Source: a virus. Taken from it: a stretch of 35,452 bases of DNA. Below, one piece after another: positions 1 to 35,452 of this stretch. The notes beneath the pieces are model-generated. The model worked only from the letters and a program-made list of their open reading frames with translations. It ran no database searches and was not told the origin of the DNA. Every line of letters begins with the position of its first letter. Position 1 is the stretch's first letter. Location: positions 1 through 35,452 of IMG/VR virus record IMGVR_UViG_3300038701_000272. One strand, given 5' to 3'. The position numbers were made by a program, and so were the translations under genes.

Positions 1-68
1 AGAGAGGGAGGATTCGCGCGCCGGTTTGCGACCATCGCCCTGACCTTCGGACCCTCCCCCTCCCGCCG

Positions 69-410
69 TCATGTCGCGCCGGGGTGGGCTGCGTCAACGG
101 GCCAGCCGTCTTCACCGATCTCGGTGCTGAACCCTCTTGCCTCTTCGGATTGTATCACACCTGAGTGGCATGACCAGCACACGGCTTGCAGGTTTGCCGG
201 ATCGTGGAACAGGTCTAGGTCGCCTTTGTGCGGCTTGATGTGGTGGATCACTGCCGACTGGGGCTGTGTCTTTCCGCGCTTCAGGTGGCATCCGCACCGC
301 TGGCAGGTGAACAGGTCACGCAGTAAGACCTGCTCGCGCAGGTGCCGCCAGTGCTTTGTCTGGTAGAGTTTGCGGTAGGCTTGCGCCTCTGGCGTGCGCC
401 ACTTGTCCAT
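69..410 (-). CDS. HNH endonuclease
   Basis: A 113-residue zinc-type HNH nuclease. It has a C36-x2-C39 knuckle, the catalytic H56-H57 pair, N73 and a second knuckle C78-x2-C81 followed by H82, so the HNH core is complete. The ATG at 410 is preferred over an upstream GTG at 473 because AGGAG lies 5-6 bases before it, while the GTG has no ribosome binding site. Phage HNH proteins of this size next to terminase genes are known to help large terminase cut cos DNA (HK97 type). Here the gene is the last of the leftward early operon and would sit directly upstream of the small terminase gene if the genome is circular. Confidence 0.88.
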   Translation of the reverse strand: MDKWRTPEAQAYRKLYQTKHWRHLREQVLLRDLFTCQRCGCHLKRGKTQPQSAVIHHIKPHKGDLDLFHDPANLQAVCWSCHSGVIQSEEARGFSTEIGEDGWPVDAAHPGAT

Positions 411-473
411 TGCGTCTCCTGTGTGCGCAGGCCCCGAGCGGAAAAGGTCGCCTGAAACCCGGTCCTGCGCCAC

Positions 474-777
474 GGTGTTTAGGGGCGAAATGTTGACTGC
501 GACCTCCCCGCGAACGCTCCGCTACGCGCCAGCCTTTGCCCGCTGGTCAGGGTGACTGCTCTCAGGAGGTATGCCGCTTTCTCCTCGACGTTGACGCGCT
601 TCGACGCCGAGTTGCTTACAGCACACCGCCAGAGAGCGGGTTTGCAGCGCGCCGACTTGGACTGTGGCGCAGTTTCGGTAGCACGCGACCAACTGCGAGA
701 ACCACCGGAGCGGCTATGTCAGTTGATGTTGCGTTGCGACGCGCTGCAATTCTGTTTCGCATGTGGCTGGCGCTAGA
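474..777. other. 304-bp gap without a convincing gene
   Basis: This stretch separates the HNH gene from a small upstream gene. Short open frames exist on both strands, but none has a good ribosome binding site, a recognisable product or consistent codon use. On the minus strand the longest ATG frame is about 46 codons. No clear promoter, tRNA or hairpin with a T tract was seen. Its place near the presumed packaging end of the genome means it could carry packaging or control sites, but this is only inference. Confidence 0.4.
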
Positions 778-939
778 TCAAGGTGTTTCTCGCTGCTGCC
801 GGATAATCTGAGCCTCCTGCTCGATCACGTCATGGACAAGGCGAGCCGGGTGGCCCTTGGCTATCTCGACGCGCACCCACTGTTGCAGGCTCATGCGGAC
901 GGCCTGTGCGCTTGCGTCGGGGGTGGTGTCGTGGGTCAT
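778..939 (-). CDS. Small hypothetical protein (53 aa)
   Basis: The product is 53 residues, with no family I recognise. The ATG at 939 has GAGGTGA just upstream, which decides the start against a longer version beginning at 969. The protein is mostly helical by composition (SLQQWVRVEIAKG and VIEQEAQIIRQQ segments), mixed charge, without membrane segments or cysteines. It follows the DNA methyltransferase gene in the early operon, separated by a 125-base gap that carries a strong inverted repeat. Function unknown. Confidence 0.6.
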   Translation of the reverse strand: MTHDTTPDASAQAVRMSLQQWVRVEIAKGHPARLVHDVIEQEAQIIRQQRETP

Positions 940-960
940 TGCATCACCTCGGATATGGTT

Positions 961-1000
961 GGCAGGCACCCGTCCGTGTCTTGGTTTCGGGGTGCCTGCC
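961..1000 (-). repeat. Inverted repeat, 11-bp stem, between methylase and small gene
   Basis: GGCAGGCACCC at 961-971 pairs perfectly with GGGTGCCTGCC at 990-1000 around an 18-base loop. There is no T tract, so it does not look like an ordinary intrinsic terminator. It could be an mRNA stability element, a processing site or a protein binding site. The GGCAGGCA word is shared with the hairpin at 7019-7040. Confidence 0.6.
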
Positions 1001-1064
1001 GGGTATCCCTGCCGTGGTCAAAAAACGGTTGCGCGGTTAAGCGGCCCCACGGCGGGGAATGGGG

Positions 1065-2051
1065 TTATTCTGCGGCGAACAGGTCTCCGACCATGCGCTC
1101 TGCATCTTTCAGGTTGGCGTCCGCTTGCGCGGCATATTCAGGCTTGAGTTCGAAGCCGATGTAGCGGCGAGCCATTTTGACCGCCTCATATCCAGTCGAG
1201 CCGATACCGTTGAACGGGTCCATCACCACATCACCGGGGCGAGTGTAGAGGCGCAGGCATCTGGCGATAACGTCAAGCTGGAGCGGGCAGACGTGTTTTT
1301 CGTCGTTCACGCCTTTCACGCGGCGAAGGACGTTGCCTTGCTGAATGTCCATCCAGACCGGGCTTGCCAGCTTCTGCCATTCGTAAACGTCAAACTCCGC
1401 GTCGGCCATGAGCGTGGCGAGAGCCTTGTCGTCTGGGACATCTGCGCAAAGCCCGTTGCGGCGGAGGTCTTCAAGCCATTCTCTAGCTACGTTGATAGCC
1501 GTTTTATCGTCACCGGGCGCGGCATGACTGATCGGCCTGTCGTTCGGCGCGTCCTTTCGGAAGAACAGCATATAGTCGGGCATCCCGACGCGGTTCATGG
1601 CGCTGTCTTTCCTGATCTGCTTATACAGCAAGCCCACGGCTTTCGTGCGCTGCATCTCGACTACGGGGTCTTTCCAGATCGTTGCTCGGCCATGATAGAT
1701 TAGGCCAGCATCTGTGTGGGCTTTGATGAGGTCGCCTGAGAAATCTTGCAGCCCGATAGCGCCGTGCTTTCCCTTTCGCATGGGCAGGTCGGTGCAATGG
1801 ACGCAGGCGATGCGACCGGGACGCAGAACGCGGGTAAGGGCTTCTGCGAAGAACTTGTATTGATCCATGAAGGATTGGCCTTCGCCAGCGTTGCCAAGAT
1901 CGCGTTCACTGTCGCTGTAGACGAACAGGTCGCCGAAAGGCGGGGAGAAGATTGCGCAGTCAACGCTATTTTCGGGCATGGCATGCATGCCTTCGATGCA
2001 GTCTGAGTTATGGATCGCCCACCAGTCGCCCTGATATTCTGGTTGTTTCAT
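1065..2051 (-). CDS. Phage DNA methyltransferase (N6-adenine or N4-cytosine)
   Basis: A 328-residue site-specific DNA methyltransferase. The catalytic motif IV is SPPF at residues 36-39, near the N terminus. The AdoMet-binding motif I, DPFNGIGSTG, lies at about 278-287 near the C terminus. This catalytic-first order is the beta-type arrangement. SPPF/Y motifs occur in both N4-cytosine and N6-adenine enzymes, so the target base cannot be read from sequence. No partner restriction nuclease is visible, so an orphan methylase protecting phage DNA or regulating it is most likely. AAAGGAGAG precedes the ATG at 2051, and the upstream helicase gene stops 3 bases before, so the two are co-translated in one operon. 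Confidence 0.92.
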   Translation of the reverse strand: MKQPEYQGDWWAIHNSDCIEGMHAMPENSVDCAIFSPPFGDLFVYSDSERDLGNAGEGQSFMDQYKFFAEALTRVLRPGRIACVHCTDLPMRKGKHGAIGLQDFSGDLIKAHTDAGLIYHGRATIWKDPVVEMQRTKAVGLLYKQIRKDSAMNRVGMPDYMLFFRKDAPNDRPISHAAPGDDKTAINVAREWLEDLRRNGLCADVPDDKALATLMADAEFDVYEWQKLASPVWMDIQQGNVLRRVKGVNDEKHVCPLQLDVIARCLRLYTRPGDVVMDPFNGIGSTGYEAVKMARRYIGFELKPEYAAQADANLKDAERMVGDLFAAE

Positions 2052-2054
2052 GTG

Positions 2055-3437
2055 TCACTCTCCTTTTAGCCATGCGGGGAAGGCCAGATCGAGCGGTCGA
2101 TCGTATACCGTCCGCACGCGGCCCATGTTCTGCGCCTTGTTCATTGCCTCGGACATGCGGGCTTTCATCTCGTCATGCTTGCGCCCTTTGACGTTGATCG
2201 CCTGCCAGATCACGTCTTCTGTGTCAGCGATGACGATATCGTTTCGCACGCGCTCGGTCTGTCCGAAGCGATGTGACCGGCGCACGGCCTGATAGTGCTG
2301 CTCATAGCTGAAGCTGATCGAGGCAAAAACGGCATGGGCGCAATGCTGCCAGTTGACCCCGAACCCGGCCAGCTTTGCTTTGGTGACGATGACGCGGAAG
2401 TCACCGTCAGCGAAGCCTAGCAGGCGGCGTTCCTTTTCTTCGGGCGTCATGTCTCCGCGCACCTCTACCGCGCCGTCAATCATGCTTGTCAGCATTGTGC
2501 TTTCGTCGTTGGTCTCGCACCAGACCGTGACGGGTTTGTCATGGCTGGCCAGTTCTGCGGCGCGTTCGCAGCGTTCGGTGATCGTCAGTCGCTTTTCTGC
2601 GTGGAAGCTGGTTGCGCTCATTTCTGGGATGCGGAACAGCATACCTTGATCTACGTTCTGCATCCTGTCGGCTGCGACCGTGTGGATGTGGCGATCAATC
2701 TCGGGCAGGACGTATCCCGTGTCATCTCCGCCAAGGTCGCTGGGCAGTGTTGCGCAGCGTGACCACGACGCGACCCATTGCCAGAAGTCTTCTACCGCGT
2801 GGCCTTTCAGCCTCCAATCTTGCGATGCGGTAGATGTATCGTTGATGAACCATTGCGACAGCATTTCTTGTTGCCGCATGACGCCTAGAAACTCGGCGTG
2901 GTTTCCCAGTTCCATGTGATCGTTTGGCGAAGGGGTCGCGGTTGCGGCCAGCTTGAAGCGGGTTTCTTCGAACGCTGACATAAGCCTGTTACGGGTCTGG
3001 CCTGCGAAAGACTTGAGGATGCTGCTTTCGTCGAGCACGACGCCGCCGAATGCTTGCGGGTCCAGCTTGGGCAGGCGTTCATAGTTTGCGACCATGACGC
3101 CTTGGCCTACGTCCGATTCCTCTTTGACCTGTCGCGCGTCGATGCCGAACTTCTGGCCTTCGCGGATCATCTGACCGGCGACCGCAAGGGGGGTCAGGAT
3201 CAGGACTGGCTTCCCGGTTTCCTCGGAAACTTGGCGCGCCCATTCCAATTCCGACAGCGACTTGCCGAGGCCGGTGTCGAGGAACAGGGCGGCTGATCCG
3301 CGTTCCAGCGCGAACTCTACGGCCACGCTCTGGTGATGTTTCATGTGGGCGTTGAGCGATGCGGGCTTGAAGCCTTGCATCTGCGCCGTCTTGTTTTTTG
3401 AGGCAATGAAAGCCCGATATTCTTCGAGGCTGCTCAC
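2055..3437 (-). CDS. SNF2/DEAD-like superfamily 2 helicase
   Basis: A 460-residue SF2 ATPase of the compact phage type. Walker A is DTGLGKS (residues 54-60), the DExx box is DESS (136-139), and motif III is TATPSPND (166-173). The C-terminal RecA lobe ends with QAVRRSHRFGQTERV, typical of SNF2-like helicases. The GTG at 3437 is chosen because AAGGAG lies 5-6 bases upstream; a longer version to 3584 lacks a binding site and would overlap the upstream small gene. It probably unwinds or remodels DNA during replication or recombination. The methyltransferase gene follows directly, and in many phages this helicase-methylase pair is kept together. Confidence 0.9.
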   Translation of the reverse strand: MSSLEEYRAFIASKNKTAQMQGFKPASLNAHMKHHQSVAVEFALERGSAALFLDTGLGKSLSELEWARQVSEETGKPVLILTPLAVAGQMIREGQKFGIDARQVKEESDVGQGVMVANYERLPKLDPQAFGGVVLDESSILKSFAGQTRNRLMSAFEETRFKLAATATPSPNDHMELGNHAEFLGVMRQQEMLSQWFINDTSTASQDWRLKGHAVEDFWQWVASWSRCATLPSDLGGDDTGYVLPEIDRHIHTVAADRMQNVDQGMLFRIPEMSATSFHAEKRLTITERCERAAELASHDKPVTVWCETNDESTMLTSMIDGAVEVRGDMTPEEKERRLLGFADGDFRVIVTKAKLAGFGVNWQHCAHAVFASISFSYEQHYQAVRRSHRFGQTERVRNDIVIADTEDVIWQAINVKGRKHDEMKARMSEAMNKAQNMGRVRTVYDRPLDLAFPAWLKGE

Positions 3438-3561
3438 AACGGTCTCCTTTCCGTTTACTCCAATGTGATGCGCGGCCTGCCGGTGGAGTGTCCGGTGTTC
3501 GGTAGCTAGCCTAGGCCGCGCCTTGTGTTGATACGCAGTTACTTTGCGCCACGCAAGGGGG

Positions 3562-3702
3562 TCATTGCCATTCTCTCCTGACAAGCCAGTGGTCGCCGAT
3601 CAGTGGGATCGGCATGTATCCCTTGCCGCGCAGCCACTCGGCGCAGGCGCGCTTGGCGGCGAGCGGCGTGTGCGGCTTCCAGCGGATGCTGTGGGGCCTC
3701 AT
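3562..3702 (-). CDS. Small hypothetical protein (46 aa)
   Basis: A 46-codon gene. Its ATG overlaps the stop of the upstream 131-residue gene as ATGA, which points to translational coupling. The product is basic and tryptophan-rich (HSIRWKPHT, ACAEWLRGKGYMP, WLVRREWQ), without membrane segments. No family is recognised. It ends 124 bases before the helicase start at 3437, and that gap holds nothing else obvious. Confidence 0.6.
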   Translation of the reverse strand: MRPHSIRWKPHTPLAAKRACAEWLRGKGYMPIPLIGDHWLVRREWQ

Positions 3703-4094
3703 TCTGCGGCCTCATAGAGCTTACCGCCAATGGCTGACTTGCCGACGACGCGGATGCGCTTTTGCCTGAGTAGTAGGGCGCATGTGCGGCGGGCGTAGCT
3801 GTCGGACATGCCGTAGCGGTCTTGCAAGGCGCGTGTGGTCAGCGGCGGGTGGTTGCGTGCGAGGAACATCGCTCGGGCTGCGGCTTTCTCGGCGGGCGTC
3901 TCTGCGGCGCGCTTGGCGAGGGCTGCGGCTGCGCCTTGCCTGCCGTTCTCCTGCCTGACCTCTTGCAGGCTAGCGCTGGGCGGGGCTGATCGCTTGTGTC
4001 CCTCGGACTTGGCGAGGTGCGCCCAGCGCAGGGCCAATACGCCTTCAAGGCGTGCCGGAATTATTGCAGCGTCGGGGATAGATTGCTCTGTCAT
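3699..4094 (-). CDS. Hypothetical protein, possible winged-helix C-terminal domain
   Basis: A 131-residue basic protein. The N-terminal half is alanine- and arginine-rich. The C-terminal part (about 85-128: PPLTTRALQDRYGMS, ARRTCALLLRQKRI, then VVGKSAIGG) has the pattern of a helix-turn-helix followed by a beta wing, as in small DNA-binding proteins. This is inference from pattern only. The start at 4094 has AGGAGA 8 bases upstream. It lies between two unknown early genes and may be a regulator or a replication accessory protein. Confidence 0.65.
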   Translation of the reverse strand: MTEQSIPDAAIIPARLEGVLALRWAHLAKSEGHKRSAPPSASLQEVRQENGRQGAAAALAKRAAETPAEKAAARAMFLARNHPPLTTRALQDRYGMSDSYARRTCALLLRQKRIRVVGKSAIGGKLYEAAE

Positions 4095-4108
4095 TTTCTT
4101 TCTCCTGA

Positions 4109-4687
4109 TTAAAACGAAATGGGGTCGCCGCCTGATTCGAACCAGCTATTCGGCAGCGTCTTCTTTTCCGGCTTTGCATTTATTGCCTCAGAGCCGGGGA
4201 ATTGAGATTTGACTTTCCCAACCAGCCCGCCTGCCGTGTCGTGAAACATCTGAAGCGCCAATGCGGCCTCGCGCATTGTGAAGATAACCAGATCGGGCCG
4301 CTGGGCTTTGACCTCCTGCCAGCGTCGGTTGTCTTCGATGATGGCGAAGCGGAAGCCGTCGAGATCATACTCCCACAGATTGCATGGCTCATGGCCTCGG
4401 GCTTGGGCTTCGGCGTCCATAGCGGCGAGCGCGCGGATGCCGATGGCCGCCAGCTTCGAGGCGGTCTCGGGGTCTGCGTTGTCGATGGCCTCGTTGAAGT
4501 CGCCCATCAGCTTTCCGTAGCGTGCGGCGGTCTCGACGCTGACCAGTTCCGGCAGGCGGTCGATGCCCCACTTCTTGTCCATGTCGTGCGCCGCCTTGTC
4601 GAAGGGCGCGATGGCGTAATCCGTCCGGCGTTCTTGGGGCGTCGAGGTGGGTGATACGATGCGGTCCTTGCGTCTCTTCACGGTCAT
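4109..4687 (-). CDS. Hypothetical protein (192 aa)
   Basis: A 192-residue soluble protein with no family I recognise. AAGGAC lies 8 bases before the ATG at 4687. The N terminus is lysine/arginine-rich (TVKRRKDR), followed by a charged, mixed helix/strand body without transmembrane segments. It sits downstream of the primase-helicase gene in the same operon, suggesting a role in replication or nucleotide metabolism, but nothing in the sequence fixes this. The 14-base gap to the next gene fits co-transcription. Confidence 0.65.
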   Translation of the reverse strand: MTVKRRKDRIVSPTSTPQERRTDYAIAPFDKAAHDMDKKWGIDRLPELVSVETAARYGKLMGDFNEAIDNADPETASKLAAIGIRALAAMDAEAQARGHEPCNLWEYDLDGFRFAIIEDNRRWQEVKAQRPDLVIFTMREAALALQMFHDTAGGLVGKVKSQFPGSEAINAKPEKKTLPNSWFESGGDPISF

Positions 4688-4737
4688 TTTTCGGTCCTTT
4701 TTGATCGAGCCTTTGCGACCCTAAGCATGGGGTGAAG

Positions 4738-4884
4738 TCAGGCGGTGCGCCGCTGCTGCGCCACTGGCGTAGCAGCAGTGGCGCGCTCTGCGCCGCTGAC
4801 TTTACCCTTTAGGGCGCATTCACCAGTGGCGCACCCCATATGCGCCACTGGTGCGCCACTGAAAAAATCCACTGGCGCACTCAT
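4738..4884 (-). CDS. Possible 48-aa ORF coupled to primase gene
   Basis: The ATG at 4884 overlaps the primase stop as ATGA and opens a 48-codon frame. Coupling of this kind is how most small genes here are arranged. Against it, most of the ORF is built from repeated copies of a GCGCCACTGG-like word, which gives A/P/V/T-rich repetitive peptide (SAPVDFFSGAPVAH), and the repeats may be the real function of the DNA. Treat as uncertain. Confidence 0.3.
   Translation of the reverse strand: MSAPVDFFSGAPVAHMGCATGECALKGKVSGAERATAATPVAQQRRTA
4757..4880. repeat. Cluster of CCACTGG/CCAGTGG direct and inverted repeats
   Basis: At least six copies of a TGCGCCACTGG-like word occur in 124 bp in both orientations: near 4757, 4776 (inverted), 4821 (inverted), 4841, 4852 and 4869. 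Two pairs form perfect palindromic arms. GCGCCACTG at 4758-4766 pairs with CAGTGGCGC at 4776-4784. CACCAGTGGCGCA at 4821-4833 pairs with TGCGCCACTGGTG at 4841-4853 around a 7-base loop. The cluster lies directly downstream of the primase-helicase gene. Iteron-like origin, operator or mRNA hairpin are all possible. Confidence 0.7.
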
Positions 4885-6989
4885 TCGTCACCCCCAACCC
4901 GCCCTGTTGTCAGGACGCCCTTGCGGTCTTTCCGCTGGCTTGGCGAGTGATAATCGACCTCTTCGATCAGGCCGTTCTTGAGCCACTCGCGGAGGATCGT
5001 CTTGATCTGTCCGGGTGCTTTTTGGTGCTCAGGATTGTCGAACGCATAGTTTGCGATGACCGATCCGACCCATCTGTTTTTGTCCTGCGGTCGCAGGGAG
5101 AAGAGTTCGACGCCCTGCCCATCGGTCCCTGCCGCGATCTGGCGCAAGATGTCGTTGACGACTTGATCGGTCATGCCCTGCCACTCATCCGGGAGTTCGA
5201 ACGGCACGGCCACGCCGATCCATTCGCCATTGTCGATCTGCACGCCGATCATCTTGCGGTAGAGTGCTTGTTCGGCGGGGGGCGCGAGATTGGATTTTCC
5301 ATCGTCTATTCTAAAAACTGATTTTGCCTCGGCTGATGATATTCCAACTCGCTCGGCCTCTTCGCGACTAATTCGGTTCATTACGCGAGCGGCTCTAGCC
5401 GCGCCAATTAGTGAGCCTGCGCCTCGCACGCTGTCGATGGTTGCGTCTTCGCCGTTTCCTTTTCGGATGTGATGCACCAGACATATGGATGCATTTGTTT
5501 CTCGGGCTATTCTGCGGAATAGAGCGACCACGGCTTGTATGGCGGCGTTGCTGTTTTCGTTGACTAGGTGGGTTGAAATAAACGGATCGAAGATCACGAC
5601 GCCAATGTTGTTTTCTTTTATTTTCCGGATCATGGCGTCGGCCATTGGATCGTTGATCTGGACGCCATCTCTGTTTTCCACGGCGAGGGTCAGGTCGATG
5701 GTGTCTTCGCCGTCCATGAACAGCTTGCCGCGCACCTCATCTGGCTTGATGCCGTAGTGCTTCATCGCGGCTAGTGTTCTCATCTGCATTTCGCTTCGCG
5801 GGTCTTCAAGGTTCACGATCCAGACGTTGCAGGGCTGTTTCACGTCTACGGTCAGGAGGGGTTTTCCTGTTGCGATGGCGAGGGCTTCTACGGTTGCGTT
5901 GGATGTCTTGCCGATGCCGCCTGCCGAGGCGACGACGCTGACGTATCCTCGAATGTAGTCGGTGCCATAAATCCACTCGCGCCGAGGCAGGGCCATTTCG
6001 TTGAAGTCGCTGAGAAGCGTGGGCCACTCGACCTGTGCGTCCTGCACGGGCGCGAAGGCGGGTTGCGGGTCTTCTGGTGTCCATCCTTTTTTGCGCGCGC
6101 CGTCGATGGCGACCTGCACCTCTCGTCTGGTTTGATCCACCGTGTATCCCGGCAGGGTCAGTGGGTCTGTCAGGCCGTGTATTTCGTCGTCTGACAGCCC
6201 CCTGCTGACGTAGGATGCGACAAGCCGGATGACGGCGTTGTGCCACTCACGGCCCTCTAGGGCTTGGATGCGGGTGCGCTCGCGGTCTAGTGGCGTGGGG
6301 CCTGTGTCGATCTCCAGACGCTCGGTTTTTGCGGCTGTCCGATCCCCGAACACGCGGCGCATCTGGTCGATGGTCACGGTCGGGTTGCTGTAGGTCTGGA
6401 GGCTGCACATCTCTTTGATGTAGCCGCGCGATTGTTTCTTGCTGTCCGGGTAGCTGACGGTTCCGGCCAGCCGCATGATGCGGGACGGATTGACGACTGT
6501 GCTGTCTGATCCGAAGTGTGCGGCTACGGTTTCTTGCATGGCTCGCCACTGGGCCATGTCGGTGCATGGCTGCTGCAATTCCCAGTAGGTATGAACGCGC
6601 GTGCCGGGTGTGCGGCCTGTGATGACGGCTGCGTTGACCTTGGGGCCGTCAAAGCGGCGGATATTGTCGGCTGCTCCATCGTCATCGCAGTCGGCCCATA
6701 GGAAAAATGCGGCCACGATGTCTGTGTCTTTGGCGCTGCCGGACACGTCATGGCGGATGGGGTTTCGGACGGAATAGATGTTGAAGCCGAGGTCGTTCAT
6801 GCGCTCGGCCCAATCGACGGCTTCGTCGATCCAGTCGGGTGCGAACTTGGCGGTTTGGGGTTGTGCGCCTTCCTTGAACGCGCGCAACTCGAAGACGACG
6901 GGATCGGGGAGTTCCGACCAGCGCGCCGTCATGTATTCGAGGTCTTGGCGTATAGCCTCCGTTTGGGGCAAAAGAGCTTCGGCCACCAC
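4881..6989 (-). CDS. Primase-helicase fusion (RepB-like primase plus RepA-like AAA ATPase)
   Basis: A 702-residue two-domain replication protein. The N-terminal part (about 1-220) has the archaeo-eukaryotic primase look of RepB-type phage proteins: an acidic WADCDDD motif (98-104) and the PSRIMRLAGTVSYPDSK segment (168-184). The C-terminal part (about 320-560) is a RecA-like hexameric helicase: Walker A SAGGIGKTS (355-363), Walker B VVIFDPF (464-470) and LVHHIRKG (504-511). A linker of about 100 residues connects them. The last 130 residues look like a small winged-helix tail. The GTG at 6989 has AAGGAA 8 bases upstream. It probably primes and unwinds phage DNA at its origin. Confidence 0.88.
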   Translation of the reverse strand: MVAEALLPQTEAIRQDLEYMTARWSELPDPVVFELRAFKEGAQPQTAKFAPDWIDEAVDWAERMNDLGFNIYSVRNPIRHDVSGSAKDTDIVAAFFLWADCDDDGAADNIRRFDGPKVNAAVITGRTPGTRVHTYWELQQPCTDMAQWRAMQETVAAHFGSDSTVVNPSRIMRLAGTVSYPDSKKQSRGYIKEMCSLQTYSNPTVTIDQMRRVFGDRTAAKTERLEIDTGPTPLDRERTRIQALEGREWHNAVIRLVASYVSRGLSDDEIHGLTDPLTLPGYTVDQTRREVQVAIDGARKKGWTPEDPQPAFAPVQDAQVEWPTLLSDFNEMALPRREWIYGTDYIRGYVSVVASAGGIGKTSNATVEALAIATGKPLLTVDVKQPCNVWIVNLEDPRSEMQMRTLAAMKHYGIKPDEVRGKLFMDGEDTIDLTLAVENRDGVQINDPMADAMIRKIKENNIGVVIFDPFISTHLVNENSNAAIQAVVALFRRIARETNASICLVHHIRKGNGEDATIDSVRGAGSLIGAARAARVMNRISREEAERVGISSAEAKSVFRIDDGKSNLAPPAEQALYRKMIGVQIDNGEWIGVAVPFELPDEWQGMTDQVVNDILRQIAAGTDGQGVELFSLRPQDKNRWVGSVIANYAFDNPEHQKAPGQIKTILREWLKNGLIEEVDYHSPSQRKDRKGVLTTGRVGGDE

Positions 6990-7018
6990 GTTTCCATTCC
7001 TTGAAATTGTTGATTGGT

Positions 7019-7040
7019 TGCCTGCCCCGAAGGGCAGGCA
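7019..7040 (-). repeat. UUCG-capped hairpin between ssDNA-binding candidate and primase genes
   Basis: TGCCTGCCC at 7019-7027 and GGGCAGGCA at 7032-7040 form a perfect 9-bp stem. On the minus (coding) strand the loop reads TTCG closed by C-G, the very stable cUUCGg tetraloop. No T tract follows, so it is more likely an mRNA stability or attenuation element than a terminator. It occupies the 70-base gap before the primase gene. Confidence 0.65.
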
Positions 7041-7059
7041 TAGTGGCGTTAGCAGCCGC

Positions 7060-7704
7060 TCAGAAGCCGTATTCTTGGCTTGGTGCGGCGGCTGGTGCTG
7101 CCGGTGCCGGAGCGGGCGCAGGAGCCGGTGGAGCGGCGCTGGCAGGCTCTCCGGTGTCGATGGTGGTGCCGCCTTCCTTGAGGCAGTCAGGGCGGTCCAC
7201 CCACTGCACGACGCTCAGGATGGGCGTGACGGTCGAGCCGCGCTTGAACTGCTCAAGTCGAGTGTCGGTCATCTTGACCAGAGGCAGCTTGCCTGCCGGT
7301 CCTTCGCGCAGGGCGGGGACCAGAGCAACAAAGGCGTTCCATGCGGCTGCGCCTGCCTGATCCCATGCGGCGGTTTTGCCTCCACCGATTGCAACGCGCA
7401 TCTTGAAGCCTTTTTTCCAGCCGTCACCCGGCGAGGGCATCATGTGAGCGACGGTCTGGTTCATCTTCCACTCCGGTGCTTGTCCTGCGATGCCGTCGGA
7501 GTAGCACCAGCCGGTCTGCATGTTTTCGATGTCCAGCACGACGCCGTTCTGCTCGAAGCCGTCGAACTTAGATTTGCCGTCGCTGTCGCGCAGCATGAAA
7601 GAGCGGGGCGGCACAGCGCCGTCCTGCGTTCCGCGTGCGCTCCACTGGAGCCACGGGCCTTCCGAGCCGGTGTTTCCTGCGTCGAAGTTCGCAAATGCGT
7701 TCAT
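7060..7704 (-). CDS. Possible single-stranded DNA-binding protein
   Basis: A 214-residue protein with a folded body (about 1-175) and a low-complexity Pro/Ala tail (about 180-205) ending in SQEYGF. That layout (globular domain, flexible P/A linker, short acidic-aromatic C-terminal tip) is the layout of SSB proteins. The position between exonuclease/RusA and primase-helicase genes fits a DNA-binding role. I see no diagnostic OB-fold motif, so this is inference from architecture and context; an unrelated phage DNA-metabolism protein is equally possible. The ATG at 7704 has AAAGGAC upstream. Confidence 0.6.
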   Translation of the reverse strand: MNAFANFDAGNTGSEGPWLQWSARGTQDGAVPPRSFMLRDSDGKSKFDGFEQNGVVLDIENMQTGWCYSDGIAGQAPEWKMNQTVAHMMPSPGDGWKKGFKMRVAIGGGKTAAWDQAGAAAWNAFVALVPALREGPAGKLPLVKMTDTRLEQFKRGSTVTPILSVVQWVDRPDCLKEGGTTIDTGEPASAAPPAPAPAPAPAAPAAAPSQEYGF

Positions 7705-7776
7705 TGGTTTAGTCCTTTGTCGGTTTGCCGTGATGTGCGGCAGTTGGAGCCGGGTTCCGCCCGGTCGGATGCGGCA

Positions 7777-8523
7777 TTAGATGCCGAACATTTCGCGGCG
7801 GGCGTCTTCATCGCCCCGCCAGTAGAAACTAAATGGGTTCACCGGCACGCAGGCCAGCGCGTCTTCTGCGCTGTGTAGGTTCAGGAACCGCTCCATGCGG
7901 GCAATCTGGACCTTGGCGCGTGCGAGTATTTCTGCGGGGTCTCCGTCTTCGAGCCATGATGCTTTCTTGGCAGAGACGTAGAGGAACTTGACGGTCTGGT
8001 TTCCCGTGGCGGCGCTGTAGATCGCGCGCTGTAGCTGGTGGTCTGCTGACATGGTGGAGGGGATACGGTTCGTTGTTTTGAGGTCCACAATCAGCCCTTG
8101 GTCTGGATACGTCAAATCCAGAAAACCGATCACTGGGATGCTCCAGCCATCGAAGTTTGCATGTATCGTGATCTTGGCTTGTTCGTCGCCGCCTTGGGCT
8201 GGGACGCCCAGCGGCTTGAGTTCTTCGAGCGCGATGGCTGTCATGGGTTCGATCAGGTCGCGTTCTTTTGAGATGTCTTCATCCCCGAACTTAAACGTGT
8301 GGTCGAAGGTCTCTTGGGCGCGCGTGACGGCTTGATCGACCGGCGTGCCGGTGAGTGCCATGTGAACGGCGGTTTCTACGCACTGGCCGCGCCGGGGTGC
8401 TGGGCCGAACTCGCTTTTGAAGCCGTGCAGGTATTTGGCGACCCACATGTCTGGGGCGTTGGTCCAGAGGTTGATGCTGGACGCGGACAGGTGCGTGATG
8501 CCGTGTTTTGAAAAGCCGTTCAT
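7777..8523 (-). CDS. PD-(D/E)XK family exonuclease (RecB/Cas4-like)
   Basis: A 248-residue nuclease of the PD-(D/E)XK superfamily. The active-site residues are visible: D136 in GFLDLTYP, D147-x-K149 in IVDLKTT, and the Q165-x3-Y169 motif that follows in RecB-like nucleases. An N-terminal SASSINLW segment is also typical of the family. The start at 8523 is fixed by GGAGGAAAT; a longer ORF to 8565 has no such site. The ATG overlaps the RusA stop as ATGA. With RusA and the ssDNA-binding candidate it forms a recombination/processing module, probably degrading one strand of DNA ends. Confidence 0.85.
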   Translation of the reverse strand: MNGFSKHGITHLSASSINLWTNAPDMWVAKYLHGFKSEFGPAPRRGQCVETAVHMALTGTPVDQAVTRAQETFDHTFKFGDEDISKERDLIEPMTAIALEELKPLGVPAQGGDEQAKITIHANFDGWSIPVIGFLDLTYPDQGLIVDLKTTNRIPSTMSADHQLQRAIYSAATGNQTVKFLYVSAKKASWLEDGDPAEILARAKVQIARMERFLNLHSAEDALACVPVNPFSFYWRGDEDARREMFGI

Positions 8524-8918
8524 ATTTCCTCCACGGTGACGACAGTTCCTGCTGGATGCCCCCACATTTTGATTGTTTGGATGTGTGAGACTTGCCCGTC
8601 GTCTGCGAAGGCGATGCGGTTCAGGCCGTCTAGGATTGCCTTTTGGATGTTGTCTAAGTCAGGCCGTTGCGTATGCGGTCGCTCGAGGTGTTCGGCGGTC
8701 TTTTTCTTGGACCATGACGCGGGCGTCTCGAAGGTGGCGACGATGGTCAGCTTTACCGGCCCGGTCAGGGGTTCTGGAAAGTGCGGCATTGCGATCTGGC
8801 CGACTGTGCGTTCGAAGCTGACGGTTTCTTGTGGCGTGAAGGCTCGGCCAGACCGGCGCGAGAAGCGCGGGCGCTGTTTGGCGAAGGGCTTGCCGGGTAT
8901 GGTGAAGGTGACGGCCAT
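8520..8918 (-). CDS. rusA: RusA-family Holliday junction resolvase
   Basis: A 132-residue endonuclease that cuts four-way DNA junctions. The family signature RPDLDNIQKAILDGLN (85-100) followed by AFADDGQV (103-110) is clear, giving catalytic acidic residues D87, D89 and D106/D107. Length fits the family (about 120 aa). The N terminus (TIPGKPFAKQRPRF) is also typical. The start overlaps the upstream stop as TGATG and the stop overlaps the exonuclease ATG, so the three genes are translationally coupled. Likely job: resolving branched DNA before packaging. Confidence 0.93.
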   Translation of the reverse strand: MAVTFTIPGKPFAKQRPRFSRRSGRAFTPQETVSFERTVGQIAMPHFPEPLTGPVKLTIVATFETPASWSKKKTAEHLERPHTQRPDLDNIQKAILDGLNRIAFADDGQVSHIQTIKMWGHPAGTVVTVEEI

Positions 8919-9187
8919 CAGGACTGCTTGTTTCCAATCTCCCCCGCGATGGCGAGGTATCCGCAGGCGTCGATGAAGCTGTCTTCATGCGGGCCTTTAC
9001 TTAAACGCGCTATCTTCAGGAGCGCGAGCATGTTCGCCACGTCCACGGGGTCGAGGCACTGCTGGCGCAGGTAGCTGTTCCAGAGGTTGCAGATGGTCTG
9101 CATACTTTCCTCGGGCGGGCCGTAGTTGTCTTGCCGTTCGCCGTTGATGAGTTCGGCGGCGCGGGCGAGTATCTGTTCGCGGGTCAC
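8918..9187 (-). CDS. DUF6378-type phage protein
   Basis: An 89-residue protein that matches my recollection of the DUF6378 family found in many phages: ILARAAELINGERQDNYG at the N terminus, then a helical body with LDPVDVANMLALLKIARL. The GERxxxYG motif is characteristic. The biochemical function is unknown. The GTG at 9187 overlaps the stop of the upstream gene as GTGA and has AAGGAAC 7 bases upstream. It is part of the replication/recombination operon. Confidence 0.75.
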   Translation of the reverse strand: MTREQILARAAELINGERQDNYGPPEESMQTICNLWNSYLRQQCLDPVDVANMLALLKIARLSKGPHEDSFIDACGYLAIAGEIGNKQS

Positions 9188-9405
9188 TGGATGTTCCTTA
9201 GTGCTATTTCGGCGCGCGTGACGCGCTGTGCGGCGGCTTCGATCATCTCGGGGTCGGCTTGACGCTTGGCGCGCTCTAGGTCGCGTTCTGCGCGCGTGAG
9301 GGCGATGCAGGCGGCGAGGGTGCGATTGTTAGGTGCGGCCCGGTCAGGGAGAGAAACCGGGCCGCGACCCGCGCGAAGGGAGGACACGCGCGGGTGTTCG
9401 GTCAT
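9184..9405 (-). CDS. Small hypothetical protein (73 aa)
   Basis: A 73-residue basic helical protein. The C-terminal half (TRAERDLERAKRQ, EMIEAAAQRVTRAE) looks like a helical hairpin or short coiled coil. The start at 9405 is chosen because GGAGA precedes it and its ATG overlaps the PP-loop gene stop as ATGA; a longer version to 9429 has no support. No family is recognised. Confidence 0.65.
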   Translation of the reverse strand: MTEHPRVSSLRAGRGPVSLPDRAAPNNRTLAACIALTRAERDLERAKRQADPEMIEAAAQRVTRAEIALRNIQ

Positions 9406-10142
9406 TCTTCTGTCTCCGCGATCTGGCACAGGAAATCGCAGGCCGGGACAAGCGGGTCAGTCGTCGGCCAGTCTTGGGGTATTTCGTCAATGAAGCGGCG
9501 TTCGTCGTGGATACGGCAAAGCCTAACGCCTAACTCACGCGACAGTTTTGACATGCGGTCAAAATGCTGAGGATGCGTTTTGCGGACAAGCGCCCAATAG
9601 TCTGGGCTAGTCGCCTTAACGCACGGGATGCAGTTGTTGTTCCGAAAGCCGAGGCGATACATCTCCGGGAGATCAACACCCTGCCGCTGCACCATCGCCA
9701 ATACGGCCTCTTTTGTCAGTCCTGCGTCAATCAGTGGTGTGCGTATCTGCATCTCAAAATACGTCTCCCGAAGCCGATTGGCGCGGCGAACATCGTCTGC
9801 GTCGGCAGTGTATCCGAAAACGTGAATGTCATCGGGACGCTGGAACGCAAGACTTGGGGCAACTTTCAACTCGCCCGTGCAGCGCGCACCGTTGATGCCA
9901 GCAAGCCAGCGGGTTTTTTGCCATACATCCCACGTGTCAGAGTATTCATCGGATTGAAGCGTGGTCACGTTGTCGTTCATTACGCGACACCAGTCGCGCT
10001 CGAAGCGGTCGCTGTCAGGATGTTCCGCGTTTGTGGCGCAGTGAACAGCCACGCAGTCGGGCGCATCACGCTTGGTCAGTTGCCAAGCGATTGCCGATGC
10101 CGCACCACGTGAAAACCAGACAAGGGTGCGTGGAGAAGTCAT
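9402..10142 (-). CDS. PP-loop (PAPS reductase-like) protein
   Basis: A 246-residue adenine nucleotide alpha-hydrolase-type protein of the phosphoadenosine phosphosulfate reductase superfamily. The N-terminal P-loop reads FSRGAASAIA (the usual SGGxDS is altered), followed by the ARCTGELK segment and a C-terminal NNCIPCVKA motif with two cysteines. Members either reduce PAPS or use ATP to activate a substrate for sulfur transfer. In a phage replication operon, a role in nucleic acid modification is more likely than sulfate assimilation, but this is inference. The ATG at 10142 overlaps the upstream stop as ATGA. Confidence 0.8.
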   Translation of the reverse strand: MTSPRTLVWFSRGAASAIAWQLTKRDAPDCVAVHCATNAEHPDSDRFERDWCRVMNDNVTTLQSDEYSDTWDVWQKTRWLAGINGARCTGELKVAPSLAFQRPDDIHVFGYTADADDVRRANRLRETYFEMQIRTPLIDAGLTKEAVLAMVQRQGVDLPEMYRLGFRNNNCIPCVKATSPDYWALVRKTHPQHFDRMSKLSRELGVRLCRIHDERRFIDEIPQDWPTTDPLVPACDFLCQIAETEE

Positions 10143-10273
10143 GCCAGCACCCACCAGAGCGCGGCCAGCGCGCCCATCAGGAAGCCGGATGCGTAGGTGA
10201 TGATGAAGCCGACAAGGCGCATGGCATCCCGGTCGGCGGGTTCGTCCATCTGGTGCATGTCAGGTCGGATCAT
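10139..10273 (-). CDS. Small single-pass membrane protein (44 aa)
   Basis: A 44-residue protein with a polar N terminus (MIRPDMHQMDEPADRD) and one hydrophobic segment at about 20-44 (GFIITYASGFLMGALAALWW). Its ATG overlaps the stop of the Cro-like gene as ATGA, and its stop overlaps the PP-loop gene start. The function is unknown. As an early gene it could be a superinfection-exclusion or host-membrane factor, but nothing in the sequence proves this. Confidence 0.65.
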   Translation of the reverse strand: MIRPDMHQMDEPADRDAMRLVGFIITYASGFLMGALAALWWVLA

Positions 10274-10467
10274 GGCTCCATCCCTTTGAAGTTGAAGAGG
10301 GCTAGGGGCAAGGAAACCTGCCCCGTCATGTCGCAGAGGCCCGCATACCACTCGGCGGGCAGTCGCCCGTTTGCGAGGTGGTGCTGGATGACGCGCGTCT
10401 TGACGTTGAAGCGTTCCATGACGGCTTCGCGGCCCGCGCGCTCGATGATGTCTTGTGCTGTGTTCAT
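10270..10467 (-). CDS. Cro-like helix-turn-helix regulator
   Basis: A 65-residue protein with a compact HTH: REAVMERFNVKTRVIQHHLAN (about 13-33) followed by GRLPAEWYAGL, a pattern common in Cro/Cox-like phage regulators. It is the first gene of the leftward early operon and faces the plus-strand block across an operator-rich gap, so it is well placed to repress one or both divergent promoters. There is no ribosome binding site; the -10 box ends 8 bases before the ATG, so the mRNA is probably leaderless. Whether it acts as Cro or as the main repressor cannot be decided from sequence. Confidence 0.8.
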   Translation of the reverse strand: MNTAQDIIERAGREAVMERFNVKTRVIQHHLANGRLPAEWYAGLCDMTGQVSLPLALFNFKGMEP

Positions 10468-10475
10468 GGGGGGTG

Positions 10476-10503
10476 ACTATACAGGCGCAATTTGTTTTCG
10501 CAA
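10476..10503 (-). promoter_or_regulatory. Leftward early promoter, probably leaderless
   Basis: On the minus strand TTGCGA (10503-10498) and TATAGT (10481-10476) are separated by 16 bases, a good sigma-70-type pair. Transcription would start at or within a base or two of the ATG at 10467, giving a leaderless mRNA. That agrees with the lack of a Shine-Dalgarno sequence there. Confidence 0.65.
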
Positions 10504-10530
10504 GGGGTTGCCTGCGCAATTTGTTTGCGG
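10485..10530. promoter_or_regulatory. Operator region with repeated CGCAA/TTGCG half-sites
   Basis: GCGCAATTTGTTT occurs twice as a direct repeat (10485-10497 and 10514-10526, 29 bp apart). The second copy extends to the dyad CGCAA-TTTGT-TTGCG (10515-10529). The first has the same form with one mismatch in the right arm. Between them CGCAAGGGGTTGC (10499-10511) gives a third half-site pair. The cluster overlaps the leftward -35 box, so a repressor bound here would block it. The rightward promoter must also lie in this 93-bp gap, but I could not place its -10 box with confidence. Confidence 0.65.
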
Positions 10531-10560
10531 TAGGTGTAGGGTGTAGCAACGGAGGAAGAC

Positions 10561-10743
10561 ATGACCACAATCAACTACGTTCGCGCCGAGATGGCCGCGC
10601 AGGAGATCGCCAGCCTATGCGCCATGATGCGCGCCTACCGCATCGCGCAGGACGCCGCGTCCGAGGACTACACGCATCAGCGGCTGGCTGAGTGTCTCGA
10701 TCAGTTGAACGAGGCGCTGGTCGGAAAGGACGACGACGAATGA
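10561..10743 (+). CDS. Small hypothetical protein (60 aa), first gene of rightward block
   Basis: A 60-residue acidic helical protein with GGAGGA just upstream of its ATG, the strongest ribosome binding site in the block. It diverges from the Cro-like gene. The sequence (AEMAAQEIASLCAMMRAY, QRLAECLDQLNEAL) suggests two amphipathic helices. No family is recognised. Its stop overlaps the next ATG as ATGA. Confidence 0.7.
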   Translation: MTTINYVRAEMAAQEIASLCAMMRAYRIAQDAASEDYTHQRLAECLDQLNEALVGKDDDE

Positions 10744-10904
10744 GCGACTACGGCATATACAAAGACGCCGAGGAAAAGGCGTATTTCGAGGCGATCGAAG
10801 CCAACCGCAAGCGGATGCTCAAGGCGCACCAGCCGCCGCCACTTGACCCGACGCGCCCGACGCCACGCCCTATCTACACGAAGGAAGCCACCTATGATCC
10901 GTGA
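10740..10904 (+). CDS. Small hypothetical protein (54 aa)
   Basis: The ATG at 10740 overlaps the previous stop as ATGA; a longer upstream version would run into the preceding gene. It has an acidic helical N-terminal half (YKDAEEKAYFEAIEANRKR) and a proline-rich C terminus (PPPLDPTRPTPRP). No known family. It overlaps the next small gene by 11 bases. Confidence 0.65.
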   Translation: MSDYGIYKDAEEKAYFEAIEANRKRMLKAHQPPPLDPTRPTPRPIYTKEATYDP

Positions 10905-11004
10905 CCCCGGCGCACTGGCAATCGCAGGCATTGCCGTTTTCATCCTGACCGGCGCGGCGGTCTATCTGCCGTGGATCGTGGCGCTTGCGGAGGTGCTCAG
11001 ATGA
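10894..11004 (+). CDS. Tiny membrane protein (36 aa)
   Basis: A 36-codon gene. AAGGAAG lies upstream of the ATG at 10894, within the end of the preceding gene. Residues 7-33 form one hydrophobic segment (ALAIAGIAVFILTGAAVYL and on). The stop overlaps the next ATG as ATGA. The role is unknown. Confidence 0.55.
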   Translation: MIRDPGALAIAGIAVFILTGAAVYLPWIVALAEVLR

Positions 11005-11147
11005 CCGCCCGCCAGATCATCGAAGCCCGCCTCGGTCGCAAGCTGGCACCGACACGCAGCCTGCGCGACGACGAGCGCAAGGCAATCAAGCTGCTGGCCA
11101 TGCAGCTTATCAAAGCCCGCGCAGAGAAAGGAAAGGCCGATGACTGA
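11001..11147 (+). CDS. Small basic hypothetical protein (48 aa)
   Basis: A 48-residue, arginine/lysine-rich helical protein (RQIIEARLGRKLAP, DDERKAIKLLAMQLIKARAE). GGAGGTG is placed well before the ATG at 11001. It overlaps both neighbours by a few bases. Its charge would suit nucleic acid binding, but no motif proves this. Confidence 0.6.
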   Translation: MTARQIIEARLGRKLAPTRSLRDDERKAIKLLAMQLIKARAEKGKADD

Positions 11148-11706
11148 CCGCAACCACACCCTGACCGACGAAAAGATCGAGCGTTATGGCCGCACCTTCT
11201 ACCGCATCCGTCACGCCGATGGGCGCGAGGGGGGCTGGGCAGAGACGCTGGACAGCATACCACCAGGCAGCACTGCGGAGTTTTACGGCGATGCGCTTTG
11301 CTTTAAATGGGGCAAGTTCTGTGGCGGCGTGTTCTATGGCGGCAAGTTCTGGGGCGGCGAGTTCTACGGCGGCGATTTCCAAGACGGCGAGTTCTACGGC
11401 GGCACGTTCCAAGACGGCACGTTCCAAGACGGCAAGTTCTACGGCGGCGAGTTCTACGGCGGCGAGTTCTACACATCCCCGTGCTGCGCCCAACGCAGCG
11501 ACGGCTACATGTTTGTCGCCAAATACGTCGATGATGATCTGCGTATTTGGGCGGGATGCCGCAACTTCTCGTGGGACGAGGCAGTCGCGCACTGGAATGA
11601 CGACCATGAGCGCGGCGCAGAAAGCCAGCGCATCATTCACTTTCTGAAAGCGCAGGCCGAAGCCGAGCGTGATCGAGATGCAAAAAGGGAGAAGACCGAT
11701 GACTGA
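11140..11706 (+). CDS. FxGG pentapeptide-type repeat protein
   Basis: A 188-residue protein with eleven consecutive five-residue repeats at residues 59-113, consensus x-F-x-G/D-G (for example KFCGG, EFYGG, TFQDG). A central Phe every five residues with small residues between is the spacing of pentapeptide-repeat right-handed quadrilateral beta-helices, although the usual A/S at i-2 is replaced by G. The N-terminal 58 residues and the C-terminal 75 (VAKYVDDDLRIWAGC, DEAVAHWNDDH) form separate domains. Known pentapeptide proteins of similar shape mimic DNA (MfpA/Qnr). A host-takeover role is possible but unproven. Confidence 0.75.
   Translation: MTDRNHTLTDEKIERYGRTFYRIRHADGREGGWAETLDSIPPGSTAEFYGDALCFKWGKFCGGVFYGGKFWGGEFYGGDFQDGEFYGGTFQDGTFQDGKFYGGEFYGGEFYTSPCCAQRSDGYMFVAKYVDDDLRIWAGCRNFSWDEAVAHWNDDHERGAESQRIIHFLKAQAEAERDRDAKREKTDD
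11314..11478 (+). repeat. 15-bp tandem repeats coding for FxGG units
   Basis: Eleven 15-bp units, mostly of the form RAGTTCTACGGCGGC with variants such as ACGTTCCAAGACGGC. Several units are identical at DNA level (GAGTTCTACGGCGGC recurs), which suggests recent expansion and probable variation in copy number. Confidence 0.85.
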
Positions 11707-12412
11707 CCCGACCTACACCCCCGACGCGCAGGAGCGTTTGCGCACCTTCCTCGAAACGCATCAACTGCGCCATGACGTCGGCAGCGCGGAAAGCTGCTGC
11801 ACCATGACCGCAATCAATATCGCCATGACCGGACGGGTCACGGATGAGACTCCTGACTGCATGTCGCTCGTCATCGGACGCTGGATCATCCCCGTGCAGG
11901 ACGCGATGCCGTTGGACCGACTGAACGGCCCGCGCTGGCGCGAAGCAGTGCTGCGCGCGCCCGGCACTGGCCGCGATCCCGCCACGGAACAGGCGCGCGC
12001 CAAGATTGCGCTGGATTGGATGTGGGGCACGGTCCTGCCGCAGGTGCAGGCGCTGGCGGATGATCGCGGTTTTGGCGCTGAGTGGCGGCGCATGTGCGAG
12101 GATCAAACCGCAGAGGCGGCGAGGGCGGCGGCGGCGTGGGCGGAGGCGGCGGCGGCGGCGGCGGCGGCGGAGGCGGCGAGGGTGGAGGCGGCGTGGGCGG
12201 AGGCGGCGGCGGCGGCGGCGGCGGCGGAGGCGGCGTGGGCGGCGGCGAGGGCGGCGTGGGCGGAGGCGGCGGCGGCGTGGGCGGCGGCGAGGGCGGCGTG
12301 GGCGGTGGCTCTCAACAAAACCCCCGACTTCTGGGACGCAGTAAACCCCGAGAGCCTGCTGGTCCGCATGATCGACGCGCAGCCCGACCAACTGCCGGGG
12401 AGGGACGGGTGA
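11699..12412 (+). CDS. Alanine-rich repeat protein
   Basis: A 237-residue protein. The N-terminal 135 residues form an ordinary domain (CTMTAINIAMTGRVTDE, VIGRWIIPVQDAMPLDRLNG). Residues about 138-203 are almost only Ala with Glu, Trp, Arg (AAWAEAAAAAAAAEAARVE and similar), predicted to be a long helix or coiled coil. A short normal C terminus follows. Similar Ala/Trp/Arg repeat tails occur on phage and Imm-5-like proteins, so an immunity-like role is conceivable. The ATG at 11699 has GGGAGA upstream and overlaps the preceding gene by 8 bases; a longer upstream version is not supported. Confidence 0.65.
   Translation: MTDPTYTPDAQERLRTFLETHQLRHDVGSAESCCTMTAINIAMTGRVTDETPDCMSLVIGRWIIPVQDAMPLDRLNGPRWREAVLRAPGTGRDPATEQARAKIALDWMWGTVLPQVQALADDRGFGAEWRRMCEDQTAEAARAAAAWAEAAAAAAAAEAARVEAAWAEAAAAAAAAEAAWAAARAAWAEAAAAWAAARAAWAVALNKTPDFWDAVNPESLLVRMIDAQPDQLPGRDG
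12112..12306 (+). repeat. GCG/GGC triplet-rich tract in alanine-repeat gene
   Basis: Nearly pure (GCG)n with GAG, TGG and AGG interruptions, made of at least two long near-identical copies (about 54 bp). This is a classic slippage-prone sequence. The tract is open in all three plus frames: Ala here, Gly in the next, Arg in the third. Confidence 0.8.
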
Positions 12413-12594
12413 TGGCTGACAACGCTGCAGAGCCTTTCACTGACGCGGCCAAGGTCGAGACCTTTTTCAAGGACTTCAACCGGCTTCGGGAGGCTATTCG
12501 ACGACATGACCCGGAGGCGACGGAAGCCGCATGGGATCGGTGTGAAAGATGGGTCACAGCAATGACACCCGATCCGAAGGAGACAGACAGATGA
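12412..12594 (+). CDS. Small hypothetical protein (60 aa)
   Basis: A 60-residue protein whose ATG overlaps the previous stop as TGATG, with GGGAGGG upstream. It is helical and charged (AAKVETFFKDFNRLREAIRRH, ATEAAWDRCERWVTAM). No family is known. The reading frame is the same as the poly-Gly frame of the upstream repeat tract, so a frameshift there would fuse the two products. Confidence 0.65.
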   Translation: MADNAAEPFTDAAKVETFFKDFNRLREAIRRHDPEATEAAWDRCERWVTAMTPDPKETDR

Positions 12595-12887
12595 GCGACG
12601 AACAAGACAAACCGTGGCGCATGCCTGACGCCAAGCAGATGACATTCGACGAAATGGCCGCACGGGCGCAATACGAATGGGAGCGTGCAGAAGCCGCTGA
12701 AGCAGAAGCCGAGGTCTATGCAGCCGAACGCGACACCCTCACCGACCGCGTGGCGGAGTTGGAGGCGGCGCTTAACCGCTGGGAAACAGCGGCGGCAAAA
12801 GGGGCAATCCACACACGAAAAGACCTCGAAGACGCCGTGACCGCCGCGCTGGAAAAAGCCCCCGGCAATAAAGCCGAGGGCCAGTAA
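12591..12887 (+). CDS. Coiled-coil hypothetical protein (98 aa), last gene of rightward block
   Basis: A 98-residue protein with ATGA coupling to the previous gene and AAGGAGA 8 bases upstream. Residues 20-65 are a clear coiled coil (EWERAEAAEAEAEVYAAERD, DRVAELEAALNRWE). No family is recognised. Its 3' end carries, on the opposite strand, the terminator of the late operon, so the two convergent transcription units share this DNA. Confidence 0.7.
   Translation: MSDEQDKPWRMPDAKQMTFDEMAARAQYEWERAEAAEAEAEVYAAERDTLTDRVAELEAALNRWETAAAKGAIHTRKDLEDAVTAALEKAPGNKAEGQ
12853..12881 (-). terminator. Rho-independent terminator of leftward late operon
   Basis: On the minus strand GCCCTCGGC and GCCGGGGGC (12881-12873 and 12866-12858) pair with one mismatch around a TTTATT loop, followed directly by TTTTT (12857-12853). 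It is about 50 bases past the last late gene stop (12932). No T tract follows on the plus strand, so it works leftward only. Confidence 0.7.
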
Positions 12888-12931
12888 GCGCCGCGCGGAT
12901 ACAGGGCGGTGAAATCAGCAAGACGGCGCTG

Positions 12932-13276
12932 TCACATGCCAAGGTGCTCTACGTCGCGGATGATGTAAAGACTGCCCATCTCGCCGTCATCCAGCGTCAG
13001 GCGGTTTGACGGCAGGGCTATCCACCCTTGCGGCAGATCGGTGATGACCAGCGTCTCAGGGCCTTGGCCGATGTCCAGCCGCAGGCCCACGGTCATACCG
13101 CCGTTGTTCAGCCATCGCGGCGCGTAGGACGACTGCCGAGACGCGCTGTTGTAATAGTCCACCCGGTATTCGTCGCACTCAACGCCGCGAGGCAGGGCGC
13201 AGTCTAGGCTAAACTCGTCGGGTTCAGCCAACGCTGCGACGGGCTGAAGGGCGAGGATGAAGGCAAGGCGGGTCAT
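12932..13276 (-). CDS. Secreted hypothetical protein (114 aa)
   Basis: The start has a signal-peptide form: MTRLAFILALQPVAALAEP, with an ALA-E cleavage site at about residue 17. The remaining 97 residues are soluble, with two cysteines (DCALPRGVEC) that could form a disulfide in the periplasm. The ATG overlaps the o-spanin stop as ATGA, making it the last gene of the lysis/late operon. Function unknown; a role in lysis or in the envelope of the infected cell is suggested only by location. Confidence 0.65.
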   Translation of the reverse strand: MTRLAFILALQPVAALAEPDEFSLDCALPRGVECDEYRVDYYNSASRQSSYAPRWLNNGGMTVGLRLDIGQGPETLVITDLPQGWIALPSNRLTLDDGEMGSLYIIRDVEHLGM

Positions 13277-13476
13277 TGGCAGGCCGCGTCATAGGCGGCG
13301 ATAAGGTCCGCCCCTGTCGTCACCGATGCCTCGCCCCCATCTTCGAGTAGCGCGTCCGCATGAGCGTCAACCAGCGAGGCCAGCGCATCACACGTCCCCG
13401 CCTCACTGATCTCGATCCTGTCGAGACCGCAGGAACTCACGAGCGTCAGCGCCATTGTCGTGGCGAGTAGCTTCAT
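13273..13476 (-). CDS. Outer-membrane spanin lipoprotein (Rz1-like)
   Basis: A 67-residue lipoprotein with the lipobox LVSSC at residues 12-16, giving a mature protein of about 52 residues. It begins inside the 3' end of the i-spanin gene in another frame (74-base overlap), the classic Rz/Rz1 embedded arrangement. GGAGAGGG precedes its ATG. O-spanins anchor in the outer membrane and contact the i-spanin to fuse the two membranes in the last step of lysis. Identification rests on lipobox, size and overlap, since spanins diverge quickly. Confidence 0.75.
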   Translation of the reverse strand: MKLLATTMALTLVSSCGLDRIEISEAGTCDALASLVDAHADALLEDGGEASVTTGADLIAAYDAACQ

Positions 13477-13645
13477 CTGCCCTCTCCCGTGTTTCTCGGT
13501 AGGCTTTGTCTTGCGTGGCCTTCATCTGATTGACCGCGCTATTCCATCCAGTGCGCTCGCCCTTCACCCGGCCCCACAGTTGGCCGATGAAAGCGCCCCC
13601 CAGCGCGGCAAGGATTGCCAGCGCGGCTGCAATGATGTCGCTCAT
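13403..13645 (-). CDS. Inner-membrane spanin (Rz-like)
   Basis: An 80-residue protein with one N-terminal membrane segment (residues 3-24: DIIAAALAILAALGGAFIG) and a charged helical, coiled-coil-like tail (SAVNQMKATQDKAYRETRER). That N-in, periplasm-facing topology is that of i-spanins. GGGAGG lies before the ATG, which overlaps the holin candidate stop as ATGA. The o-spanin gene is embedded in its end. Confidence 0.75.
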   Translation of the reverse strand: MSDIIAAALAILAALGGAFIGQLWGRVKGERTGWNSAVNQMKATQDKAYRETRERADEATRHDNGADAREFLRSRQDRDQ

Positions 13646-13875
13646 TCCGACCTCCCGGCGTATGCGCGCTCCAGCTTGGCCCGCACCCCGATCAGGCCGA
13701 GGCCGAGAAAGACCAGCGATGCGGGCGAGGCGTCAGCCGATCCGGCAAACATGGCCAGCAACCGCCCGAACTCGGTGACGCCGTAGCTGTCAGGCATGAC
13801 CATTGCCGCGATGCCGGTCAGGACGGCCAAGACGCCAGACCACCACGTCAGCGATGCGGGGCGAAAGTAACTCAT
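13642..13875 (-). CDS. Holin candidate (77 aa)
   Basis: A 77-residue protein with two probable membrane segments: about 11-28 (WWSGVLAVLTGIAAMVM) and about 50-66 (SPASLVFLGLGLIGV), and a short charged C terminus (RAKLERAYAGRSE). It lies between endolysin and spanins, where a holin is expected. There is no sequence motif specific to holins, so the call is from topology and neighbours. GAGGTGA precedes the ATG at 13875. Confidence 0.6.
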   Translation of the reverse strand: MSYFRPASLTWWSGVLAVLTGIAAMVMPDSYGVTEFGRLLAMFAGSADASPASLVFLGLGLIGVRAKLERAYAGRSE

Positions 13876-14459
13876 GCGTCACCTCTCAACCTTGCTAGAA
13901 GTCGGGCAAAGAGCGCAGCCAACCCCGTGGGCCGCTGTGCTGGCTCAGGAGCGACGATCTGGGGCTTCGGGCGCGAGGCTACCGTGTTGGGGCGAGGCGG
14001 CTGTGTGCGCTTTCCTGTGAGCCACTCAGACACCTTGAAGCACGGGCAACCCTTGGCTGTCGTGTAGTCGTTGTGGCCCTTGATGTGCTTAATCGCCGGA
14101 TACCGTTCGCACAGGTCAGTGATAAGGCCGCGAAGGGCAGCGTCTTGCTCGGGCGTGAAGTGATCTGCAAAGTCGTCAGTCGCCAAGCCCCAAGGTCCAT
14201 GCGGCCAGCGACCACCCACAAGGCAAATGCCTACGCTGCCGGTGTTGTGGCCTTTCACATGCGCGCCGGTCTTGTTGAGGTGCCGCCCGGTAGTGATGCT
14301 ACCGTCGCGGTCGATGACGTAGTGATAACCAATGGCAGACCAACCGCGCTCCCGATGCCACCGATCAATCTCATCTCGCTTGGCTTTGACGCCTTTGCCC
14401 TTCATCCAGTCAGGCGGCGTGGCCGAGGCATGAATGATGATCGTGTCGAAGCGTCTCAT
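13872..14459 (-). CDS. N-acetylmuramoyl-L-alanine amidase endolysin
   Basis: A 195-residue Amidase_2 (T7 lysozyme-like) enzyme that cuts the amide bond between MurNAc and the stem peptide. Zinc ligands are visible: H10 in IIIHASAT, H129 in KGHNDYTTAKGCPCF, and C138; K136 matches the T7 lysozyme lysine. The catalytic domain covers about 1-150, followed by a proline-rich linker and a basic C-terminal helix (ALFARLLARLRGDA). There is no signal peptide, so it needs a holin for export. The ATG overlaps the upstream stop as ATGA. Confidence 0.92.
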   Translation of the reverse strand: MRRFDTIIIHASATPPDWMKGKGVKAKRDEIDRWHRERGWSAIGYHYVIDRDGSITTGRHLNKTGAHVKGHNTGSVGICLVGGRWPHGPWGLATDDFADHFTPEQDAALRGLITDLCERYPAIKHIKGHNDYTTAKGCPCFKVSEWLTGKRTQPPRPNTVASRPKPQIVAPEPAQRPTGLAALFARLLARLRGDA

Positions 14460-14686
14460 GTCCCGACCCTAGCAATCAAAGCCTTTATGTCGTCGCGTAT
14501 CTCGGCCAGCATCTTGTTGGTATCTTCGCGCGCCTCCTTGCTTGCCTCAAGATCTTCACGGCGCTGATTCCACAGCCGCTTGATCTCTTTCGTGTTGTCC
14601 ATCGCGCGCGCCTCTAGCCTCACCAGCCACACGCCGAGAGCGACAAAGCCAATCACAATCGGCCAAAACTGGATGAGCAAGTCCAT
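14456..14686 (-). CDS. Small membrane protein with coiled coil, possible holin or lysis accessory
   Basis: A 76-residue protein. Residues 4-22 are one membrane segment (LIQFWPIVIGFVALGVWLV) and residues 25-70 a charged coiled coil (NTKEIKRLWNQRREDLEASK, EIRDDIKALIARVG). GGAGACTACAG precedes the ATG at 14686; a longer version to 14761 would overlap the upstream gene without a binding site. It lies immediately upstream of the endolysin. It may be a second holin-type protein; this is inference from position and topology. Confidence 0.6.
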   Translation of the reverse strand: MDLLIQFWPIVIGFVALGVWLVRLEARAMDNTKEIKRLWNQRREDLEASKEAREDTNKMLAEIRDDIKALIARVGT

Positions 14687-14703
14687 CTGTAGTCTCCGTA
14701 TCG

Positions 14704-15048
14704 TCAGAAGTCTTTTACTTCCTGCGGCGTAGCATCCACCACAGCCTGAGTCGCAAGCCACCCATCCGCCAAATCCTTAGCTTGTTGTCTAACAGCTTCA
14801 TGCGCTGCTGCGTCATCTCCGCCATTTATGATCGCGGCAAATTCTGACCCAAAAGTGGGGTAACTTACTGCGATAATTGCCTCGATGATTTCACTGCGGG
14901 CGGCAGTCACCTGAACAACCGCTTCTTTGCAGGACCATCCTGCCGGAGCTTCTTCTGTCGCCGGAACTTCTTTGTAATCCCAATGGATGCGGAGTTTTTG
15001 CCCAATGACCTGATACTTAGGCAGTTTGTCTTTAGATTTTACGTGCAT
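14704..15048 (-). CDS. Hypothetical protein downstream of DGR (114 aa)
   Basis: A 114-residue soluble protein, AGGAGG upstream of its ATG at 15048. It has an N-terminal strand-rich part (QVIGQKLRIHWDYKEVPATE) and a C-terminal helical part (EAVRQQAKDLADGWLATQA) and is a possible tail fibre accessory protein by location. Its start overlaps by 10 bases the frame of the reverse-transcriptase remnant, so its ribosome binding site lies inside the old RT tail. Confidence 0.6.
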   Translation of the reverse strand: MHVKSKDKLPKYQVIGQKLRIHWDYKEVPATEEAPAGWSCKEAVVQVTAARSEIIEAIIAVSYPTFGSEFAAIINGGDDAAAHEAVRQQAKDLADGWLATQAVVDATPQEVKDF

Positions 15049-15197
15049 CGCTGCGCCTCCTGTATTTTGGCTTTGCTTGCGGCAATATGTTTCTTAACAT
15101 CCGCCCTCATGTGTTGATGCCAAAGGGCTTTTGCACCTCCGTGCTTGCACCAACCCCAATAAGAGCCTGCTCCGCCTGACCCAGTTCTTCGGTGTCC
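15039..15197 (-). pseudogene. Probable remnant of DGR reverse transcriptase C terminus
   Basis: An open frame of 52 codons without its own start. It contains SYWGWCKHGGAKALW followed by HQHMRADVKKHI. The SYxGWxxHxxxxxL pattern is what I remember from C-terminal ends of DGR reverse transcriptases, and this is exactly where such a gene should end: downstream of the template repeat, on the same strand. No polymerase motif (such as YxDD) or other RT core is present anywhere in the window. I infer that the RT body, about 300 codons, has been deleted. The family match is from memory and needs a profile search. Confidence 0.5.
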
Positions 15198-15199
15198 CT

Positions 15200-15237
15200 A
15201 CCAAACTGTTTTGGTCAACTGTTTCACCAAGAGGTGA
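15200..15237 (-). ncRNA. Two small hairpins 3' of template repeat (possible DGR RNA spacer)
   Basis: ACCAAA/TTTGGT (15200-15205, 15210-15215) and TCACC/GGTGA (15224-15228, 15233-15237) form two adjacent hairpins with 4-base loops, 30-70 bases past the template repeat. In studied DGRs the template RNA continues into a structured spacer that the reverse transcriptase complex needs. These hairpins may be what is left of it. Confidence 0.4.
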
Positions 15238-15267
15238 GGATGCATCTCCACGTTTATTTAGGCGGAT

Positions 15268-15392
15268 GAGCCGTGTGCCGATATTCCGATTCGCATTGCT
15301 CGCATCATTATTCGAATTCAAGTAGAACCTGCCTGCATTCGCGCCATTATTCGCGTTACTGCTGACATGCACCACCTGTGATGCTGACGTGG
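15268..15392 (-). repeat. DGR template repeat (TR), 125 bp
   Basis: This is the adenine-rich copy of the 3' end of the receptor-binding gene. On the coding strand it is dense in AAY codons (NNGAN, LNSNNDASNANRN). Aligned without gaps to the variable repeat, 26 of its 36 adenines are changed in the VR, while only 1 of 89 non-adenine positions differs (a T to G). That adenine bias is the signature of mutagenic retrohoming. It lies 53 bp downstream of the VR, same orientation. The 110-codon ORF crossing it is not taken as a gene. Confidence 0.93.
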
Positions 15393-15436
15393 AATACGCT
15401 GAAGATGTCACCCTATCTTGTTTCATTTATGTCACA

Positions 15437-16807
15437 CTAAAAACAGAGCCGCGCGCCGAAAACCCGAAGCGCATCGCCCGCATCACTCGCCGAATTCAAG
15501 CAGAACCCGCCCGCAATCGCGCCATTACTCGCGCTACCGCCGACAAGCACCACCCGCGAAGCCGACGCGGTAGCATAGTGATAGTCAGTGAGGTATGTCG
15601 TTGACGACCCACCCGTGTTGTCACCGCTCAGGAAATAAGCGCCAGTGTTCAGGATATTTTGAATGTATCCAGAACCCGTAGGGAACGAAGAACTCAGGAG
15701 CGTGTAGCCAGTCGTAGTGCCGTCCGCAAAATCCTCGTAGTCGTTCGTCACATGGACATTGCCCGACGAGCCTTCGTTGACATTGATGCCGTCTGCCCAC
15801 GTCCAGCAGTTGCCATACCAATTCTCAATGCCACGGTAGGACATGTAAGCCGTCCCCGGCTTTGCCCCTGCGCTGGGCTGCGTGCCGTCCGTAGATGCAT
15901 TGCCCAAAGCATTGGACGCGCCCGCGATGGTATGAGGGCTGTCGTTCTGGTTGGACGAAGATGCAAGATAAGACCCGTTGATGTTGCCGTCGCCCAACTC
16001 GCTCTGCGTCGAGAACGTGCCATACTCCACCAGATACAGCATCTGGATTGCCGACCAGAGCGCGAAGTCCAGTTGGTGCCAGCCTGTTCCGTTGTTCGCA
16101 GCAAGCGTTCTGCACTCAGCCCGCGTCACGCCAACCAGAGGGTATACGCCAGAGACCGACGCCATCTTGTCATTGGCGAGGTCAAGGTTGCCCGTCATGT
16201 CGTCAAGGTTAAGGCCCGACTTGTAGGTGCTGTCCGTCGCGTCCAGATAGCAGGCGTCATAGGCCCCGATGTAGCGATGAGAGACCTCAACGCCTGCTTT
16301 GATGAATGCGGGGTGAACCTGATAGCCCGCCAAAGGCAGATCTGAAATCTCCCAAGTGTTCGTGTTGCCGCTAAGAACATGACGAAAATAGAATTTCGGA
16401 ATTTCCACCATGACGTTGCCATCAGTGCCGTCGATGTTGGCTGCCGTGCCGTCAAGTTTCTGAGTGCTGTCGCTGGGGTTGAGGTAATAGTTTAGCGAGC
16501 CGTCGGCATTCAGGACACAACGCTTCATGCCTTGATGAATTGCTGTGACTGTGCTGGGCGTAGTGTTCGCCGTGTAGGTGTCCGTGCTGGCGTTCCATGC
16601 CAGATTTGCACCGACATTCAGACGGGCTGCTGTGAGATCAGCGAAAGCGCCAGTGGAAGGCGTCGTGGCACCAATGGCAGCGCCGTCAATGGTGCCCCCG
16701 TCGATGTTCACCGAAGAAATCGGAACCGCGCCATCAACCTTGTTAATGGCCTCGTTGATCTTGTTGCGAACGCTCAGGCCGCTCTCGCCGTTAGTGATCG
16801 TGGTCAT
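15437..16807 (-). CDS. DGR target: receptor-binding tail protein with variable C-terminal lectin-like domain
   Basis: A 456-residue tail protein. The N-terminal part (1-110) looks like a fibre stalk (SVNIDGGTIDGAAIG, STGAFADLTAARLN). The C-terminal 340 residues resemble the formylglycine-generating-enzyme/C-type lectin fold used by DGR targets: IPKFYFRH, FALWSAIQMLYLVEYG, MSYRGIENWYGNCWTW. The last residues (414-454) are encoded by the variable repeat and end GARLCF, the usual closing strand. GGAG is 8 bases before the ATG. It probably sits at the tail tip and binds the host surface; the VR positions would line the binding face. Confidence 0.88.
   Translation of the reverse strand: MTTITNGESGLSVRNKINEAINKVDGAVPISSVNIDGGTIDGAAIGATTPSTGAFADLTAARLNVGANLAWNASTDTYTANTTPSTVTAIHQGMKRCVLNADGSLNYYLNPSDSTQKLDGTAANIDGTDGNVMVEIPKFYFRHVLSGNTNTWEISDLPLAGYQVHPAFIKAGVEVSHRYIGAYDACYLDATDSTYKSGLNLDDMTGNLDLANDKMASVSGVYPLVGVTRAECRTLAANNGTGWHQLDFALWSAIQMLYLVEYGTFSTQSELGDGNINGSYLASSSNQNDSPHTIAGASNALGNASTDGTQPSAGAKPGTAYMSYRGIENWYGNCWTWADGINVNEGSSGNVHVTNDYEDFADGTTTGYTLLSSSFPTGSGYIQNILNTGAYFLSGDNTGGSSTTYLTDYHYATASASRVVLVGGSASNGAIAGGFCLNSASDAGDALRVFGARLCF
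15446..15570 (-). repeat. DGR variable repeat (VR), 125 bp
   Basis: The VR codes for residues 414-454 of the 456-residue tail protein. It is collinear with the template repeat at 15268-15392 (offset 178 bp). Changed codons include TR AAT to VR GCG, CTT, GTT and GAT, and TR CAT to VR CTT. Unchanged blocks (GTGGTG, TTGAATTCG, CGGCTC) carry few or no adenines. The repeat pair ends at CGGCTC, which would be the IMH-side boundary. Confidence 0.93.
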
Positions 16808-16809
16808 GT

Positions 16810-16959
16810 TCAGGCTCCATCATTCCATGTTTCGTCATCCACCCAGATGTTCTCATCGCGCCAGAAGCCATTGGACAAAATCCAGCGCAGAAGGTTCTGA
16901 TGAAGACGAACGCCCAGAGGGCTGTCAAATCCGCGTAGGGGGCTAAGAATCACTCGCAT
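16810..16959 (-). CDS. Small protein (49 aa) sharing a motif with a tail-tip protein
   Basis: A 49-codon gene, AGGAGG before its ATG at 16959, ending 3 bases before the DGR target ATG. Its C-terminal half, WILSNGFWRDENIWVDDE then TWNDGA, closely matches WILHDGFWRDEKIWVDDQ then AWNDGD in the 231-residue tail protein at 21285-21980. It may be a leader or attachment peptide for the receptor-binding protein, or a relic of a shared module. Confidence 0.6.
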   Translation of the reverse strand: MRVILSPLRGFDSPLGVRLHQNLLRWILSNGFWRDENIWVDDETWNDGA

Positions 16960-16971
16960 GGATCAGACCTC

Positions 16972-17253
16972 CTATGCGTGGCTTACCATCACCTCAGCAC
17001 CCGTCGGCGCGTAGGCGTAAACCCGCGTGGCAGACAGACCCGGAAACAGGTCAGACATGCTCACGTTCCGCTCGCCCTGACCGGGGTTATACCGCACAGC
17101 CCCGTCATCATCGGTCGGGGCAACAGCGCCCACAGTCCCTTTGACAAGGATGTAGTTGCCAGACTTGTTCTGGAAGGTGATCGCCGTCACGTCAGCATCG
17201 GTAAGCTGCGTCCACGTTGCAATCGGAAGGGTCACATCAGTATTTCGCGGCAT
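16972..17253 (-). CDS. Hypothetical virion-associated protein (93 aa)
   Basis: A beta-rich 93-residue protein (TLPIATWTQLTDADVTAITF, NKSGNYILVKGTVG, GLSATRVYAYAPTGAEVMV). It resembles small phage structural or decoration proteins in composition, but no family is certain. The start is ambiguous: the ATG at 17253 has GGGGG upstream, and an in-frame ATG at 17265 has none. It lies in the tail fibre block. Confidence 0.6.
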   Translation of the reverse strand: MPRNTDVTLPIATWTQLTDADVTAITFQNKSGNYILVKGTVGAVAPTDDDGAVRYNPGQGERNVSMSDLFPGLSATRVYAYAPTGAEVMVSHA

Positions 17254-17288
17254 CTTGGCCCCCATTCATTTAGGTTGCGGTTAGTGTA

Positions 17289-17645
17289 TCACGGTTTCAC
17301 CGGCCAATCTACACTTGCAGGAAAGCCCGCTTGCTGCGGGATGTCGCGCAGGGCTTGGCGGTATGTGGCCCATGCTGCCTGATCGACCGGCGCATCAGCC
17401 GCCTGCGTCCAGTCTGACTCCACCAAAAGACGATTCCGCTCAATCCTCACATCTTCGGCAGTTGGCGCAGGCGGAGGAGACGGCACATAAGCCGATGCAG
17501 AACCCTTCGCCGCGTCAAAAACTTGCTTGCCAAGCGGCTCCAAGTCGTTGGGGTCAGCAGTAAAAGGTATCCAGCCAAGCGCAGGATGTTCAATTTCACA
17601 GTCAATAGTTCCGAAAGCGTTGTATGCTGCGTTCCGTGTTTTCAT
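17289..17645 (-). CDS. Tail fibre assembly/chaperone-like protein
   Basis: A 118-residue protein. The N-terminal part is WIPFTADPND, followed by a proline-rich spacer (PSPPPAPTAED). The C-terminal domain has RNRLLVESDWTQAADAPVD then AAWATYRQALRDIPQQ, the recognisable pattern of the phage tail assembly chaperone domain PF16778. AAAGGTG precedes the ATG. It likely helps fold or attach the fibre proteins on either side. Confidence 0.78.
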   Translation of the reverse strand: MKTRNAAYNAFGTIDCEIEHPALGWIPFTADPNDLEPLGKQVFDAAKGSASAYVPSPPPAPTAEDVRIERNRLLVESDWTQAADAPVDQAAWATYRQALRDIPQQAGFPASVDWPVKP

Positions 17646-17654
17646 CTTTCACCT

Positions 17655-18311
17655 TTACGCAATGCGAAGCCAGAGTGTTCCACCGGAGTTTGTGCTGCCA
17701 TTAAGTGCCTGCCCCATGCAGCGCCAAGTTCCAGCAGAAACAACTGAACCCACAATGTTACCTCCGTTGTTAATTTGCGTGTCTCGAACGCCAAAGTAGC
17801 GCAAATTACTTGCTGACGTGGTATTGCCGGGGTTTGAAGCTGTGCTGCCCGTGTTCACAAGAAAAGCAAACGTCCCCACCGCGCCGACGGATGCTCCCGA
17901 AGTTTCCGTCAGAACCTTAGTGGTATCCACTAACGCATCAACAGCAGCAGCAACCTTCGCAGGGCTGACAAGGCTTTCAGTCGTCCCAGTCCCCGCCTCC
18001 CACGTCGCGGTTGACTGATCCCCGATCAGCCCGGTCTGTGTCCCGCTGGTGTTGACCACCTGCGTATCGTCAAGGATGCGGAATGCGTTAGCAGTCTGGT
18101 CCAGATAGCCGATGCTGATCCACGCATCATCCGCCTCAGAGCGCATCTTCAGGATGTTGTTCGCCGTGTCATACCACAGCATGTTGGCGTATGTCGTCGC
18201 AGGCGCAGTCGCCCCAGACGACAGGCTCGCCAAAGCCTGAAGCGCATTGTTCAGATCAGACCGGAAATCCGGCGCGGACTGATTGGCAATCACGAAGTCG
18301 TTTTGCGACAT
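17655..18311 (-). CDS. Tail fibre protein (218 aa)
   Basis: A 218-residue protein with a Ser/Thr/Ala/Gly-rich composition, LQALASLSSGATAPATTYAN then MLWYDTANNILKMRSEADD near the N terminus (a motif common in phage fibres), and a C terminus with SGGTLWLRIA. Its ATG overlaps the stop of the J-like gene as TAATG with GGAG upstream. It probably forms a trimeric fibre segment at the tail tip. Confidence 0.75.
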   Translation of the reverse strand: MSQNDFVIANQSAPDFRSDLNNALQALASLSSGATAPATTYANMLWYDTANNILKMRSEADDAWISIGYLDQTANAFRILDDTQVVNTSGTQTGLIGDQSTATWEAGTGTTESLVSPAKVAAAVDALVDTTKVLTETSGASVGAVGTFAFLVNTGSTASNPGNTTSASNLRYFGVRDTQINNGGNIVGSVVSAGTWRCMGQALNGSTNSGGTLWLRIA

Positions 18312-20851
18312 TAGTCATACTCCACGAGGGCTTTCAGCCCAGTGATAGAGGGCGTCACGTCGTCCGATGTTGACGACAGAATAACACGGAAGCGGAAAGC
18401 CCGTCCAGAATAGTCCCCGGCGCGGAAAAGCTGGTAATCCGTCCATGTCGGGCTACCCGCCGGATCATCCTGCGTGATCGAGATATACGCCTGCACGTTG
18501 ATGTCTGCGAACTGTGCAGCGCCAGTGAAGTCGTCAAACAGGCCCGGCAAATCGTCAAACAGGCCCGGAAGGTCATCCCACAGACCAGCCGACAGGTCGC
18601 GGCGCTCTACGTTCGTCTCAATGCGCGAGCGCACGCGCCGAACAGCGCCCGTGTCGATGTAGGCGCTGAAGTCGTAGGTTGCCGTAGACGGCGCACTCGA
18701 CACGTCCGTGATCTCAAGCGCACTGCTGACCACCGAACAACCCGTCTTGGTGCCGCCGAAGGTCGGGTCTTCTGTCTGCGTGTCCGTGTTGGCGAACGCC
18801 TGTAGGTTCGCAGCAGGCACCACTACGGACGTGTAGTTGGTGGACGCCACCCCAGACTTGTCCACGGCGCGGATCAGATACGTCCCCGGCCTTGTGGGTA
18901 GAGACACCGCCGTTGCAGGACGTGGCACCTTGTCCACCGCTGTGGTGCCGTACGCCCATGTCGCGCCGGTCTCCTCAATCGCGTGACGGACGCGGTAATA
19001 CGACAGGTCGAGATCGGGGACGGCTTCCCACTCAAGATGGATCGTCGCGCCGTTCACCTCAGCCGTCAAGCCAGTCACGTCAGCAGGAGGGCCGAGCAGA
19101 CCATTGGCTTGGACGCCCTCAAGCAGAACCCATTGGCCCTTGACGCCAAACGAGTTGACCGCCCGCGCGCGGAAGTCGTAGTTGCCAGTCTCAAGGTCAA
19201 TCGCCTCGAACGTGCCAAGCTCGCCCGTCCCGAGATTGCGCCATGTGCTTTCGCTGCTTTCCTTGAACTGCACCTCGACCAGATCAACGCCCTCTGGCCG
19301 ACCGGACGTTACTGTCACAGCAATGATGTTGGTCAGCTTCTCACGCAGAACCTGCGTCCGCGCGACCGCGCTCACGCCGACGTTCGGCACCTCGAACGGC
19401 GACAGCAGCGTCGTGTTATCCCGCTCGTAGACGACACCATCGTCCACCTCATCGAAGACGCTCTCGCTGATCTCGCGCAGGGTCATCTGCACCTGCAAGT
19501 CCTGATCGCCGGTCAGCCCAAAGGTCCACGCGACCACCTCGAACGCCTTGTCGGTCCAGCCGAACCGATCAACGCTCAGGTTCACCACGTCACCCACCTG
19601 CACCTGAAACGCGCGCAGGCCGAACGATGCGCTGACGGTCAACTGCTGGCGGTTGCGCTCAAGCGTGATCCGGCCAAGGCGACGGGCTTCGATGGAGTTG
19701 TCGGTAAACGGCAGGTCGAAATCAACCACGCTCTCCTGCTCGTTGTCAGCCGTCAGAAACGCCGAGTTCGTGATCTCCGGGTAGTCCGTGACCTGCCAAT
19801 CAGTTTCGTCCCCACGGAACGTCCCACGCAGCGTGTTGAAGTTCTCTCGGCGCGAATGCCGCGTCTTCACCGCAACGGTAGAGCGCAGGTCATCCTCATC
19901 GAAGGATACCGTCGGAGCGACCCAATAGGCGGGCTTCATGCGCCACTTGCCTTGCGCATACCACAGTAAGCCGCCCATGCTGGTCAGCATGTCCTCCAGC
20001 ACGTCATAAGGGGCCATGCCGGTGGTGAAGTTGCCGTTGCAGGTGTAGCGCGTCGTGCCAGCGTCGGTGTTTGTCTGGTCGCACACGTTGGCAGCGGCGC
20101 TGACCAAGGTGTCGTCAATGTTTGCCATTTCCTCACCCAAGCCATATCCGCTGGTCAGGTAGTCGCGGATGCACAGCGCCGGGTTGTCGCTCCACGCGGT
20201 CGTGTCCGTGCGAGGATCGTAAACCTTCTTGCCCTTGATTGTCGCTGTGACCTGCGGAACCCCGTTCGGGAACACGTCAGCATCGAAGGCGTAGCGGATG
20301 TAGAGATACGAAATGTTCCGCAGGCGGTGATTGCTGGTCCACTCCGCGACCTCAGACACAAGGTCAGCGTCGGCAGCCTGATCGGCTGCGCCAAGGTGCT
20401 GGTTGATGCGGATGAAGCTGTCATAGCGGTCAGAGGTCGAGCCATCGGGCAGCGTGATCTGCGTGACGTTGCCGCTGGACAGCCCCGTCACCTTGGCGTC
20501 GTTGATGTAAATCTCATCGAACGCTTCGATCTCGTGGCCCGTGTAGGCGATGACTTGGTGCAGGAACTTGTTGTTCGTGCCAGTCGTGCCGTTGAAGACA
20601 ACCACGCCGCCGACCCGCGCGCGACCGTAGACGATCTGATGATCTAGGGCCGAGCCGCGTTGGTTGACCGTGTAGCCGCGTGGCGTAGCCGTCGGCATCT
20701 TCGGCTGCGGGGTCAGCGCACGCAAAGCCGCGCCAAGGGCAATCTGGGAGGCAAAACCAGTGACAGCTAAGACCGTCAGCGAACTGGTGGCAATCCCGAC
20801 CGCCGCCAGAACCGCGTTCCCGATTGCAATGGCTGAGGTGATAACCGCCAT
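18311..20851 (-). CDS. J-like tail-tip / host specificity protein
   Basis: An 846-residue protein that would form the tail-tip hub. The N terminus is hydrophobic (1-45: SAIAIGNAVLAAVGIATSSL), followed by a hub domain (about 60-500) and at least one fibronectin III-like domain (about 590-690: PADVTGLTAEVNGATIHLEW). A threefold GL(F/W)DD repeat lies at about 770-785. The last part carries TYDFSAYIDTG and similar beta segments. Size and domain order fit lambda gpJ-type proteins. The ATG overlaps the GNAT gene stop as TGATG. Confidence 0.85.
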   Translation of the reverse strand: MAVITSAIAIGNAVLAAVGIATSSLTVLAVTGFASQIALGAALRALTPQPKMPTATPRGYTVNQRGSALDHQIVYGRARVGGVVVFNGTTGTNNKFLHQVIAYTGHEIEAFDEIYINDAKVTGLSSGNVTQITLPDGSTSDRYDSFIRINQHLGAADQAADADLVSEVAEWTSNHRLRNISYLYIRYAFDADVFPNGVPQVTATIKGKKVYDPRTDTTAWSDNPALCIRDYLTSGYGLGEEMANIDDTLVSAAANVCDQTNTDAGTTRYTCNGNFTTGMAPYDVLEDMLTSMGGLLWYAQGKWRMKPAYWVAPTVSFDEDDLRSTVAVKTRHSRRENFNTLRGTFRGDETDWQVTDYPEITNSAFLTADNEQESVVDFDLPFTDNSIEARRLGRITLERNRQQLTVSASFGLRAFQVQVGDVVNLSVDRFGWTDKAFEVVAWTFGLTGDQDLQVQMTLREISESVFDEVDDGVVYERDNTTLLSPFEVPNVGVSAVARTQVLREKLTNIIAVTVTSGRPEGVDLVEVQFKESSESTWRNLGTGELGTFEAIDLETGNYDFRARAVNSFGVKGQWVLLEGVQANGLLGPPADVTGLTAEVNGATIHLEWEAVPDLDLSYYRVRHAIEETGATWAYGTTAVDKVPRPATAVSLPTRPGTYLIRAVDKSGVASTNYTSVVVPAANLQAFANTDTQTEDPTFGGTKTGCSVVSSALEITDVSSAPSTATYDFSAYIDTGAVRRVRSRIETNVERRDLSAGLWDDLPGLFDDLPGLFDDFTGAAQFADINVQAYISITQDDPAGSPTWTDYQLFRAGDYSGRAFRFRVILSSTSDDVTPSITGLKALVEYD
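18531..18593 (-). repeat. Three 21-bp tandem repeats in J-like gene
   Basis: Two near-identical 21-bp copies (TCGTCAAACAGGCCCGGCAA-type) and a third, diverged copy encode the heptapeptide GL(F/W)DDLP three times. A small expansion in a tail-tip protein, possibly variable between strains. Confidence 0.75.
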
Positions 20852-21288
20852 CAGATCGCCTTCTCGTATTTGGTCTCAATCTCTTGATAACCCATACGCT
20901 CAAGGAACGCACCAATGGGGTTTTTGACAGACGAAGACGCAACGATCCGCTCCACACCGTCGGCGCGGAGGCAGTCCTCCACAAAATCAAACAGGCCGCG
21001 CCCGAAACCGCGATACTCTCTGGCGACGTAAACCGCGTCATAGATCGCGCTCTTGCGACCCTTGATGGTGAGAGGCTCAAACAGGATCATCACGGCATAG
21101 CCCACCAGTTTGTCGCCATCGCGCGCGGTGAAGAATTTGAGCAGACCGTTTTCCTCCAGATCGTAATACCGATCCCAATCCACATTGAGGTCATCAGACG
21201 GATGCCCAGACTCTTCCCACTCCAAAGCCGCCAATGGCGCGACCTCGGATTGGCACATGCACAGGAACTCTTGGGTGTAGATAATCAT
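20851..21288 (-). CDS. GNAT-family N-acetyltransferase
   Basis: A 145-residue GNAT. Motif A is EYRGFGRGLFDFVE (the R/Q-x-x-G-x-G/A acetyl-CoA loop), preceded by the beta strand YDAVYVA, and the C-terminal FLERMGYQEIE is typical. It sits in the middle of the tail-tip operon with ATGA and TGATG overlaps on both sides, so it is made with the structural proteins. Substrate unknown: modification of a tail protein or of a host factor is possible. A GNAT between tail genes occurs in several phages. Confidence 0.85.
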   Translation of the reverse strand: MIIYTQEFLCMCQSEVAPLAALEWEESGHPSDDLNVDWDRYYDLEENGLLKFFTARDGDKLVGYAVMILFEPLTIKGRKSAIYDAVYVAREYRGFGRGLFDFVEDCLRADGVERIVASSSVKNPIGAFLERMGYQEIETKYEKAI

Positions 21289-21980
21289 CTGCGCAAAAGT
21301 CCAGAAAAAGTGGCACTACTCGAACTCCCGCCTTCGACCTTACGCCCCCAGACAATCTCCTTGTCCTGCAAGTCCTCCACGAAATCCAAGCCCTTGTCGC
21401 CCGGATAGACCGACTTCTGATACCCGCTCGAAAAGCGGCGAACCCGCGCGCGCTTGAGGTCAATCAGCTTGTTCTCAACCAGCAATTCAATCGTGCCGAA
21501 CTCCGGCCCCTCCGAGATGTTCATCTCGTCCATGTAGCCGGAAAAAATTTCCGTCAGAGAAAAGTAAACATCACCATCATTCCACGCCTGATCGTCTACC
21601 CAAATCTTTTCGTCACGCCAGAAACCGTCGTGCAAAATCCAAAGCGCAGAACCTGCGTTAAACCGGCGTATGCCGAAATAGAGATTGCACACGCGCCCCT
21701 GATAGGGAGACTGAAGGGCAAGGCTGATGACCTCGCTATTCATGCCGGTCAGGGTAATCGTCGCGCCCCTGACAGCAATCTCGCTGGTCTCTTCCACCGC
21801 TGAAATGTCCAGCAGGTTGCCGGTGCCGATGTAGGTGTTGCCGTCAATCGTCGCGTCGCCCACGCCCGTCCAGAGCCGGATCGGCGCGCTATCAAACAGC
21901 AACTCAACCGCGAAGAACGGCTGCACTGTTTCGTCATCAAGTGCGCTTGCAAGTGTCGCGGTCAGGTCTCTTGTCGCCAT
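21285..21980 (-). CDS. Tail-tip protein (DUF2163-like), 231 aa
   Basis: A beta-rich 231-residue protein between the tape-measure side and the J-like protein. Features such as VELLFDSAPIRLWTGVGD and NLLDISAVEETSEIAVRG suit a tail-tip hub component (lambda gpL/DUF2163 position). Residues 113-136 carry a GFWRDEKIWVDD module also found in the small gene at 16810. The ATG at 21980 overlaps the previous stop as TGATG; a TTG one codon earlier is less likely. Confidence 0.7.
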   Translation of the reverse strand: MATRDLTATLASALDDETVQPFFAVELLFDSAPIRLWTGVGDATIDGNTYIGTGNLLDISAVEETSEIAVRGATITLTGMNSEVISLALQSPYQGRVCNLYFGIRRFNAGSALWILHDGFWRDEKIWVDDQAWNDGDVYFSLTEIFSGYMDEMNISEGPEFGTIELLVENKLIDLKRARVRRFSSGYQKSVYPGDKGLDFVEDLQDKEIVWGRKVEGGSSSSATFSGLLRR

Positions 21981-22591
21981 CAAACAAGCCCAACGCCGCT
22001 GAAGTTGATGCCGTAGATCGCCGCCTCATCCGCAGACCATGTGCTGACGTTGCTCGCCAGCCGGAACGCAGCCACGGTGTTGGACACGATCACGGGCGCG
22101 TTATCTGCTGGCGCTATTGTGATCTCCGGCCAGATCGGGATTGCCGCCGTCCCAGTGCCGCTAGTATCCACATCCCCCGTCACCATGTAGAGCCGCGCGC
22201 TGGCACCCGTGCCAAGCTGGATATAGTCGCCCTCCAGCAGCCATCCGGTCGTGCTGAGGGTGCAGCCGTCCACGCTAAGAGCCGCGCCTGTCTGATCCGC
22301 TCCGGCAACCAGAGGCGCGCCGCCTGCGCTGCCGCGAGCGACACACCCCAGAGGATCGCCCAGCGTGAAGGTGTTGATGTTGCCGTCCAGCTTCGCCAGC
22401 CATGCCAACCACTGCCGCGCGTCCGCATGTTTCATCGGCGGCAAGGTTACATCCACCTCCCAGCGGCGACCGGGGTAGGCAATGACCTGCTGCTTAAACG
22501 TGAACGGGCTTTCGCTGAGAGCCGTGCGCGTAGACATGCGGAACGTGATGTTCCGAATGCCCGTGTGAGTAGGTAGCGCGTAGTTCGTCAT
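21980..22591 (-). CDS. Distal tail-like protein (203 aa)
   Basis: A 203-residue beta-rich protein with TALSESPFTFKQQVIAYPG then RRWEVDVTLPPM at the N terminus, patterns seen in tail proteins following the tape measure. The ATG overlaps the tape-measure stop as ATGA. It probably forms the ring connecting tail tube and tip; family assignment is by position and fold-like pattern. Confidence 0.65.
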   Translation of the reverse strand: MTNYALPTHTGIRNITFRMSTRTALSESPFTFKQQVIAYPGRRWEVDVTLPPMKHADARQWLAWLAKLDGNINTFTLGDPLGCVARGSAGGAPLVAGADQTGAALSVDGCTLSTTGWLLEGDYIQLGTGASARLYMVTGDVDTSGTGTAAIPIWPEITIAPADNAPVIVSNTVAAFRLASNVSTWSADEAAIYGINFSGVGLV

Positions 22592-24534
22592 CCGAATGCC
22601 CTCGACATGGAGCCGCCGCGCTGCACCGCGTCAACGATCTCTCGCTTGGTCCGCTGCACGAACACCGGCAGCGCCCGCGCCAAGTCAGCCTCAGTCACGC
22701 CGCCTTGGAACGTGTAGTTGACGACGACTGGTTGCCCCTGATTGCCGCCAACCGCCGCCTTCGCCTGCGGGACGCTCAAGACCCGACCAGCCGAGGACGG
22801 CACAAACAATTCTCGGCCATGCTCGCCCACGGTGTATGGCTGGCCGCGTTGCACAGGCCGACCAGACGCCGCGCCAGTCGCACCGCCGAAAGCCGAGAAG
22901 ACGCTGCCAAGGATGCCACCGCCACCGGGCGCAAAGCTGCCGACCAGCCGCTGCACCACAAGCACGCGATACAGTTCGCGGATGATGTCAGCCGCCATCG
23001 CCCGGAAGGCGTCTTTCGCGCTTGCCGTCCCGTCCATGATCGACATGAATGCGCTTTCCATGCTGCCTTCAACGGTCTGCATCGTGCTTTGCAGCGTCTC
23101 CGCGTCGAACCCGAGCGACTGCAACGCCGGGGACGCCTCGATCATCTTTTGGATCACATCCTCAAGACTTTCCGCCGCATCCTCGGCAGCGTCAGCAACA
23201 GCGCGTGTAGCACCGCCCGCCGTTTGAATTGGGTTCAGGATGCTGCTCGCCGCCGTAGCCGCCGCTACATATTGATCGCGCAATTCCGCAGCCGCGATAG
23301 CCGCCTCGATGTTTGCAGGCAACATGAGGTCGCCCTGTCGCTGGGCTAGGGCCTCCTGCACCAGCGCATCCGCCTCGGCCTCGATCCGCGCGCGCTCCCG
23401 CTCCTCTGCCGTCATGGCCGCAAGGCGAGCCAGTTCCTCCTGCGCCTCGACCTGAGACTGAAGCGCACTCAGATCAGCGCCGCCGGTGATGACCTCGGCA
23501 GGCGGCTGGCTTGCGGCTATTTCAGATTGCAGCCCAGAAATGCGCGCAAGGATCGCTTCGCGCTGCTCATATAGCTGGTTCAGGTTAACCGCCGAAGACC
23601 CCATGTTGAATTCGTCAACGGCGACAGCGCCGCCAGATCGTTCGGCCTCCTCAATCTGCGCATTAATCTGCTGAAGCTGAGTTCCGAGTTGCTCAAGCGA
23701 TTGCGTTCGCGCCAACCCCTCATCCATCGCGCCGAACAGATAGCGGATGTTTTGCGTAATAAGAGCCACGCCCTCAGCCGCTCCAACCAGAATAGGCGCA
23801 AGGTTAATAAGCGCCTGAGACAGATTGGCGCTTATCACGCGAGACATAAGCCCAAGCTGGTTTTCAGCGTCCTCGGCATTTCGGATCAGGTCTTCATCAA
23901 TAATAATTCCGAGGTCGCGCGCGTTCTGCGCCATCGCTTCCATGCCCTCGGAACCCTCCCGAAGCAGGTTAAGCATTCCGACGCCCTGACGCCCGAACAG
24001 TTGAACTGCCAAAGCCGACCTATCGGTCGCGCCTTCAACCTCATTCATACTGTCCGCCACAGTTCTCAAAGCCTGATCTAGCGGCATCTGTGCAAGTTCA
24101 GACGCGGACAGGTTCAGGTCTTCAAGCGCAGTCCTCGCGGTTCCGATGCCTTGCCGCGCTTCGCCCAGCCGCTTTGAAAACTGCAACATCGCGTTGTCTA
24201 GGTTTTCCTGAGAAACGCCCGCCTCTTCGGCGTTCACTCTGAGTTCCTGCAACGCCTCTGTAGTCAGGCCAATGGCATCTGCCTTTTTGCCGATCTCATC
24301 CAGTTCCGAGATGACCCGACGCGCCTGAGACACGATCACGCCAGCCGACAGGGCCGGGAGAAACGCCCTCGCCTGCGATGCCAGCGCAGCCCACGCCTTA
24401 GTCGTGTTTCCAAGGCTGCGTGTCGATTGATTGGCGAAGCGATCAACGCGGCGCTGCGCCCGATCCATCGCCCGCGTAAACTCGCGGTCGCGCGCGCTCA
24501 GGATGACGTTAAGCTGCTCTGCGGTTATCGCCAT
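22588..24534 (-). CDS. Tape measure protein
   Basis: A 648-residue tail length tape measure protein. The start TAEQLNVILSARDREFTRAM is typical of phage tape measures. A central alpha-helical, Ala/Glu-rich region (RMARLAAMTAEERERARIEA-like composition) and hydrophobic segments follow, then a Gly-rich C terminus (FAPGGGGILGSVFSAFGG) near YTVGEHGRELFVPSSAG, a common tape-measure motif. At about 0.15 nm per residue it implies a tail of about 100 nm, consistent with a siphovirus. GGAGAAAG precedes the ATG. Confidence 0.9.
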   Translation of the reverse strand: MAITAEQLNVILSARDREFTRAMDRAQRRVDRFANQSTRSLGNTTKAWAALASQARAFLPALSAGVIVSQARRVISELDEIGKKADAIGLTTEALQELRVNAEEAGVSQENLDNAMLQFSKRLGEARQGIGTARTALEDLNLSASELAQMPLDQALRTVADSMNEVEGATDRSALAVQLFGRQGVGMLNLLREGSEGMEAMAQNARDLGIIIDEDLIRNAEDAENQLGLMSRVISANLSQALINLAPILVGAAEGVALITQNIRYLFGAMDEGLARTQSLEQLGTQLQQINAQIEEAERSGGAVAVDEFNMGSSAVNLNQLYEQREAILARISGLQSEIAASQPPAEVITGGADLSALQSQVEAQEELARLAAMTAEERERARIEAEADALVQEALAQRQGDLMLPANIEAAIAAAELRDQYVAAATAASSILNPIQTAGGATRAVADAAEDAAESLEDVIQKMIEASPALQSLGFDAETLQSTMQTVEGSMESAFMSIMDGTASAKDAFRAMAADIIRELYRVLVVQRLVGSFAPGGGGILGSVFSAFGGATGAASGRPVQRGQPYTVGEHGRELFVPSSAGRVLSVPQAKAAVGGNQGQPVVVNYTFQGGVTEADLARALPVFVQRTKREIVDAVQRGGSMSRAFG

Positions 24535-25095
24535 CGACTTTCTCCACCAGCGCGCGATATTCCTCGGCGGTCATCGCATCTTCACCCGGCTTCTTGGGGC
24601 TATGCGCGCGGTGCCAGCCCTCGAAAATAAGCCATGTGTCCTTCGGGATCATATCACGGATTTCATGAGGTCGTAACCCAATCACAATCCCGTTCTGGAT
24701 CATGGCCCGGACGTTCAGTCGGTCTGGGAGCCTTCCGCCGCGCTCTTTTTTTTTGAGCCTGCCTCATCCACCGCATCGGGCATAAAAGCCACCCCGAGGA
24801 TCGCCTGCGCAAGCTGATACATCCGCATGAGATCATCCGGCCCGCAGGCCGATACGATCTTGTCCGCCTCCGCGTCCTTCATGCCGCCGCCCACAAGGCC
24901 CAGCGCCACCATGTCCCGCACCTCCGCGCTGGTCGGCTTTTTCCCGCGCCCGAAGATGCCGTCCCAGAACTCGAAGATGCCTCGGTGCTTATCCTCAAAT
25001 CGCTCAATCTCGCGGTTGCGCAAGATAAACGTGTAAGAGGTGCCGCCGAGATACTCGACGACACCCCCGCGAGGTGCTTCAGCCGTGATCGCCAT
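24509..25095 (-). CDS. Tail assembly chaperone frameshift product (G-T-like)
   Basis: A predicted -1 frameshift at A9 (24754-24746) joins the chaperone frame to the frame that runs to 24509, giving about 195 residues. There is no stop between the slippery site and the second part, which starts just past it as ERGGRLPDRLNVRAMIQNGI. A standalone ATG at 24703 in that frame has no ribosome binding site. The order chaperone, frameshift extension, tape measure is the lambda G/GT arrangement. The downstream part would bind the tape measure while the upstream part binds tail tube. Confidence 0.72.
24715..25095 (-). CDS. Tail assembly chaperone (GTA-gp10/TAC_11-like)
   Basis: A 126-residue protein with GTSYTFILRNREIERFEDK, then FEFWDGIFGRGKKPTSAEVRD and VALGLVGGG, matching the chaperone family linked to gene transfer agents of Rhodobacterales (PF11836-like). 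The ATG at 25095 overlaps the tail tube stop as TGATG; a GTG one codon upstream is less likely. It contains the A AAA AAG slippery site near its end. Confidence 0.82.
   Translation of the reverse strand: MAITAEAPRGGVVEYLGGTSYTFILRNREIERFEDKHRGIFEFWDGIFGRGKKPTSAEVRDMVALGLVGGGMKDAEADKIVSACGPDDLMRMYQLAQAILGVAFMPDAVDEAGSKKKSAAEGSQTD
24746..24754 (-). promoter_or_regulatory. Slippery A9 site for -1 frameshifting
   Basis: In the chaperone frame the RNA reads TCA AAA AAA AAG, so the heptamer A AAA AAG (the dnaX-type slippery site) is in the correct phase. A -1 slip continues without a stop into the frame ending at 24509. Confidence 0.8.
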
Positions 25096-25520
25096 CACGC
25101 AGCCGTGAACGTAACTGCCCCAGTGCTTTCAAGGCTGATGCTGTAGGTCACACCGCCTTCCGTCTCGCCACCGAACTCAACAGACGCGATGCGGAACGCG
25201 CCAGCATACGTGCCGAAGTCGGGAACCACGATCTCGAAGTTGCACTGGTTGTCAGCCGCCATGACAATCGTGTTCATGCGCGCTTCGGCGGTGCTGTCCT
25301 CGAAGAAACCGTCGCCCGAAACAGACACATTCTTCAGGCCATTGAGGGTTTCGGTCCAGAGAACGCCACCCGGCGTCGTGCAATCCGGCGTGGTCACGTC
25401 AATCGACGTGTTGTTGACCGAGAGGGATTTGGAATTAAGCCCGCAAAGATTGCTGAAGACTTCGGGGTCTGCGCCATCGCCAATCTTCACGAGCAGGGCG
25501 CGTCCAAGTTGTTTAGCCAT
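25095..25520 (-). CDS. Major tail tube protein (TP901-1/Phage_tail_2-like)
   Basis: A 141-residue beta-rich protein. GRALLVKIGDG at the N terminus, SIDVTTPDC, then NVSVSGDGFFED and the end VTYSISLESTGAVTF follow the pattern of TP901-1-type tail tube proteins. GGAGG lies before the ATG. It would polymerise around the tape measure. Position between the DUF3168 protein and the chaperone supports the call. Confidence 0.88.
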   Translation of the reverse strand: MAKQLGRALLVKIGDGADPEVFSNLCGLNSKSLSVNNTSIDVTTPDCTTPGGVLWTETLNGLKNVSVSGDGFFEDSTAEARMNTIVMAADNQCNFEIVVPDFGTYAGAFRIASVEFGGETEGGVTYSISLESTGAVTFTAA

Positions 25521-25562
25521 GATCGGCCTCCATAGTGCTGCGCTTGCCCACGGCGCGGGAGT

Positions 25563-25982
25563 TTAGGCGGTTTCCTCAAGCATTGCCTGAAGCGCGATAA
25601 CAGCCGTATATCCGCGGCCTTCGCCGTCCCTTGTAACGGAATACGTCTGAAATATCAATTCGACCAGAGTATACCCTGAGACCGTCACAGCGGCCTCCTG
25701 ACGGTGCAAGGCCTCTTTCACGGCCTCAACCATCTGCACAGCCTCAACGCGGCCTGACGCGCTGCGAGAGTGCGCCTCAAGCGAAAGCGTGACCAGCGAC
25801 CCCTCAGTCGTGTCTGTATCAAAGGCGCTGGGGTTGATGTCGCCAAAGCGCATATAGGGAAAAGCCACGTCCTGCGGCGGCTCATCGTATACGCGCGTTG
25901 ACACAAGCGCCGTCACGCCTGCGTTCGCCACCAGCGCGGCGCGGATGCCCTTTTGCAAGGCTAGTGCGAAACCATCAGCCAC
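25563..25982 (-). CDS. Tail terminator/completion protein (DUF3168)
   Basis: A 139-residue DUF3168 member: ALQKGIRAALVANAGVTAL at the N terminus, VYDEPPQDVAFPYMRFGD, then SLEAHSRSASGRVEAVQ. The GTG at 25982 overlaps the end of the gp10-like gene by 8 bases. DUF3168 proteins cap the tail tube and join it to the head. Confidence 0.85.
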   Translation of the reverse strand: MADGFALALQKGIRAALVANAGVTALVSTRVYDEPPQDVAFPYMRFGDINPSAFDTDTTEGSLVTLSLEAHSRSASGRVEAVQMVEAVKEALHRQEAAVTVSGYTLVELIFQTYSVTRDGEGRGYTAVIALQAMLEETA

Positions 25983-26370
25983 CTGTCACCGCCTGCTTTG
26001 CCGCCTTCTTGATCGCCCGCTTAATACTGTTGCGGAAACGCTTTCCGAGATGCTGCTGCATGATGCGCATATACGGCGCAGGCGAGGTCGTGCCGCGATT
26101 GCCTTTCTCGCGCCCGAACTCCACCGCCCGCGCTTTCTTCTGCGCCTCTGCCGTATCCGGCGCAGCCTCAATCGAAGCCGTCAGCCCGCCGTTGTCGTAT
26201 TTCGTGAAAATCCAGCCCTTCAATTCACCGCTGGCAACCGGCACAAGCTGACGCGCCAACCTCGCACCCGCCTCGGTGTTGCGCCGGATCGTCTTGGTGA
26301 TCTCCGCCTCGACCTCATCGGGCAGGTCTTGAAGCTGACGGCGAAGCCTGCGCGCACCTTCAACCCTCAT
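25975..26370 (-). CDS. HK97 gp10-like tail/neck protein
   Basis: A 131-residue basic protein with VEGARRLRRQLQDLPDEVEAE at the N terminus, RNTEAGARLARQLVPVASG in the middle and APYMRIMQQHL near the C terminus, matching the HK97-gp10 family. The ATG at 26370 overlaps the adaptor stop as ATGA; the longer ORF to 26595 is an artefact of the adaptor gene. It acts at the head-tail junction. Confidence 0.85.
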   Translation of the reverse strand: MRVEGARRLRRQLQDLPDEVEAEITKTIRRNTEAGARLARQLVPVASGELKGWIFTKYDNGGLTASIEAAPDTAEAQKKARAVEFGREKGNRGTTSPAPYMRIMQQHLGKRFRNSIKRAIKKAAKQAVTGG

Positions 26371-26705
26371 GTCGCCACCCCGCGCTCTAGGTGAAACTCG
26401 ATCAGCGTTCCCTTTGCATCCACTTGGATGACGTTCTTGATGTTCCAAGTTGACCCCCGCGCGACGACACGATCCGCTGCGGTGATCGTCTCGGTCGTGC
26501 TGTCCTTGCGCACGCGCATCGTCGCCTTGCCCACGTCCGACAGCGCACCGCCTTGGATCGCCTCTTTGCCCGTGCGCTCTCGCAGATCGGCCCACCGGGT
26601 CGCGAGCGCCTCCCAGCCAGAGTAGACGTTGCCATAGTCATCAACAGCGCCCTCTGTGAGACGCTGAAAGACCGCACGCTCCCGATGCAATCCCGCCTTA
26701 ACCAT
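26367..26705 (-). CDS. Head-tail adaptor (head closure) protein
   Basis: A 112-residue protein: HRERAVFQRLTEGAVDDYGN then EALATRWADLRERTG, the signature of the phage head-tail joining family (PF05521). It ends GTLIEFHLERG. The ATG overlaps the end of the connector gene by 8 bases. It plugs the portal and connects to the tail. Confidence 0.87.
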   Translation of the reverse strand: MVKAGLHRERAVFQRLTEGAVDDYGNVYSGWEALATRWADLRERTGKEAIQGGALSDVGKATMRVRKDSTTETITAADRVVARGSTWNIKNVIQVDAKGTLIEFHLERGVAT

Positions 26706-27303
26706 ACCAGCAGCGCCTGTGCATATCGACCAGCATATCGAAGCCGTATGGGATGTTCGTCAACTCATCCATGACGGTGTTTTCGCGGTGGTCATACCAA
26801 TGACCGACTAGCAGCATCAGGGCGTGACGCAGCGTGTCGGGGATGTCGCTGGTCGCCTCGCCATAGCCGATTGTATATTCAATTCGGATCGCATCTGACC
26901 GATCTTGCGTCACGGGCCAATCAAAGCCCTCCGCAGGCCCGACATAAGACGCAAAGGACGTTCCCGTCACCTCGTAATTGCCAAGCGTGTCCGTCTGCAA
27001 AACGCCATCGGCGTCGTAATACTTGACCGCGTTGACTTGGATAACCGGCCCCAAGATCAGCTTGACGCTTTGCGGTGGGGTGCTGTCGATCCACTGGCCC
27101 CATTTCTGCGAGATCATCGCGTGACCAAGCGCGCCGGTCACGTCAGTATAGGCAACCGCCACCGCAATGAGGCGCGTCAACAGCGCATCGTCGTCACTAT
27201 GCTCAACGCGAAGCTGCGCCTTGACCTCGGCCAGCGTGATCGGCGTTGTCGCTGGTGCTTCTAGCAGTTCCAGCGCATCGTGACAGGCGAGCGGCTTAAC
27301 CAT
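26698..27303 (-). CDS. Head-tail connector protein (gp6/phiE125 gp8-like)
   Basis: A 201-residue protein. TPITLAEVKAQLRVEHSDDD at the N terminus is the hallmark of phage connector proteins of this type. WGQWIDSTPPQSVKLILGPV and IEYTIGYG follow, then DIPDTLRHALMLLVGHWYDH. Start at 27303 is supported weakly by GGATGAG. It forms the ring below the portal. Confidence 0.87.
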   Translation of the reverse strand: MVKPLACHDALELLEAPATTPITLAEVKAQLRVEHSDDDALLTRLIAVAVAYTDVTGALGHAMISQKWGQWIDSTPPQSVKLILGPVIQVNAVKYYDADGVLQTDTLGNYEVTGTSFASYVGPAEGFDWPVTQDRSDAIRIEYTIGYGEATSDIPDTLRHALMLLVGHWYDHRENTVMDELTNIPYGFDMLVDMHRRCWYG

Positions 27304-27306
27304 CGG

Positions 27307-27498
27307 TTACTCATCCTTGACGGCGCGACGGGTCGTGCGGGTCTTAACCGCGCGTTCGGGCTTTGCCGCCTCAATCGGCTCGGCGATGCCAGCCTGAATG
27401 AACCGGATGGCCTCGGCCTCGTTGCAGTCGATCACATCGCCTTGATTGTGCGAGAAGTCGATGCCAGCCATCGAGGTGAGAAGTCTAACCTTGGGCAT
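27307..27498 (-). CDS. Small hypothetical virion-region protein (63 aa)
   Basis: A 63-residue protein, AAAGGAGG before its ATG at 27498. PKVRLLTSMAGIDFSHNQG then AEAIRFIQAGIAEPIE form a small beta/alpha fold; the C terminus is basic (AVKTRTTRRAVKDE). Short proteins with this sequence type follow the capsid gene in other phages. Function unknown. Confidence 0.72.
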   Translation of the reverse strand: MPKVRLLTSMAGIDFSHNQGDVIDCNEAEAIRFIQAGIAEPIEAAKPERAVKTRTTRRAVKDE

Positions 27499-27564
27499 GG
27501 GTGCCTCCTTTCGGATCAACTTGAGCAGTGAGGCGACCCAAGCCGCCCCACCAGAAAGTTGACC

Positions 27565-28818
27565 TTACGATGCGGCAAGCGCGAGGTGCTTGATCGCTGC
27601 GGTGTTGGTCAGCACACCGTCGAAGCGGATGTAGCCGAGGATGCCGAAGTCGGGCGCGAAACGCTCGCGCGCAACGTAGAGCGACGGTGCGCCCACCTTG
27701 CGAACGTAGAACTTCGACATGTCGCCAAACAGCATGACCTTGGACGACACTCCCGAGGCCACGTTGTCCATCGCCTGATTGACGACAACGTTATAGCCCA
27801 GCAGCGTCTGCGGGATACCGGCCTGATAGTTGCCCATCTGCCAGAGGTAGTTCCCGTCTCCGTCCTTCAGCTTGCGAACCGCCGAGAGGGTCGCATCGGC
27901 CATCATGATCGCCGTGTTCGGCGAGGTGCGATAGGCCGGATCAACCGAATGGATCAGGTCGATGATCTCGTCGGCGGTAACAGCGTTCGTCGCTGCTGCG
28001 ACCTTGCCTTCTGCCGAGTTGGTCACGATGCCTTCAACGTCCGAGGAACCCGAACCCGTGGTCAGCTTGCTGTTTGCGATACGGCCAAGGCGCTCGCCCA
28101 GCAGTTCGCCCAGCAGGCTTTCCATGTTCAGGATGCTGTCGGCGTTAAGTTCCGCCGACCAGCGGACCCATTCCGAGTTGAACGCAAACGCGCCCAGCGA
28201 CTTCTGACCAAAGGTCACGTCCTTGCCGCCGTCATCGGTCGGCTGGGTGCCTTCCGTGTGCGCCTCGGCAGTGACCGCAGTATCGTCAACAGTCGGGATG
28301 TTGAACGTGCGGCCATCGGTCGAGTTGATGACGGTGAAGAACTGATCGCCATACATCGGGCCAGTGGCAATCATCGCCTTCTCGATGAACGTCGCCAGTT
28401 CGGTCGGGACGGTGAAGCCGCCAGCCGTGGTCGTGCCGCCCGTCTGAACGCGATGCTCTTTCAGGATGTTGCGCACCTCGGCGTCAACGTAGCCCTCACC
28501 ACCGGCTGCGATCATCTCAGCGAACGCGGAGCGGTAGTCCATCTGGAAGCCCGGATCAACGGCAGGAGCCGAGCCGACCTCGCCCATCGGGCGGCGGGAG
28601 TAGTCAACGCCCTCAGCGGCCCGCACAGCCGCTTCTGCGCGCTCCATGCGCTCGACCTTTGCCGCCAGCTTGTCATGATCGGCCATCATGGCATCGAACT
28701 CACGCTCGATCTCTGCTGCACGATCCTCGGGGGTCTTGTCGGTCACTTCCGACAGCTTCGAGCGGGCCTCGGTGGCGATGTTCGCCATCTTCTCCCGCAG
28801 GTCTTTAACGTCAGCCAT
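27565..28818 (-). CDS. Major capsid protein (HK97 fold)
   Basis: A 417-residue HK97-type capsid protein. The first 90 residues form a coiled-coil scaffold (delta) domain (EIEREFDAMMADHDKLAAKV). GGFTVPTELATFIEKAMI, then ADATLSAVRKLKDGDGNYLW and LLGYNVVVNQAM are core motifs. The prohead protease next to it probably removes the delta domain near residue 100. GGAGG lies before the ATG. Confidence 0.95.
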   Translation of the reverse strand: MADVKDLREKMANIATEARSKLSEVTDKTPEDRAAEIEREFDAMMADHDKLAAKVERMERAEAAVRAAEGVDYSRRPMGEVGSAPAVDPGFQMDYRSAFAEMIAAGGEGYVDAEVRNILKEHRVQTGGTTTAGGFTVPTELATFIEKAMIATGPMYGDQFFTVINSTDGRTFNIPTVDDTAVTAEAHTEGTQPTDDGGKDVTFGQKSLGAFAFNSEWVRWSAELNADSILNMESLLGELLGERLGRIANSKLTTGSGSSDVEGIVTNSAEGKVAAATNAVTADEIIDLIHSVDPAYRTSPNTAIMMADATLSAVRKLKDGDGNYLWQMGNYQAGIPQTLLGYNVVVNQAMDNVASGVSSKVMLFGDMSKFYVRKVGAPSLYVARERFAPDFGILGYIRFDGVLTNTAAIKHLALAAS

Positions 28819-28915
28819 CTGGGGCCTCCATCTAAGGGAACTGGTCTGTCATCACGACGATCAGTCCAAGTGCTTGCCCAAGGCACAGGGAAGGGCGAAC
28901 AGCGGGAGACCGCTG
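28819..28915. other. 97-bp gap between protease and capsid genes with a short hairpin
   Basis: CAGCGG at 28900-28905 pairs with CCGCTG at 28910-28915 around a GAGA loop, right after the protease stop. There is no T tract. It may modulate the ratio of protease to capsid mRNA, but this is not shown. Confidence 0.4.
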
Positions 28916-30103
28916 CTATTCGATCAGCCTAGCCTTCATCCGCATCCGGCGCGCGGCTTGGCTCTTATGTTGTTCCTCGCGATATTTCTGCAATGACCGC
29001 AGCCCGATCTCGGTTCCGTCATAAGCAGGCGTCGTCACAATCGCCACGTCGAACAATTGAACGTCCTCAATCATCCGCTTGGGCATTTCACCGCGATCAT
29101 CCCAAGACTGCTTTGTCGGCATGAACGCGAAAGACATCTTGTCCAGATCGCCGCGCTTCATCTTCGGAACGATTGCGCGCACGTCCGGGTCGCTGGGGTC
29201 CAGTTCGCTTTCGATGTAAAGGCCGCGATCATCTTGGGTCAGCTTCAGCGTGCCAGAGCGCGTGCGGGCCAGCGGAAGGCCCTCGTGATTGATTAGAAAG
29301 ACCACATCATCGCCGCGATCAATGGCCGAGGTGAACGCACCCGGCGCAATCGTCTCGGTAAAATATCCGCCGATGTTCGTCTCTTCATTGAAGACGGCAG
29401 CATAACCGGCCACGCGGATCGGGCCGTCATCCTCCTGCCTCAATTCAACCGGCGCACTCAAAGCGCGTATTTCTGCCTGAGCCATGTTGCGGGCCTCCAA
29501 TTTCTGCGCCGACGATACCACAGATGCGCGGCTGTCGTCTATTGGAGCCGCAGGTTCAAACAAAAGCGGCTCAAAATCATTGCCTTCAAGCCATTCGCGG
29601 GCCTGATCTTCCGTAAAGAAATCCACCTTGAAGCGGATGCTTTGCACCAAGGCCTCGCCATCGGTGATGCCGTAGACGAAATCAACACCTTGGCCGCCCT
29701 CACCGTTAACGCGCCGGAAGCTGTCAAAGCCCTCGGGGTCTCGGATGCGGGCCGCGTGTTCGCCCTCATATGGGCGCGTCTCAGCGCGGTCCTCCTCGTC
29801 ATCCTGCGCCACCAGCCGCGCAGCCCACGATTGCCCTGCGTCTCCACCCCAAAGGGACCACGCTATGCGCCCTGCGCTGGGGTAGCCGTCCTCACCGGGC
29901 CGGAAGCCCTCGGCCTCTTTATCGACCTCATGCCGCGCGAAATAGCTATTCATGCGCCGCACAGTGTCCATCGACAGGTCGCGCTTGTTGGCAATGTCAC
30001 GCGCCCGCGCAACGCCAACTTGCGTGCCGCCGCGCCCATACTCGCGCCGCCACTCAAGGCCGCGCTCGGCCTCTTCTGCCATCGCGTCAGTTGGTATCGG
30101 CAT
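28916..30103 (-). CDS. Prohead protease with N-terminal extension
   Basis: A 395-residue fusion. The C-terminal part (about 215-370) is an HK97-type serine protease (U35): H273 in FLINHEGLPLART and S324 in DKMSFAFMP are the catalytic pair. The N-terminal 100 residues carry RREYGRGGTQVGVARARD, SMDTVRRMNSYFARHEVD and GYPSAGRIAWSLWGG, a domain I know from other prophage portal/protease neighbours, and a middle segment (130-185) is separate. HK97 protease alone is about 225 residues, so nearly half is extra. It matures the capsid. The start overlaps the portal stop by 17 bases. Confidence 0.87.
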   Translation of the reverse strand: MPIPTDAMAEEAERGLEWRREYGRGGTQVGVARARDIANKRDLSMDTVRRMNSYFARHEVDKEAEGFRPGEDGYPSAGRIAWSLWGGDAGQSWAARLVAQDDEEDRAETRPYEGEHAARIRDPEGFDSFRRVNGEGGQGVDFVYGITDGEALVQSIRFKVDFFTEDQAREWLEGNDFEPLLFEPAAPIDDSRASVVSSAQKLEARNMAQAEIRALSAPVELRQEDDGPIRVAGYAAVFNEETNIGGYFTETIAPGAFTSAIDRGDDVVFLINHEGLPLARTRSGTLKLTQDDRGLYIESELDPSDPDVRAIVPKMKRGDLDKMSFAFMPTKQSWDDRGEMPKRMIEDVQLFDVAIVTTPAYDGTEIGLRSLQKYREEQHKSQAARRMRMKARLIE

Positions 30104-31319
30104 TCAAGTCCAACTCCATCTGACCGCCCATCGGAACCGTCGCACCTTGGATCATCAGGCTATTGCCCTCCGGGCGGGGGCCGAGGTTCTCGATGTCGCG
30201 CACCTCATTAGGCGTGCGGATACCGTTCTGGATCGACGCCGCGTGCGCCTCCATCCGGGTTTTGAAGTCGCCTCGCAGAAGCCCATCGACGTTGAACTCG
30301 ACGTAGTTGCGACTAGTGCGCGGAAACAGCTTCAGGTTCAATTCGTGTTCGAACTGCTCAATCCACCGCTTCAGCGTGTGCTTGACGAAATGCAAATCCT
30401 GCTGCTCGGTGTTGGCAAAGGTTCCGTGAGTGAGGTCTTGCAGGAACACGGGCGGCAAGCTGTAGATGCGGGCGATCTGCTCAATGCTGAAACGCTGCAA
30501 CTCAATCAGTTGCATCTGCTCAGGGTTAAACCCAACGGGCTTCAATTCGTGGCCCATCGGAATGGCCATCACCGGCTTGCCCTCGCGCGCCAGCTTGACG
30601 GTCGTGTTGGCGACATCCGTAGATGCCCGAGCCGCCGCCGCACCCGACTGAAACGGGCCTTGCAGCGTCATGGGCGGGATGCCGCCAGACTGGAAAGCCT
30701 TGGAGCCGTATTTGGTCGCCGCAATCGCTAGGCCAATGGCGTCCTTGTTTGTGACGATGGGGCCTCGGCTGTCTAGCTGGTTCGGCTTGAGCATGAACGG
30801 AATGTCGATGACCTCACTGGCCTCGTATTTCATGCCCTTGTATGTGTAGACCCTCACCAGCTTGCGGTCGCGGTAGACGTGATCGACGCGGGTGTGATGC
30901 GGATCAAGCGGCCAGATGTTAACGATCTGGTTTCCGTTGTTGCGCTCGATGTAAGAGATGCCGCGCCCGCCGGTGAAGACCTGATCGAATACGTATTTCC
31001 GCCATTCGAACGATGACATCTCATCGTTGGCAATGTCGTGCAGGATGCGCGGCAGGGTGCCAGTCTCAACCCGCTCGCGGCCATCTTTCGTCTTGCGGTA
31101 GACATGCAGCGGGAGACCGGCAAGCGTGCCACTCAGGAAATTGACCGCCGACCAGATCGCGGGAACGCCCAACGCCGTCTCAACGTTGACGTTGATGCCA
31201 GCCTCCGACAGACCGCCACCCCACCCCATAACCTGCAAGAAATCCTCCGCAGAAACCGGAGCATTCGGGTTTTCAAGGTTGCGGGCCTCCGGCTTTCGGA
31301 AGCTGTCAAAGATGCCCAT
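30087..31319 (-). CDS. Portal protein (HK97 family)
   Basis: A 410-residue portal. It starts GIFDSFRKPE; core motifs are TALGVPAIWSAVNFLSGTLA, LPLHVYRKT, then FNPEQMQLIELQRFSIEQI followed by ARIYSLPPVFLQDL, typical of the HK97 portal family. The ATG at 31319 is preferred over 31355, although both have weak ribosome binding sites. It forms the dodecameric DNA channel at the capsid vertex and docks the terminase. Confidence 0.93.
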   Translation of the reverse strand: MGIFDSFRKPEARNLENPNAPVSAEDFLQVMGWGGGLSEAGINVNVETALGVPAIWSAVNFLSGTLAGLPLHVYRKTKDGRERVETGTLPRILHDIANDEMSSFEWRKYVFDQVFTGGRGISYIERNNGNQIVNIWPLDPHHTRVDHVYRDRKLVRVYTYKGMKYEASEVIDIPFMLKPNQLDSRGPIVTNKDAIGLAIAATKYGSKAFQSGGIPPMTLQGPFQSGAAAARASTDVANTTVKLAREGKPVMAIPMGHELKPVGFNPEQMQLIELQRFSIEQIARIYSLPPVFLQDLTHGTFANTEQQDLHFVKHTLKRWIEQFEHELNLKLFPRTSRNYVEFNVDGLLRGDFKTRMEAHAASIQNGIRTPNEVRDIENLGPRPEGNSLMIQGATVPMGGQMELDLNADTN

Positions 31320-31393
31320 CAGGTCCGATCCACGCGCATGGTTTGCGCGGATCATAGCCTATAAGCGGTTGCATGTGAAGGGCCGCAACATTG

Positions 31394-31690
31394 GACCTTC
31401 ACATGCCACACCTAGCCCGACCTCACCTAGACCGACAGGCCCCGCCTAGACGCACCCCGCCCGGCCATAGCTCACCGGACCTTGCCCCGACCGCCATGCC
31501 AGACCTCGCCAAGCCCTGCCACGCCTTGACCGCCTCGCCGCGCCATGCCTCGCCATGCCTCGCCTCACCCAGACCGCCGCGCCGTGCCGTGCCTGTCCAG
31601 ATCATTCCTGGCCACGACCGCCATGCCTGACCGTGCCTCGCCACGCCGCGCCACACCACGCCAAACCTCGACCGCCTTACCTTGACCAGC
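31394..31690 (-). repeat. Punctuated pentanucleotide array A
   Basis: The gap between portal and the 164-residue gene. On the plus strand it reads GACCGCC, then n pentamers of the form NNNCC (mostly NNGCC), then two bases, then GACCGCC again. Heptamers begin at 31430 (as GACCGAC), 31489, 31528, 31572, 31616, 31670 and 31684 (GACCAGC), giving n = 10, 6, 7, 7, 9 and 1. On the coding strand this is (GGNNN)n broken by GGCGGTC. No CDS is credible here; apparent ORFs are repetitive G/A/R/W peptides. Confidence 0.9.
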
Positions 31691-31695
31691 GCGCC

Positions 31696-32190
31696 CTATG
31701 CGGACTGCGCCACGCTCGCATCCTCGGATGCGGCGATTTCCTCAATAACCGACAGATCAACGCCGACCTGCTCAAACGCGCCGCGATACCGCGCCAGCCA
31801 GCCTCGCAAAGCCGTCGCACCCTGACGCCGCAGTTCTGCAACCTGCGCGCCGTCCTGCGGATCAACCGGCAGATAGCCGCCGCCGTCCTTGCGGCCTGAC
31901 ATGGGCGATACATAAGCCGGATATTCCCGCGTCGTGACCGCCACCACGTTAGCCTCGGTCTGCTCCTGCCGCGCCACGATGCGAAGGCCAGAAGCCATCC
32001 TCCGGGCCAGAGCGATCCGGTGCTGCCGCGCTGCCTCTGCGTCGGCCATGCCGTAGAACAGATCGTAAGCCTCGTGATCCGGCTTGTCCGCAAGCCAGTC
32101 TATGAACTCAGACGGCACAAACATGTTGCGCCCGCTTTCGGCAAGGTATCCGTCGATGATCCTCTGCCGATCCTTTGCTTTGAAAGCCAT
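31696..32190 (-). CDS. Conserved hypothetical protein between arrays (164 aa)
   Basis: A 164-residue soluble protein. FKAKDRQRIIDGYLAESG and FVPSEFIDWLADKPDHEAYD at the N terminus, then MASGLRIVARQE. I recall similar proteins near terminase and portal genes in other alphaproteobacterial phages, but no function. GGAGGAA before the ATG at 32190 decides the start; a start near 32469 would translate the repeat array into low-complexity peptide. Both flanks are pentanucleotide arrays. Confidence 0.72.
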   Translation of the reverse strand: MAFKAKDRQRIIDGYLAESGRNMFVPSEFIDWLADKPDHEAYDLFYGMADAEAARQHRIALARRMASGLRIVARQEQTEANVVAVTTREYPAYVSPMSGRKDGGGYLPVDPQDGAQVAELRRQGATALRGWLARYRGAFEQVGVDLSVIEEIAASEDASVAQSA

Positions 32191-32212
32191 TGCTTCCTCC
32201 ATTGTTGATGTT

Positions 32213-32429
32213 GACCGCCTAGCCCGACCGCGCCGAGCCACGCCGCGCCGCGCCTCACCTAGACCGCCCTGCCGAGCCCCGATCTGCCGAGCCACGCCTT
32301 GACCGCCATGCCACAACTCGCCAATCCGAGCCACGCCTTGCCGTATCATACCACGACCGCCATGCCGTTCCGTGCCTCTCCGAGCCGTGCCTCGCCAGAC
32401 CGCGCCACGACCGCCTTTCCGTGACCGCG
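32213..32429 (-). repeat. Punctuated pentanucleotide array B
   Basis: Same design as array A, in the gap between the 252-residue gene (stop 32459) and the 164-residue gene (start 32190). Heptamers GACCGCC begin at 32213, 32262, 32301, 32355, 32409 and 32423 (as GACCGCG), with n = 8, 6, 9, 9 and 1 NNNCC pentamers plus two bases between them. The array ends on the same side as array A with a single-pentamer unit. GACCGCCATGCC occurs twice here and twice in array A. Confidence 0.9.
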
Positions 32430-32458
32430 AGGGGCGACCGTAGCCGCCCCCGCCAATA

Positions 32459-33217
32459 TCAAGCCGCACGGCGCTCGCGCTCTTCTTCCAGAAGCGCCAT
32501 CAGTTCCGCCGTTTCGTCGTCGGCCATCTCGGGATTGTCCAGCGCGTGCTGCTGCACGTCGCGGCCCTCTTGCGTGACCTCATCCCAGTAGTCCTGCCAG
32601 TCGCCCAGATCATCGCCAGCCACCGCGAACGTCCCGTAGCTGCCGCGACCCTTTTCCTGCCGGAAGTCACCGATGCCGACGATGACCCCGGCGTTCGACA
32701 GAAGGGACACAATCGCATGAACCGAAAGCGTCGGCTGGACGAAGGCAATGTCCACCTCAGCGCACCAGCGGGGCAGGAAAGCCCGCGTCCGAACATCCGG
32801 CGTTTTATTCATGTCGGCTGACCGCACCACGTCCATCTTGAGATACGGCTTGCCCCACATCTTGATCTTCTGCTCGGGCAGGAAGATCAGACGCTGGACG
32901 CTCGACTTGGTAACGCCGGGCGTCTCCAGCGCCGCCGTTGCCATCGCACCCTTCACGCCCGGAGCGGGGAAGCCCAGAAGCGTCGGGCCACCCGGCAGGC
33001 GGTAAACGCTATCGTAAAACTCGACTTCGGGGTTGTGCTTCAGCTCTTTCCGCTCGGCTGCGGTCTTCTTGCCGCCGCCGATCAGCAGCGACCGCTTCGC
33101 CTTCGCGCTCATCGCGTTGAAGTAAAAGGGCGTGTTGCCGATCAACTTCAACGTCACACGCCCTTGCTTGAGAGCGTCGATGTGAAGCGTGCCAGCTTCT
33201 GCTTTTTTGACTGCCAT
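32459..33217 (-). CDS. Conserved hypothetical protein (252 aa)
   Basis: A 252-residue protein of unknown function. VTLKLIGNTPFYFNAMS, then PTLLGFPAPGVKGAMATAA and VTKSSVQRLIFLPEQKIKMW suggest a beta-rich fold with a glycine-rich loop. The C terminus is strongly acidic and helical (MADDETAELMALLEEERERR). GAGG lies 9 bases before the ATG at 33217; earlier ATGs are too close to it. Placed after large terminase and before array B. It and the 164-residue gene look like a conserved pair. Confidence 0.7.
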   Translation of the reverse strand: MAVKKAEAGTLHIDALKQGRVTLKLIGNTPFYFNAMSAKAKRSLLIGGGKKTAAERKELKHNPEVEFYDSVYRLPGGPTLLGFPAPGVKGAMATAALETPGVTKSSVQRLIFLPEQKIKMWGKPYLKMDVVRSADMNKTPDVRTRAFLPRWCAEVDIAFVQPTLSVHAIVSLLSNAGVIVGIGDFRQEKGRGSYGTFAVAGDDLGDWQDYWDEVTQEGRDVQQHALDNPEMADDETAELMALLEEERERRAA

Positions 33218-33259
33218 TGCGTGCATCCTCGCATTGCAGATGCACGTCGCTTGTCGCAT

Positions 33260-33394
33260 TATGCGGCAAGATCAACCGTGCATCCCGGTTGGTTAGGGCC
33301 GGTCGTAGGGGCTGCCACCCCTCCCGGCCCGAACAATAAACATCAGACACTATTTTTCCGCAACACCTAATTTTCCACAAGGCGCATTTTTCTT
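33260..33394. other. Gap after large terminase with a nested GC-rich hairpin
   Basis: GGGCCGG (33296-33302) pairs with CCGGCCC (33324-33330), and inside it AGGGG (33307-33311) pairs with CCCCT (33318-33322). No T tract follows on either strand, so this is not a standard terminator. The neighbouring AT-rich stretch (33340-33390) could hold a leftward promoter, for example TTGTGG or TTGCGG followed by A/T-rich -10-like boxes, but none is convincing. Confidence 0.4.
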
Positions 33395-34912
33395 TCACTC
33401 CGCCGCCAGCGTAAAGCTAGGATCATCCCACGGCGAAGCCGCAGGCGGGGCTTCATCGCTCGCCTCGGCCCCCAGCGCCATCGCAAGCGCGACAAGCCCG
33501 TCGATCTTCCCAACCGACTTGGCCTTCGTCAGCTTGCGGTTGCCCGCAGGGTCGCGCTCGATCACGGCATTGGCCGCGCACATGTTCAGGATCGGATTGC
33601 CCCCGTGACGCAGCTTGCGCTCGGCCACCAGCCGCTCCAACTTGTCAACCGCAGGGGCCATGTCCTTAAAGCCCTGACCGAACGGGGCCATCGGTATCGC
33701 CGCGCCTATCGCGTCCAGTTCCCGCTGGAAGTCGTTAATCCGCCAGCGGTCATAAGCCAGCATCTGCACCTGATACCGCTCCGCCGCCTCGGCCACATGC
33801 CGCGCGACAATCGCAGGCACGATCACAGGGCCGTCAATCAGCGTCAGGAACCCTTGATCGGCCCAGAGGTCATAAGGAACCTTCTCGGCCTTGGCCTTCT
33901 CTCGGATGCCCTCAGCAGGCAGGAAAAACTGCGGGATGATCTGATAGTCGCCTCCATACGGAAAGGCCATCACAAACGCCGTCAAGTCGCGGCTGGCCGA
34001 CAGATCAAGGCCCGCATAACAGACCGCACCGGCCTCCACATCCGGCTCGCCCGCGTTCGCCTCCCATTCCGTGCGGTTCAGGAACGGGCTAACCGCCTCG
34101 ATACGCTGGTTCAGATACAGCCATCGGAAACTAGCCTCTTTCGCCGGAAGCCGCGCGGCCTGCTTGGCGAAATCCTCCATGTCCCGCAAACTGCGAAACT
34201 CGCCCAGCGCCGGGTTCGCAGCCTTCCACGCATCCCGGTCCATCACCTCGCAATTCTCCGGCGCGGTGTAGACATGGCTGACGATCCGCCTGTCCTTGGC
34301 GTTCTTCGCGTCATCCAGCCAGATCGAAAACAAATCCCCATCCGTCGCCGCCTGCGTGCTGATCGCAATCAACAGCGGATCATCATGCGCGCCCTGCGCC
34401 GTCTCGATAGCCTCCACAAACGCATCCATAGGGCCGCGCACCTGCCCCACCTCGTCCAAGATCGCCAAGACAGGCGACAGACCATGCGCCGTGCCAGCCT
34501 CTGCCGAGATCGCCTTATACTCCACATTCATCGGAAGGCCGATCAGCATCTTCTGCGACGGCACGATGCGAATGATCTTCGACAGTTCCGGCGAAAGCCG
34601 AACCATCTTCTCGGCCAGCTTGAAGACCAGCGCCGCCTGATCTCGGCTTCGCGCGCCGCTGATGATCTGGCTATTCAGTCGCGCTTCCGGCCCGACAATA
34701 TGCGCTAGCAAGATGCCAGCGATCAGCGCCGACTTCCCGTTCTTGCGCGCAACCGACAGATAAGCGCGGCTCGTGCCTTTCGGGTTATCGTAAATGTCGA
34801 GAATGAACTGGCGCTGAAACGCCATAAGCCTCAGCGGCTTGCCTACGCTCTTACCCTCCGGGACCAGACAGAACCGCTCCACAAAGGCACAGACACGCTC
34901 GCCTCTCGTCAC
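33395..34912 (-). CDS. Terminase large subunit
   Basis: A 505-residue packaging ATPase/nuclease. Walker A is SVARKNGKS (53-61), Walker B LAILDE (149-154). The RNase H-like nuclease domain begins at YAGLDLSASRDL, with D303 and D309 visible, consistent with the HK97 TerL group. The GTG at 34912 overlaps the small subunit stop as GTGA. It cuts concatemeric DNA and pumps it into the prohead through the portal. Confidence 0.95.
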   Translation of the reverse strand: MTRGERVCAFVERFCLVPEGKSVGKPLRLMAFQRQFILDIYDNPKGTSRAYLSVARKNGKSALIAGILLAHIVGPEARLNSQIISGARSRDQAALVFKLAEKMVRLSPELSKIIRIVPSQKMLIGLPMNVEYKAISAEAGTAHGLSPVLAILDEVGQVRGPMDAFVEAIETAQGAHDDPLLIAISTQAATDGDLFSIWLDDAKNAKDRRIVSHVYTAPENCEVMDRDAWKAANPALGEFRSLRDMEDFAKQAARLPAKEASFRWLYLNQRIEAVSPFLNRTEWEANAGEPDVEAGAVCYAGLDLSASRDLTAFVMAFPYGGDYQIIPQFFLPAEGIREKAKAEKVPYDLWADQGFLTLIDGPVIVPAIVARHVAEAAERYQVQMLAYDRWRINDFQRELDAIGAAIPMAPFGQGFKDMAPAVDKLERLVAERKLRHGGNPILNMCAANAVIERDPAGNRKLTKAKSVGKIDGLVALAMALGAEASDEAPPAASPWDDPSFTLAAE

Positions 34913-35373
34913 TGCGGCCTCGCCAGAAGATCATCCTCCAATGGGTTCTGCGCCTCAATATCCTTCGCCATTGTCCGACGCTTCGCAACGTCCCGCGCTT
35001 CTCCGCCTTGCGCGCGCGCGTGTAGACCTAAACTGCGACGGAACGAAAGAATGTTTCCGGCGTGCATTTGAATAGCCGTCTTTCGAGGATTGATAACCGG
35101 CGTGCCTCGATCAGACTTCGCCACCGAACCCTCCTCGCGCATAAGCCGCTGCTCATTCTCAAGGTCGCGCATCGTGCGCGCCAGCATAGCCGCAATCTCC
35201 AACTGGTGCGCCGTCCATTCGCTCCGCGCGAATTCCTCGATCACGTTGGCGAAGAACGGAATATCCACATCATCCAGAGGAACCGTGCTGGGCGGATTGA
35301 TCGCCTTGGTCGCCTGAGACATCACCCTCACCTGCTCTGACGCGCTGTCGATGCGTTTCTTTCTGCCTGCCAT
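34909..35373 (-). CDS. Terminase small subunit
   Basis: A 154-residue DNA-recognition subunit. The N terminus is basic (GRKKRIDSASEQVR); a helical central part (EWTAHQLEIAAMLARTMRD, NEQRLMREEG) resembles the oligomerisation core of P27-like small terminases, and NPRKTAIQMHAGNI then SFRRSLGLHAR is a known segment of that family. GGAGG precedes the ATG at 35373. First gene of the late operon. Confidence 0.85.
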   Translation of the reverse strand: MAGRKKRIDSASEQVRVMSQATKAINPPSTVPLDDVDIPFFANVIEEFARSEWTAHQLEIAAMLARTMRDLENEQRLMREEGSVAKSDRGTPVINPRKTAIQMHAGNILSFRRSLGLHARAQGGEARDVAKRRTMAKDIEAQNPLEDDLLARPQ

Positions 35374-35452
35374 TTCAACCTCCGAAATCTGAGTTAGCAG
35401 AAAAATATGAGTTCGCGCGCCGTCCTCTCTTATTCTTTTTTTCCTCTCTCTC
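35374..35452. other. Leader of small terminase gene and genome end (possible cos region)
   Basis: The last 79 bases hold the terS ribosome binding site and an AT-rich stretch, then end in a pyrimidine run CCTCTCTCTC. The first bases of the window begin AGAGAGGGAGG, so a circular joint would form a dyad centred on the joint. TTCGCGCGCCG is present at both ends (13-23 and 35412-35422). These may be cos-related features or contig-end artefacts. Confidence 0.4.

What the first reader, a model, noticed from the sequence alone, without database searches (positions are those of the whole stretch)
15268..15570. Diversity-generating retroelement: TR/VR pair in the receptor-binding gene
Ungapped comparison of the two 125-bp repeats shows 26 of 36 template adenines substituted in the variable repeat (to G, C and T) against 1 of 89 other positions. 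The VR codes for residues 414-454 of a 456-residue tail protein with lectin-like motifs. This adenine-specific pattern is the known DGR signature, so this phage has varied its host-binding tip by mutagenic retrohoming.
Basis: seen in the sequence. Interest (0 to 1): 0.92.

Follow-up and report, generated by a model that had tools for sequence, protein, structure and literature searches.

The report
Phage mutation cassette missing its enzyme
This phage carries a real gene-diversifying cassette (a template repeat and a mutated copy in its tail-tip gene), but a deletion of about 900 bases removed the reverse transcriptase that drives it, and comparison with dozens of relatives shows that such phages lose this enzyme again and again.

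Summary
The TR/VR pair is real and as described: TR 15268-15392, VR 15446-15570, both on the minus strand. 26 of 36 TR adenines but only 1 of 89 other positions differ (Fisher p 1e-17). VR is the 3' end of a phage tail gene whose predicted structure best matches TaqVP, a DGR variable protein with a C-type-lectin fold. In relatives the order is tail gene/VR - TR - structured spacer - RT. Here a ~919-bp deletion relative to the closest RT-bearing relative removes the RT start and about 300 codons, leaving an in-frame ~45-codon C-terminal stub joined to TR and spacer at an 8-bp microhomology. The spacer keeps 12 of 12 covariation-supported pairs. The stub has dN/dS 0.07 against the intact RT, and TR/VR have hardly drifted apart, so the loss is recent. 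RT-less but TR-bearing cassettes occur 7 separate times on the tail-protein tree with different endpoints, and also in a cultured phage with a complete genome (S-EIV1). Best reading: a formerly active DGR, now disabled, freezing one tail-tip allele. Use of another element's RT in trans is not excluded. Decayed DGRs are already known from crAss-like phages.

The parts
15437..16807 (-). Target gene: 456-aa phage tail protein (phrog_5302) with C-type-lectin (FGE subtype) fold; VR at its C-terminus
   Evidence: phrog_5302, E 1.8e-90; model pLDDT 85.7; Foldseek best hit TaqVP 5vf4 E 5e-11, weaker hits to FGE, Mtd 1yu0-1yu4 and TvpA 2y3c; profile hit to 5vf4 E 1.4e-7
15446..15570 (-). Variable repeat (VR), codons ~413-454, stop codon at 15437-15439
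15268..15392 (-). Template repeat (TR); AAY-rich; lies in a 110-aa ORF (15094-15426) that is probably not a gene
   Evidence: same VR-TR spacing (178 nt) as RT-bearing relative L006
15182..15243 (-). Spacer RNA element between TR and (lost) RT: hairpin 15224-15237 and two-part hairpin 15182-15208; all 12 covarying pairs kept
   Evidence: model R1, E 8e-17; window is in the training set
15167..15174 (-). Deletion junction: CGGAGCAG, 7/8 identical to CGGCGCAG at the distal end in L006; 919 bp of L006 absent here
15039..15174 (-). C-terminal stub of the DGR reverse transcriptase (L006 RT residues ~300-347), in frame to its stop, RT start codon lost
   Evidence: 80% aa identity over 46 aa, E 3e-19; dN/dS 0.10/1.39
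14704..15048 (-). Small gene that follows the RT in relatives and directly follows the tail gene in relatives that lost the cassette; start overlaps the RT stub; function unknown (context only)
   Evidence: no Pfam or PHROG match

Best explanation
A phage DGR that worked until recently and has been disabled by one deletion. Shown: VR is a copy of TR changed almost only at adenines, at the end of a lectin-fold tail protein; relatives have VR-TR-spacer-RT in that order; here most of the RT (start codon and ~300 codons) is missing while TR, spacer RNA and an RT stub remain. Inferred: a deletion at short microhomology removed the RT; since then TR is an inert relic and one VR allele, fixed at the moment of loss, is inherited like any other gene (a frozen tail tip). 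Whether the freezing was selected or drift is not known. Other relatives show further stages: spacer lost, TR cut into, and TR plus RT entirely gone.
For: A-specific TR/VR pattern. No RT in the 35.4-kb record; only the RT C-terminal stub, 80% identical to L006. Clean 919-bp gap against L006 with microhomology at the joint. RT found in 42 of 79 records with this tail protein, immediately after TR. RT stub dN/dS 0.07, like the live tail gene (0.06), so nearly all divergence from L006 happened while RT was under selection. TR/VR non-adenine mismatch 1/89, typical of RT-bearing cassettes (35/2656), while RT-less ones as a group have 16/436 (Fisher p 0.0016). Recurrent loss: 7 separate RT-less, TR-bearing tips, at least 10 RT presence/absence changes forced by well supported branches, different breakpoints. 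L060-L063, recovered from several assemblies, share a deletion absent from RT-bearing sister phages. Cultured S-EIV1 with a complete genome: TR/VR 26/33 vs 2/91, RT reduced to 29 codons, no RT elsewhere.
Against: No reads or second isolate of this phage: the junction pattern was not found in any other viral contig (near-identical records may be hidden). TR and spacer are well kept, as also in S-EIV1, which an inert relic need not show; recency explains it but so would use in trans. Inactivity itself was not measured. The record is linear and may lack a short end piece.
Confidence: 0.82

Rival explanations
1. Non-autonomous DGR: TR-spacer RNA is still made and an RT from a co-infecting or resident related phage uses it in trans, so VR still diversifies.
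For: All 12 covarying spacer pairs intact; TR 112/124 and spacer 87/101 identical to L006 while coding flanks are ~74-80% identical; S-EIV1 also keeps TR and spacer while losing RT. In BPP-1 the spacer recruits the RT complex (PMC12875486) and a phage lacking avd, TR and brt is a retrohoming target when these are supplied from a plasmid (PMC3240598).
Against: Other RT-less cassettes lost the spacer or part of TR (L013, L018, L026, L041, L047, L060-063), as expected of decay; recency alone explains conservation here; identical VRs in the RT-less genotype L060-L063 (weak because these are near-clonal).
Confidence: 0.1
2. Assembly artefact or incomplete record: the phage has an RT that was skipped at the junction or lies beyond the contig ends.
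For: Metagenome contig, linear, no second copy of the junction found.
Against: Flanks share only 7 of 8 bases at the joint, far too short for an assembler overlap; ends carry HNH endonuclease and terminase small subunit, with terminase, portal, protease, capsid, tail and lysis genes between, so the genome looks near complete; the RT stub occupies the RT's normal place; the same kind of loss is present in a complete isolate genome.
Confidence: 0.06
3. Ordinary duplicated fibre domain without any DGR.
For: Two similar tail-protein segments lie next to each other (phrog_5302 also matches the TR-encoded peptide).
Against: 26/36 A against 1/89 non-A changes in one direction only; RT stub next to it; 33 RT-bearing relatives with the same A-specific pattern (754/1050 A against 35/2656 non-A).
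Confidence: 0.01

Closest known systems
Incomplete DGR cassettes of crAss-like phages (crAssphage LMMB group, PMC7290462; Epsilonunovirus, PMC11054128)
   Same: Tail-collar fibre target homologous to this tail protein (crAss records among hits), order target-VR-TR-RT, no avd; many genomes with truncated or deleted RT, with or without TR.
   Different: Different phages (those are ~97-kb gut phages); here breakpoint, spacer-RNA conservation and recency of loss are resolved, and loss is placed on a tree.
Bordetella phage BPP-1 DGR (mtd/avd/TR/brt)
   Same: A-specific TR to VR change at the 3' end of a C-type-lectin tail tip gene; structured spacer after TR.
   Different: No avd match in the window or 17 relatives; here no RT; no inverted repeat of 6 bp or more right after VR.
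Synechococcus phage S-EIV1 (KJ410740.1)
   Same: Homologous tail protein, TR/VR with A-specific differences, spacer RNA match, RT gone from a complete genome.
   Different: Keeps the N-terminal 29 codons of RT instead of the C-terminal end: an independent deletion.
Psychrobacillus phage Perkons (MT325768.1)
   Same: Homologous tail protein with TR/VR (32/42 A, 0 non-A).
   Different: RT intact next to TR: the apparently working form.
TR-VR remnant all3226 in Anabaena/Nostoc PCC 7120 (PMC7517822) and RT/TR-less T. denticola isolates (PMC4891356)
   Same: Diversified target kept after the engine was lost.
   Different: Bacterial chromosomes; no RT stub described in the passages read.

Membership tests
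Diversity-generating retroelement (DGR) | VR and TR near-identical repeats differing at TR adenines | tested here: met
   26/36 A vs 1/89 other, p 1e-17
Diversity-generating retroelement (DGR) | DGR-type reverse transcriptase in the cassette | tested here: not met
   PF00078 no match in the record; only residues ~300-347 remain; intact in relatives with YCDD and GNYTSQ motifs
Diversity-generating retroelement (DGR) | VR at the 3' end of a ligand-binding (often C-type-lectin) target gene | tested here: met
Diversity-generating retroelement (DGR) | Structured spacer RNA 3' of TR | tested here: met
   12/12 covarying pairs present; 9 of 12 pairs with double changes over 15 distinct sequences, 0/500 shuffles
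Diversity-generating retroelement (DGR) | IMH/IMH* and hairpin downstream of VR (BPP-1 type) | tested here: not met
   VR and TR share the ending GGCTC and diverge after it, but no inverted repeat of 6 bp or more follows VR; none is seen in RT-bearing L006 either, while L009 has an 8-bp one
Diversity-generating retroelement (DGR) | Accessory protein Avd | tested here: not met
   PF05635 absent from the window and 17 relatives with this cassette, so not lost here; crAss DGRs also lack avd (PMC7290462)
Diversity-generating retroelement (DGR) | Ongoing VR diversification in the population | not testable with these tools
   no reads; positive control in relatives only: L069 vs L066/L068/L070 (97.7-98.7% identical) differ in VR at TR-A positions
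Decayed (RT-less) DGR | TR/VR retained with RT truncated or deleted relative to intact homologues | tested here: met

The most novel reading that the evidence does not exclude
The cassette is a non-autonomous DGR: having lost its own RT it keeps TR and spacer RNA because RTs of related phages in the same cell diversify its tail tip in trans, the DGR counterpart of a non-autonomous transposon.
Probability: 0.09. Interest if true: 0.75.

Novelty: new member of a known kind. Interest (0 to 1): 0.42.

Why it matters
It shows that a textbook-looking DGR signature need not mean an active DGR. It gives a tree-based case that phages repeatedly switch the hypermutator off by losing the RT while keeping the diversified tail tip. 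It makes testable whether this is selected freezing of a good receptor-binding allele, simple decay, or dependence on an RT in trans; the cultured phage S-EIV1 offers a bench system. Surveys that demand an RT miss such loci; surveys that look only for repeats overcount active DGRs.

Tried and rejected
RT elsewhere in the window: PF00078, tblastn with 19 related RTs, and YxDD motif scan, none beyond the stub. A second TR/VR pair in the window: none. Avd: none. Known Rfam family for the spacer: none at gathering threshold; a single-sequence fold of the window spacer is not better than shuffles (z 0.2), so the structure claim rests on covariation only. Isolate prophages by genome contigs: only distant hits. 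Close DNA relatives among phage records: none. Another contig with the same deletion joint: none. Packaging-module relatives with this tail gene: none with a full-length match in 24 records, so the tail/DGR module is mosaic. First fold model with 11 sequences was poor (pLDDT 46) and was not used. The small gene after RT as an Avd: rejected, because it also follows tail genes without any DGR and has no family match. The wide scan for more RT-less cassettes used only the best 80 of 159 relatives.

Full report
OBSERVATION. The two 125-base segments at 15268-15392 and 15446-15570 form a single two-copy repeat family. Read on the minus strand, the first is the template: 26 of its 36 adenines differ in the second copy (18 G, 6 T, 2 C), against 1 of 89 other positions; Fisher p = 1.2e-17. 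Reversing the roles abolishes the pattern. The second copy covers codons ~413-454 of the 456-aa ORF 15437-16807(-).

TARGET. The ORF belongs to the tail family phrog_5302 (E 1.8e-90). [quoted passage not shown] The AlphaFold model (pLDDT 85.7) finds TaqVP first (E 5e-11), then formylglycine-generating enzymes, Mtd of BPP-1 and TvpA of Treponema at weaker E-values. That it is the receptor-binding tip is inferred from these families.

THE MISSING ENGINE. The record has no RT domain. Of 79 records of relatives with this tail protein, 42 carry one, placed right after TR. tblastn with 19 of those RTs finds in the window only the last ~46 residues, at 15179-15042(-), 80% identical to the RT of L006. 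Aligned to L006, the window is collinear through tail, VR, TR and spacer, then jumps 919 bases to the end of the RT gene; the joint 15167-15174 is CGGAGCAG, against CGGCGCAG at the distal end in L006. Deletion by short homology is an inference from this joint. Both contig ends carry expected phage end genes (HNH endonuclease; terminase small and large subunits), so a hidden RT at the ends is unlikely.

SPACER RNA. Between TR and RT the relatives share a structured element. A 12-pair structure over 16 sequences (15 distinct) is paired in 99.4% of cells, with 9 pairs changed on both sides and 0 of 500 shuffles as good; sliding the partner by 1-3 columns destroys it. A covariance model finds it at the same place in members not used to build it (for example L053, L075, L065) and in S-EIV1 and cr50_1. 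The window keeps all 12 pairs. No Rfam family matched the window. In BPP-1 the spacer folds, recruits the RT complex and primes cDNA synthesis (PMC12875486), so the window's template RNA may still be competent if an RT were supplied.

AGE OF THE LOSS. Over 42 codons of the RT stub, window and L006 differ at 25 bases but only 7 residues: dN 0.10, dS 1.39. The live tail gene gives 0.13 and 2.34. The stub therefore evolved under constraint for nearly all of the time since the split; the deletion is young on that scale. TR and VR agree with this: non-adenine mismatches are 1/89 here, 35/2656 in 33 RT-bearing cassettes, and 16/436 in six RT-less cassettes that keep TR (Fisher p 0.0016; window included in the six).

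RECURRENCE. On a tree of tail proteins with the VR left out (52 rows), the RT-less but TR-bearing state sits on 7 separate tips (window, L013, L018, L026, L041, L047, L061), and well supported branches force at least 10 changes between RT present and absent. Breakpoints differ: after the spacer (window), inside the spacer (L013, L041), just after TR (L047), inside TR (L018, L026, L060-063); the nearest non-DGR relatives L001-L004 have neither TR nor RT. Direction (loss) is shown directly where RT stubs remain (window, L013, L018) and, for L061, by a deletion of about 1.14 kb against its sister L065. L060 and L061-063, from several assemblies and 99.7% identical, share one deletion and one VR, while RT-bearing sister phages L066/L068/L070 differ from L069 in VR at TR-A positions at 97.7-98.7% overall identity. 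The cultured, completely sequenced Synechococcus phage S-EIV1 has VR, TR (26/33 A, 2/91 other), spacer and only the first 29 RT codons, with no RT in its 79-kb genome; this rules out assembly error as a general cause. Psychrobacillus phage Perkons shows the intact form.

MECHANISM. Shown: past A-specific retrohoming, RT deletion, retained TR and spacer. Inferred: microhomology-mediated deletion; inactive cassette; frozen VR. Not decided: selection for a fixed tail tip, drift, or use of an RT in trans. The trans reading has precedent in BPP-1 experiments in which a phage lacking avd, TR and brt was targeted by plasmid-supplied factors (PMC3240598), but most other RT-less cassettes here lost spacer or TR, which fits decay.

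KNOWN OR NEW. Incomplete DGR cassettes with truncated or deleted RT are described in crAss-like phages (66 of 91 genomes, PMC7290462; PMC11054128), whose tail-collar proteins are distant homologues of this one, and losses of the engine in cyanobacteria and Treponema (PMC7517822, PMC4891356). So this is a new member of a known kind. What is added is the exact scar, its recency, the conserved spacer RNA and the tree-based recurrence. In the papers searched I did not find S-EIV1 described as carrying a DGR relic, but that search was limited.

Noticed in passing
L225 (S-EIV1, KJ410740.1 17305-24207): VR 3777-3900, TR 3969-4092, spacer 4127-4194, RT stub 4215-4304: Cultured cyanophage with TR, VR and spacer RNA but the RT cut to 29 codons; the stub is annotated as a hypothetical protein.
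   Followed up: yes
window 15182-15243 and the spacer between TR and RT in ~30 relatives: Covariation-supported two-hairpin RNA element between TR and RT, with no Rfam match in the window.
   Followed up: partly
L039:4265-4322: Spacer-like RNA match (E 0.0009) shortly after a tail gene without TR or RT, possibly an older relic; A/T-rich, may be chance.
   Followed up: no
window 11296-11505, + strand: Array of 15-bp units coding GGxFY-type repeats in a 153-aa ORF (11186-11647).
   Followed up: no
window 12068-12343: GCG-rich repeat array, inside a 247-aa plus-strand ORF (11669-12412).
   Followed up: no
window 31416-31687 and 32199-32426: Degenerate CCGCCATGCC-type repeats in two blocks between portal and terminase genes.
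   Followed up: no
window 16817-16884 and 21574-21641: A 68-bp segment repeated at 75% identity near two tail genes.
   Followed up: no
window 14704-15048, and after the tail gene in L001, L007, L041, L044, L049: Small gene for a YQV.G..(L/I)R.HW(D/N)-type protein that follows this tail gene with or without a DGR; possibly a fibre chaperone; no family match.
   Followed up: partly
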